This document shows, one piece after another, positions 1 to 64,000 of a stretch of 64,000 nt of DNA; position 1 is the first letter of the stretch, and each line of letters starts with the position of its first letter. The stretch comes from Acarospora socialis (taxonomy: Eukaryota > Ascomycota > Lecanoromycetes > Acarosporales > Acarosporaceae), in contig JAMYGW020000003.1 in the NCBI GenBank assembly GCA_025617375.2, positions 1,550,001-1,614,000 on the forward strand, in the 5' to 3' direction. The position numbers and the translations under genes are program-made. Under the pieces are notes generated by a model that saw only the letters and a program-made list of their open reading frames with translations, did no database searches and was not told the origin of the DNA.

Positions 1-27
1 AACGAATCATGAGCTAGCCATATTTCA

Positions 28-330
28 ATGTCGTCGTCTACTGCACAGAACAGCAATCACGTTCTGCAACAGCATCTCAACCGTTTGCTCGAGACTCGTG
101 CATATCCCAAAACGATTTGCCCTTCTGAGGTTCCTCGTGCTCTTATAGCAGGTGATTTGGCGGCGATGGGAGCATCGAGTTGGAGAGCTCTCATGCCAGA
201 TGTGCGTAAGCTTGTCTGGGAGATGAGAGACCGTGGCGAGGTGGAGGTCCTGCAGCACGGAGAGGTTCTGGGGGACCATGTCGGTTTGGAGGACGTCAAA
301 GGCCCGATCCGGGTTCGGAAGAAGACCTAA
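28..330 (+). CDS. DUF3253 family small protein
   Basis: Single-exon reading frame of 100 residues starting at an ATG. The sequence follows the DUF3253 pattern closely: a helical N-terminus, the segment KTICPSEVPRAL, then WRALMPDVRKLVWEMRDRGEVEVLQHGE and a C-terminal GPIRVRKK. In this family the motif order looks like a small winged-helix fold, but no biochemical role is established to my knowledge. The protein is about the usual family length, so it looks whole. It lies at the window edge and the next gene starts more than 1 kb away, so nothing about its job can be read from context. Confidence 0.8.
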   Translation: MSSSTAQNSNHVLQQHLNRLLETRAYPKTICPSEVPRALIAGDLAAMGASSWRALMPDVRKLVWEMRDRGEVEVLQHGEVLGDHVGLEDVKGPIRVRKKT

Positions 331-1407
331 GAGCGTACCAGGACTCTAAACGCGCAGCCTCAATGTCTGAGGTTATTCCTGGTTTTGCCGTTGTCACGCA
401 TAAAGTACAGGCTGAGTGAGTCTGGGTCACTCGGGCTGCGAAAGCACATTTTCAACGAACCGCGATCTCTGTCTGGAGCCGAACGCAGCTCAAGCATTCC
501 AAGTGAACAACGGAACGTAGGTGTTGCTCGCATCACACTGCTTCCCCAGATTCACGACTTGCAGCTGGATGAAGCTCGGCATATGGGCCAATTGAGTGCT
601 GCCGGTTATACATGTCCGTCGAGTCACTCATCTAAAACTTGCTGCTGGTTCGCCTTGTCGTGCTAGCCTGCAGCTACCACCAGGCTCTCGGGGCTGGCGG
701 GGGAAAAGAGCTTAGGCGAGTAACATGATACGGGTACCTGTTTCCGCTACTGGAATTCTTGGCTTCAAAGGCAGAGTGGCTGGCTATGGATATTTTGCGG
801 TGCTTGGTGATAGCTTCAGCCACCCTTTTCTCTATGCCGTTAGCGCCGTCCGTGTCATTCATATAGTCTTTCGTCCTAATCATGTAAATACACATAATCT
901 CTGTAGACTCAGTTCCGGTAGGCAGTCAATTGGAGACCTCTAATTCATCTTTGCAAAAGAATCTCATGAAGAAATCTAAGAGCTCAAAGATCTAGGAGTT
1001 CGAGGGACTTCGTATCCCTGTACTTGAATACCAACACCTGTTTGGAGGCCCTCGGGCGCTCGCGTAACCTATCTCCAGCCTCCAGGATTAACAACATCAA
1101 CAAAACCTCCGGACAAGCAACTGCTCGCATCTCGACATTTGTATAGCTGCGGCAGTACTCAAAAAATATCTAGCATACTTTAAATAATCCGAAGATCCGT
1201 CCTGGAAGCATCAATGCATTAATTTCTATGCTGTGCTTTCGTCAGTGCGCCGAAAACATTGCAGCCACGCAATCTCGACCAAGTGATTACGTCTCGTCCT
1301 ACATATGTATCAGGTCTAACGCAGACCCCACCGATCGTGCGAGTTCACAATCGCTTCTTCGCCCTCTGAGCTGTCCGTAACCTTCAACTATATCCACCAA
1401 AGCAGCT
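331..1407. other. intergenic, no gene seen
   Basis: Short frames occur on both strands here but none has a recognisable domain or convincing splice partners. The distal part presumably holds the promoter of the C2-domain gene starting at 1408; I see no clear regulatory motif. Confidence 0.5.
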
Positions 1408-4126
1408 ATGGCAACGTTGGGTGAAGTGGCCATGGCGGCACTGGGCGGCGTGCACACGTCCGGGATCTACGCAGATATGACAGTGGATGGGCCAGAAATC
1501 GGTACTTTAGTTGTCGTCTTCGATCGAGCGAAGAACTTACCGAACCGGAAGAGCATGGGTAAACAAGATCCTTATTGTGCTGCTCGCCTTGGAAAGTGGG
1601 CCAAGAAGACAGAGACCGACAAAAGAGGTGGACAAACCCCTCGATGGTACGCCTGATCGGTTGGCCCCAATGAGGTGTATACACTAATTCTGGTGAGGTG
1701 ATAGGGACCAGGAGCTACGATTTACCGTTCACGACTCACCCGATTACTACCAGCTGAAAGTCTCAGTCTTCAATGATGACAAGAAGACTGATTTGATTGG
1801 TGAGACTTGGGTATCTCTAGAAAATATCGTCGTTCCTGGAGGAGGTCAGAACGACTTGTGGCACAATTTAAGCTGCAAGGGCAAGTATGCGGGGGAGATT
1901 AGGATCGAATTGACGTACTATGACACACGTCCGAGGGAGGAAAAGCCGGTCGAGAGGAGACGAGAAAGTGCAAGGAATGGTCCCGACGAGACAGGAATGG
2001 AGAGCCTTTCTGGACCAAGACAACCGAAACCATTGAAGCGACGACCGTTACCTGCTGATCCCACGGACTCCTCTCCTTTGCGACCGACAATGCCGAGCCA
2101 CTCGCAGTCCTCTCCTGTTTCATTCACCCCACCACAATCCCAGCAACCTCCACAGTATTCTCGAGCACACCAACCTTCACATCATCGATACTCTCAGAAT
2201 GGCCACTCTCATGATTCTCCAGCGGACAGGAGCCGATCGTACCAATTGCCAGCTCAAGGCAATATTGCGATGGCGCCGTTGCCACAAGCCATGGATTCGG
2301 CGCACCCTGAGATCTATGACCCCGGAGACACCGACTATATCCCAGGTAACATGTTGGGGCGCTACAATTCGTTTGAGAATGAGGATGTGAAGGTCCGACA
2401 ACCACAGCAGTTCCAACCAAACGATTACGGAGATGTATCACCCGCTTCTCTACCATCCCATAACAATCATACAAGCCTACCTCAACAGTCAAGGCATCGA
2501 ATACTTCCATCCAGGCTGCCTCACTCGAACTCGACACCAGTAACGGGAGACTATCAAACCATGCCAGAAGTTCGCCGCCGCCATCTTGATCAAGAATACG
2601 ACCAAGGCGACTACGGGTCATCACCACTCCACAGCTACCAGGCGAGCCCGACACCACTGGACCAGTCTCACACATCTTACGGTTATGATCCACGGTTTAT
2701 GCAGCCATCAGTCGAAGACGAAGAGCCTCCACCGCCGCCACCTATTCATCGCAGTAGTGCCCCTCAACTACCGCGATATGAACCGCAAAGACAAACCAAA
2801 TATCATCAAATATCCGCACCTGCGCCACTGAATATTCGCGGTAGTCGAAACAGCGCCTCGCCGACTCCGCAGAGCTTTCAAGAAATGGAGCTCTATCACG
2901 ATCAAGACGAGCATGAATACAATCCATCGCCGTCTTCAGGGCGAGGTTTCTCACAACCTGGTGGATCAAATTTCCCACACGCCCAGTACACGCAACCTCA
3001 ACGTCGGCAGTCTCAAGACCCTACAACGATGTCACGGCCTGGTGAAGGGAGCTCTGTTTTGCCACAGAGTCTCGTTGCAGGCTATAACCCCCGCTTGGGC
3101 GAGGATGAGCCAGCCTTCGCGAATCACGATAGACGTATGAGCGCCAGGGTAAGCAACGGACCAGGGCCTCCACCCACGCATCAGCATAGTGGGTCATATG
3201 AGACTCAACCCGAAGGACATGCTCACCCCCGTCCGGATGCTGCCATGTCCAGACCACTAGCTGCCAGAGGTGGCAACCAAGCTCAGCGATCATTTGCGCC
3301 AATGATCAAGCCTCAAGCCGTTAGCCCCGACTCTCGCACACCAATCCGTAAATCGGTCAGCCCTCAGCCAGGTCCACGCCCTCGTTCAAGCGTTCCTTTC
3401 TCCCCCGACTCATACGACGCTTTCAATCCCCAAATTGCTTCAACTTCGAGTGTCAACCTACCAGGTAGCCAGTACCACACCCCTGAGCTTGCAAAACAAG
3501 CATCGAGACAGGGTCTACGCGAACCCTCACACGACGAGGAACCGATTATCGGCGACGACGGGCGGGTCATAGATCCATCTGAATATTTACCCACCGAAAC
3601 TTGGGCTCCGGAGCCGGAAAGGAAGAATGCCAGAAAAGCACCCGAGCCAGTGACTAGGTCTAGACCATCACCACAAGGTGCCCAACCCATGCCACCAGCC
3701 GGACGTCGACCCTTGCGCGACGGCGCCGCTCGACCGCATTCTATATCCACACCTATATACGCTCATTCGCCGGATACCGTGTCGCCATCTTCGGCGCCCC
3801 GCAACCGCCTACAGAAGAGGTTGATGATCACGCCCACTCAACCGAACTCAAGCCCGGCAGTACCTACAATCCACTCCATGCCCCGGTCCTTACCACGAGC
3901 ATCAACTTCCGACTACCCCCTGCCTGAGCATGAGAATTACGGCTACGGCGATGGTAGTCCTCATTATGCCAGAGGTTCACCGACCGGCCCTCCACCAATC
4001 CCGGCTAAGCTGCCGCTTGCGACGTGTCAGGAAGGCTACGGCACATTGTCTTTGAGCGAAGAAATGAGGAGGATCGATATAGGTGTCGGTGCTGGTTCTG
4101 GGAGAACTAGGAGGAGAGGAGTTTGA
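1408..4126 (+). CDS. C2-domain protein, Fic1/Inn1-like, with long Pro/Ser-rich tail
   Basis: Two exons, 1408-1646 and 1705-4126, joined across a 58-bp intron (donor GTACGC, acceptor ATAG); the splice rebuilds one C2 domain at a Trp codon and gives 886 residues. The C2 domain is at about residues 20-155: LVVVFDRAKNLPNR, KQDPYC, TPRWDQELRFTV and DDKKTDLIGETW mark the strands and calcium-loop positions. The remaining 700 residues are low-complexity, rich in Pro, Ser, Gln and His, with PxxP stretches including a hexaproline run near residue 415. This is the layout of fungal cytokinesis proteins (Fic1 in fission yeast, Inn1 in budding yeast), where the C2 domain acts at the division-site membrane and the PxxP motifs bind SH3 proteins such as Cyk3 and Hof1. 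That function is inferred from layout and from the C2 sequence; the tail is too unconserved to add support. Confidence 0.8.
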
Positions 4127-4522
4127 CTCCAACGAGGCTTTGCATATTGGCAGTATCTTTGATCTGGCAGGTAATATTGAACATGTATACATGGGCAGGG
4201 GATTGGGTGGACGGCAGTAGATTCTATGCAGCGCCAGAAGCATGCATGTACATATCATTCTAGGGATACAAATCTATAATACGTTACGCGATACTTGTGT
4301 GATAATTCCCCATTCATGCTTGAGACCTGGCTCCCAATAGGGTGCATATGTTCTAAGTAAACGCTGGGACGCGGTGTCCTAACAAGAAAGTAATGAATCT
4401 AATCGATAGGAAAATGGTGAAAGGTAAGACATATTCTGCCGGCAGTACCCCGAACGCACCAAGGCGGTGAAGCGACGACCATCCAGTCCACCCACTCACC
4501 AACCCTTCCCTCCCCACCCACA
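4127..4522. other. intergenic, no gene seen
   Basis: Holds the 3' end of the C2-domain gene and the 5' region of the next gene. A C-rich tract begins at about 4490. If the next gene has a separate first exon it should lie here, but no ATG-bearing exon with a matching phase could be found. Confidence 0.4.
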
Positions 4523-5866
4523 ATGTAGCAGTCCTCACAACCCGCCGCCAATGGCGCCTCCAACCTTCGTACGCACCTCTTCCCCGCCCCCTCCCACTTT
4601 CTCCACACTAACGCCCAACAAACCCAGACGCCCTCCCCCCACCGCTTCCTCACCCAACCCCGCGCTCCGCCCTCCTCGCTCCGGACCGTCCAGCGCCCCC
4701 TCGTCACCACCTCCTCCACCTCCTCTCAATTCGCGCCCACCCCGCGCTTCTCGCTGTCTTCTACAACACCAGAACAACCAGACGATGTCATCCTGACGTC
4801 CTCGTCTCCGCCGGCGTCTACGTCGCCGCTGGTGTCGCGCCCTCGACCGCACGTGAGGCTGCAGAGAGGGGAGGAGATTGAGGATAGCGAGCAGGAGGAG
4901 GGAGAGGGACGGGCGAGGCATGCGCGCGAGAGAGCGTCCGCAGACAGGGTTGAGGAGATGCGGCCTGATGACGACGATGAGCGACGGGCAGCACGAGGGC
5001 ACAAGCGGCGGCGTCTTTCGATCGAGTCTTGGGGCCACGAGGGACCTGAATACGTACACGGTGGGGAACCAACAACGAAGAGACCGCGCGAAGTGATTAC
5101 CATCTCCTCGTCCGCGCCGTCGTCGCGCTCCCCGTCTCCAACTCCGTCTCCCTCTCCATCTCCGTCCGACACCGCCCAGCTGCAACCAAACACCGACCGC
5201 GCACTCTCGCCACCCCTTCCCACAACAACCACAACAACCCTCAAAGCAGCAAGAGAAACACCAACAGCACCAACCCCACCACATCCCCAACCCCCACGCT
5301 TCCGCCTACCCCTCCCAACCCCCTCCGTCCCCCTCACTATCTCTCATCCCACCGCCACCACCACCACCTCACCAACCATCTTCCTCCTCCCTCCCGCCCA
5401 GCCTCCCTCCCCCACCTCGCACGACCCCCTCCCAGAACTCTTCTCGCCGCACCGCCGCGGACAGAAGTTCCTCCCCGACGGCCTCGCGGCCACGGTGCGC
5501 GATTGGGTCGTTGAGGTGGGGAGTCGGGGTCGGAGTCAAAGTCAAAGGGGTGGTCGAGGGCGAGGGCAACGACATGGAGACTGGGGGGAGAGAGGGGGTG
5601 AGGGTGAGGGAGAGGGAGAAGGCGAGGTGCGGATGCGGGTGCTGGAGGTCTGGGGTGGTGGCAATGTGGTGCTTGTGCGAGGGATGATGGGATTGGGGAC
5701 TGGAGAGGAGAGTGGACGGAAGTGGATGTTGATGGGTGGTGGTGGGAGTGGGGCGGAGGTACGGACGGGGGTGGTGGTGGTTGTGAAGGCGCCGGTGTGG
5801 GAGGTGGAGGTTAGGGGTGAGAGGTGGGGGGTTGGGGTTGAGTGGAGGGTTGGTGGTGGTGGTTGA
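4523..5866 (+). CDS. conserved fungal protein of unknown function, start disturbed
   Basis: An open frame runs from 4529 to the stop at 5866 (445 codons). It has the character of a real protein: an N-terminal Gln/Pro/Ser-rich part with QFAPTPRFSLSS, an acidic stretch (GEEIEDSEQEEGEG), and a C-terminal region with LPELFSPHRRGQKFLPDGLA and then a beta-rich part ending VVVVKAPVWEVEV / RWGVGVEWRV. I believe I recognise this pattern from uncharacterised filamentous-fungal proteins but can name no function. The oddity is the start: the only in-frame ATG near the 5' end, at 4523, is followed directly by TAG at 4526. Either TAG is a 3' splice site for a first exon I cannot find, or codon 2 carries a recent nonsense change. 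Downstream the frame is intact, which argues against an old pseudogene. It converges with MRC1. Confidence 0.55.
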
Positions 5867-6083
5867 TGATCAGATGGAATGAGGATATGGTGATGACACT
5901 GCTGAGCGTCGAGGGGCTTTATGGCTTGCTTACAGACGGATGGACGGACGGACGGGTTGCTCTGATAGACAACAGTAACAGACTCCATCCTAGCTATCTA
6001 CCAATAGCAATACCCATACCCATAACCATCCACCCTCCCACTCCCCACAGCGCAGGGCAAGGCAGGGCAGGATAAGGGAACCC

Positions 6084-9000
6084 CTACCCCCACCTCCCCT
6101 CCCCAAAAACACCCACCACCCCCCTCCGCTCCCTAACCGCAACCCTCAACCTCCCCACCTCCCTCTCCCTCACCCGCCCCTCCACCAACGCCCTCCTTTC
6201 CCTCTCCCGCGCGAAATAATTAATGCTGCTTTTCTTCGAGCCCCCCATCTTCATCTTCACCCCGCCAGCTCCCTCTCCACCTGTACTCCCCACCGCCGCC
6301 GTCGCCGTCGCCATCCGCTCCGTGACGCCGTGATTCGTTTCCGACGAGCCCGTGACCTGCGTCGTCGCGCGCCGCAGCAGACTCGGCACGCGGAAGGCCG
6401 ACGGCAAAGCGGCGGCCGCAGAGGGATCGTAGAAGGCGAGTTTAGTGTTTCCAGATGACGCGGCGGCGGCAGAGGAGGCGCGCTTGAGCGCGATGCGGTC
6501 GATGATGGGGTTTGTGGGGCGGCGCCAGTGACTGGCGCCGGGGTCTGGGTTTGGGGGTTTCCGTGCCTGTTCACGGCTGTCATGGTCGTCGTCGTCGAGG
6601 CTGTGGTTGTGGTTGTCGTCGTCTTCGACGTCCGAAGATTCGAGTCCCAGGGCGACAGGAGCCTCTGCGTGCGGTTCCTCGAGGAGAAAGGAGACGGACG
6701 CGCGGATTTCGGCCAGGGTGGCTGGTTTCTTTGCTTTGTGCGCACGGCGAAGATGCGGTGGGGGTCGACGGTTTGCGGTGTCGGGGATGGAGTCTTCAAG
6801 TGGGCGTTTGCGTTTGTTCGGTGGAGCTGCGGTTTGAGATTGAGAGTCCGCACCACCGCCTGTCTGAGTGTCCTGCAATGCGTCATCATCCGGCGCTCCA
6901 TCGAGGAAATCGAGACCGTCGTCGTCGTCGGCGTCTCTTTCTCGGTCCTCAATCGCACGCAGGAAGGCGAGTTTCTTAGGGTTGTCGGCGATCTTGCCGA
7001 TGTTTTCGTCCGCCAGCAGGGCTTTTCGCATCTTGGCGAATTCGCGCTGCTTCCTGCGCCGGCGCGCCTCGCCGTCGTCGGAGTCGTCGGAGAGGTCGAT
7101 GTCAGCGCCGCGTTTGCGGCGTAGTAGGCCGCTGTTCATGTCTTTGAAGAGCTTCTCGACGGCTTTGGCGTCCGAGGCTCGTTCTTTGTCGCTGTAAGTG
7201 GGTATGTCAGTAGGGGCGTTATAGATGAGATGAGTGGATTCTTGTGCGGCAAGAACTTACGCATAGAAGGCGGCGAGCTTCCTCTCATCAACCTTGATGT
7301 CGCTCTCGTCGATCATCTTCTGCATATCTTCGTCTTCCGACCCGCCGCTCTCGTCGTCACTGGCGCCCCCGAGACCCGCGTACTCGTCTTCGGACTCCTC
7401 GGCCTGTTCTTCCACCATGCCTTTGGCCTCGCTCCTCTTCTTGTCAAACTCGTTCACTATAGGAACTGGCTCCTGAGCGGCTTTGCGCATAACATCGAAG
7501 GCATTCGGCGAGATCACAAAGTCCCCTTCTGTCTCAAGGGGTATGATGTCTTGTTCAGCGTCAGCAAGAACGGAGATCACTTCAGCTCTTCGTCGTAGAC
7601 GACCCTTTTTCTTGGTGACTGGCGAGAGCTCCTTCTCAACGCCAGATAGGAGAATCGTGTCTACAGTCGAAGGAGGCACCTTGCCAAAGTGGCCTGCTGT
7701 CGGGGAAGAAATTGCGAACCCCACATCTTGCGTAGGGTCTGGTAACTCAGAGTACTGTGTAGCCGTGGGCATGCGCTGCGTATCAAGCATGCTGTCATAC
7801 CGTATCTGTGACTGTGAATAGTGGAGATCTATATCCGGTCGTATGCCGGCTTCCTGAATCTCCTTTACTCGAGACTGAGTCTGACTCGATTGGCTATCCC
7901 GAACCACGTCTTCGAAGTCTTGAGCTACTGTAGCATCGAAGTCCGGAAAATTAGGCTCTGGCATACCCCGTAGGAAGGTTAATGAATCCTGCTCTTGGTC
8001 CAGAGAGTCGGCCATCACGATGTCATCGACTTGGGATTGGCTGTCAGCCATGGTGGCAGCAAATGCTTGAGTTAACCCTAACGGTATTCCGGCAGATGTT
8101 GGCAAGCCTGGGATGAACGGGTTCTGTACTGAGACAGCAGCCTCGGAAGAACAGCGAGTTTGTATTGAGTCGCCATCATCGTCATCATCGAGTATGACAC
8201 GAGTATTCTTGGACTTTCTGCGCATGTGTGTAGTCAGGGCTTGGTCCTCTTCATCTTCACTAGCCTCATTGGCCCCTTGCGCGTCTTCCTCCTCGTCCTC
8301 TGAGGCCTCTTGGTCAATCAACGCACCAATGTTCTCCGAGTTCTCATTCATAGCACGTTTATCTTCCTCATCATCCTGTACGTCCGCATCTCCTTCGACT
8401 TCCTCTTCATCATTGTTACTACCCTCCTCCCCCTCCTCCCCCTCCCCATCCTCCTCCTCCTCATCCGAGCCCGAAAGCTCAACCTTTTCCTGCTCAACGT
8501 CATCCACGTACTCCTCGTCGTCTTCATCACTCGTATCAGCCAACCCCTCCGGCTTCCCACTTTCCCTCCCATCCTTCTTTGCTGCATTCTTCTCCTTCTT
8601 CATGATATCCTCCGCTTCCCTCCTCGCCTTTTCCACCAGATCCTCGACCTCAGCCTGATCCCTTTGTCTCTCCTCGGCCGTCTGCACCACGATACCCTTA
8701 TCGCGCAGCTGCTGCAATTTTTCCGCGCGCTCTTGTGCCGCCTGCTGCCGAGCTCGTTTCCGGAGACACGTTTGCAAGTCTGTAGGGGTCATGGATGCCT
8801 TGGTCTTGCTGTTTTGCTTGCCCGGGGAAGCGAGGTTGGCCAGTGTCCGTAGGGTGAGTAGAGAGCGGGCATCAGTGGGCTTTTCTGCTGGCAGGCGGTC
8901 GAAGATGTCGGTCTTTTTAGGCTTTTGGACTGGCTCGGCCACGATTTCGAGATCACTGTCGGAGTCCACCATCCTGTTCTCAAGTTGTGCAAGTTGCATT

Positions 9001-10418
9001 GATGGGCAGACTTTTATTGGACGCTGAAATATTGTTTTCTTCTCCTTCCTAGGGGTTGGCGATCTCTCAGGCTCGGTAACCTTGCTCTTACCTTTGTCCA
9101 ATCGGTGTACAGGTTGTGTCATGACATCCTCTATAGTGGGCAGTTCTTCGTCAGGTTTCATCGTCATCTCCGCACTATGCTCAGTAGAGGATATCACAGA
9201 GTCTCTGTATCCTGCGTCCATTTTCATCACGGAAGCCTCACCACAAACAGGACTTGTTGGCGGCGTCTCCCGCAGGTGCAGCCCTTCAACATCCGACACC
9301 GCCGCTGAGCTCGCAGCAGTCGACGAGCTTGCTGCCGTGCCAGTATCTGTAGCCACGCCTCCAAGGGGTTTGAAATTGAACTTGGCGAAGAAACTCTCTT
9401 TCGTAATCTTCTTCTTCGTTCTGGCCTGATGTGCCAGTTGCATATTGCGACTCATCCGTTGGGTTTCGCGATTCATCTCCTCAAGCGCCTTCTTACTCGC
9501 CTTACGCGTCGGACGTGCTCCTTGCGTCAATTTCCGTCCGCCAGCATTTCCATCGCTATCGTCCTCTGAGCCTACCACCGGGCTGTATCCTCGTGCAAGT
9601 CGTTTGTGCTTGGATAGCACCTTCAACTGCGCCTCCCTCTCTGCCTGCTTTCGAGATTCGGCCTCTTCCTTCGCGAGGCGCTCTTCGCGCTTTCGTGCAA
9701 CAAGAGCGAGAAACCGAGAGTTCTCAGTCGGTCGGGTGGGCAGGTCAGAATCAGAGCCGTTGGAGCCAGTGGCCACGGCTTCAGCTTCTTTGTGTGGAGA
9801 TCCGATGCCTGGCGATAGGAACAGTCCTGGTGAGGATCTTGGAGACTGTAGTCCAGGCGACGTCGGCGTTCCCTGACGGCTTGTCCGTGCCAGTGTCCTC
9901 TTCTCCCGCCGTCGAGCTCCGGCATCTGCGGTTCGCCTATTGTCTTCCGAACTTGCTTCGGCTGGGTCATCCCTCTCTGTACTAAACCCTGTACTACCTT
10001 CATCACTTCGCTTCGCACCTCGCATAAGCTGTCTCTTCACCTTCTCATACGCGCTCTCTCCCCGCTGCTGCTTTTCTACCACCCTCTCCTTTGTACCCAG
10101 CATACGCGCCGCCAACCTCCCCTTCGGCACAATCGGCATCACTTCCTCTGTATCTTCTTCCCCATCATCGTCACTGTTACGAATTCTTTCCTGGTTGGGA
10201 GGTGCGGTGCCTGAAGCGGCTCCTCGACCGTCGCGGTCTGCACTGGTATTGTTTTTAGTCCCAACCTCCACATCCGAGTCATCGTTAATGGCAGCGAGCA
10301 AAGCGCGAACTTTACTCTTGGGCGTGAGTTCGCCGGACGGAGATCCAAGGCTGATGGTTGAGGGCGTGGAAGTGCTGGAAGGGCCGTGTTGGCGGGACGG
10401 CGTGGATGGTGAGGACAT
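6084..10418 (-). CDS. MRC1: Mrc1/Claspin-like mediator of the replication checkpoint
   Basis: Two exons on the minus strand, 10418-7261 and 7191-6084, with a 69-bp intron (donor GTAAGT, acceptor ACAG); 1,421 residues. The intron splits the conserved MRC1-like domain, and splicing restores KLAAFYADKERASDAK with the downstream KMRKALLADENIGKIADNPKKL on exon 2. The protein is highly charged, with long Glu/Asp runs near residues 650-700 and predicted coiled coil around the Arg/Glu-rich segments. An SQ/TQ cluster near residues 830-890 (QSSQTQSR, YSQSQIRYDS, LDTQRMPTATQYSEL, DPTQ) fits phosphorylation by Mec1/ATR-type kinases. Mrc1 travels with the replisome, couples helicase to polymerase epsilon and carries the S-phase checkpoint signal to Rad53/Chk-type kinases. 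Length, domain and SQ/TQ content all agree. The coding strand turns very G-rich in its last 250 bp. Confidence 0.92.
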
Positions 10419-10948
10419 TGAGAGCTCCTACTATTTGTTCTATTAAGGAAAGGAGAAATGCGTCCGAACTCATTTGAGAATCTTGTTCTGCGTGGCCTCT
10501 GTGGTGTAATGGTGTGTAATTGGTGATTGTTGTGTGTGGATAAAGATGTCTGGGTGTAGGAGACGCGAAGGTTTGGCGACGCGTTGATGTGCGCTAGTCT
10601 TTACGCGATTAGCTTAGGAAGCGATGACCGACGAGACCGAAGCTTGTATCAGTACTAGGTAGGTAGACCGTGACGATTGATCCCAGAAGCATACTGGAAT
10701 CGCTCGCATCTCTTTAGACTTCTCCAGAGCCAACGATTACGAGACTGTGATCCTCATGCAGAACACTTGTTATCTTAACACTACAAATTGCAGCGTCGCT
10801 ACGTCGGGGAAACGGACATCTCAGGACATCTCTGGAGCAGGGCTGTTTCGAGTTCTTTCACAAGATTGTATACGCCGGCCAAATAACACAGGGTATATCA
10901 AAAAGAGGTGTGCTCGTTCTTAAATCTCCAACACCAATCAACACAAGA
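10419..10948. other. intergenic: MRC1 promoter and chitin synthase 3' region
   Basis: Both neighbours are on the minus strand, so this holds the MRC1 upstream region (10419 onward) and the downstream region of the chitin synthase gene. No repeat or RNA gene is seen. Confidence 0.5.
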
Positions 10949-13900
10949 TCATACACCGCGGAACTAGATGGAAAACACATGTTAGTGTCTCAAACTTGTC
11001 ATAAGTCGATAAGGCATCTCCAAGTGATTTGCCCGGACTGCCAAGAAGATTTAGAAGACTTACCATCCTGACAACCAAGAACCACATTGCCCCAAAAAAT
11101 CGAAACGCCGACAAGCCAGCCACACTCCATAAGACGACCGCCATATAGATCGTACTTCGTTGAGTGTCCGCACTCTTAACATTTATCCTGTCCAGACCGG
11201 CCGTACTTAGCACAACTGCAGCAAGTGCGAAGTTGCAGAACATCCACACCAACACCACTGCACTTCGGAAGCCCTTATAGTAATCTTCCTGATGCTCCTG
11301 CTCGGAAACAACCTTCACGTCTTTAGGGGCCTTTGTAGCGATCTTCCGCATCTCGGCATCATACATGGCGTTGAGATCGCCGTCATCTTGAGGGATATTG
11401 ACGTCAACTTTACCGTCCGCTTTTATATTCGCGGATGGTAGCTTTTCCGCCTTGTCGTCGCCTTTCGTACCCCAGGTGATGTCGTGGGTGTTGCAGAAGG
11501 CATAGACATTAAGGATGTTGATGTATGTCGGAGTAAGCAGAAGATATTGGATGAACTAGCATGAATCGTCAGAGTGCACGCACTGCAAGATGTAAAGGCC
11601 TTACCGAGGTGAACATGTGCCATGGATCGAAGAAGAGGAACGATATGACAAACCAGAGGACATATGTGGAGAAAAGTGAGACGATCAAGGTAAAGAAGAG
11701 CTGGTTCTTGAATAGATCCGTCACATTGAAACTGTGATCCTGAAGTTCGGTTTGAATGGATTTCACCGTGATAAAGATCGACGCGAACATGAGGTAGACC
11801 ATTATACCACACCAGAAATATACCATCGTCATGTAAAACTTGTTAGATCCTTGCGGTCGATTACCCATCGCCAGGACGAAACATGTGAGGAGTGTGGCAA
11901 GATAAAGCCACTCGAAGACGACTCCAAGGATCTTACCCGTCGTACCGAGAAGGTCGGGCTCTCCCAGAGAGGTTGTCAAGATCCGGAAGACAAGGAAAAA
12001 GTTACCCTGGTGCAATATGCATTAGCCAGTTCATCTCTGAGATAAGGGGAATTGGAAACTCACGATAGCGAACCAAGCGAAAAGCATATTGATTGTCTGA
12101 TATGTAAACTCTATCAAGAGCATGAGTTTCCTTGTGAAGCTGTGACTACTTCGGTTGATTTGATAGAAATGCGCCAAGGCATATATCGCAGCAAAGAAAC
12201 TTCCGTTCAGCCATCTTCTCCGTTGCATGATGAATTCGGCCATTCGATCGGGAACATCTGTTTCGCCAGTTGCCGATTTGACGTATTGCAGGATCCAGCG
12301 GCAATTACGTTTCGCGACGAGCTCAAAACAGAGAATCCTATCTTCGGCCAGGTACATGTTGGCTGTAAATATACCAGCATTCGCTCCATGCATTTTCTCA
12401 CCAGCAAAATACTTTTCGAGAGGGCCGTTCCCGCTCTTGTCGTTTTGCAAAGCGATATAGCGATATGCGGAGAAGGCACCTGGAAGGACGGAAATGAAAC
12501 CGAAAGCAGACTCTAGAGGCTTGTCGAGAATGTTGCTCATCTTGTACTCGAAGTTCTGCGTCGCCACCAACGGGTTGATCAACTTTTTCCCGGCGGAGAG
12601 CATCACCTTGATTTCTCCGCAGGCACCTCCGCACATGGGCTCGAGGTCAAACGCTTTCCAAAGGTGATAGATTGAGTCTTTTCCTGGCTTCGTGCCAGCA
12701 TCGATCAAAACACAAATGTTCGGATCCAAGACACGACCAAACGCTTGGAAGAACCATCGATGTGAGTTGATCTTCTTTTGATTTTTCTCTTTAAGACAGA
12801 ACAGCATCTGGACCGGCGTCGCTCCTTTCGGTTTCAGTTGGACTACCTTGCCCTTCAGGTCCAATCCTACTTGGGTTGTGTATTCGTATATATGAGCGGT
12901 CACGTCTTTGTCGTTAACCTGCTGCTTTGCAATTCCATCCTGATAAACACCCAAGCCAGCCAGGACTGCTCTCGTTCTCGGATTGATCTTGGCGCGTCCA
13001 TCGCTTACAACACATACAACGATCTTCTTCCAAGCTTCCTTGCCCCACGTCTTACTGCTGGTCCTTGAGCACATATGCTCTATGTTTTTGAATACGCCTA
13101 TCATTGTCCGAGCGAACAAGAAGTCGTCTTCGTTGTACATTGTGACTACGATGAAGAGCTCGGTATGTCTCGGGCTTTTGAAAAGACGTTGTCTCAATGT
13201 GAAGCGTTGCTCGAAGAATTCGGAAGGATCGCAGGTCGCCGCTGAATATCTCATGTGTGTGAACTCATTTCGTCCAGGGGGATTAGAATGAGGGATCTGG
13301 TTGAGGAGCTTCGGTGGTATTGGGCAATCCAGGACAAGATTGCCTTCAAAGAGTTGAACTTCTTTGACGGTCTTCCATCTTCTGATCGGAGCAGGGTCAG
13401 GCGTTGATTCAGCAGGCGGTCCCTCGTAAGAATCCGCATACTCTGGCTGGCCCTGAGGATTTGGACCGTAAGGGTCATCAGACTGAAGTATAGGAGCTTG
13501 GTCATTGTCGTCGAAATATTGTTGCTCTTGGGAAGGATAATGAGATAGACGGTGCCCCTCCGGTGGCGATGGCTGATATGGCTGGGTGAAATAAGCGTCG
13601 TGGTGGTCTTCAGGAGAGATAGCATAGTCGTGTCCGGCGTAACCGTAACCATGCGGTGACAACGGGTGGTGTGTCTCGTATGCTTCATTATTGCCGTAGG
13701 AGTTATGGATATTCTCTACGGAGTACTAGATGGGTGAGGTGTCAGCTTGACGGACTGCAATAGTCCATGATGCTACTAGGAGCGCAACATGTAGACCTCA
13801 GAGTGTGTCCCAGATGTGATCCACTCACCGTCGGTTGTGCAGCCAGTCGATCATCCGACTGCCCCATCGGTATGCGCAGTGGTGGTCCCTGCGGTCTATA

Positions 13901-14311
13901 AGGCTCATCTTCCAGCTGGTATCCACGCAGCGGTTGACCCGGTGAAGGCGAGCGGCCCACATGCCGACGAGGGTCCATTGTCGGTGAGTGATAGTCGTCT
14001 TCCTGGCTGTGACCGGAATAGTCTATTGAACAGCCGAGCGTGATGTTAGAAATGGTACACTGAAGGCTTCAAGCCAAACGGTGATCAGACGAAGCATGCC
14101 AGCATGCTACACGGTCTTATTGGGGCTCTAAGGAATCGTCGAAGCCCGACAGCAGTTGGTTCTCCGCAAGAGTATTGCATCACATATCACCAGAGTAATA
14201 GGAGCTTGGAGGCAAATGCACCCATTTGTTTGTGCGGCGACTTCTTGTGGAAGAACGAGGTCCGGGACACGTAAGGAACACAAGACACGTACCTAAACGG
14301 TTGTACGACAT
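10949..14311 (-). CDS. chitin synthase, division 1 (class I-like)
   Basis: Six exons on the minus strand: 14311-14293, 14022-13829, 13725-12064, 12006-11605, 11555-11064 and 10963-10949; 927 residues. The enzyme polymerises UDP-GlcNAc into chitin at the plasma membrane. The catalytic core lies in exon 3: VTMYNEDD near the start, [14 protein letters not shown], the ED pair in [11 protein letters not shown], and the product-site signature QRRRW. The C-terminal third holds about seven membrane segments. The N-terminus (MSYNRL, then an acidic, Tyr/Pro-rich stretch ending [14 protein letters not shown]) is typical of ChsC/Chs1-type enzymes; class I rather than II is judged from the [18 protein letters not shown] segment. 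Gene architecture is unusual: the first exon codes only six codons plus one base before a 270-bp intron, and the last exon only four codons and the stop (ending VVRMFRGV). Both are supported by phase and branch points. Confidence 0.93.
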
Positions 14312-14704
14312 GATAGGCCGCGTGTGGGTGCGATTCTGCAAGGGGTAGAATTCCTTAACCTCCCGTGAAGTGGATTCTGCAGCTTATCAAAGATTTGGTA
14401 CAAAGGCTTCCTTATCTGTTCGCAATTATATAAAGGTATACCTCAACGATACTGCAGCGAGGGCAATCAAGAGTAAAGCTGGATATGGGTCGCACAGCAA
14501 GTCACAACGCAACAACAATATCTGCTTTGAAGAGAGTCTCAGCTCCTTATACCCGGTGAGTTTGAGCGAGCGAGGCTGAAGCTGGCTGTCGCCAAGCAGA
14601 GCTGAGCTGCGGAATCAAAACGTAAACACACACTCGTGTGACACGTGATGAAGTGGAATCGCTTTGTATGGTAAAGCGTGCCGTATCCGGCTAGCTCCAC
14701 TGGC

Positions 14705-14789
14705 CGAGGCTAGGTGACAGAGGACAACACCTCAAAGACTTGCCCATGGCCCCTTATTGCTCTGCCACCTCCCCTGTCACCTAGCCTCG
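14705..14789. repeat. 16-bp perfect inverted repeat, 53-nt spacer
   Basis: CGAGGCTAGGTGACAG at 14705-14720 is repeated as its exact reverse complement at 14774-14789. It could form a hairpin or be the ends of a very short foldback element; no target-site duplication is obvious. Confidence 0.7.
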
Positions 14790-15179
14790 TGCTTACCTTT
14801 GATTTTCGCTTGCCCGAAGGCTATTGCAGCCTACCTACGAGTGCCGGAGGACCTTTAACTCAGAGCTACATGTACTTGGTCAACGTACCTCCGTAAGGAC
14901 TATGACTTGTGAATAACTTCATCCCGATACGCAAGCAGTAGAGCAGTAGAGAATCATATATTTGATCTCACTCGGCGAGTGTCCTGGGTCCTCATTTTCA
15001 TTATTTCTTTAAAGAGCAGAGTCTACGGGTGGTGGAGAACTTTGCCAATAGCCTTTCTAGTAAGTTGACATGACCTCCAAATGGAATTGATTCTGGTAAA
15101 GTGGTTTTATCGGCGAGTATCTGAAATCTACCATGTACCCGCAAGTTTGAATTCCCACCGCGTCTACCCCTTCCTAGTT

Positions 15180-15345
15180 GCACCTAAAGATTGACGCCTT
15201 TGCGCCCAGACCCACACCTAAATTCATACCTAAATTCACACCTAGGTAACGCCACAGCCCTAAATCCACACTGAATCCACACCTGGATCCACGCCTAAAC
15301 TACACCTAAATTTACGTCTAAATTACGCCTGAATCCAGCTAACTC
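15180..15345. repeat. degenerate tandem array, unit close to CACCTAAATTCA
   Basis: About ten diverged copies of a 12-14 nt unit follow one another on the plus strand (for example ACACCTAAATTCATACCTAA). It lies between the arms of the foldback element and looks like slippage-expanded filler. Confidence 0.65.
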
Positions 15346-15410
15346 ACACATAAGATTCGTGTTAACTCATATGAAAACTCAAGCTCAATAATGAGTTTGA
15401 ACATGACATT

Positions 15411-15436
15411 AGACACAAATTAAAACATTTGTGTCT
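15411..15436. repeat. 10-bp hairpin
   Basis: AGACACAAAT at 15411-15420 and ATTTGTGTCT at 15427-15436 form a perfect 10-bp stem with a 6-nt loop. No T-run follows at once, so it is not a simple terminator. Confidence 0.65.
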
Positions 15437-15624
15437 ACAAATTTAGAACACAGTCTGAAGCTTAGATGCAAATAGGGGGAAGGGTAGATTACCGAATTTA
15501 CTCTAGATTTGGGTAGATTTTAGAAGTGAATTCAAACTCTTGCGGGTAGATTTCAGATATTCACCATAATAAGTTGGTAAAGTGAAGTTATATGTTCAAT
15601 AAATCCACGATGAATTTTATGCGT

Positions 15625-15764
15625 GCTCCTATGGCTTAATGGTAAAGCGCATCACTCGTACGAGTACAAGCGATTATGATGAGATGTGGGTATTTTAAGC
15701 CGATTTCATGAATATATTTATCACTAACCTTAATGTAGTCTCAGTTCGATTCTGAGTGGGAGCA
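15625..15764 (+). tRNA. tRNA-Thr(CGT) with two intervening segments
   Basis: All parts of a tRNA are present: acceptor stem GCTCCTA/TGGGAGC with discriminator A (15764), D-arm GCTT-AATGGTA-AAGC, anticodon stem CATCA/TGATG with loop C-T-CGT-A...A (anticodon 15657-15659) and T-arm CTCAG-TTCGATT-CTGAG. A-box (TGGCTTAATGG) and B-box (AGTTCGATTCT) matches are good. The gene is 140 bp, 68 more than the mature molecule. Fifteen nt (15661-15675) sit at the canonical intron position after base 37. A further 53 nt (15686-15738) interrupt the variable loop and look like a spliceosomal intron; without them the variable loop is the normal 5 nt (AGATT). A single 68-70 nt tRNA intron is an alternative reading but leaves a C-A mismatch in the anticodon stem. 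A ten-T terminator follows 14 nt downstream. Confidence 0.8.
15686..15738 (+). other. spliceosomal-intron-like insert inside the tRNA gene
   Basis: The insert begins GTGGGT, ends ATGTAG and has a CACTAAC branch-point match ending 10 nt before the 3' TAG. At 53 bp it is the same size as many mRNA introns in this window. It splits the variable loop between AGAT and T. It also contains TTTT at 15692-15695, a weak pol III stop signal. Calling it an intron is an inference from these signals and from the perfect tRNA left on removal. Confidence 0.6.
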
Positions 15765-15778
15765 AAGTTGAATAAACA

Positions 15779-15788
15779 TTTTTTTTTT
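15779..15788 (+). terminator. RNA polymerase III T-run terminator of the tRNA gene
   Basis: Ten consecutive T residues begin 14 nt after the discriminator base of the tRNA-Thr gene, as expected for a strong pol III terminator. Confidence 0.8.
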
Positions 15789-15870
15789 GTCAATTTAAAT
15801 CTCTTTTGTCTCGGTTGAAACAAATTCGACCGAACGTAACCGCAGAAGGGGAGGACAAACACACGCACAT

Positions 15871-16566
15871 ATGAACAACCTTCACAAAGCCGGCCAAGAG
15901 CCATGCTCCGATCGATCCACCCCCTCCCCCCCAATATCCATCCTCTTCGTCTGCCTCGGCAACATCTGCAAGCTTCCCCACTCCCTCCCCTTCTTCTCCC
16001 CATCAACCCCTCCCCTTCCCCCTCCCCAACAATTCCCAGACGCGCAACTAACAACCTACCCCCTACCCCCCACAGGCCGCTCCCCCATGGCCGAAGCCGT
16101 CTTCCGCTCCCTCCTCACCACCTCCTCCCCGCACCTCGCGCGCTTCGCACGCATCGATTCCGCCGGCACAGCCGCCTACCACGCCGGCGCCGCGCCCGAC
16201 CCACGCACCGTCTCCACGCTCGCCGCGCACGGCATCACGGACTACGTCCACTCCGCGCGCAAGGTCAGGAGTGAGGATTTCGGCGAGTTTGATTATATAC
16301 TGGCGATGGATGGGGAGAATTTGAGGAATCTGTTGCGGGAGAGGGAGAGGGAAGAAGAGGGTGATGTAGGGAAGGAAGAGGGGAAAGGGAAGGTGATGTT
16401 ATTTGGGGAATTTGGGGGGAGAGGTGCAGAGGAGGTGGTGGATCCGTATTATGGGGAGGGGATGGAGGGGTTTGAGGTTGCGTTTGAGCAGATGGTGAGG
16501 TTTTCGGAGGGGTTTTTGACGGAGGTTGTTGGTGGGAGGGTGGGGGAGGTGGAGGGACGGGTTTGA
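15871..16566 (+). CDS. low-molecular-weight protein tyrosine phosphatase
   Basis: Two exons, 15871-15967 and 16076-16566; 195 residues. The 108-bp intron has a GC donor (GCAAGC) and a CACAG acceptor, with a CAACTAAC branch. Splicing at these exact sites is needed to build the P-loop CLGNICRSPMAE (Cys-X5-Arg), since the intron falls inside the first base triplet of the second Cys. The general-acid loop is DPYYG near residue 158. These cytosolic enzymes dephosphorylate phosphotyrosine, by a cysteinyl-phosphate intermediate. The intron is a multiple of three without stops, so an unspliced message would still read through, inserting 36 residues into the P-loop and giving an inactive protein. The second half is very G-rich and Glu/Gly-rich, including a family-atypical acidic insertion (about residues 120-135). 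It begins about 100 bp after the tRNA gene. Confidence 0.88.
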   Translation: MNNLHKAGQEPCSDRSTPSPPISILFVCLGNICKLPHSLPFFSPSTPPLPPPQQFPDAQLTTYPLPPTGRSPMAEAVFRSLLTTSSPHLARFARIDSAGTAAYHAGAAPDPRTVSTLAAHGITDYVHSARKVRSEDFGEFDYILAMDGENLRNLLREREREEEGDVGKEEGKGKVMLFGEFGGRGAEEVVDPYYGEGMEGFEVAFEQMVRFSEGFLTEVVGGRVGEVEGRV

Positions 16567-16788
16567 TTGGGGGGGAAGAGAAGGGTTGTGGACTGTGGTC
16601 GTGCTTGGTTGCATAGCGATGGCGTTGGTGGAGTGATGCGTTGTCGGTATTATATCCTTGAGTTATGTGAAGTCGGCTCGCAGCGGGGTGGACGTGGTGT
16701 ATCTACGATATGCGGACACTTGAGTCCATGTCCAATCGATCAGAAATGATTTCGTATCCCAACCTCCCGACAGTAAACGCTGCAAACC

Positions 16789-17744
16789 TCAATCCACCCA
16801 CGGCAACCTTCCCTCATAAACCTCCCACCCCGTCTCACCACCCCCCCACTCCAGCAGCCAATTCACATCCGCCTCAACCTCCCCTCTATAACACCCACTC
16901 CACCCCCTCCCCCTCCTCTTCCCTCTCAACTCTTCCCCCACACCATACAAATCCCGCACCCACCTTCCCCACCCCTCCCTCTCCTCCCCCTCCTCCAGCA
17001 CCCTCCTCGGCGTTACCTCCTCCGACGGATCGATCCCCACGTACCTCACCCTCTCCGACGGCCATCGGATCGCAGCAACATGCAGTTCCAAGAACCGGCG
17101 ACGCTTGAAGGCGTGCGAGACGACGGTGATATGCGTGGGGTAGTGGCCGGTGACGTGGTTGAAGCGCAGCAGCGAGAAGAGGAGGTTCTGGTACGAGTCT
17201 GTGGCTTGGGTTTCGGTCGTCATGCTATCGGGAGAGACGGGGAGGGTGAAGTAGTGGTTTGCAAGGGCGCAGTTCTACGGTTGGCTTAGTGCGGTTTATA
17301 GAAGATAAGGTGACTGCAGGGGTCGGACTAGGTAGGATTGGGCTTCGCTCAACGGGGTGATGGACTTCTTGGTTGCGCCTCTAGGGATGTGTTAGTTGAG
17401 GTCTACGTGTAGGTGGGGTTTGAGGAGGCCGTGCCCTGAGAAGATCAAGAGTGATTGAGAGTGCTGGTTGAGGATGTGGAGGCCCGCCTTGATGTGCGCG
17501 ATGAAGGTTGGTGTCTCCCCTTTTTGGAACGGTGCAATGAGCCTGCAGGTGTGTTAGTCCTGCGTGAGGTAGTGAAGGGGTGGACTCTGCTCGAAGCATT
17601 GGGTCTTTACCACTCTTTCTCATCCGCACCATTGGCTGCACCGCCAAGGTAGATAGCATGACAGCAGACGATGATGAGATGATTAGCCTGATGAAGATTG
17701 AAGTCAGATGATGTCGTATCGTCAAAGAGTGGACTCTCCTCCAT
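16789..17744 (-). CDS. DUF218-like fungal protein
   Basis: Four exons on the minus strand: 17744-17611, 17542-17435, 17380-17329 and 17274-16789; 259 residues. Intron 2 (17434-17381) needs a GC donor (GCACGG), since no GT lies in range; its CAACTAAC branch and CTAG acceptor are good and splicing rebuilds the motif FSGGATK. Other conserved pieces are LIIVCCHAIYLGG, KAGLHIL, ITPLSEAQSYL, ATDSYQNLLFSLLRF and HITVVSHAFKRRRFLELH. The pattern (early strand plus CHA, central SGG-T, then E-A/S-Y and VSH-FK-RR) matches DUF218-type Rossmann-like proteins found in fungi; bacterial relatives (SanA/YdcF) have no clear reaction assigned. No signal peptide is visible. It converges with the phosphatase gene; the two 3' ends are 222 bp apart. 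Confidence 0.82.
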
Positions 17745-18102
17745 CGACTTTGCCCCGTTGGAAGATTAAGACGTCACTGTACGGAGATTTGGATCTCAAT
17801 GTGTGACAGTCAAATAGTACAGATTGAAGTCCGGTCTTGAGAAAATAGCTCAAGAGTTGTTCGTTGAGACAATATCGTACAACACAACAGCGACAGCTCG
17901 ACCCGTGTCAACTGTCTGCAGCTAAGTAGGAAATGCAAGTCTGAATACCGGAGCAAACGGACGTCGCTAAATGCTCGGTAAAGGCCCGCTGCAATGCTCA
18001 ATATCTGAAACCCTCGCCCAAACGTAAAATGACCAGAAAGCCGCCAGCTAATGCACAAGGTAGTCGTGACAAGTACGAAATACAACTTGTCTTGCTTTTG
18101 AT
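17745..18102. other. intergenic, no gene seen
   Basis: Promoter region of the DUF218-like gene and 3' region of the PNUTS-like gene; both neighbours are on the minus strand. Confidence 0.5.
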
Positions 18103-21100
18103 TTAGTCGTGAATGTAGGTGCAGTCACCTCCTTTCTTACAATTACCCTCATTCCAGAATTTGCAGGGAACTCGGGGTATCATCTATCAAACAGTGATCA
18201 GCGCCGTCTAACAATCGAATGGGGCATCCTCGAATAAGACCTACTTTCTTCTTATCCTTGACCCATTTTTGCCGTTTGTTGCTGCTACCGTCACCATAAC
18301 CAAGATCGCCACCGCCGTAATCGTTCTGTCCATCCGCATCGCCCCAGCCAGGATGTGAACGTTTGCGGTCGTAATCGTTCTGATACTGTGTTGAATACCC
18401 ATACCCCTGACTCTGCGCCGAGGGCTGCTGTCCCATCTGCGCAAGGAGGGCTTGTACTTGTGAGACTTGGTTTTGAGGCGGCTGTTGTTGTTGAACTTGA
18501 TTGTTCTGGGAAAATGCAGCAAGCGCACTTTGCAAATCAAAGCCTGGCACTGTCGCTTGCGGTTGTTGCATCAGCAGTCGGGGCGCAGGTTGCCGTTGAC
18601 CTCCAGAGAATTGGGCAAATATCTTTTCGATTTCTGTCGGTGGGGCCTGAGAGATAGCTTGCTGCTGTGGATGAGGTTGAGACGATTGCTGTTGGTTTCC
18701 GTTCAGCGTGCTTAACAGAGCCACGATATCGACTGGTGGAGCGGTGGGTGGAGCCGCGGGCTGAGCTGGCTGTCGCTGAGAGGCCACGTCTGCATAATAC
18801 TGCAACTCACGAGCCTAAAACCGTAACTTTAGCGTAGGTAAAGAATAGAAGAGGGGAGAGCTCGACTACCTTAGTCTTTTCATACGGAGGACCGAACGAG
18901 AGCTCTTGCGATTGCTCTCCACTGTACGGATCTGATGGCTCTCTTGGCGATGGCGGAATATCTCCAATACTAGTATAGACAACCATCAACGTCGACAACT
19001 CGCGCTGTTCTTGAACTGCACGTTCTTGGCTCTTGACCTCTGCCAGACCACCGCGTGTGGAGCAGTTCCTCTCGCGTTCCTCGCGTTCTATCAAGCTGAA
19101 ATCCACAACTAAGAAGCTTTAGCAAGTGATCGAAACATTGGGAGAAACCGCAAAACATACGAGACGGAGGTGTCCATGGTTCAAGTACTTCCTCTCCAGC
19201 AACGACATCTTCTTCCTCATCCATCATATTCAAGTCTTTGTGCATCTTCAGCATTCTCCCTTCCCCTCCAATATCATCGACATCACGCATCATACTATCT
19301 TCGTGTCCCAACTCTTCCTCCGGATCGTGAGTGAATAAGCGGATTTCGGTTAAGCTGTCATCGGGCTTGAAGCTAACTCGAAGTTTACGTCGCTCTTCCT
19401 TCCTCAGGCGTTTACGTTTCTCGTCCTCCGTTTCCGGGGGCCGATTGTCTTCGCTCTTAGCACTTGGTTCCACTTCTTTGGGCTTAGTCAGATTTGCCAT
19501 GGTTTCGGCGAAGGAAAACAGAGGCTTAGGAGCAGCCCCCATAGACGCAGTCGGAACTGATGTTTTCTTCTCGCTGTTTGTGCTGGGTCTATGTCAGTAT
19601 ATCATCCATAAAAGTCGAAACACGAGGACCGAGTCCTTACCTTGCCTTAGCATCCTTCTGCTGAGCCGCCTGTAACGCCGCATTCGAAGTGCCGGGCTTT
19701 TTCGACGCCGACTGTAAGCTCGAGAAGAACCCCGAGGGCTTCGCCGCAACGTGATTAGTCTTGGGCTTTGCCGCATTCTGTGCGCTAGTAGATACTGCTG
19801 GTTTGTTGTCTGTGGTGGAAACTGAAGGTCGTTTGCTGAACAGCCCGGTACCCTTTCCGGATCCGGGGGCACGAGATATCGAAGTTGTTGCACCAGAAAT
19901 AGCCTTTTTTGGCGGTAATGCGCCGTTCTTCTCACCTTCTTTCGGACGTCTTGCCACAAGTACAGGCTCGGGAGGAGGTGGCTTGCTGGTAGGAAGAGGT
20001 CTGTAGGGACCTTTCCCCTTAGCAGAAGCGTCTCTGGCATCATGTGACAAATCGGCTTTCTTCTTTGCTAAAGCTGCAGCGTTGTCCAGGACTTTTTGAG
20101 CGAGCTCCTTGACGCTACTATCTCCTCTCTTTATGAGCCTTGGCAGCACTTTATCGAACTTGGTCTTTTCTAAAACCACCTGGTCTAGCGTAACGCAGCG
20201 AGTCATCAACTGGATAACGATAATAGTAAGTGGTGGTCCATATGAGACGGGGATAGTGTATGATATACCTCAAGAATTTTAGTAATTAGACTCCCACTAT
20301 AGTCGGCGTCTTTAAAGCGATCTGCAATGAACTGGTAAAAAACGAGTATCAAAGAGGCATTTTCTCCTAGTCTGATTAAAAGTCAGCACAATGATGCTAC
20401 ATCATGGCTGCTGCAACAGCAATGAATCGTGGTATACAGAAAACACAAATTGTTCGTGCGGAGGAGCGGCGAAATGTGCCAGTATGGTAAGGTTACGGGG
20501 GACAGCCTTCTGCTAATCTATGCCCAGGGCAGCCGTTGACCTGACTAGCGAGGAGCAAGGGCTACAGATACTGTACATGAAAGGTTGTGCCATGTTGCTA
20601 ATCGAAGAGTAGTACTGCGTGTTTCTGTGCAGTCATAATCTCCATTAAGCATCCCTCTAGGGGCCCAAAGACACTGTGGCAGTCTTAAGCAACCAATGCA
20701 AGCAGACCATTTTGTGGGCGTTTGCCCTAAGGCCTGCCATAGACAAAGGTTGAAACATGCATCACCAAACGAGCCGTATCCTTGCCACGAGAGATATGAC
20801 AGCAACTGTCATGTCTTCCGCGCAACCTAGTGACTCTAATGCCTCTCGCAAGGCTCGGACTTACTACAACTGAGGGAACGCTAAAAGCAAAGGAGGGAAA
20901 CGAGAGGGTTTACGTACTTTTCAATGATATCTTTATGTCCATGTTCTAAGGTCTTGACCAAGACGACTTCCATCAAGTTCCGCTGTTCCAAGACTTTTCG
21001 CTTCAGGTCTGGAATTCTTGTTGTTTGCTTCCCGTCTTCGGCCTGCTGTAGGGAGGTTGACTCGGCTTTCCAAACATCGCGGAGAGCTCTAACAATGTTC

Positions 21101-22509
21101 CAATAGTCACCTAAAGCGGTACGAATTGCAGACGGAGCAGGCGGCGAGGCTCGCGGCGCCCAGACCGCTTTAATGACGTCGTATTCGGTCGCTTTAAACG
21201 GATCCGTTGGCCGGGTTGTGGGAAGCGGCGATGTTTCTTCTGCCTCCACTTCTTCATCCGAGCCCGAGTCGTAATCAGAATCATCGTCGGGTTCTGACTC
21301 GCTTGAGCTTTCGGATGTCGATTCTTCAGCACTATCAGGCGTCCTTGACAAATCACCAGGTCCAAATCCGCGAGGTCGTGCCGTTTTAGGAACCGCTACT
21401 TTCAATTTCTTGGAGGGCGGTCGCCGTGCATCACCCCACAAAGTGCTTCCATTGGCTAAGTCAAAGAATCAGTACGAATGCCGTGGTTACAGGAGATCAC
21501 CATGTGATCAGAGCGTCAGGGAAAGGCCTTACCATCAAGCCTGAGACGCCTTAGCTCGTTTCTCGATTTCCTTCGAAGAAATCTTGGAACCGTTGCTGCA
21601 AAAACCCGTATTGTCAGATTGAGTGCTGGGTGTCAGGGGTGAGCCGTAACCTACTTTTCGTCGTGTCAAGATCCAAAGCCTTGTTTCCCAGAAAGGCAAA
21701 GCTCTGCAGGCCAGTGGAGTCGGTAATATGCGCAAATCGCTTAAGATCGTGGACTAAGAAGTCTCCATCAACAGATCCGGGTGGTATTCTAGGCACTTCT
21801 GTTTGTATCTGTGTATTGCCTACGGCGTAGTCCCGAGGCTGATGACTGAGGGAGGTATTCCCCAGAAGCAAGTTGCCATTACCCTGTGGTTGTTGAGACT
21901 GCAGTAACTAATTAGCCATCTTTTGAGCCTATCTCCTGTCGAAGCTTGACAAAATCCGGAGATGGATATCTATACCTGAAAATCTGTAGACACGCCAACG
22001 CCAGTCCCATATGGATTAGGGTAGCTTTGCAGCACCTGTGGAGATACGGTTCCATTTTGGGTGTTACCGCGAGTGAAATCCGCAATCGATCCCGTCTCGA
22101 AGTTTCTTGGGTTAAGTAGATGCCCGTGACCATATGTTAATGAGGGGTCGTAGGATGCCGTTGAAAAAGGCTGGCCAGTCTGTTGATTGAATGTGGGAAA
22201 ATCAAACGGCGCTGAGCTGCTAGAATACGACAGACCGTAGCTGGTAGATGGAGGAAGGCCAAAGTTGGAAACTTGCGCTGTATTCGCCGCATTCATAGGG
22301 CTTGGTTGCCAGCCAGGTTCTGCATGTTGATATACGGTCGACTGACTGTGAGGATCCTGGAAAGAATCGAGATCCCAGTGAGCTCCAAAACCCGAAACAT
22401 TGCCGGAGGAGTAGAGCGCATTATATCCGGCAGTATGATCATTTAAATACTGATTATCTGCTGCTAAAGGCAACTCGTCCTGATTTGTGTATTTGGAGGA
22501 TGAATCCAT
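18103..22509 (-). CDS. PNUTS-like protein: TFIIS-N domain, PP1-docking motif, CCCH zinc finger
   Basis: Ten exons on the minus strand: 22509-21976, 21898-21655, 21595-21533, 21455-20918, 20371-20269, 20209-19641, 19588-19161, 19108-18870, 18814-18245 and 18183-18103; 1,122 residues, all phases consistent. The 546-bp intron before exon 5 is the longest seen here. The N-terminal 280 residues are Asn/Ser/Tyr-rich; a basic patch (RFLRRKSRNELRRLRL) and an acidic Ser run precede a helical TFIIS-N/LW-like domain at about residues 395-570 (DYWNIVRALRDVW to KELAQKVLDNA). RVSF at about residue 755 fits the PP1-docking RVxF motif. The C-terminus is a CCCH finger (C-X7-C-X5-C-X3-H) coded by the last exon. 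Together these match the fungal PNUTS relative (Ppn1 in fission yeast), a scaffold of the phosphatase module of the cleavage and polyadenylation factor that acts on RNA polymerase II termination. Assignment by domain order is strong; function is inferred. Confidence 0.85.
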
Positions 22510-23485
22510 GTCAAACGTCAAACACGTGGTGAGGAAGGTGGTCCGAGCGTCCGTCCGCCGCTTTTAGAGTATTTATGCGCTAGTCTCGCTTGTGGCAGCG
22601 ACACCAGCAGCAGAGCCTCCCTGAACCCTTTCCGGACCGTGCAGGGTTGTAAGACAGAGGACAGACAGTTTTGAGGTGGAGACAGGCTCCTTCCTTTCGT
22701 GGCAAATGGTGGAGACGCGTGCTGTGAATGCTGGGCGATAGAGATGCAGTGTGTGAATGGGCTTCTGATGCGTCCTTGGCGCTATCTCTTCAAAGTGGAT
22801 AGGCCAACCAATATTTGGACTTGGTCTTATGTCTTTATTAACCAGGACAATTGATAAAAGTCGCAACCTTCCCATGCACTATGAGGTAAGATACCACACG
22901 TCTGTCGTCGGCGACCACGAACTTGACCCAGCAGCAAGTGGACGACGCGCCTTTTCAAAATATGCTGATACCTATTAAGCGTGTTTGTTCACGGTGGCGT
23001 CCAACTTCAGCTCCCGCCACGCAGCCAAACCTTTCTCTCTCCCTCTCTCGCCTTCTCCACTGCCAGAACCTTAGGAGCGGCTTATGCACGACTTCACATA
23101 TGACAAGTTACTAAGAAGGCCCCTTTCTCTGGTCGCTTTACAAGGATTTCCGAGGTGGTGTGAGATGACAAGCAAGGTGGATGGACGGATATTGTTTGGG
23201 AGAAGTGATGATGGTGACAGAGCGAGGTTGGTTTTGGATTTGGGTCGGTAACACTGAAAACGCTAAAGTAGTGCGCTTATTCCGGAATTTGCATAAACGT
23301 ATAATTGAGTTATGCAACACAGCCAGGACTTCAAGTGAAAGACAATAGTAGATGGAATGTTACTGGCGATGTTGTTGTTTGGCTTGACCCTCACCTAAAT
23401 CCGAATCGTGTGCTTATGAAACTTCAAAAGATGATAGGACGATGAGATAAACTGCTGGCTTCGTCTTTGTCCATTTCTTCCCAGA
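22510..23485. other. divergent promoter region, no gene seen
   Basis: Lies between the starts of the PNUTS-like gene (minus) and SLY1 (plus). A CT-rich tract (TTTCTCTCTCCCTCTCTCGC) at about 23032-23051 is the only composition feature noted. Short frames here have no recognisable domains. Confidence 0.5.
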
Positions 23486-25907
23486 ATGGTCCCGCAACCT
23501 CAGTCCCTGCGTGATCGACAGGTTGGTAGGCAGCCAGGGCTCGAAATATAGCAGCTTTTTTGCTAACATGACACTGTAGCGTCCATTCAGAAGGTCCTTA
23601 ACTTGAACCACGATATTCATCAAAGCCCTGAAAACCATGCCGACTCTTCGGTGGCAAATGGAAAAGCTCAGCAGCAGTCGGCACTTTTCCTCGACCCTGA
23701 CGGGGAACCTATATGGAAAGTCCTCGTTTTCGATAATCTGGGGCGGGATGTAATCAGCAGCGTTTTGCGGGTCAATGACCTGCGGGCATTAGGCGTCACA
23801 ATCCACTTGTAGGTAGCAGCACCGTCAAGGATACCGGGCCTCACACGCTGGAGCTGCCCTATGCCCTGCCTCCTAATTCTGACGAACATCCATAACTAAC
23901 GTAGTGATCTACTAGGAACATAAACGCACCGCGACATCCAATACCCGATGTACCTGTCGTCTATCTTCTGGAGCCTACTCCCACAAACCTCCAACTCATC
24001 ACCTCCGATCTCTCCCGCAACTTATACTCCCCTGCCCACATCAACTTCCTCTCATCCATACCGCGGCCTCTTCTGGAAGACTTCGCTACACAAATCGCAA
24101 CATCAAGTACATCCGATCGTATAGCCCAGGTCTTTGACCAATACCTGAACTTCATAGTCGGCGAGCCTGATTTGTTCAGCTTGGGTATGGGCAAGGACAC
24201 ATACTGGCAAATAAACAAGGCGCAAATCAAAGATGAGGAGCTAGATGCTATTGTGGACAAGACCGTCAGTGGTCTGTTCAGCGTCGTTGTAACGATGGGT
24301 GAGTATCATTCATCAAAGCGAACGGACAATATGCTTACTCTCTGAGTTAGGAGCTATCCCCATTATCCGATGTCCGAAAGGCGCAGCGGCAGAACTGATC
24401 TCAGCGAAGCTAGATCGCAAGCTCCGGGACCACATCCTCAACTCGAAAGACAATCTGTTCTCGGGTTCCGGTCACAGGCCTTCTTCGGCAACCGGAACGC
24501 CAACCTCGAGGCCTGTCTTGATCATCGTCGATCGCAACATTGATCTGATCCCCATGTTGTCACATTCCTGGACCTACCAATCTCTGGTACATGACGTCCT
24601 TAAGATGCATCTGAATCGTATCACCGTTGAAACGCCAATAGACGAGAGCAACCCAACCAAAGGGGTTACGAAGCGCTCTTACGACCTAAATTCGAATGAC
24701 TTTTTCTGGGCCAAGAACGCAGGCGTACCATTCCCGCAGGTTGCAGAGGACATCGATGCTGAGCTTAATAGGTACAAGGAAGATGCGAATGAGATTACCA
24801 GGAACACCGGAGCTTCATCTCTGGAAGACCTTCAGAACGACACGAGTGCGTCTGCGCAACATCTGAAGGCTGCCATAACATTATTACCTGAACTGCGAGA
24901 ACGAAAAGCCACACTTGACATGCACATGAACATTGCTACAGCACTATTAAAAGGTATCAAGGACCGGCAGCTCGACAACTTCTTCCAGATCGAAGAGAAT
25001 ATCACGAAGCAGACGAAAGGCCAAATTTTGGAGCTGTTGAATGATGAGGCAAAAGGCAAGGAGCCGTTGGACAAACTGCGACTGTTCATCATCTGGTTCT
25101 TGAGCACCGAGCAAGACGTCTCAAGAGCGGAGATGGACCGATTTGAGGAAGCATTAACAAAAGCAGGCGCCGACGTCACCGCTCTCGCATACGTAAAGCA
25201 GTAAGTATCTCCACCACCACCACCAACAGCCACCTCATCCCACTAACACCCACCCCCACAGGGTCCGCGAAGTCACCCGCATGACCATGATGACCTCCGC
25301 CCCCGCGCAACCCGCCGCTCAGCCCTCCTCCACCGGCACCGAACTCTTCCGCGGCTTCAGCTCGATCAGCAACCGGCTCACCGACCGGCTCAAAGACGGC
25401 GTCTACGCCGCCAACCTCGACACCCTCATCTCCGGCGTCAAGAACTTCCTCCCCGCCAACAAAGACCTGACCCTCACCAAAATCACCGAATCGCTCATGG
25501 ACCCCACCTCCGCCTCCTCCTCCGCCATCGCCAAGACCGAAAACTACCTCTACTTCGACCCCCGCTCCGCCAATGCCCGCGGCTCCATGCCCGCCACGTC
25601 TCAGGCTCGCCAGCAGCAGGCTGGCGGCATGCCGGGCGGACTCGGTGGCTTGGGGCCCGGCACCGGCGCGAGCTTCGGGCAGCGGAGGCAGGGGTTTAGT
25701 GAGGCGGTTGTGTTTGCTGTTGGTGGGGGCAGTATGGATGAGTATGGGAACTTGCAGGATTGGGCGAGGCGGACGAGCGGGGTGGGAGGCGGTGGGGGGG
25801 CGGCGGGTGCGCCGAGACGGAGAGTGGTGTATGGGAGTACGGAGCTAGTGAATGCGGAGGAGTTTGTGATGGGTGAGCTGGCGAGGCTGGGGAGGGAGAG
25901 TGCGTGA
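23486..25907 (+). CDS. SLY1: Sly1, Sec1/Munc18-family SNARE regulator
   Basis: Five exons, 23486-23525, 23580-23808, 23916-24298, 24351-25200 and 25262-25907; 715 residues, the usual Sly1 length. The protein begins [23 protein letters not shown] and continues with [25 protein letters not shown], diagnostic for the ER-Golgi member of the Sec1 family. Further family segments are [60 protein letters not shown] and [18 protein letters not shown]. Sly1 binds the syntaxin Sed5 and promotes SNARE assembly for COPII vesicles at the Golgi and ER. The first exon is only 40 nt. The last exon changes from C-rich to G-rich at about 25620, and its Gly/Ala-rich loop near residue 600 is less conserved. Confidence 0.95.
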
Positions 25908-26670
25908 TGGTGGGTGTAACGTGCTTGCGTCGTGTCACGTAGTGGTCTTCGTCGTGTTTCGAGCTCTTAGATTAAATCTCCTTAGAGTACAATAAGCACG
26001 ACAATGAAGGTGTTGTTAGCTCGGACATTTACCCTGCTACACGATCTTTCGTGAGCAGAACTATTCTGGATTCGTATCCCATCTCTGCATCGATAAGGTT
26101 ACTGTGGCTTCGCTACTCAATACTTTCCTGTTATCCTTATGGATGATCAAAGACCCACAGATCTGACACTGTGGACGACTCCTTGACCAGAATCACGACG
26201 TTGCCAACAAATCCATCCATCCGGCACTGTACCCACGGACGTGCATGACCTGTCGGGAGTGGTTGTAAACGATGGACGGATTGAGATCTAGGGAGAGGGA
26301 GGGATATTAAGGGAAAGGGAAACTCTTACCCCAGCAACCGGGAGATGAGCACACTACGAGTGAAAGCGTCAGGGCCCATAAGTGCGAACAGCAATTTATG
26401 TTATTATTACTGGGTGTTTGCAGCACGTTCTCATACTAACCGGTAGAAGATGTGCAAGGTAAAGTAGTACAAAGAAGGAATCCGAGCAACTACCTATATC
26501 CCGCACAGAAAGCGTCCAACCGAACCCGAATGCTAGAAACTGGCTCCAACCACGCTATGCAGCCCGACAAGCCCCGAAACCGGATGGACAATAACATGTA
26601 CACGATTAGTTGCTACGAACGGATATTAGCATTTTGGATGTTAGGGCAACGTCCCGGGGCCTGAGGCTTA
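25908..26670. other. intergenic between convergent genes, no gene seen
   Basis: Holds the 3' regions of SLY1 (plus) and the phospholipase D gene (minus). Small frames such as the one at 26452-26664 show no domain. Confidence 0.5.
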
Positions 26671-29600
26671 CTATATTTCCAGAGGCGCCAACTGATCGAT
26701 ACTGTACAGCCAGTTGCCGCCCTGCTCTTCCTTCTCCAACCTAAGATACGCTGTCAGTAACAGGTCGTGATGGTCATGTTCCTTGGACGAGGAGGGGTGG
26801 TTGTGAACGTACCAATCGTACGGCCAAACAACAAGAGGACCTTGCGTAAGCTTCATCAAGTCTTCGGCATCCGCACGGCTGATCATGTCGTCATCTGCAT
26901 GGAACTCTCGCCGGGAGCTCCTTGTGGTGGTTCGTCTCCTCCTCCTCGTGGTTGTGGCATTCAAATGTATTGGTTCTTGGGTTCCGAGTGAGGGTAGACT
27001 CTGTACTGTTTGAAGCTTTTCTGGATCATGATGGGCATCTGACGTGAAATGATCGGCCGGCACATCTTCAGAAAGTCGTAATGCAGTTTTCTCGTCTAGC
27101 GCCTCAGAGCCTTTAAGAGATGACTGTTGATCGGTAGCTCCGTGTTGTCGGTCCCGTTCTTGCCTGATTGCCTGGTTCTTGTTCGCTTCTTCCGCCCAGT
27201 CTTCGATCGTCCCCATGGGGGTATTGGAACCATGCTCTTGTTTGGACGCAGCCTTCTCCTGGAGGTTGCCGACCTTCTTTCCGACATCTCCGACCTTCTC
27301 GGAGATGGGTCCGAGCATGCCAAGCTTGCCCACACTACCTTGTCCTGGAGGCCCGCTTTTTCCTGGTGCTTCTTGCTCCATGCGACTTTTGCTTTTTCCA
27401 CCTCCTTGGGCCTGGGAGAATCTTTCCGAATAGGCAGCGTATTCTTTGTATTCCTTCCAAGTCTTGACCTCGTTGTCAGGCATACATCGGAACACGGTGC
27501 GAAATAGCTTCGTGTTGTTTTCTGCCACCATGTGCCATACCTCTTGGTGAAAAGAGTCGTTGAGCGGATCTTTCATGCAATCCTTGTCTACAAACGGGCG
27601 TTTCATGTCGGCAACGACCGGGTTCACGTTCTCGCCAAGTACATCGTTTTGACCTGGCGGACCTCCGATATCTGTGTCATCAGTACTGGGTAGCGGTGGA
27701 AGCTGGGAAAGCATGGGTAGCCCAAGCTCCATGGTATTCATACGCGGGAGTTTAGGCATGGACGGGAGGTCAGCGTTGCCCTCGGCTTCAGAGCGAGTCT
27801 GGGGTACCCGGTTAGGTGAGTTTGCGGAGCGCAGTGCACGCTTGCCTTCTGGCGCAACACCGGACACAAGCATCTCTCTGTTGCCGTCAACATAAACTGT
27901 GTCGCGACCACGACCGAAATCGGTGCCCTCAATTTCTTTCAGATGATCCGCACCTTCTCCTTCAACGTCTTTCTCATGCTCTTCGTTGTTCGTGACCCTG
28001 GGATCTTCGGTGACCTTCTTGTTCACCTTCAAGTTAGGGTTACTTGATTGCTCCCAATCAACGTCGTGATTGAAGCTGAACATTTCATCTGACCTTGCGA
28101 GAACTTCGTCTTGGACCTGGTGCTTCGAATCGAGCAGCCTCTCCTCGACAGCCCGGTCTGATGCCTTAGAGTCTGGAGCTGTGACTTTCTCACTGCCGTG
28201 AAATCTGTCCATATCTTCCTCCCAATGTTCATCTCGGCGCGCCACCTTTTCCAGACGCTCGTTTTCCATGATCTCATCAACATCCAAGCCGAGATGCTCT
28301 CTCATAAGTCTCATGCGAAGTGTATGAGGAAATCGGCCTACGAGATATGGTTCACCGTCCATTGTCGACCACAGCATATCCGTATCCCGGACTACCGCGG
28401 CACACTCAGAATCTCTGTTACCAAGCATCGATCGCTCGTTGATATTTGCGGAACCGATGATTGCAATTCGATCATCAACCACCATGCACTTGGCGTGAAT
28501 ATAGAGTTGCTCCGTCACCAGCTGTTTGTTTGGCCCAATTCGTCCCCACGTCCTGAGGCCGTAGAATTGTATGTAATCCTCCGGCTCAATCCGTTCGGCG
28601 CGGAGTCTCCCAAATATCGATGCCTCGCCACGACATATGCTGCGATACTGGCATTGCATGATAAGGCGAACGCTCGTACCGTCTTGAGCGTCCACCGTGT
28701 TCTGAAAGCCAGGCATAAGCGGAATGACAACGACAGCGCGCCAAGCCTCGTGGTTCTGCGATGCTCGAATAATTCTTTCCACTAGTGCGTCGCCGATAAC
28801 ATTTTCGATCCTCGTCCCTTCCACTTCACAGCTGCTGACGAAGAACTGATTCTCAATATACACGAAATGATCGGAATCTTCGATCATCTTTGCGTAAGCG
28901 TTCATAATACTGTGCTCTGTCTTGTCTGGTGTTCCCATCGACCACCAACAACATGACCGTAGTATCTGAACTTCGCAAGTGCCATCGAGGCCGAGAGCCT
29001 CGAGGTCGGCGTGATTGAAGTCTGGAGGAGGTAGTAGGAATGGCGTTGGTCTGGTTGGTTTACGCTGCCGCAGGATATAGTTCCAACGTTGAACGAAGTG
29101 TCTGGTCAGGTCTCGTGCTGGTTGACCCACAACTTGCATGGAGATGTCATGCCACGGCATCCTTGGCACCTTGAACCTATCGTACATTTCCTCGTACGGT
29201 TTGTCAAGGGCGTAGAAATCTTGCACCCTGGGGTTGGAGTAGTCTTTCCCAGGCCATAGTTGGCAATGATCAGCGTCTTTCGGTTTGTCCGACAGCTCGA
29301 ATCCAGTTGGCTTGTCGTCGACCACAGTATGCTGAGGGGTGTCCCACCGGCCGAAACAGAGATCGATGCCGCCAACGAAAGCGACAGTATGGTCGACGAT
29401 ACAGATCTTCTCGTGATGAGCCCAGAAAAAAGCGTTCTGTAATCTGAACTGATTGGGAGATCGTTGAACGAACACATTTGAGTGTAGATCCAAGAGCGAG
29501 AACTTCGTATACTCAGAATCGATCGGAATGGCTGAATTGATGTTTCGATACATGATCACGAAAACCTTCACCCCTTCTCGTGCCTTTCTCTGCAACAACC

Positions 29601-32313
29601 TATCAAGTCTCCACTTCTGGCTGATGGCCGCTGGTCGCCGCATGTAGAGTTCGGGACTTAGCCACCAATCATGGATGTAGATAACATCTCTCGCCATGCT
29701 GATTGCGCGAGACACGTTCCACATATAGTCCCTGCCATCAACGAGCCATTGCGCAAAAACACCAGGTCTCACCGGCGCAAAGCTGTCGAATCGGTTCGGT
29801 TTAGCCCAAGGAGTATTTGAGTGCATAAACCGAATAGATTCTTCGAACTGATGTAGCTGCCTCTCGTTCTTGGCTAATAGCTTAAGCTTCCGCTCTGAGT
29901 TGCGGAGCCTCAAGCTATGATGCTGTGGATGAGAAGCAGAATTCTTTGCAGATCTGGCGAGATCTTTAGGTTTTTGGTCACGAAGGCGCTTCTTGTTTTT
30001 CTGGATCTGAAAGCTTGAGTCAACGAGAAATACATCGTAGATGTTCATCTCTTCTGGAGAGTCGACACAAACGATATAGCTGTGCCTGATGAGGAACCAC
30101 TTTGGTAGATGTCGTCCCTTGATTAAGGTTGGTGTCCACGCCCGTCTGAAGTCAACGCCTTTTCCAGATCGGATGATCAGAAAGCCTTCCTTGCCATGGT
30201 AGCTCCCCTCCGCCGCAAGTCGAACACCCAGCGCCGAAAGCTCAAGGAATTTACACAGACGGTTACTTTCAGGACGAAAGATGAGGTACCGGATCATTTG
30301 CTGAAGATAGAGTTCCAACTTTCGTCGTTGTCTTTCCGGGTAATGGTCCCGTCTTGGCCCGGAACCAAACACTCCGCCAGCTGTAGTACTGGCTGCTCTA
30401 CTACTGCCGAAGTTAGGCTGTAACGAAAAAGCACTTGATTTACGCCTGACGATACTTAATGAAGGACGCCGCTTCTTCTTCTTCGCTGGTCGTTCCGCTC
30501 CAGAGGGCCCACCTTCTCCACCACTTGGTCCAGTCTCTTCCAGCTCTTCCTCTTCCTCATCTTCATCACTATCAAGGCCGCGAATGCCTCGCATGTATGG
30601 GAAAGCACTCCGAGGGAAGTGAGGCAGCTTCGTCCGGACATCGTCACCCTTTAATTGTATGTACCTTTGCGCCCCTATCTGCAGCTTGTATCTCGCATGA
30701 AGATTTGCAAAATCTCTCAGCGCTCTGTGGATGACCCACTTCATTCGTGTCAAACCATTGCCATATTCTAACTCGATCCGGAATATCATATGGCGGTCTC
30801 CTGTTTTCGAATCTGTTTGTCTGCTGTCCGTTACACGCACTTTCAGTTGCTCCAGCAAGATCGGTATACGCTTGTTGCCGTGTTCGTCTCTCTGAAACAT
30901 GCTGGCGACAAGGAGAGCTGCGGGAATACCGGCGGTGAGTTCGGCCAGAAGCTCGGCAGATTTCGCATGGTCAATGGTATTCTCTGACTTCTTCTTTGAG
31001 CCCATTATCTTCAGCCCTGCTTTTAGCTGCCGCCATTTCTGTGCGCTGACGCTCGAGGCGCGGTCAATTCCATGGCGTTTCCATGGCAAAGAAGGCGTCT
31101 CTGGGCCTTCGTGAAATCCGCCAAGACCTGTAAGACGTCTAAAATGGCTTGGTCGCCTTGGCTCGGACGAAGCGTGAAAATCGGATCGTTGGGGTCCACT
31201 GGAGCGATTTCCACGAGGGCTATGAGTTCGTGCGCTATTCTTTTTCCAAGGTGATGCTCTGTTCAGCCTAAAGCGACCTTCATCTTCAGAAAGATCTTGA
31301 CGGCTATCTCCAGGCACATCAGTCGTTGTAGCTCTTCGCGGCAAGAAGAATGGTCGGAATCCCTCATTCGGTGTTAGAGAACTCGAGGAGAAGAACCCGG
31401 GTCGTCCGTCACGGGTGGTGAGTGTCTTCGGGGTTGTCGGCGCTGTCTGTATCCCTCCGTCGTGTGCCCTTCCGCTTCTCCGTCTGCGCTTACGACTTGA
31501 AGGAGAACCAGGACTCTCCTCCCCAGTGCTTTGCTCTGCATCCGCATCGATTTCGCTCCCTTCCTCGTCCAAAGTGTCAGGGAGTCGTGACTCATCCCTT
31601 TCCGAGTCTGGCGATGCCAGTTCTGTTGGCAGACGGTCGTCGATAGACCCTCCTCCAGTTGTGAAACCAGTCTGACTCCTTCCAAAAGAGTGTGCCGGAG
31701 ACGACCCGGTGAAAGCTCTCAACTTCGAGAACAGCGAGCTTCCCTTGCGTTCTTTTGTCGTATCCCCGTCATCGCTAATGTTGGAACCAGACTGACTCCG
31801 TACATGTCCAGTGGAACCTTGAACTGGTGTAGGGCGTGCGAACTGTACGCTTCGACGGCCTGGAGGCGTTGATGCTCCGGCATAACTGGATCTTCTTCGC
31901 GGCTCGGAGGGTGAACCATGGGGCGTGGTAAAGCTTTCGAAACCCCGTTCCTGTCTGGGAGCATTGCTGAGCATTGAATAAGCTCCTGCCTGAGGGCCCT
32001 GTCGAGTTCCGCCGCTGATACTGTGTCCACCATCATGACTATCAGTCGCTTTCCACCGGTGGAAAGGAAATCCATCGTTGGACGAGATCCCCTCTTTAAC
32101 GACTGTAGATGTTGTGTGCTGAGTACTGTCAATCTCCGGTTGAGAGTTCTTCTCCATTGGTAGGATTAGGTCGTTCGCTGGGCGGAACGAGAAGTAGTTG
32201 GTAGGGCTTTTATTTGGCGCCTGGTCTTCATTCGATGTAATTGTGCGCTGTGATGGTGTTGACTGCAAGTCCTCGTGCACAGGAAAATTGATTGGATCCA
32301 CGCTGGCTGCCAT
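26671..32313 (-). CDS. PLD1: phospholipase D (PX-PH type, Spo14-like)
   Basis: One uninterrupted exon of 1,880 codons starting at an ATG at 32313. After a 440-residue disordered, Ser/Arg-rich N-terminus comes a PX domain at about residues 490-720 (LEYGNGLTRMKWVIHRALRD, YKLQIGAQRY), interrupted by an acidic and basic insert, then a PH domain at about 735-850 (KEGFLIIRSGKG, KWFLIRHSYIVCVD). Two HKD catalytic motifs follow: HHEKICIVDHTVAFVGGIDL at about 960 and HAKCMVVDDRIAIIGSANIN at about 1270, each with the invariant His, Lys and Asp. The enzyme cleaves phosphatidylcholine to phosphatidic acid and choline and acts in membrane traffic and sporulation. The last 450 residues are hydrophilic, except for an end segment PLVVWPYDWYVHNHPSS that is conserved in this family. 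The lack of introns in a gene this long is notable beside its multi-exon neighbours. Confidence 0.95.
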   Translation of the reverse strand: MAASVDPINFPVHEDLQSTPSQRTITSNEDQAPNKSPTNYFSFRPANDLILPMEKNSQPEIDSTQHTTSTVVKEGISSNDGFPFHRWKATDSHDGGHSISGGTRQGPQAGAYSMLSNAPRQERGFESFTTPHGSPSEPRRRSSYAGASTPPGRRSVQFARPTPVQGSTGHVRSQSGSNISDDGDTTKERKGSSLFSKLRAFTGSSPAHSFGRSQTGFTTGGGSIDDRLPTELASPDSERDESRLPDTLDEEGSEIDADAEQSTGEESPGSPSSRKRRRRSGRAHDGGIQTAPTTPKTLTTRDGRPGFFSSSSLTPNEGFRPFFLPRRATTTDVPGDSRQDLSEDEGRFRLNRASPWKKNSARTHSPRGNRSSGPQRSDFHASSEPRRPSHFRRLTGLGGFHEGPETPSLPWKRHGIDRASSVSAQKWRQLKAGLKIMGSKKKSENTIDHAKSAELLAELTAGIPAALLVASMFQRDEHGNKRIPILLEQLKVRVTDSRQTDSKTGDRHMIFRIELEYGNGLTRMKWVIHRALRDFANLHARYKLQIGAQRYIQLKGDDVRTKLPHFPRSAFPYMRGIRGLDSDEDEEEEELEETGPSGGEGGPSGAERPAKKKKRRPSLSIVRRKSSAFSLQPNFGSSRAASTTAGGVFGSGPRRDHYPERQRRKLELYLQQMIRYLIFRPESNRLCKFLELSALGVRLAAEGSYHGKEGFLIIRSGKGVDFRRAWTPTLIKGRHLPKWFLIRHSYIVCVDSPEEMNIYDVFLVDSSFQIQKNKKRLRDQKPKDLARSAKNSASHPQHHSLRLRNSERKLKLLAKNERQLHQFEESIRFMHSNTPWAKPNRFDSFAPVRPGVFAQWLVDGRDYMWNVSRAISMARDVIYIHDWWLSPELYMRRPAAISQKWRLDRLLQRKAREGVKVFVIMYRNINSAIPIDSEYTKFSLLDLHSNVFVQRSPNQFRLQNAFFWAHHEKICIVDHTVAFVGGIDLCFGRWDTPQHTVVDDKPTGFELSDKPKDADHCQLWPGKDYSNPRVQDFYALDKPYEEMYDRFKVPRMPWHDISMQVVGQPARDLTRHFVQRWNYILRQRKPTRPTPFLLPPPDFNHADLEALGLDGTCEVQILRSCCWWSMGTPDKTEHSIMNAYAKMIEDSDHFVYIENQFFVSSCEVEGTRIENVIGDALVERIIRASQNHEAWRAVVVIPLMPGFQNTVDAQDGTSVRLIMQCQYRSICRGEASIFGRLRAERIEPEDYIQFYGLRTWGRIGPNKQLVTEQLYIHAKCMVVDDRIAIIGSANINERSMLGNRDSECAAVVRDTDMLWSTMDGEPYLVGRFPHTLRMRLMREHLGLDVDEIMENERLEKVARRDEHWEEDMDRFHGSEKVTAPDSKASDRAVEERLLDSKHQVQDEVLARSDEMFSFNHDVDWEQSSNPNLKVNKKVTEDPRVTNNEEHEKDVEGEGADHLKEIEGTDFGRGRDTVYVDGNREMLVSGVAPEGKRALRSANSPNRVPQTRSEAEGNADLPSMPKLPRMNTMELGLPMLSQLPPLPSTDDTDIGGPPGQNDVLGENVNPVVADMKRPFVDKDCMKDPLNDSFHQEVWHMVAENNTKLFRTVFRCMPDNEVKTWKEYKEYAAYSERFSQAQGGGKSKSRMEQEAPGKSGPPGQGSVGKLGMLGPISEKVGDVGKKVGNLQEKAASKQEHGSNTPMGTIEDWAEEANKNQAIRQERDRQHGATDQQSSLKGSEALDEKTALRLSEDVPADHFTSDAHHDPEKLQTVQSLPSLGTQEPIHLNATTTRRRRRTTTRSSRREFHADDDMISRADAEDLMKLTQGPLVVWPYDWYVHNHPSSSKEHDHHDLLLTAYLRLEKEEQGGNWLYSIDQLAPLEI

Positions 32314-32835
32314 TGTGTAACGTCGTTGAAGACCCGCCGATGGCCCGCCGATGGCCCGGTTTTTCTACGGACAACGACGACAAATCTCCTTATCCCTCCT
32401 AACTGAGAACACCTCTTCTCATTCAGGAGGGAGTAGTAACAGGCACAGTCAGTCCTCCATCTTCTGAGCGTCTATCTCTTCAAGGAGTTGTAGACAGCCC
32501 AGTGACGGTGGGAGTGATATCACAATCCTTGGGCTAGCTTTAGCTTATATATGGTATAAATCCGACTTATCAACCGTTTGGGGGTCCATCGGTGAAGATC
32601 TCTTGAGAGATCCCTTCGCCGATATTAGATCTTGTAATACTCCTGTTCATCTGAAAGGTTACGGCACCCCACATTGTCCATCAAGCGCGAATTGTGGCTG
32701 CTCCCGCACACGCATTTGCACCGCCACAGATATTTGCAAACTTACAACTACTCGTATAACCTCGGTTCTTCAGCAACTTCACTCCAACAAGGATACAGCT
32801 TATAGTTAGACAAGGCAAATACACTCGAATTCGCG
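32314..32835. promoter_or_regulatory. divergent promoter region
   Basis: Shared upstream region of the phospholipase D gene (minus) and the hydrolase gene (plus). A TATA-like stretch (TTATATATGGTATAAA) is at about 32545-32560. Assignment as core promoter for either gene is an inference. Confidence 0.4.
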
Positions 32836-33983
32836 ATGGCTACAAACAATCCAATGGGAAAGACGTACACAACAATTCCCGGTTCTGTTTCCCAGAAGGT
32901 CTTCTCAATAGCCGGGATAATCACCACTGTCTACGGCCTTGAGGAACTGCCTTCACAGATCAGGGACGTAGCTTGCCTTTGGCTACTTCATCCACGGCTT
33001 CAGACCCAGGAATGCATGGAACCGATTGCTGCTTCTACCATTCTTGACTGGAACGCCCGGTTACAAGACGGCACAGGGAGTAATCGACAGGCTTCACAGG
33101 GCTTGATTGCCGTGTCCTTCGATCAAAGGAACCATGGATCAAGGGAAGTAGATAAGCTTTCGAATGAAGCTTGGAGATCTGGAAACCCCAGACATGCGCA
33201 GGATATGTTTTCGATCTATCGTAGGTTTCTCATCCTGGGCAAGCACGTGCCTCGGTGGGTTAAGAAGCAGCAGATGGTACCGCCGTTGATACGTCTCATC
33301 TCCTGACCTACCTATCCTCTTACATATTTCCACATGGGGAACATACAGTTGCAAATAATATCGTGCTAGGAATTTCTCTGGGTGGTCATGCAGCTTGGCA
33401 TTGTCTTCTCCACGACCCACGCATCACTACAGCAATCATTGTCATCGGCTGCCCAGACTATGTACGGTTAATGAGCGATCGTGCTAGACTTTCTAAATTG
33501 AAGACCTGGACCGAAAGTTCCCCACCAGGGTCCAAGTTCCTTGGTTCTAAGGATTTCCCCGCCGGCTTGGTTGAGGCGGTTGGAAGGTGGGATCCTGCGG
33601 GTCTTTTCAGCACAGTACTCAACGGCGCCATAGGGAGCGACGGTTTTTACGATCCCTCCGCTGAGGAGCAGGAACGCTTGGTACCGCTAATGAGACAGTG
33701 TCTGCAGGGGAAAAGAATCCTTAACTTGGCTGGCGGCGCTGATAAGCTGGTACCCTACAAATGCGCAGAACCATTCTTAGGCTGGTTAAAGAAAGCAATC
33801 AGCAGCGAAGGGTGGTTCAAGAACGGTGAGGTCGTTCTCGAGGACAAAATTTTCGATGGTGTAGGGCATGAAATGAGCGAAGGCATGGTGCACGAGGTGC
33901 TGCGTTTCATGAAGGATACTCCAACGTCTGTGCAATCCGACGTGGTGGAGCAAGGCTTAGGAGGTAAGACTTCTAAGATGTAG
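32836..33983 (+). CDS. alpha/beta hydrolase
   Basis: Two exons, 32836-33220 and 33274-33983, with a 53-bp intron (donor GTAGGT). Two CAG acceptors lie next to each other; only the second, at 33271-33273, keeps the frame. The product has 364 residues. FDQRNHGSR near residue 103 is the strand with the oxyanion-side loop, GISLGGHAAWH near 160 is the nucleophile elbow (Ser in G-X-S-X-G), and GGADKLVPY and GVGHEM supply the likely Asp and His of the triad. No signal peptide is evident, so it is probably cytosolic. Substrate cannot be read from the sequence; the pattern resembles uncharacterised fungal serine hydrolases. Confidence 0.82.
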
Positions 33984-35645
33984 CCAAACCATCCGAGGCA
34001 CCCTTCCATGCGAAGCAGCTCTTGCATTCTATAAAAGCCTAGGTCGGTCAATATATCCTCGAGTGCAAGGTTCACACTCAGTTACACTTCTTCATATCAT
34101 GATCAGATCTTCCGAGTAGTTGATACTCACTTCTAATTGGGTTATCAAGGGCACCGCAGTGGAGCTCCAGTTCAATGTTTTGGAGATTAGCTACCGGCCA
34201 TGGACGTTATTGGTACCGAATGCGGGATGCGGAGAGCGCTGGCTATGCGATCGTCAACCGGAGTGTCATGACCCTCAAGGTAACCTGGCATCTCTCATAT
34301 GTTGCCGCAGGTCCATCAATATTAGGGCTTGGTATGATTATGGGTCTTAGCATATTTCCCGACATCCTGCGATCGGGGCTATCGCACCTGGAGACATTCG
34401 CACTCATAATACACAGCCTGAGCTCCGGCTACTTTGAAAGAACAGCCCGAGGCGTCCTTATCCTGCTCCGAAGGAATTCGGGTTTCAGAGTACGGGATTG
34501 TTGTTTATGAAGAGGGTTCCAAGTTGCAGAGACGGAGTGGCTGTCTACCTGCGGGAACATAATCCTGACACATACGGTCCTGACATACCTGATCTAACTC
34601 TGGCTAAATTATTGATATCTTATGCGGGTTGCGTGGAATGTTGCTATAGCTTACCTATGATACAACAAACACTGGTTACGCCTGGGTTTTCACGAAATCC
34701 ATCGATGTACTCTTCGGGAATGTTAGAGAGACTGGATCGAGGTTTATTTAACAGATCCTCTTGGATACCAGTACAGCTCTCCAATATACTTCGATCAGGC
34801 CAATGACATCGTCGCCGAGAAAATGACATCGCCGAGGCGACGATTCACAAAAATGCACGACTCACCCTTTGCCCTTATGCTTACTTGCCATGCTTGTGTC
34901 CTCCTCGCTATGCAACATTATTTCTAATGCAAGCTAGAGGTGTAAAAGTTGTTTATCGCTTTCGTCTTTAAGAGCTTGAACGGTGCCTGGCTATCGCTGC
35001 AGGCGTACTGTTATTTTGTTTTGCACATCACATTTCAACCTCCAAGCCATTCTCAACCCTCGCCTGCCTTCAGGTCTTGGGCGTGAACCGTTACAGCATT
35101 TGTGACTGTGCTGCGAAGCAGTCGTGCTCGCCCTTTCAGGAAGCCACGCAGGCAGCCGCTGTTGGCCACATACAAAGACTATACGGACACTGTACAATCT
35201 CAGCCAGGAAAGGCTCGGAAGCCGCAGCCAGTTATGGCACTCCCCTGTGGATGTCAGAACTCAACGAGTACTACTAGGTGGGCGTTTGTGATTTCTATGT
35301 GTTCCGGTAAGCAACTATTGAGCCCTATACTTCGTGTTTCACAGTGTTGGAATCTCATCCACTCCGAAAATCAAGTAAAACACACTGATTATCTATCTAA
35401 AACTTCTCCTACCCTCTCACATGCTCATTAACATTCGCCAAACACGCAAGACTAACCTATTGACATGACTTTTGTTCATCCAGTCAACTTCTTCAATTTA
35501 GTCCCTCCAAATCTCCGCCCGATCAAAAGCCTAGACAAGACACTTATCACCCTACCAATTCACCAATTTACCCCTAGCATACAGCCAATGATCGTCCGGT
35601 TTCCGCGCCATCGTCAATCCGCGCCATCGTCAACAGTCCTTCTGG
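33984..35645. other. gene-poor stretch, nothing supported
   Basis: Frames of 60-110 codons (for example 34175-34510, plus) carry no domain and could not be linked by splicing. A 9-bp inverted repeat (ATCGTCGCC at 34808-34816, GGCGACGAT at 34836-34844) lies beside a short direct repeat of ATGACATCG. The region may hold decayed genes. Confidence 0.4.
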
Positions 35646-36651
35646 CTAGTCCTTCAACTTCAGACCAAGGTTCTTCAACGCAGCCTTGACCTCCGAATGG
35701 TCGGATTCCTTGGCTCCCCATGCCTCCCAAATCCCATACTCCTCCCCACTCAGCTCATCGATCTTCAGTTCGACGTCTTCCTCATTGACCGCCGAATCGT
35801 TTCTCTCGTTCAGGACTGAGGCGATTTCTTTAGAGGATAGACGTGCATGAATGCTAAGAACACAGAGGAACACGGTCTCGAAGTAGTCCCACCTGTAAGG
35901 GATGAAGTCGGGGCTCTCCACTTGAGGTGCTGGATCTTTGTTCGGGGTCGGTGGTAGGTAAAGGCGAGCCGAAGCGCGCGGGCCTGGTTTGGGAGTAACT
36001 TCAACCTCAGTGGACGAGGAAGAACGATTCTCTAAGGAGGAGAAAGACTGCTCGGAAGCAGCTGCGGTCGAGCGCCTGGCAGGACGACTGGTGGGTGTGT
36101 AGGGAGACGGACCGGGGGACGGGCGAGACCCAGGCAGAAGAGCCGTTGATTCATGTTTGCCCGGACAAGTCTCGTGGATACCGCAGTCTCGGTAGATGGC
36201 CTGGACTTCTGGCGAGGATTCTGGAAGGTTTGCGAATTTCGTCCTTGACGACAGCAGCGAGGATCAGCACGCGTCCAGCTCTTAAGATCATGGACAAACA
36301 GGAACGTGCAGGAAGCAGCACGGGGAAAGAGAGAAGAAGGACAAGTAGTAGTGACTACGAGGACAGAATTCACTTTACTTACCAAGCATTGTCACCACCG
36401 AAGTCACTGACGCGACGCTTCTCCTGACTTGGCGCCAACGACCCCTTCAGAACGTTGCATTTATACCTCAGGATATCTGCAGGGATCTGGACTGCCAGGC
36501 AGACCGCGAATATCTCTGATATCTTCTGGTACGACAACGTGGTCTTCATCTTGAGACAGCACAGGTATTCGATCTGCTGATCAGTCCAGATGTGCCAGTT
36601 CTTAGACGGCTTGTTGACTTTCTTGGTATTCTTGGTAGTCTTGGTCTTCAT
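35646..36651 (-). CDS. small protein with two Myb/HTH-like repeats, family member A
   Basis: Two exons on the minus strand, 36651-36383 and 36243-35646, joined across a 139-bp intron (donor GTAAGT, acceptor TCAAG); 288 residues. Splicing gives DNAWTKFANLPESSPE at the junction. Near the N-terminus, after a Lys/Thr-rich start, is WTDQQIEYLCCLKMKTTLSY followed by QKISEIFAV, which looks like a Myb/SANT-type tri-helical unit. A Ser/Pro-rich linker follows and then a second unit, RWDYFETVFLCVLSIHARLS with KEIASVLNERND and a third helix. The second unit resembles the two small proteins at 47509-47883 and 48294-48692, so I treat them as one family. I cannot name the family. DNA binding is possible from the helix pattern but is not shown. 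Confidence 0.6.
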
Positions 36652-38546
36652 TGTGGCAGGTGTTAGGATTTGAGCTAGACTATCGTGTTAAGAGATGCGG
36701 ATAACGTGGAATGCTTTCGAGAAGTGGAGGCTTGTCGTGGTTGAGCAAAAGCTAGGGTTGGTTCGTCGAATCGATCCGTCAAGGTTGAAGGGTGAGGTTA
36801 TGTTTTGTTGTGGCGACTGTTTTGCTCTGCTCTGCTCTACCAACACAAGATACAACTCTCAAGTTTTACGGCAACGGCTGGAGTATTTAAAACCACAACC
36901 TTGAGTTCCACAGACTACGGCGGAGCTCATTCACTGTCCATATTTACATATCCAGTTTGCTCGTCCGCCTCACCTCGACGGAATATATTCTCCCAACGCG
37001 TTTCAGATTTGGGTGAGGTTTGATATTCCCTGTCTGTCTCCTTACCTCAGTGAATCTCATGCAACACATCTGATCTACAAATTGGTGGGATAGATCAGAT
37101 GGATTGAAATCACGTTTAGGCAGAAGGGCTGTGAATAGTTGGAAAGGGGGCAAAAGGGAGACATGACAGTTCCCTACGTACATTCATGTTCTGCTTCACT
37201 CCAGGGAGCTTTGTTGTCACTTGTTGTGGAGGGTTGATGAATAGAAAGTGAGACTTGTCACTGTTGTTGCGTCTAGAAGCTGCTCTCTGATAAACTTGAG
37301 TTACTGTTATTCTCTCAATCTCGTCCGTCAGTCTAAAGATACTCGTTCCTAAACCTCTGCGCGTACAATACTCAAGACCAGTAACTCAACGAATCCGGGA
37401 TACCCTAGCAACGCACTCTCCCGTCTCCTTCGACAATTCACTTCCAACATTCACAGCTCATACCTAACGATGCCCCAACGGTCCATGTCTACTCGTACGG
37501 TGGATTCATTAATTCAATCTCCAATTGTCCTCTCCTGCGAGAGCTCTTTCCCGTCGACACCTCACTTCCATTGGCTTCAGCACTTAGACGAAGATAAAAG
37601 AATTTCTCCAAGGTTACGACCTCATCGTAGCTAAAGCGAAATCGATAGGCCAGAACACAAAGACAATCCAACGCTTTGATACCAACATCCTCAAACCACA
37701 ACCTTCCGCTTTAACAACCAACAAGACGCGCACCCAAAATTCCTCCTACACCTTTCCCCCGACATGCAACTCGACTGTCGCAGAACCTTTGGCCGCATCC
37801 TCCGCACCAATCTTTCCAGTCCCGTCATCCACTACTTCATCACCGACCATCCGCAAGCGTACCCATGACCGGATCCACCAAACCCACACCGTCCAGACGC
37901 CCCATCAAGCAATAACATAATTCGTTCAAGAAAAACCTCTATCCCAACAAAGAACGGCGCCCCACCACGCTTTTGGCATCACTTACTTAGCCTTCCCTTT
38001 CCCTGCAACGGCCCCTTTCTCAAAGAAATCCGCCGACCCGACCAGCCACAGCACATCAACCACCCTGACTCCCAGTACTCATTGGCCCAAGAGGATGTCG
38101 ACGTAATTCTCAGACACCCACGAATGCTGGATTGAGAACTCTATGAGTGTCTATCGGGATCACAACTGTCGACGGTCCTAGTTTTGTTCACGTACCGGAC
38201 TCGTCCCATGCTTGATGGTACCTTGTCCTTTCTGGAATCGTCCTTTATCTTCCAGCACACTTCACATATAGACAACATCCACTGTTCACACGGTCTGATG
38301 ACAAGGACGTCCCGGCTTTCGAGTATGGCTATATCTTGGTCTTGGTTATTACCCAAAAGTTTAACACATTCATATCCAAATGCGTCTCTGTACAGATAAG
38401 AATTGCGTTGGCGCGGTTAGACGTGTATATTAATTTGTGTAAATAATTATTGGACATCAGCTGCCGAAGCATCAACGGCTTCTCCGCTCCCCTCCTCCCC
38501 AGCCCAGCCCAGCCCAGCCCAGCCCACCCAACCAGCCTCCCCACCC
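36652..38546. other. gene-poor stretch with a possible gene relic
   Basis: Between about 37460 and 38110 the plus strand has protein-like but short open stretches in different frames, such as VHVYSYGGFINSISNCPLL and HPKFLLHLSPDMQLDCRRTF. They could belong to a decayed or heavily spliced gene that I do not recognise. The opposite strand at 37489-37701 has LDCLCVLAYRFRFSYDEV, faintly like family member A but without an ATG. Nothing here is firm. Confidence 0.3.
38501..38525. repeat. AGCCC pentamer, five copies
   Basis: Five exact copies of AGCCC follow one another just downstream of the carboxypeptidase stop codon (which lies on the minus strand). Confidence 0.8.
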
Positions 38547-40314
38547 TCACGCCGTGCTATTCCCCACCTGCGTCGTGAACCCCACCTCCGACGTCAGACT
38601 CCCCACCCTCCCCAACAAAAACTCCAACTGGCGATACGCGGCACTCGGCGCATACTGCGGCACCATATGGCCACTGAGACTAACCTCGACGAACGTCAGG
38701 CCGCGCTCGGTATGCGTCGTGCCGAAGACGCCCGCGCCCGCCAGCGTCTCCGGGCTCAGATCGGTATGATACGGCACGAGAAAGTCATCCTTCGGCGCGG
38801 TCGAGAAGCCCTGGGCGCCGTTCCAGGTCATGTTCTGGATCATGAGGAGGGTGCCGTTGGCGAGGAGGATGTAGTCGAGGAGGCCGTGGGCGATGACGAC
38901 ATTGTTGGTGCGTTCGATGACGGCGGGGAGGACGGGCGAGAGGCCGGAGGGCGGGGAGAGGTCGGTGGCGTTGACGAAGACGTCCGTCGAGGTGCATTCG
39001 GCCCAGTTGGCGTGCGGGGGCGCGTGGATGGCGCCCTGCACGTCGCTGCGGTTGAAGTAGATGCTGGCTCCTGCCGGGAGGTAGTCGAAGCTGCCGGGGA
39101 AGCCGAGGACGTCCCACAGGAGCGGGCACGTCGTGGCGATTTGGTAGATGTCGACTGAGAGGTTCTGGTTAGCGCGTTTGGAAGGGGAGGGATATGGTGG
39201 GGGAGGGGGTGAGAGGCTTACAGCAGGGGTTGATGAGCGAGGCGGCGTTGTAGATGTCCGTCCAGAGGTCGCAGCCGGGGAGGGAGGTGTTGGGCGGGTT
39301 GGGGAGCGGGCCGGCGGGCGGGAAGACGAGGTAGGTGTTTAGGAAGGAGGTGTAGCCGCAGGCGTCCGAGCGGTTGTGGATATCGGCCAGGAAGGTCGCG
39401 TTGAGGGAGAAGAGCGGCTTCCAGTAGTCGACGAAGGCTACGGCGGGGACTGGTGGTGGTGCGTCAGTAGGGTTCAGAGAGCGTGCCTAGAGCTGCTACT
39501 AGGGTTCCTACTCTGCTGCTGTACCGCGTCCGTGCTCGTACTGGGATCATACATCATGATGCCCTTAACGTCAAAGTGCGCGTTGTCATTGCTGTTGAGC
39601 ATGGCATCTGCTATGTACGGGATGTAGTAACCCGCGTAGCTTTCGCCGGTGATGTATATCTTCCGCCCCTGCAACCCGAACGTTTCGACGAAATTCTTGA
39701 AGAAACCCAAGAACTGCCGTGCAACATCCGCTTCGCTCGTCGCGGACGGTGTGCCTTGACTGAAGCCCGTACCGACCGGCTGCTCCACCCAGATCATGTT
39801 CGTCAAATTGACCCATGTGTACGGGTTCTTGACTGGTGCGAATGTGCCGTACTGCCAGAGGAATGGGCCATTCTCTTGAAGGAGACCTTCCAGTGAGCTA
39901 CAACCCGGACCACCGTTCAGCCAGATGGTGATCTCGTCCGACGCGGCGGGGTTGGTGGAGGGAAAGAACCAGAAGTACAGTTGACGCGTCTCGTCCGGGT
40001 CGTTGGAGATGGGTAGGAGGCCGGCGTAGGATTCGCCAACATCGAAGTTGACGTCTGGGATACCGGTACCATTGACGGCGAACTCTAACCGATGATATTC
40101 AGTGCGCGAGTCGAGATGATGTTAAGACAACAAACTCACTTGTGGTGTTGGCGTTTAGATACGTCGACGCCCGCTTCTCAACCCCTGCTTGGGGAATAGG
40201 GCTTCTCTTTGCCCTCAGAACGGGCGCAGGTAGATTCTTGCCAACATGCTGTGCACTTCTGGCAGCAGTCAAGCACGCGCATACGAGCAAACAGAGGTAG
40301 GTGAAGCTTCGCAT
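38547..40314 (-). CDS. secreted serine carboxypeptidase (S10)
   Basis: Four exons on the minus strand: 40314-40140, 40084-39512, 39449-39222 and 39154-38547; 527 residues. The start chosen gives a clean signal peptide ([20 protein letters not shown]); an in-frame ATG at 40365 would add 17 residues before it. The catalytic Ser is in [13 protein letters not shown], the oxyanion motif is LNGGPGCSS, the Asp is in [10 protein letters not shown] and the His in [10 protein letters not shown], all in S10 order. An acidic substrate-side Glu pair precedes the Ser as usual. S10 enzymes remove C-terminal residues at acid pH. Several N-X-S/T sites (for example in NATDLS, NGTLL, NMTW) fit secretion. No membrane tail like that of Kex1 is seen. 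A sedolisin gene follows 1 kb away on the same strand. Confidence 0.92.
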
Positions 40315-41308
40315 CGTCAAGAGGTTAAGGAATGTAGAAGGAGGAATCGAAATGAACGACAGCATCCCAGAAACCACATCACGGTACGAGCGGGGTACTC
40401 CATCCTTGTTCGTCAAACAGATAAGATGTCTGTATCATGCGGAATGAAAGCATAGCTTTTTCCAGAACTTCCTGATGTAGCTACCTCGACCATGCATGCG
40501 GTTCTTGAGATCTACATCGCCGGTATGCAGTGCGACATAGGCTAGTCGGCCGAGCCGGAACCCATGTCAGCCATAGACGGCACACCACACGGTGTACCCT
40601 AAGACGATAACCATGGTCGAAAGAGCTTCTGTTTCTGTGTAATATGTAGCACAAAACATCCTCATGGAGGTAAGACTGTCAAGTAAGGGGATCACCCGTC
40701 CAGCTGCAATGATCATACATAATCATGAGTCAATGTGTGTTACGGCTGGAATCGAGAGACAAGAAATACTTTCAAGACCATTCCCACAAGATACCCTCGT
40801 ACATCCGAAAGACGCGATGCACACCTTGGCGTGTCTTGCAGTCAAGATCCTTGCGACCTTCCCTTCGAGGTCATGTCCCGAGATCCAGTCACGTTCAAGG
40901 TTCTCCATGCTCGGTAGCGCAGGTTGACTGAATACTGAACGTTGTGCCGGCGAACGTTAAATTGCGATATGCGGCTTGACTCCAAGGAGCTTGGATATGA
41001 TGAGCTGATGCATGCAATGACTGGGATCAAATGGATGCTAATTCGTGGAAGACCTTCCACATTGGTGGTAGGGCCGGACGGACGGGAGATCGTGGCTTAC
41101 GAGCCGCTGATCAATTGGCAACGTTTTCTTAGTGCATACGAGTATACAACCTCAGTTGATACCATCATCCTCTATTTTGTAGAACAATAAAATGATCGGT
41201 CCGCATCTCGCTTATGAACATGCTACAGATTCGCTCGTAGTATACAGTCAGTGACGAGTTAAAGCTCGTCATCGAGTCCATTTATCAGGATCATCTACAT
41301 GAGCTCCT
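40315..41308. other. intergenic, no gene seen
   Basis: Promoter region of the carboxypeptidase gene and 3' region of the sedolisin gene. The frame at 40942-41190 (plus) has no domain. Confidence 0.5.
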
Positions 41309-43269
41309 TCATCCACCATAACCCGATACCGCCAGCTTCAAGAGATACTGAAAGTTCGGGGTACCGTATCCCGTCACGGGATCCCATCCTGTCGTGGCGT
41401 TCCAGCTGGCGTACGGCACGAACGGTGTCGGCAGGCCCGAGTAGTTATCTCTACCGGTGCAACCCGTGGATCCGCCGTCGACGATGTCGTGAAGTCCGTG
41501 TCGACCGACGCTGTAAATCCACGGGTTCAAGAAGCCGAGAGGGGGCATGTTCGCCGAGATGCGTGCGCTGTTGAGGTCCGACACAAAGGCGGCGAATGTG
41601 GGTGAAGCAGCGCTACAGGGTGGTCAGCGGAAGTTTTGCGGCAAAGTGGTGATAGATTACTTACGAGGTGCCTCCGACGCGGATCTCTTTGCCCTGGTCG
41701 ATGACCGAGTAGTTGTAGGCTTGGGCCGCGACATCTGGGAACCCTCGTCCGTTGGGGTTGTAGAGCCCTTTCCACTGGTCACCGAGGATGGCCAGGTAGT
41801 CGCTAACTGCCTCATCTTGGTACGATGGTCTCGGGTACCTATCCGAAAATCCGCCTGATGAGAAAAATACTGCCCGTTCTGGATTCACGTGGACTGTGCC
41901 TCCAACTGAGGTCACGAATGGACAAGCAGCCGGGAAGATGGGTAGGAAACGTGTCGTATTCTTCCCGTCATTTGTTTGACAGGCGGACCCGACCCCCGAA
42001 TCTCCAGATGAAAACAAGACCGAAACCCCGCGAGCACCGAGTTGGGCGAACATGCTGCACGTGGCGTTGCTGTAGGCTTCAGGAACACTCTGCTCGTCTT
42101 CGCCGTAAGACGTCGTAAGGGTTGTGGGGAGTTCGTCATCCGGTAGAGCAAGAATGTAGTGCAGAAAGTCGAGATAGGGTTCATTCTGATTGTTTGAAAT
42201 GTTTGGCTGGTCCAGGTCTGGTACGAGCTCGCCAAGCCCAGCTGTACTGTAATAGAAGCTTGGCGTAGGGTACGAAAGTGAGAGCGCATATTGTACGTCC
42301 AGGTTGGCTTCGATGTCATCGTCAACGGTGTCATCTTGCGTCAATAGTCCACCATTGACGGAGACGTAGGTGAAGTTATCCGAGGCGGCATAGGGTGCGA
42401 ATCTCGTGAGGAATGTTGTAAGGTCTGCATACTTCGCGTACTCTTTTAGATATCCACAGATGCCAAGCTTGTTTCCTGCGGAATGTCAATGGCGGCCTCA
42501 GTCACGGACTGATGCCTTTGCAGAACCTTCCATTAGACATACCGTTGTTGGCATCGGGCTGAAAGTTCCCATAATTATACAACTCTTTCAAGCAAGTGGG
42601 TGTGATCGTAGTATTGCAGAACGTGGCGTTGACAAGGGCAGAGTCGGTCCCGTAATCTTGCTCTTTCAGGCTCGATGTTGGTGCCTCATGGTGGTCGATA
42701 ATCAGACTCCTCTCCCCGCGCATTTGGCCAAAACGCGTGGTAGGTTGGATCATCTGAATATATTGACGCAGATTCTTCGGAATGGAATACTGCAGCGTAC
42801 GAATCCTCTCAATGTTGTTTAGCGAGCTGGTGTAGTAATAGAACTTGGTATGTAAGATCCTCTCTGCCTCCGAAACCGGGACATAGAAGTTGATCCAATC
42901 GCCATCGTCCTCAACATCAGTCCTTGGCACGCCTTCAGCTTCCAGCCAGCCGAGAATTGACTGGGAAGCATCCGCACTCGGTCGTAGCATGGCCTTCAGC
43001 TCATCGCGCTTGAGATGTTGTCCATACCTGGGGTGACTTGGGGTTGAGATGTCGAGGACCGTCTGCTCGAAGTGATAGGCATTCTTCTGGCGGACAGCGA
43101 CGCGAAAACGGAGGCGTAGTGCAGCCGGAGGTGAACCACCTTGCCGCCATCCTTCAGGAACTGACCGTAACTGCTCGAGAATGTCGACCTCGATCGATGG
43201 CGCGGCATGGACGCCCAAGAACACACCAATGATAGCCCAAAGACTTATCACCCAGATGGATGAGAACAT
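41309..43269 (-). CDS. sedolisin-type serine-carboxyl peptidase (S53), secreted
   Basis: Three exons on the minus strand: 43269-42543, 42475-41665 and 41612-41309; 613 residues. A signal peptide ([22 protein letters not shown]) precedes a pro-kumamolisin activation domain at about residues 40-185. The peptidase domain has IEANLD with the catalytic Glu and Asp four apart, SSGDSG with the oxyanion Asp, and GGTSAASP with the nucleophile Ser. The last intron lies inside that Ser codon. [12 protein letters not shown] segment near the C-terminus matches the calcium site. Family members (tripeptidyl peptidases and endo-acting sedolisins) work at acid pH outside the cell. I cannot tell tripeptidyl from endopeptidase activity here. 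Confidence 0.92.
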
Positions 43270-43784
43270 TGTGAACTACGATTTGAAGGTTAGTCGGTGA
43301 AAAGTCGGTGGGTGGAAATCAAGGCCTACCTTAGGTCTGAGTGAATGGGCCACCACGCGTCTCGGGCAACAGCTCCCAACAACCACACTGAACCATCCAA
43401 GCAGGACGAACTCTCCAAGATATACTGCATCGTAGCGCAACCGAGGTAGATATCAGACATGCGGGACCTACGACATTGAGCATGAGGGGCAAGTCACATT
43501 CCTTATCCCACCGAGAATGCAGAAAGCAAGTACTCCGAACTGTCGTCTCCATGGTCGAGGGTGAGCTTCCCCATTGGGGTTGGGCGATCATGGAGATTGA
43601 GAATGAGATAGAGATTGCGATTGCTGCACGGAATACGTCGAAAAGGAGATCAATGGACGTGTCATAGCTCATATTCTAGTCCTAGGAACATGATTCGGGC
43701 GCATATATGGGTGTCGGTCCTGTAACTGCAGATGCTGCCGGCTTGGCCCTGCTCCATATTAAGGTATAGTCGGAGATTCGACAT

Positions 43785-43950
43785 TTACCTACCGTAGCTG
43801 ATGGAGACAGCAGATGGATAGGCGCATATCGAAAAGCATCTAAATTTGATCGCCTGTAAAAGCTCGGCTCTCATCAAAAACCTATCAGTGGTCTTTATAA
43901 ATCAGTAAAATGGTTAATATCATGCGGCTGTCCACCCGCTGTTAGGTACG
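43785..43950. repeat. decayed copy of the 170-bp MITE found at 61133
   Basis: Both ends and interior match the element at 61133-61302: GATGGATAGGCGCATAT on the left, GCGGCTGTCCACCCGCTGT on the right and GCTCTCAT plus ATCAGTG inside. The copy differs at many positions, so it is older or was mutated. Confidence 0.75.
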
Positions 43951-43982
43951 AGTACCGTGTGTGGAGTGCAGATCACCGAAGG

Positions 43983-44011
43983 CTAAGATAAACTAAGATA
44001 AACTAAGATAA
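43983..44011. repeat. 10-bp tandem repeat (AACTAAGATA), about three copies
   Basis: CTAAGATA occurs three times at 10-bp spacing just beside the decayed MITE copy. Confidence 0.75.
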
Positions 44012-45173
44012 GCAGCCGCTGCTACCTTAAGGGAGTTAGGGAATTAGATTGGGTATAAACCTAAATCTTCCCGCTATCTACGAGTTCTATTGCACGGATG
44101 CTAAATCATGTCAAGTGTCATATTAAGCATCAGATTGTGTAGATTAAAGAGCAGCTTCTGTCTGTAATTGCAGTCAGATTTGGCGTTGTGGAATTGTTTC
44201 AACGTGTAGTCCTTCTTTGTGTGTGTCGCAAAATGTGAGATTAGACGCCGCAACCACCGGGGAATTCATGCAGAAACACATATGATTGTAGTGCAATCGA
44301 TGAAAAATCATTATCAGCATTCTTACAAGTTGTGTGCACTTTTCGCCGCACATGTTTATGTTCGTATTTTTATATGTCATAGCAATGCATTTGGATGACT
44401 CGATAGTCTGTGCTGTTGCTGTCACTGTGACCGTTGCTGGCTGCTTTCACGGTTGTTCCTGTCTCAAATCCGGCTGAGGGCAGCCACTGCATCTTAACGC
44501 TCATAGAAAGCGCAATGGGTGGCTCTCCTCTAGAGAAGCGACTGCCATCCTACTCGCAAGGTTTGAAAAGCAATTCTGTCGCTAGCCCTGATACAGTACC
44601 CTTGTCTGTCTTTAAACATACCATACTGCCTGGGTAGGTCGCCGTCCAGCTTTCGAGCATTGCGAATACTTACCCGGGCACAACGTCTGAGTGCAGCTTG
44701 TCCTCGGCGGCGCAGCGCACGTTGCATGATATGAATAGTCCACTCGAGGGAGATAATGTGCGGCCTTCTGCAATTGGACCTTCTTAGCGAAGATTTTCCA
44801 GCAACCCGGCAACTTAACAAGGCTGCCGAGACTCTACCGTTTGACTGGCTACAAGCACTGTCCGACAGGGAGTAGGCAAAGGGAGAACGAGAACGCCCAA
44901 GGCAGTGCACCCCAAGGATGGCAATTGATCAGCCATTCAGCGGCTCACGAGTGCTTCTGAGTGGACCCATCAATGGCACGGAGACACAGCCTGAGCAATG
45001 TGCCTCACTGGTCTGACAGGAATAGTACTGAATCTTTTCAGCCGCATTGCCTCTCACCCGACAGCTATGACATTGACAGCCTGCCATGACAGGCTCTCGC
45101 GGACTCGCCAAGGGAATATCTCTTCCTCCACAACTTACTTTGCACGGTCTAGGCAACAAAGGTTCCGACGGCA

Positions 45174-46867
45174 ATGTACAGCAACACAAAGCACGAGGTA
45201 ATTACAACACCCTGGCGTCCTGATTCGACCGGCATTGACAATTCGCAGCTGTCTCAAGGCCTGGCAACAGGCTTGGAGATCCCGGAAGACGATCGACTCA
45301 GATCACCTACAGTTCCCTTCGCCAGGCCACATACGTCGTTAGACCAGTTTACGAACGACCTCACGCAGAGCTTGAAACGCACTTTCCCGACGGATCCAAG
45401 GTGGTATGACAATGTCTATGTGCTACTCATCCGTTGGGCCGAAGACGATCTTGGAACGGAAAATGAAATCAACGACCTAGAGAAAGTGTTTCGTGAAACG
45501 TATAAATACACCACTGAGCGTGAACTTATCCCGAGTGACAATTCCCACAACACTCTAGAATACATGATCACGCGATTTCGGCAGAACCATGACAGTCCTA
45601 ATAACCTTCTGATCTTGTACTATGGAGGACATGGTGTGAAGGAATCTGGTAACAAGAGTATTTGGGCAGCGTAAGTTTTCTCTCTTCTGTGCGATATTTT
45701 TGGTAAGGCAGACCGACCATCTCAGGTTTTGGTGCCCTTGCTACGACCAATATAAGATCTGCTGGAGATCAACATGTCTAACAGGTTGGCAGTAAAAATA
45801 GTTCATTCAGCCCATCGGTGAATTGGTCGGAAATCCAGCCGATGCTGTTGCGCTCTCACGCTGATGTGCTGTTCCTCCTTGACTGCTGCTATGCATCCAC
45901 CGTTGGGACCAGGGAAGTTTACCATGGCGCAAAGGAGGTTCTAGCAGCCTGTTCTATGGAAGATGTCACTATCGGTGTACACAACAACTCATTTACGCGG
46001 ATTCTCATCGAAGAACTGCATCATGGTGCAGAGAAGGGCAGGCTTACAACTTGGGAACTTAACGGACGGTTGATGAAACGAAGAACCAGAGATGACCTGT
46101 TTTTCACACCACGCCATTTCCCTCTGCAGGACGCAGCCATACCGAGAATTGAATTACGCCCATTAGCGAGTAGCTCCGGGGAGTCTAGCAGTGAGCTGGC
46201 TACTCCGGTTCTTAGTGAATCCGCAAGCACTCTCCAGACCGAAGATGAGGCCATATTCTTCGGGAACCGCATTCTCTTGTCGATCAACCTTCGAGATTGG
46301 ACCATCCCACCATCTCCAGAGGAATGGCTCAACTGGCTGCGAAAAGACGCTCCGAGGAACATAGAGTCAGTAAGTGCACGGTTTCAGTCATCGACACGAC
46401 GAAGAGGGATCGAAAGAAGACCCGATGTGCGCAACCCCGGAACATGGGTTGAAAGTGTGCCGACTCTCGGAGAACCTGGCCGGAAACGCCGACTTACGGA
46501 CGTACTCGTACAGAGCGAAAGCGCATTTGATAGCCACTCAACACTACTCCTGGTTTCCCTTCCACTTCCGCTCTGGACCTTCCTGCCCGACAACCCCGCA
46601 TATTCCTTTGTCGGCTTCATCACTTCCGGGAACAGACTGAACAGCCGGCAGCTGAGTCGGTCCAATTCGATGTCGGAACTGACGAAGGTTGCTGCAGAGA
46701 TCGATCGCCAGCACTGGTGGTATAAACCGCCGTTTCCGTCTCCGCCAGCGCAAACCCCCTCTCCTCCAACATCGGCGCGACCTTCGCCGTCATCAGTGTT
46801 TAGATGGACCAGGGTGCGATCAGGTTCATCCTTAAATGATTCCTCGGTTTCGTATTCTTCGCACTAG
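45174..46867 (+). CDS. caspase-fold protein with His-Cys dyad
   Basis: Two exons, 45174-45670 and 45793-46867; 523 residues. The intron acceptor is the second AG after the CTAAC branch (TTGGCAG), which gives AAKNSSFSPSVNW at the junction. The caspase-like domain spans about residues 75-260: a strand YVLLIRWAEDD, the dyad His in LLILYYGGHGVKES and the dyad Cys in VLFLLDCCYAS. Spacing and context fit the C14 clan (caspase and metacaspase fold), though the block is more divergent than standard yeast-type metacaspases and has no Gln/Asn-rich prodomain. The C-terminal 200 residues hold a second region (LLSINLRDWTIPPSPEEWLNWL to FLPDNPAYSFVGFITSGN) that may be a separate domain; I recall such tails beside fungal caspase-like domains but cannot name it. 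A role in cell death or proteolytic signalling is inference only. Confidence 0.78.
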
Positions 46868-47508
46868 TCTCTAGCCCTTGGCGCCAGTGGCTCGTTGTGG
46901 TTCAGTTATCCTTTGGATCCATCACCGCCATTCTCCCGCTGGTTTCCTTGTTCCGTCGTTCGTCATCGGATCTTGATTGAAAGCTCTCACCAAGGGCGAT
47001 ATCGTTGACTGAGGATTTGGATCGTTGAATGAGAATTCGGACATCGACTTCAGAATTATGTACACTCTACCTGTGGACACTCGAGAAGTTGTCAACTGTG
47101 GGAATTTGCATTTGGAATGGAATGAGCCAAGGGTTGTCGCGGTGTACGTATTTGAAGCTCTCAAGGTTCAGCTTCGTTTTTCATTACCATTTCATTCTGT
47201 CTCACATCTTTACCATCAATATAAGCTTCATTCTTGTTGTTATCTATCAACTACGGAAACCAGGAGCTAGCTCAATACCACAATAACGAAAGGTGATCAG
47301 TCCAGCTAGCTATGGTTGAGCGGCTTCTGCATTTACAAAGCATTCCGAGGTGGAATGTTGAGAAGAGTACTACCTATAATTGCATCGCTACCGAGATACA
47401 CCAGCAACATCCGGATCATCCGGGAGTCATCATGAGCCATAAGTCTCGAGACATCAGCTCGCAAAGAATCACAATGTCCAAACTTCTTGCTCAGACTCCT
47501 AAAGAGAT
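46868..47508. other. intergenic, no gene seen
   Basis: 3' regions of the caspase-like gene (plus) and of the small gene at 47509 (minus). No domain-bearing frame is seen. Confidence 0.45.
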
Positions 47509-47883
47509 CTACCACGCCCCTTCCCTTCGTCCCAGCATAATATTCATCGACCTCCTGACCCCTCGCAACCCATCCCCTTCCTCTCCATCCGTGGGCACGT
47601 TTCCTGCCAGCTCATGGCCCCTAAGCATAGCCACAACGGCCACGACCTGAGCATAATCTCCACGCCCGGATGTCATATATGCGAACCAGGGCGGATGGTC
47701 CGCAGCGATGGTCAGCCAGATGTCCCGGATGTCGGCGGATTCAAGAGTCAGATGGCGGAAGTTGGCGTTCAGGATCTGGGCGATTGCACGTGCGGGGAGG
47801 GAAGTGCATAGATTGAGCAAGCAGAGGGATATGATCAGATAGGTGTTGTTGTACCAGAGGGGTGGTTGGAGTGGCTGAGGCAT
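47509..47883 (-). CDS. small helical protein, family member B
   Basis: Single-exon frame of 124 residues from an ATG at 47883. The core LCLLNLCTSLPARAIAQILN, then LTLESADIRDIWLTI and PPWFAYM, aligns without effort with the product of 48294-48692 (IAQI-N-F, LT, IW-I, P-W) and more weakly with the C-terminal unit of the protein at 35646-36651. The pattern suggests three helices, perhaps a helix-turn-helix. The family is not one I can name. It is divergent from the gene at 48294, with 410 bp between the starts. Confidence 0.6.
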   Translation of the reverse strand: MPQPLQPPLWYNNTYLIISLCLLNLCTSLPARAIAQILNANFRHLTLESADIRDIWLTIAADHPPWFAYMTSGRGDYAQVVAVVAMLRGHELAGNVPTDGEEGDGLRGVRRSMNIMLGRREGAW

Positions 47884-48293
47884 TTCGCGCTGAAGAGGTA
47901 GTATGAGCTAGTTGGAAGTAGTGGTGGTGTGGTCAAGCCAAGAGTAGTAGGGGACCAAGAGCGCGTGTCGACGGCCGAATTAATTTGGGCTCCCAGCGTG
48001 ACTTGCGATGTCGGTGCTGATGAATAGATTGCAGACGGTGAGTGACTGGCGAACGTGAGGAGACCTGACCCAGTGTTAATGTGAGAGAGATACTGTGAAT
48101 CGAATCCCGACATCTTTATAACGCCGGTTTATTGACGCTTAGACACTCCTCCTTTATCAAACACTTCGAACAGCAGAACCAAAATCCACTGCCAGGCCCG
48201 AATCTCCAGCGACATTCTTCCTTCATCAAACACTTGTACCACCAGAACCATCTCCACTATCAAAACCAAATCCCTCCTGCAACATCTTGTAAG
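47884..48293. other. divergent promoter region with repeat-bearing leader
   Basis: Lies between the two related small genes. From 48099 the plus-strand frame of the 48294 gene is already open but has no ATG. It holds two copies of an eight-residue repeat, RHSSFIKH, coded at 48141-48164 and 48210-48233, 69 nt apart and in frame. Confidence 0.6.
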
Positions 48294-48692
48294 ATGGCAT
48301 TTCAAATCGATTGGGAAGAGTACAACGAAGGTTTCATTTACGCCATCTGTGTTCTGGAACAACACACGCACTACCTCCACTATCAGATCGCACAGATCAT
48401 GAACCGCGTCTTCGACAAGTACTGCCTGACCGGACCGCGGGTCGAAGCCATCTGGAACAAGATCAAATCGATCCGGCCTAGCTGGTTGGAAGGTTTTATC
48501 GATAAGGCCCCGTCGGACCCTGTCATTCGGGAGTGTGTAAAGTTGTTGGAGCAGCGACGACCAATCCATCCTTCAGCTATGCCTACATACGAGGAGGTCA
48601 TCAACGGGAGGGGTGCGCTCTATCTGCAATTAGATGAGCTGTTGGGGATTCCGGAGGGCGATCTAGCTGGGTTCAGCTGGGTGATCCAATGA
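48294..48692 (+). CDS. small helical protein, family member C
   Basis: Frame of 132 residues from the first ATG. The core FIYAICVLEQHTHYLHYQIA with QIMNRVFDKYCLT and VEAIWNKIKSIRPSWL is clearly related to the product of the neighbouring divergent gene. A second part, YEEVINGRGALYLQLDELLG, is not shared. The frame stays open for 65 codons upstream without an ATG and contains a translated-looking repeat, so the true start may be an upstream exon or a non-ATG codon. Function is unknown. It converges with the release factor gene, whose 3' end is 113 bp away. Confidence 0.6.
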   Translation: MAFQIDWEEYNEGFIYAICVLEQHTHYLHYQIAQIMNRVFDKYCLTGPRVEAIWNKIKSIRPSWLEGFIDKAPSDPVIRECVKLLEQRRPIHPSAMPTYEEVINGRGALYLQLDELLGIPEGDLAGFSWVIQ

Positions 48693-48805
48693 GTTCGGGA
48701 CAAGTCGGCAAACCAGCTGTTTGGGAATGACAGAGTCTGGTTAGATGTACGATAGATAGCTCAGATGAGCCTGCAGTCCACAGTCGGACTTGGCAAATCC
48801 AATCC

Positions 48806-50208
48806 TTATATCGGAGAACTTTTACTCTCCGAGCTCCTTGCAGCTTCTTCGTCTGCAATGAGGTTGTTGATCTCACACTCTGCTAGCCATGTTTTCACAC
48901 TCTTCATCACCCTTTCGAGACTGTCACCCCCCTCGAGGATATCCTCAAGATTGTGTAGAGTAATCCCGCTTCTATGATCTGTAACTCTTTGCTGGCCCCA
49001 GTTGTACGTTCGCACCTTGTCACCTCTTCCTGTTTTCCCGACGCCGATAACGTTTCTCCGCATCTGCAACATCTCCTCTTCTCGAGCTTCCCTGCGCGCC
49101 TGCGCCAGTCTCGACCGCAAGAGCCGCCATGCTTTCTCCCGATTCTTAGGCTGTGACCGGGAATCCTGAATAGCGACCACGGTATTTGTAGGCAGATGCG
49201 TCAATCGCACCGCAGAGTCAGTGGTATTGACATGTTGTCCACCCGCGCCTCGAGCACGCATAATGTCGGTCCGTACCTCCTTCGGATCAACATAGTAGTC
49301 ACTCGAAGGGTCGTCGAAGCTCTCCTCACCCATCGCGTCCGCGTTGCTAGGGAAACTCGGTAGCACCAACACTGCTGCGGCACTCGTATGCGTACGCCCG
49401 CTTTTCTCGGTGGCGGGAACCCTCTGAACCCTATGGACTCCCGCTTCGGATCTGAACAGATCATACGCACCGCTGTTCTCGACTTCTAACACTGCTTCCT
49501 GTAACGGAAGTTCTGCCGTCGTCCCGGTCCCGTCGGTTTTCTCGATTTTCAGCAAGGTAGCTCGCAAACTACGACGAGCGCAGAATGCCTGATACATGTG
49601 CAAGAGATCATTGGCGAATAGAGCGGCCTCGGAGCCCCCTACTCCGGGACGGATCTCGATGAGACAGGGGAGATGCGCAAACGGGTGTTGAGGTATGAGA
49701 CTGGCTTTAAGATCACGGGTGAGTTGAGATAGTTGTTCGGAGGTAGAAGTTATGTCTTCGGAGGCAAGAGAGCGTAACTCGGGGTCTGTTGCGCGATCTT
49801 GAAGAAGTTGTTGCAGCTCTTTGACTGACTGTCCAACGGTGTCAGTAAATATTATGCAACTATACCACAATCTTGCGACACTACCTCCGAAGTATGCTCC
49901 CATTCTTTCAGTATAGAGGCGACATTTGATAGCTCCCCAGCTTTCTTGGCTACTGTTGAATCGAAGTTCTGAACGAGGAGTTCCGACAATTTTGAATGTT
50001 CAGCTGCAATGGCCCGAGCGCGCCCAAGCAGCGTTGTAGATATTAGGCTCTCGGTGGACACTAACCCTGCAGTCAGCGCATATGTCAGAGTGACTTAGGG
50101 CAAATATTTCTGCAAGCTACCTGAGCTCTGAAGTCGTCGTTGCAGCTTGCCAGCCGGTCTCACACAGCTTGGAAGACACCTTAGAGATGACCAAGTCCTC
50201 TTGAGCAT
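48806..50208 (-). CDS. MRF1: mitochondrial peptide chain release factor 1
   Basis: Three exons on the minus strand: 50208-50121, 50066-49885 and 49828-48806; 430 residues. The N-terminus MLKRTWSSLRCLPSCVRPAG with RRLQSS following is a typical mitochondrial presequence; an in-frame ATG further upstream at 50385 would spoil it. The PCRF domain has EIRPGVGGSEAALFANDL and the catalytic loop is RARGAGGQHVNTTDSAVRLT, whose GGQ triggers peptidyl-tRNA hydrolysis. HRVQRVPATEKSGRTHTSAA is the class signature. The C-terminal tail is basic then helical, with NLEDILEGGDSLE as usual. It ends translation at UAA and UAG in mitochondria. Confidence 0.93.
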
Positions 50209-50813
50209 GCTACCGCAGCGCCTGACGATTGAGACGTTGCCCTTCTTCGGGGTCAACGTATTACGAAGCTCTAGCAAAACTGTTGATCCAAAATGGCTCC
50301 ATGATATTTTAAGGTACAGCGGATTAAACAATCTTCCGTGGCCGAAGCAGGGACCCGCGATCGGAGAAAGGCAGGGCAACGCCATGCGCGGTGACGTAAA
50401 ACGTACATGTAGGAGAGAGAACGGAGCGAAGTTTAGAATGGCTCTTCGAATAAAAAGTACCTTATATTACAAGGTAGTGTGGAACGGTGTGCAAAAGAGG
50501 CAACCCAAGCACGACCGGTTGATACCGATTACCGATGGCCCTTCGCCTTGAGAGATACCGATGCTATGGGTGGCCGAAGTGGGGTTGTGGGCACTGGGGT
50601 TCAATGTGCCGAGGGGTAACGAGGATTAGCTCAAACTACTCACTAGGTCCATGTTTCTGGAAGCCATTGACTTTGGCTTGCCGGGTATAACTGTTGAAAG
50701 TTGTTACATCAAGCAAACTTCGTTCCCTTTGCCAGAAGATTCTCTCACGCCCATTGCGACTCTCCGTGCATCAGTCACACGCTGTACTCGTTCACCCTTG
50801 ACACGCCTTCATC
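50209..50813. other. divergent promoter region, no gene seen
   Basis: Separates MRF1 (minus) from the gamma-glutamyltransferase-like gene (plus). The 134-codon plus-strand frame at 50147-50551 overlaps MRF1 exon 1 and lacks any domain. Confidence 0.5.
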
Positions 50814-52818
50814 ATGCCGCTCAATGCGAAAGCTATCTATCCAGCATCAGATCCCGAGTTCATATCCTTCCCAAGTCGAAGAAGTGTCGTCCATAGTACC
50901 AATGGCATTGTAGCCTGCACCCAGCCTCTGGCCGCTCAGGCTGGTCAGAGGATACTCAGAGAAGGAGGGAATGCTGCTGTAAGCTGCACTCCATCGAGAA
51001 GAAAGTGTTGATTCTTTTCTGACCTTTTCATGGATAGGATGCAGCTGTCGCCGTTGGTCCGTCTTCCCATAGATTGAACCCATGTATAGCCTATGAGCTG
51101 ACACCATAGCTCAGCTGCGGCACTAAATATCACAGAGCCATCTTCGACCGGGATAGGAGGTGATATGTTTTGTCTCTTCTACGATGCGAAAACGAAGAAA
51201 GTTTCTGCCCAGAACGGTTCTGGACGAGCCGCAGCGGGTATTACTTTGGGGAGCGTACGCAAAGATATCGGTCTGAAGCCTGGCGAGGCCGGCCAGATTC
51301 CAATGACCAGTGTTCATGCGGTCACGGTGCCCGGTGCCGCCGCCGGTTGGGTTGACACAGTTGAGAGGTTTGGAAGCGGTAAGCTCTCACTGAAGCAGGT
51401 TCTGATGCCCGCGATTGAGCTTGGAGAGGAGGGTTTCCCTGTGTCGGAGTTGTCCTCTAGTTTTGTAAGCGACCTAATAATTGCGTTTATTTTAGTTCTT
51501 GACTCTGATGGTTTTGCAGTGGCGTGCCAGCGAGCAACTGATCCGCGATGCCTCACCAAATTTCGGCGAGATGCTCAAGTCAGACGACCAGGCCAAGGAT
51601 GGGAAACGTGCTCCACTGCCGGGTGAGATCATGAAAAATCCTACGCTTGCGAATACATTCAGACTCCTTGCGAAGCATGGCAGGAAAGGCTTTTATGAAG
51701 GCACAGTAGCTGAAGCTCTGGTCAAGGTTGTCCAAGATCTCGGAGGCCACTTAACCCTAGATGACCTCAAAAACCATGCGGAGCTGGGCAGTCAAAAGGT
51801 GGAACCGATATCACTCAAGTTCAACGGTCAAAATATTTGTGAGGCGCAGGGTCAACTCGTGGACGGACAACAGGGTCAAGGTGGGGAGAATGGTGGAGTC
51901 GAAGTTTGGGAACACCCTCCGAACGGCCAAGGCATCGTTGCGCTTATGACTCTTGGGATTCTCGAAGAGCTCGAGCGGACGGGCAAGATCCGCCAATTTG
52001 GAGAGAAGGAGCATAACTGTACAGAGTATCTACATGCTCTAATCGAGTCCCTCCGCATCGCGTTCGCCGATGCGAGTTGGTGGGTTGCAGATCCAGATGT
52101 CGAAAAGGTGCCCACCAAAGACTTGATCTCCCGCTCGTATCTAGCGGAGCGTGCCAAGATATTTGACCCCAAGAAAGCTTCCGGCACCCTCGACCACGGA
52201 TCTCCTGCTCATAATCATTGTGATACAGTCTACTTCGCCGTCACCGACAAATACGGCAACGGTATGTCATTCATCAACAGCAACTACGGTGGATTTGGCA
52301 CATGCATCATTCCGAAGGGTTGTGGTTTCACTCTGCAAAACCGAGGGGCCAACTTTATCCTTCAAGAAGGCCATCCGAATGTGATTGCACCCCAGAAGCG
52401 ACCATACCATACCATCATCCCTGCCATGATCACCAACCCTAGCGACCAAAGCTTACACACGGTGTACGGCGTCATGGGAGGGTTCATGCAGCCGCAGGGG
52501 CACGTCCAGGTGTTATTGAACATGCTGGCTTTCAAATACAACCCTCAAGCGGCGCTGGATGCACCACGGATATGTATCGGTGCGGGCATGCCCGACGTCG
52601 GCAAAGTGCTCGATCCGACCGTCTACCTGGAAGAAGGTATCAGCGAGCAAGTGGCGGACGAGCTCAAAGCGCTCGGCCATTCGGTCGAGATGGTCAAGGG
52701 TTACGGTCGAGGTCTGTTCGGCCGAGGTCAAGTCATTCGTTGTCACATGGAAGACGGGAAACATGTGTACAGTGCAGGAAGCGACCCCAGGGGTGACGGA
52801 GCGGCTTTCCCGGCATAA
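50814..52818 (+). CDS. gamma-glutamyltransferase-like Ntn hydrolase
   Basis: Four exons, 50814-50978, 51038-51056, 51115-51464 and 51520-52818; 610 residues. Exon 2 is a 19-nt micro-exon (DAAVAV) needed to join GGNAA to [18 protein letters not shown], the conserved N-terminal GGT block. Further marks are [39 protein letters not shown], the autocleavage region [18 protein letters not shown], where the Thr would be the new N-terminal nucleophile of the small subunit, and the C-terminal [29 protein letters not shown]. No signal peptide or membrane anchor is seen, unlike classical GGT, so it is closer to the intracellular or acylase-like branch of the family. Substrate (glutathione, gamma-glutamyl peptides or an amide) cannot be decided. 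Confidence 0.88.
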
Positions 52819-53763
52819 AAGCTGTAATCTGCGAGAGCGTGGGCTAGGGATGGTCCTACAAGCGACACACGTTTTATAAGTAGAGAAAGCCGTCGTCAAA
52901 CCATACTACCATAGTAGGTTCAGTTGAAAGGTCAGCAATGTCGAAGTGCCGAATGTATGTGGTCGAAGTGTTGCCCGTCACGTGCACTCAACCTTTCTCG
53001 AAATCAGTGTCGTACGGCTCGGCCCGTGTTACCAATATCTCCAAGATACAATATGTCTCTATAGGCCCACCTTCATGTCGAGTAGATAGAATGAACGGTG
53101 ACTGCAAGTAAGCCAAAGAAATTGACGCTCGCCCTATACTAGATGAAACATTAAGCAGGTTGGCTTGCCCTCTTCTGAATCAAGTTTGTGTGGAAGCGCC
53201 CACTGACCGGGTTGAGGAATAGGGCTGAGGATCAAGCGGGCGTAGCATTCCGGTTCAACCACGGCTAATAAATATAAGGTAGCCTATCACCTATCGTAAC
53301 GCCCAGTTAACCGCATGACTAAGGTACCTAACTCATGCGGCTTTATCATCTAAACAAAGCCCGACCCCACCATTTTACACTTCACTGACTTACTTGACTT
53401 TACTGCTTACATTATTCCATCCTCGACGGGAGCTGAAACTCTGGGACTCTGAAACTTTCCTATCCATTAAATTCCTTGATCGACCTTTCACGTCAATCCC
53501 TTCGACCTCACGCTCACGCTGTTACGTCTTTTGCTTGGTGTCAACCTCGCTACTGACGCTCGCTCTCATACCTAGTTCTGTGGACCAGGACTTCGACTTT
53601 CTAACCTCAATTGCCTTGATATCGTTCCCGTCTATCGCTCCGTTGTCGTGCCTCACCTCGGCTTCCCTCGCCATAACTTGAAACAGTGCGCCTTCAATCC
53701 ATTAGTCGTTACCGATACGGCCTTCTCGACTTGTTCACGGACTGCGCAGTGTTATCATAAACA
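52819..53763. other. intergenic and long MAP kinase leader, no gene seen
   Basis: Upstream of the kinase the plus strand from about 53395 is CT-rich, as in strong fungal promoters and leaders. The frame 53394-53681 has no recognisable product. Confidence 0.5.
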
Positions 53764-55335
<1,572 letters not shown>

Positions 55336-55908
55336 CTGGGAAGACACGCTAGAGCATGGGTCGACAGCCTATGGGTCGATATGGTTTTGGAGATATGATT
55401 CGATCTGAGGGAAATGAATTTGGCGGAGGTATCAACGGTAATCGTTTGCAGAGTGACGGATTTCTTGATCACACCTTTAGACACGAAAAGTTGCCCATTC
55501 GAAAACACTACAGTAACTTATCCTGGCTCTGGTGTCTGTCCCAACTTGGATATCCCACATAGTCTGTGAAAGACACGCAATATCAAAATACAGAAGCGAC
55601 TCATCCCAGAACTCGATCATTAAAGAACATCAATTTGTCCATTTCCGCCTGAACCCATTGCCTACAGAAACCGTGAGCACTCTGTCAGGTGAGACATAGC
55701 GTAGCTCTGCATGGCCCACAGTCAGGGGCTTGGTTTGGCGCGGGGGGGGACAATAATTACATCACCGAAGACTCCCCCCACCACACCACAACCCACGAAA
55801 CCAAATCTTCAAACCTCCCCAACGACCCCACTACAACTCACATCCCCCAACTTCCACCCTACAAACGACCACTTCCACTCTCCTCATAAAACCCAGCTAT
55901 CACCAACC
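55336..55908. other. intergenic, no gene seen
   Basis: 3' region of the MAP kinase gene, then a C-rich promoter-like tract (about 55770-55870) before the next ATG. Confidence 0.45.
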
Positions 55909-56622
55909 ATGTCCGCCGAATACAAAGACCAAGACCCCCTCGCCATCGCCAAACAAGCCGAACGCGACCTCAACTCGCAGGCTGCGAAACAGGGCCACGG
56001 GGGCAGTGACTCCAGTACGATATTTCTTTCCTTACCCCTCCTTCTCCTCTCTATCCCTTTCCTGTCCTCTTCCCTTGGCAAGTTCCCCCAACCCCCCGCC
56101 AGCCTGCCACACAAAAGAAACCTCATCCCATCCCATCCCACCCCAACCACCATCGACCCACTACGTCCATACTGAGCTGATATGGGTCACGTAACAGCCA
56201 CCGAATCCGGCGTCGACGAAACCGTCACCTCCAAGTTCCCCGGCAGCACCGTGCAAGTCGGCTCCGCGGCCTCGGGGGCGGGCGACAATCGCGAGATACC
56301 GGTTGAGGAAGGGGGTGATGTCGGGATGGATGGACGGTTAGTTTTCTTTTCATGTTCTTTTGCTTGCCTTTCTTTTTCTTCTGTAGGGGTGATGGGTCGG
56401 TGGGTTGTGGGGGGAGTGGGGAAACGTGGGATGGGGGCCAGAGGAAAGTCCTTAAGGGGCTGACGTATATGGGGGAATGTCAGGCCGACGAAAGCGAAAG
56501 ATTTCGAAGGTGAGGGCGGGCCGGAAGACAAGCGGCGGATCTACGAGGAGGGACATGGTGGGAATGACGACGTGAGGGGGAACGTGAGGCAGGGTGGGGA
56601 GACGGTGCGGCCGAGTGGGTAG
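55909..56622 (+). CDS. small hydrophilic conserved fungal protein
   Basis: Three exons, 55909-56014, 56198-56336 and 56484-56622; 127 residues. The protein starts MSAEYKDQDPLAIAKQAERD and continues with ESGVDETVTSKFPG, GSAASGAGDNREIPVEEGG and KAKDFEGEGGPEDKRRIYEE. It is rich in Gly, Glu and Asp, without hydrophobic core, signal peptide or membrane segment, so it is likely disordered. I recognise the pattern as common in Pezizomycotina but know no function; it is stress-protein-like in composition only. Two of its introns (183 and 147 bp) are longer than either flanking exon. Confidence 0.7.
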
Positions 56623-57566
56623 GCACCCGGGGTGGGATGGTGCCTAGAGTCGAGCAAGCGTAGCGGATTGCTTGTACTGTACGAGGGGTTAGAGAATAGA
56701 GAAGAGAGGCATCGATATATCTGGTTGTGTCCGTATGCTGTCTCAGCAGGGGCAACGCCATTCATCTAACCATCACCAAGACCACTCCAGGAGTCACATT
56801 GCCTTTGTGCATGACTTGGTCCCGCTGATCGATCCACGTGATTCCGCACCACGCACGATCCTACGAGCGAAAAGCCGCTCGCTCAGTCATCCCGCTCGGA
56901 TCGGAGAACGGGAACTTGCCCGTCCCGGCGTCGACATACCGAAAGTAGAATTTAGTAAATAGTCCCATGCTAGCTATCGAGAGGGGGACGAGGAGACGAC
57001 ACTCGGCGTTTTTCCGAGGGACGATGACAACAGATGGCCTGCGTATGTGAACCCTGATTCCTGGCCCCTTTTTCTGCCTTGTTTCCACTTAACCGCCCAT
57101 CTACGTCTGAATGGATCAAGAACTCATGGCGCGTGGTAATTAATGGCTACTGCTCTTCGCGGCACCGTTGATTCCTGTGTCATTGACGGAAGTGAGATGT
57201 GGTTGGCGACTACTATGGGAGGACGTTTCGATCCGTTGTGGGTTTTGTACTTCGTAACATCCATCCATCTGGGCTGAGGTGAGCTGTGCTCTGCGTGCGG
57301 CGATGAAGCATTGCGGACTGGGTACGAAATGGTCAGGAACCTGACGTTATAGGTGTTCTCTCATGGTAGAGTATAAAGGTCTTTCCAGGGCATGTTGACT
57401 CCAACTCAGGAGAGCTTGATATGCACACGTGGGTAGCTAATCTGACATACAATCCAATCCAACCCGATACGATCCAAGTCGATGCGAGCCAGTTCCCAAC
57501 GCCCAATCCCAACAGAACCAACCAACTCAAGAGCAACCCAATTCGCTCGAACGGACCCTCAAAAAC
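56623..57566. other. intergenic between convergent genes, no gene seen
   Basis: 3' regions of the small hydrophilic protein gene and of the Osh3-like gene. No repeat or RNA gene is seen. Confidence 0.5.
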
Positions 57567-60558
57567 CTAAATATCAAACAACCGCCCGACCCCCTCCCAT
57601 TTCCCCATCGCGCGTTCCTCCCAATACCCGCCCTGCCCAATCTTCAACCTCCACACCTCCTCCCCCTTCCCATCCGCCTCACCGTCCCCACCGCCATCAA
57701 CCCTACAAAACCACCTCGGTACCCACTCCTCCCCGCTCTCCTCCCCCACCTTCCGCCTCGCTCTCTGCCCCTCCTCCAACCTCCCCTTCATTCCCTCCGC
57801 CTCATCCAACCGCCCCTCCTCCGCCGCCCGCTGATCCGGCCGCAACCGACTATCCGTCGGCGGCAGCTTGCCCTCCTCCAACGTTGTAACCTCATTCAAC
57901 GAGGCCGCAAACGCCGTAAAGCCGTACCGTTTCGGCGCGTCCGGGACGAGATCGCCGACCTGCCACGCCAGCTTCGACGTCTGCGCGCCGCGGTCGGTGA
58001 AGTGCAGCTGCGACGTCCACTTCCCGAGCAAGCCGCGCGGGAGTTCGAGACCGGAGGCGTCGAAGAGCTGCACGACGACATCCTCGGACCGGCCGGAGAA
58101 CATGCCCTTGCTCTTGAAGGTGACGACGGCCTTGTGTCCGGAGCGTTCGTCGACGACGGTCATGGCGCCGACGGGCTCGACGTATTTCTCGCCCGCGATG
58201 ATGTTGCGCAGGAAGGCCGTGGCCGTGGTCCAGGAGTAGCGGTCGCCGGTGGAGTGCAGCACGACGCGCACGCGGCCGTCGGTGTTGAGTTCAGCGGACT
58301 TGCCCCAGAACTTTTGCGTCGGCATGGGCGACTGTGAGAAGGTCCAGTGTGGGGATTCGCCTTGGCAGGCGATGCGCACGGGCCGGTGCGAGACTTTCTC
58401 CGCGACGAAGCGGAAGTTGGACTCCGGCCGGACGAGCTCGAAGGTTTCGCCGAGGAGGGGGTTGAAGGGTTTGCGGATGGCGCGTTCCTTGACGCGCGCG
58501 TTGGAGAAGGAGGAGATGGCGAAGGCGGCGATGTAGAGGAGTCGGTCGCCCGTGTCTGCGTCGGCGGTGACGGCGGCGTCGAGGAGGGATGTGTATTCTA
58601 GCTGTTCGGCGAATCGTTGAAGGATGGATATTGGCTCGTTCGCGGAGACGGGCATGGAGATGGTGGAGAGGTCTTTGCCGACGTTCTTGCGGAAGAAGCC
58701 AATGAGAGATGGAGGTGGAACTGTCGGGGCTGGTACGGTATTCCTTCGTGCGACGGGATCAACAGGGAGTGGTGTGAGGGTTTTTGGCTTCGGAGGGAAG
58801 AGAGAGGATGATGCATCCTGCAGCGTCTGTCGTTCAAAACTCCCCGTACCATCAAAGTCACTTGAGGAACCGTCATCTTCAGAGCCCAAGTCCTCCTCCA
58901 CTTGCTGTTCTCCAATGTCGCTATCTCTTCGGATCATGAGCAGCTGTGAATTAGCCCCATCCTCGGCATCGAAGAACTCTTGTGAGCCAATGGAGTCGAT
59001 ACTGAGCCGGGAAATTGTCGATTTAGGTACTGGCATTCGCCTCTGCTTGCTCTCGGCAATGAGCGCTGCAAACTCAGCTACCACCGAGTCTAGATCGCGA
59101 AGTAATGCCATGCAGTGCTCGTGCATGCTATGTTCCTGCTGGCCATTCGATGGATCATTTGGCTTTAATGGAAGGGTATTTGGAGAAGCAGGAACAATCA
59201 ATTGTGTAGATACGCTACGCTTACTACCAGTAGAAGTCGTAGTCGAATTACTCGTTTTGCGTTTCCAGAATGGTCTCCTTCCATCTTCTTCCTTGAGTTG
59301 GCCACTCTCGTGTGTCGGCTCCATAGGGCTGATACTCGCATTTGCTGCGGTTGACGAACTTGGTTGCGATAGATACTTAGGATCTGTATCTTTGGCAAGC
59401 CTCCGTACTGCATCACGCGAGCCTGCAACTCTGCCCACGAGGCCCTCCACTCTTGCCCACTCCCTCTCTTCGGCAACGTTGACCTCAGGTTGAGGCAGGT
59501 CTATCGTACTGATGCGGAGGCCGCGCAATGGCGAGACTGGACTGGCTACTGTCTTGGACGCTTTTTCCAAGGCGTCGACCCAGCCCTCGAAGTCTTTCTG
59601 ATTGTTGGCTCTGAGATGCCACACCTCCGCACCTGAATCGACCGATATTTCTCTACTGGTTGGGTTCGCACCAATGGCGGCAAGTGAGAGAGGGATTGCC
59701 CCCCGTAGAGCAGAGCTGTTGCGATTGTGGTAGTATGATAGAGTTGACGAGACGTAGTCAAGAGAGAAGAACCTCCGCGCATAACCCTGACGCCGCTTCC
59801 TCCGTCTCTTGCGCAGTATGCCAGTATAGAACTCTGGAGCAGATCCAGACGAGTCCTCCACGCTGAGAGGCTGCACAGACTCGTTTGACGCTGCCCTCCC
59901 AGCTGTAGGTTTTCCGACATGCTCTGCTGTATGGCCATCTCTTGGCGTCAAAATCGGACTTGGCTTGTGCGGGAGGGTACTGGCACTACCGGACGGCGTC
60001 GGGGTCGGCTGAAGATGATGCTTGTGATGAGTAAAATGAGGCGGCGCATTGGTTGGGTAGGTCATGAGGACAAAGGTTGCTGTTTTCGAAGTTTGCTTCG
60101 AGAATGTGTTGTCGAATACCAGCGCATACATCCCACCACCGTCTAGCGGGACGTCATATTGCCCCATCGACACCTTCTCAGCTTCGCATTTGCCATACCA
60201 CGATATTAGGATGAGTCCTATGCTCTTGAGCTTCTCGATCGCCGAGGATGAGGTGTTTGCTGCATTGAGAGGATCTGTAGGTGCTCCATTAGGGCGCACG
60301 CCAGGCGTCGGTGGAGGTTCGATGGTCGAAGTCGCTGAGGGATTAGGAGTTATGGAAAGGCCGTTCCCTGGATGTTTGAAGAGGCCGAAATTGATCGACT
60401 TCTTGTGCGGTTGGATACTCCATGATATTGTCTGTTCGGCTTTCACATTAACCCACCTGACAAGGTAGGACTAAAAAGGATCCAGTCAGCAACTCTTATC
60501 GTCCTTGGGTGGATTGTTTCCAGGTATATGCCTTGCTGTGAATTTCCAGCTGCTCCAT
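57567..60558 (-). CDS. OSH3: oxysterol-binding protein homologue, Osh3-like (GOLD-PH-ORD)
   Basis: Two exons on the minus strand, 60558-60532 and 60470-57567; 976 residues. Exon 1 codes MEQLEIHSK and the intron needs a GC donor (GCATAT), with a TGCTGAC branch and TTTTTAG acceptor; the join SKSYLVRWVNVKAEQTISW matches the GOLD domain of Osh3 proteins. Next come a PH domain at about residues 220-310 (YTGILRKRRRKRRQGYARRF, NNQKDFEGWVDALEKA), a long linker with PI4P- and VAP-binding potential, including EEFFDAED-like acidic FFAT-type residues (SQEFFDAEDG), and the lipid-binding ORD from about 620 (FAEQLEYTSLLDAA, NPLLGETFEL). The ORD fingerprint, normally EQVSHHPP, reads EKVSHRPV. Osh3 proteins sit at ER-plasma membrane contacts and exchange or sense PI4P and sterol. 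Confidence 0.9.
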
Positions 60559-60805
60559 GCCAACCGTTGCCAATACATTTCCGGCAATGTCAACAACCTT
60601 TGCGAGTTAGGATGATTAAAAAACGTCTTTTAACAGGCGACGATGTTTTGAAACATTGACGCGTACCTCCGTACTAGGTAGTTCTTTAATTTTAGCGGTT
60701 CGGCCTCCGCATGACTCCTAGCCCGTCAAATGATTTAACTATATGCATAAGTAGATAGCATAAGCTATTGCATAATCTTCGTAATCCTTCAGTAGGAAAA
60801 ACCTT

Positions 60806-61080
60806 GGGCAAATTACAATTTACTACCCTAAAACATGTTTTTCTTGCTTTCATCACCCCCATTTGCAACATATAAACTTTTGTCTACCTCATTGCATCTA
60901 TCCCTCACTATAAGACTGGATCATGCCTAGACTCATGTCTAAACTCATGCATGCTTATGTTAAGTTTCAGAACTTCAGTCTTATAGTGAGAGGTAGATGT
61001 AATGGGGTAGATGAAAGATATATGTTGTAAATGAGGGTGATGAAAGCAAGAAAAACATGTGTTAGGGTTTGTAATTCGCC
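60806..61080. repeat. MITE-like foldback element with arms of about 105 bp
   Basis: The left arm (60806-60918) and right arm (60976-61080) are near-perfect reverse complements, sharing ACATGTTTTTCTTGCTTTCA and later CTCACTATAAGACTG, with a 57-nt loop containing repeats of ACTCATG. Element length about 275 bp, coding nothing. It is a non-autonomous DNA element by structure; the family is not named. Confidence 0.85.
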
Positions 61081-61132
61081 GAAGATTAAAGGACAGATTA
61101 CCCTACTTAGACTAGTCAATAGCACCGACACC

Positions 61133-61302
61133 TTACAGGTTACGGACACAGCGGGTGGATAGCCGCATATGGGAAAATCCTCTTAAATAGCCCTGTCAAA
61201 ACTCCGCTCTCATACAAAATCTGTCAGTGCCACCATGGACTTGCTCTTAAATAGTGGTATTTTAATATGCGGCTATCCACCCGCTGTGTCCATAACCTGT
61301 AA
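61133..61302. repeat. 170-bp MITE with 38-bp terminal inverted repeats
   Basis: Ends at 61133-61170 and 61265-61302 are reverse complements with one difference, containing GACACAGCGGGTGGATAGCC. The outermost bases (TTACAGG and CCTGTAA) would fit a TA target duplication, as in Tc1/mariner elements. A diverged relative is at 43785-43950. Confidence 0.88.
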
Positions 61303-61652
61303 CTTACAGGGCGCAATGTCTCCGAACGGGACGTCGGGACAGGACCTGCTAGCCAATTTAGGCATGGCGAGGAGGTCAACACGGCATGTTTGTCGCTAAA
61401 CTATGACATTAGTGACAAATATTCATACTTATGATTATGATCCATTTCTAACACCTCAATCTAATTGTTTGATGCAAATTTTAGGGGTTCCCTCAGATGC
61501 GTATTTGGATATCGACGAAGAAGAAACTGGGTAAGGATTCCAAAAGTGTGGCTGCAAGTGTGAGATATGAAATGGCCTTTTTACCATGCCTAGATTGGCT
61601 AGCAGGTCCTGTCCCGACGTCCTGTCCGGAGACATCCCGTCTTACAGGGAGA
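61303..61652. repeat. MITE-like foldback element with arms of about 60 bp
   Basis: The left arm ending at 61367 and the right arm starting at 61586 share GACGTCGGGACAGGACCTGC and the adjoining TAGCCAAT in reverse complement, with few differences. The interior is AT-rich. The left end abuts the 170-bp MITE, and both begin with TTACAG, so exact borders are uncertain. Confidence 0.82.
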
Positions 61653-61961
61653 TACATGAGGAGGACCCCCCTCCCATGGGTCAGACAGGCACTCAAGAAT
61701 ACGAACACATACATTGCTCCAAAGGATGGTTCCATAACCCAATACTTTCACACCACCAGCGCGCAACGTACTTGCTGCCGAAGTGTTAGCACTGCAAAAG
61801 TTGAACCCATCTCCGTACCCACGGCAGCAGTAAATCGAAAGGAATCAGCCTCTATTAGCAACAACGCCTAGGAGTTCAAGACCACCGTGTGGGAGTCAAC
61901 ACAGGCCTTTAACAACAAGTCGGATCCAGCCCAGATTTCTCTACCACCAAGAGCCGATACC
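61653..61961. other. upstream region of the transporter gene
   Basis: About 300 bp between the last foldback element and the chosen ATG. The transporter frame is open upstream from a GTG at 61887, but no ATG lies there. Confidence 0.5.
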
Positions 61962-63380
61962 ATGATCAAAAAGGACGACAGCGAAACCGCACCTTCAGCG
62001 GCTCCGCATACCGAAAAACAGGCAGAACAATCACTACCACCGCAACAAAATCCTGCACAATCGCCAAATGGCGGCTATGGTTGGATCTGCACCTTATGCG
62101 TTGCTCTCATAAACGCACATACCTGGGGCATTAACTCCTCCTACGGCGTCTTTCTCGCGTACTACCTCTCCACTGATTCGTATCCCGGAGCAACCTATCT
62201 GCAATATGCCTTCGTGGGTGGGCTGTCTATCTCGTGTGCTATGCTCCTGTCGCCGCTGGCAACCTTGTCTACACGCTACTTTGGGACTCATGTCACCCTG
62301 TGCTTTGGCACAGCACTCGAGGTAGCCGGCTTAATCGGCGCGTCGTTTGCGTATAACATATGGCACCTATTCCTAAGCCAAGGAGTCGCCTTTGGTATCG
62401 GTATGGGTTTCCTTTTTGTTGGGTCAGTCGGCATCCCACCACAGTGGTTTACGACTAAAAGATCGCTCGCGAACGGTATCAGCGCATCTGGGTCTGGTTT
62501 TGGAGGCTTGCTATACTCTCTGGCAGCTGGAGCTATGATTAGATCCATTGGACTCGCCTGGTGTTTCCGAGTACTAGGACTTTTGGCCTTTGCAGTCAAC
62601 GCAATCTGCATCACCTTCATTCGGGATCGTAACAAAATCATTGGGTCCCGGCATGCGGCCTTCGACATGAAGCTGTTCAAGCGACCCGAGTATCTTCTAC
62701 TCAACGGTTACGGCTTTTTCTCAATGCTTGGTTACATCGCCCTGGTCTTCTCTTTGGCAGATTATGCGAAGAAAATCGGATTGAATGCCTCACAAGCAGC
62801 TGTGATATCCGCCATTTTGAATCTGGGCCAGGGACTCGGGAGACCACCCATTGGATATTTCTCGGACAGGATCGGGCGAATTAACATGGCTGGATTGACC
62901 ACCTTCTTTTGCGCACTGTTAATCTTCGTCGTCTGGATCTTCGCGAAGAGCTACGGTGTCCTAATCTTCTACGCTCTTATCGGCGGTACTGTAACCGGCA
63001 CATTCTGGGCAACCATTGGTCCAGTCGCTGTCGAGGTTGTTGGCCTTCAAGATCTTCCTTCAGCTCTCAACCTTGAATGGATAATTATCGTTCTACCGTG
63101 TACCTTCAGCGAGCCGATCGCTCTCGAGATTGTTGGAAACACAGGAAAGTATCTGGGCACACAGCTCTTCATTGGCTTCATGTATACTGCCGCGACTTTA
63201 TGTGTATTGTTCCTCCGAGGATGGAAAGTGGGTGAACTGAACGAGATTGCGAGATTGAAGAATGAAAACCTGGATGATATCCACGCTGTGGATGTTGGGT
63301 TGAGTTCGACCAACGAAGCGGCTAGGCTCGCAGGGAGACGCACAATATGGAAACATTCCTGGGAATGGTGGAAGGTGTAA
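61962..63380 (+). CDS. MFS transporter, monocarboxylate-porter type
   Basis: Single exon; from the first ATG (61962) the product has 472 residues. After a 45-residue hydrophilic N-terminus comes NGGYGWICTLCVALIN, the hallmark first segment of the monocarboxylate porter family, and about twelve hydrophobic segments follow, for example YAFVGGLSISCAMLLSPLAT, ALIGGTVTGTFWATIGPVAV and IGFMYTAATLCVLFL. The loop between segments 8 and 9 has YFSDRIGRINM, the family's D-R-x-G-R motif. Such fungal proteins are plasma-membrane permeases of small organic acids or related solutes; substrate is not readable. It stands alone beside three foldback repeats, which may influence its promoter. Confidence 0.88.
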   Translation: MIKKDDSETAPSAAPHTEKQAEQSLPPQQNPAQSPNGGYGWICTLCVALINAHTWGINSSYGVFLAYYLSTDSYPGATYLQYAFVGGLSISCAMLLSPLATLSTRYFGTHVTLCFGTALEVAGLIGASFAYNIWHLFLSQGVAFGIGMGFLFVGSVGIPPQWFTTKRSLANGISASGSGFGGLLYSLAAGAMIRSIGLAWCFRVLGLLAFAVNAICITFIRDRNKIIGSRHAAFDMKLFKRPEYLLLNGYGFFSMLGYIALVFSLADYAKKIGLNASQAAVISAILNLGQGLGRPPIGYFSDRIGRINMAGLTTFFCALLIFVVWIFAKSYGVLIFYALIGGTVTGTFWATIGPVAVEVVGLQDLPSALNLEWIIIVLPCTFSEPIALEIVGNTGKYLGTQLFIGFMYTAATLCVLFLRGWKVGELNEIARLKNENLDDIHAVDVGLSSTNEAARLAGRRTIWKHSWEWWKV

Positions 63381-64000
63381 AGTTTGCAACCGGTGTATCG
63401 AATTCAAAATGGCTACAGAGAGCTATTTTATGAGCACAAACAAGGACTTGGGCGAAAGCTAAACCTCTAAACCTTTTGTTGGCCATGCACGACACATAAC
63501 TCAGTCACCAAGCGATACAGTCTGACATGACTGACACTGTTGCGCTTGTAGCACCTACTGCTCATACACTGAACGGTGGTTTTGGGTGGTGATTGGGGAA
63601 GTGACTGAGGCAGTGTGACTTGAAGAATTTGACGACAAGATCACCAAAACCATTCTCTTTCTCAGATGGAGAGCTGAGCGGTTCTAAATCCAAGCGGTGA
63701 TAGAGAAGCAGACTGGCACGGTAGAAGGAAAAAGAGGGTATGTAGTGGGCAGGCATCCTCCCTGTCACCTGAACCGGCATTTGTTGTGAAGAAATCGGAC
63801 AATTTTGGAACTAAGCTTGTTTCAGCTGCCCGTGTCATACAAACAATTAACAGACAGGCATACCTAGTGGTCACAAAGACGTCGTGTTCAATGCGGAAAA
63901 TTGTCAGCAAGTGAAATAGAACTACACGAGGAGAGATGCACAATTTAGTCAAAAATATGGAGCAGATTTTTATTGGTGCTGTAATCCATTCTAAAAGGAA
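63381..64000. other. end of window, no gene seen
   Basis: 3' region of the transporter gene. Frames at 63562-63952 (minus) are short and have no domains. Confidence 0.5.

Follow-up and report, generated by a model that had tools for sequence, protein, structure and literature searches.

A tRNA-Thr(CGT) gene of Acarospora socialis with a canonical 37/38 intron and a probable spliceosomal-type intron in its variable loop

A threonine tRNA gene of Acarospora socialis most likely carries two introns of different kinds: a 15-nt intron at the canonical position between tRNA nucleotides 37 and 38, and a 53-nt intron in the variable loop that has the signals of an mRNA intron. The gene lies in a 64,000-nt stretch of genomic DNA that was analyzed at its full length and is called the window below (64 kb). 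Judging from its sequence, the locus is most likely a nuclear gene for tRNA-Thr(CGT), and both the gene content of the window and its short introns suggest a filamentous ascomycete as the host. An ectopic spliceosomal intron in this nuclear tRNA is the most likely reading, and one in which we place good confidence. An earlier note had described the split gene, and its coordinates, segment lengths, and motifs all proved exact when checked again. The features relevant to this reading are as follows.

15588 to 15594, forward strand: TTATATG, a possible TATA-like element 31 to 37 nt upstream of the tRNA gene, proposed from sequence only.
15625 to 15764, forward strand: the whole tRNA-Thr(CGT) gene (cmscan with RF00005; ARAGORN with introns allowed); its last base is A73 and CCA is not encoded.
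15625 to 15660, forward strand: exon 1, with the acceptor 5' strand, the D arm, the anticodon 5' strand, the anticodon CGT, and A37.
15661 to 15675, forward strand: intron 1, 15 nt at the canonical 37/38 position, presumed to be a tRNA-endonuclease intron.
15676 to 15685, forward strand: exon 2, with A38, TGATG (the anticodon 3' strand), and AGAT (positions 44 to 47).
15686 to 15738, forward strand: intron 2, proposed to be of the spliceosomal type, which interrupts the variable loop after position 47 and is 53 nt long, with a GTGGGT donor, a CACTAAC branch site, and a TAG acceptor (shuffle and matrix tests).
15722 to 15728, forward strand: CACTAAC, which resembles a branch site and is followed by the last 10 nt of intron 2.
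15739 to 15764, forward strand: exon 3, with T48, the T arm, the acceptor 3' strand, and A73.
15779 to 15788, forward strand: T10, a probable Pol III terminator and the only run of at least seven T on either strand of the window.

The identity of the locus as a tRNA gene was assessed with several tools. A cmscan search of the window gave a single match above the gathering threshold, which is to the tRNA model RF00005 at positions 15625 to 15764 of the forward strand (46.8 bits, E = 7.6e-07). Likewise, ARAGORN found one tRNA in the 64 kb when introns of up to 150 nt were allowed, and this is the same locus. A separate tRNA-finding run over the window called no tRNA.

Removal of positions 15661 to 15675 and 15686 to 15738 leaves 72 nt, which ARAGORN calls as an intron-less tRNA-Thr(CGT). 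The variable loop of this product is AGATT, as previously proposed. The 72-mer had also been described as a perfect tRNA with every stem fully paired; all 21 of its 21 stem pairs do form, with the qualification that one of them, in the acceptor stem, is a T-G pair. Standard tRNA tertiary contacts follow established rules for positions 8-14, 15-48, 18-55, 19-56, 26-44, 13-22-46, 10-25-45, and 54-58. The corresponding contacts checked in the 72-mer are all of the standard kind (U8-A14, A15-U48, G18-U55, G19-C56, G26-A44, U13-A22-A46, G10-C25-G45, and U54-A58). In fold prediction, the minimum-energy structure of the 72-mer is not a cloverleaf (-21.5 kcal/mol) and the cloverleaf lies 0.5 kcal/mol higher (-21.0 kcal/mol), a small gap, given that the calculation takes neither modified bases nor tertiary contacts into account. 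The locus combines the sequence hallmarks of a functional gene, namely an intact cloverleaf, tertiary contacts, and a putative Pol III terminator.

This putative terminator, T10, starts 15 nt downstream of the tRNA gene. Its existence is not very rare in itself, as 14 of 100 shuffled versions of the window have at least two T9 matches (a T10 counts as two), and it is the placement of the run that is telling. Given that a run of at least seven T occurs only once in the 64 kb, counting both strands, T10 makes a clean Pol III end mark here. The earlier note had raised the concern that a TTTT within the 53 nt could disturb transcription. A run of exactly four T is indeed present (15693 to 15696), and the concern seems mild when this run is set against the putative T10 terminator. 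Fungal Pol III is thought to need T runs that are longer than TTTT.

The 53-nt segment starts with GTGGGT, ends with TAG, and carries CACTAAC followed by 10 nt, just as had been claimed. The further claim that it resembles mRNA introns of the window in both signals and size was borne out by comparison with seven introns of protein-coding genes. The seven local introns are 49 to 69 nt long (five of them 49 to 58 nt), a range that includes 53 nt, and they have GTAAGN or GTGAGT donors and CTRAY branch motifs with 10 to 14 nt from the motif to the end. By its GT...AG ends with a local-like donor, its CTRAY branch distance, and its length, the 53-nt segment thus has the attributes of a U2-type intron.

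A splice-signal matrix was then used to grade this resemblance. The matrix leans toward GTNNG, CTRAY, and YAG motifs because its seven introns were hand-picked from a motif-first listing that already required them, and on this scale the 53 nt score 15.4 compared to 13.3 to 21.1 for the local introns when each is left out in turn. Since six of the seven local introns score above 15.4, the 53-nt segment passes as a local intron but is a weak one, chiefly owing to its donor (G at +3 and +4). Such a score is nonetheless rare: among 127,894 53-mers on both strands of the window, five reach at least 15.4, and among the 477 53-mers that begin with GT and end with AG, three do so, with the 53-nt segment itself included in both counts.

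The window contains genes for a chitin synthase, a gamma-glutamyltranspeptidase, a Sec1-family protein, and a low-molecular-weight phosphatase. Four of the seven matrix introns are backed by matches that cross the exon junction. Two of these are in the chitin synthase gene, where a residue-level alignment to a solved chitin synthase (PDB) crosses the junctions, and one each is in the gamma-glutamyltranspeptidase and Sec1 genes, where Pfam domains span the junctions. The remaining three have open frames alone as their support. A phosphatase GC-AG intron and the first sedolisin junction, which is a guess, were left out of the matrix, and an intron listing based on coding score and bare GT-AG ends was dropped as too noisy. 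The phosphatase gene, which lies just downstream of the tRNA gene, has an apparent 108-nt GC-AG intron at 15968 to 16075 (GCAAGC ... CAACTAAC ... CACAG); joining its flanks by hand yields NICRSPMAE, and the Pfam domain LMWPc spans the junction. A possible origin of the 53 nt as an introner-like copy of a neighbor was considered and rejected, as the segment has no relative elsewhere in the window, where the best other blastn matches are 10 to 14 nt long (E 2.1).

We evaluated how often such an arrangement would arise by chance. Strict signals were defined as GTRNGY at the donor and CTRAY located 3 to 22 nt before a YAG acceptor, all at boundaries that restore the tRNA. The shuffles were allowed any perfect anticodon strand within the first 60 nt or so, a variable loop of 4 or 5 nt, and any split. 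When the last 58 nt of the intervening sequence were dinucleotide-shuffled and positions 15661 to 15681 were kept, strict signals appeared in 3 of 200,000 shuffles, and when all 79 intervening nt were shuffled they appeared in none of 200,000. Bare GT and AG ends at restoring boundaries were found in 4,749 of 200,000 (58-nt shuffle) and 477 of 200,000 (79-nt shuffle). A perfect 5-bp stem alone is unremarkable by itself (33,007 of 200,000 in the 79-nt shuffle). In the real window, strict signals were carried by 27 of 3,324,100 virtual inserts of 45 to 70 nt taken from both strands, a count that includes the 53 nt and real introns. The abundance of the motifs provides no evidence, because the window holds 60 strict donor-acceptor pairs compared with a mean of 54.5 in 10 shuffles; the evidence is their placement at the boundaries that restore the tRNA.

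From these counts, we infer that the likelihood favors two introns by some orders of magnitude. Two factors must be set against this likelihood. First, a nuclear tRNA with a spliceosomal intron has a low prior, because we know of no precedent for one. Second, there are many tRNA genes in which a scan could meet a coincidence.

The predicted folds of the precursor bear on intron 1 and on the order of events. Intron 1 lies at position 37/38, as is canonical for tRNA introns, and ARAGORN places it at 15662 to 15676, one base beyond the placement given by the 37/38 rule. Once the 53 nt are taken out, the RNA has a cloverleaf as its minimum-energy fold (-24.5 kcal/mol). In this fold, a 4-bp helix joins anticodon and intron, and the 3' cut site of the 15-nt intron lies in a 3-nt bulge, TT|A, of the usual kind, which corresponds to a relaxed bulge-helix-bulge (BHB). 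The strict BHB form is absent at this intron, where two of four inner and three of four outer pairs are made. A perfect 12-nt palindrome, ACTCGTACGAGT, covers the anticodon and the start of intron 1 (15654 to 15665; blastn self match), and it could reflect either chance or anticodon-intron pairing.

With the 53 nt present, the minimum-energy fold is not a cloverleaf. The unspliced RNA folds freely at -36.2 kcal/mol, which is below both the cloverleaf forced for two introns (-31.8 kcal/mol) and that forced for a single intron (-25.9 kcal/mol). When the acceptor, D, and T arms were forced and the anticodon arm was left free, the best fold (-32.2 kcal/mol) had neither anticodon stem. In the free fold, TTAAGCC within the 53 nt (15695 to 15701) pairs with GGCTTAA in the D arm, in the region of the A box (15633 to 15639). 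This predicted misfold could delay folding until splicing has taken place, or it could be due to chance. Because the cloverleaf becomes the minimum-energy fold once the 53 nt are gone, the modeling suggests that the 53 nt leave first.

The alternative that survives best is a single long intron of 69 nt at the canonical 37/38 position (15661 to 15729), cut by the tRNA endonuclease, with TAATG (15731 to 15735) as the 3' strand of the anticodon stem and TAGT as the variable loop. Long anticodon-loop introns are of an ordinary kind. This structure is also what both programs report, give or take 1 to 3 bases: Rfam places a single insertion by aligning 72 nt against 3 model positions, and ARAGORN excises 69 nt as an intron and takes TAATG for the 3' anticodon strand. 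We think that the programs chose a single intron because one insertion is cheaper than two. If the gene has two introns, the presence of TAATG is a mild coincidence, because 28 of the 1,024 possible 5-mers would pair at four or more of five positions at this spot (G-U allowed), with two possible loop lengths. The strict BHB does not separate this alternative from intron 1 because the pairing counts are comparable. For 3' exons that start at 15729, 15730, 15731, and 15732, the inner pairs number 3, 1, 1, and 2 and the outer pairs 2, 2, 1, and 1 (each out of four), and the first of these is no worse than intron 1.

Other evidence makes a single long intron unlikely. Its anticodon stem is not fully paired, owing to a C30-A40 mismatch. 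By the tertiary-contact rules, U44, A45, and G46 would break the 26-44, 10-45, and 22-46 pattern, and the fitting A44, G45, and A46 would be lost. The forced fold costs about 6 kcal/mol relative to the two-intron cloverleaf and comes without the usual 3' bulge. Finally, the succession of a perfect stem and a full set of intron signals at exactly the restoring boundaries would have to be mere coincidence.

Less probable still is a dead or silent tRNA copy that acquired a 53-nt insertion with fortuitous or unused splice-like ends, the tRNA being supplied by intact copies. In fold prediction the insert disturbs the structure, and other Thr(CGT) copies are possible elsewhere in the genome, as the analysis covers the 64-kb window. 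Against a dead copy, no damage is seen elsewhere in the gene, whose 21 stem pairs and checked tertiary contacts are all intact. The unique T10 lies just downstream, the small 37/38 intron has been kept, and the splice signals are improbable by chance.

It is very improbable that the tRNA endonuclease removes the 53 nt as an ectopic intron of the tRNA type, in the way known from archaea and some algae. Introns outside position 37/38 are known from Crenarchaeota and the Guillardia nucleomorph in the available parts of PMC3978253 and PMC4033280, and a 4-bp outer helix of TGAG and CTCA is possible (four of four pairs), but both strands of this helix would be exon bases that belong to the anticodon and T stems, the inner helix makes one of four pairs so that a strict BHB is absent at the 53-nt boundaries, and GTGGGT, CACTAAC, and TAG are left unexplained. 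The missing BHB is weak evidence against the endonuclease, because many ectopic introns of the Guillardia nucleomorph are described as lacking a defined BHB (PMC3978253, in the part available). The strong evidence against an endonuclease intron comes from the splice signals rather than from the BHB failure. The proposal of the earlier note is upheld, by support that is inferential: the sequence fits two introns, one canonical at 37/38 and one of the spliceosomal type in the variable loop, better than it fits a single long anticodon-loop intron or an endonuclease intron at an ectopic site.

Relatives of the locus were sought in collections that are viral or prokaryotic and are thus uninformative about fungi. 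DNA patterns for the 5' half of the tRNA gave no matches in viral contigs or genome contigs, and a pattern for the 3' half gave none in viral contigs. A gapped tRNA pattern gave 24 and 8 matches in these collections; none of the 32 is a tRNA according to ARAGORN, and one of them ends where its stretch ends. A pattern for the nearby chitin synthase gene matched 30 stretches in viral contigs, none of which was confirmed as a relative. A literature search for strings of the tRNA sequence in paper texts returned no match.

Spliceosomal introns belong to Pol II transcripts, apart from a small number of ectopic examples in U6 and rRNA. The U6 snRNA gene of Schizosaccharomyces pombe has an mRNA-type intron in a Pol III transcript, for which reverse splicing is the proposed origin according to the available part of PMC10484740, which cites Tani and Ohshima 1989 and 1991 for this intron. 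The likeness to the tRNA gene is that an mRNA-type intron resides in a short, structured Pol III RNA (PMC10484740, same part). The U6 RNA differs in being part of the spliceosome, with its intron near catalytic nucleotides and thus a ready route for reverse splicing, whereas a tRNA is no such part. Moreover, a second intron, at 37/38, coexists in tRNA-Thr(CGT) only.

Lichen fungi have ectopic spliceosomal introns in rDNA, and these are removed from Pol I transcripts in yeast, as described in the available part of PMC8527467. Here the likeness is a short intron with mRNA signals in an ascomycete non-coding RNA, such as the 57-bp case from Cladonia grayi (PMC8527467, same part), and the difference is that the host is a Pol I transcript of a repeated gene rather than a tRNA. 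For fungal 18S genes, the part available of PMC11889510 recounts earlier reports of spliceosomal introns and adds a 355-bp intron of its own, for which reverse splicing is suggested.

Introns outside position 37/38 of archaeal and algal tRNAs are ascribed to the endonuclease (PMC4033280 and PMC3978253, as far as available). Those of Crenarchaeota include introns in the variable arm, and those in Guillardia nucleomorph tRNAs are ectopic introns (PMC3978253, in the part available). Archaeal, red-algal, and nucleomorph ectopic introns thus resemble the 53-nt intron in occupying sites other than the anticodon loop, among them the variable loop (Thermofilum, cited in PMC3978253), and differ in that they are attributed to the endonuclease, with GT-AG ends and a branch site absent from the description in the parts available. 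Canonical eukaryotic 37/38 introns are matched in position by intron 1 and differ from the 53-nt intron, which is located in the variable loop and bears mRNA-type splice signals.

The available parts of PMC13149111 and PMC6726248 make no mention of spliceosomal introns in tRNA. In the latter, tRNA-mapping reads are described as having been discarded, a step that would hide such an intron. Among the matches listed in a search of the open-licence literature, which leaves most subscription papers outside its scope, no report of a spliceosomal intron in a tRNA gene was found in the text available. Ectopic spliceosomal introns are already known from U6 and rRNA, and tRNA is an RNA class without a case known to us.

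If the preferred reading of an ectopic spliceosomal intron is right, Pol III would transcribe the gene up to the T10 terminator. The spliceosome in the nucleus would recognize GTGGGT, CACTAAC, and TAG, excise the 53 nt after position 47, and join T47 to T48. The precursor would then fold into the cloverleaf, after which the tRNA splicing endonuclease and ligase would remove the 15-nt intron at 37/38. The longer intron would have been inserted into the tRNA, perhaps through reverse splicing with a later return to DNA. We consider it rather likely that maturation of this tRNA needs both the spliceosome and the tRNA endonuclease and that the mRNA-type intron was gained by insertion.

Such a gene would make the supply of one threonine tRNA dependent on spliceosome activity. 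It would also mean that the spliceosome can act on a Pol III RNA that is very small and tightly folded, and that one tRNA can be processed by two unrelated splicing systems. Because this would be a clean intron gain in a gene whose ancestral sequence is deducible at nearly every base, it could serve to test the idea that introns arise by reverse splicing. Similar introns may be hidden in published genomes, because tRNA finders misplace them, as Rfam and ARAGORN seem to do here.
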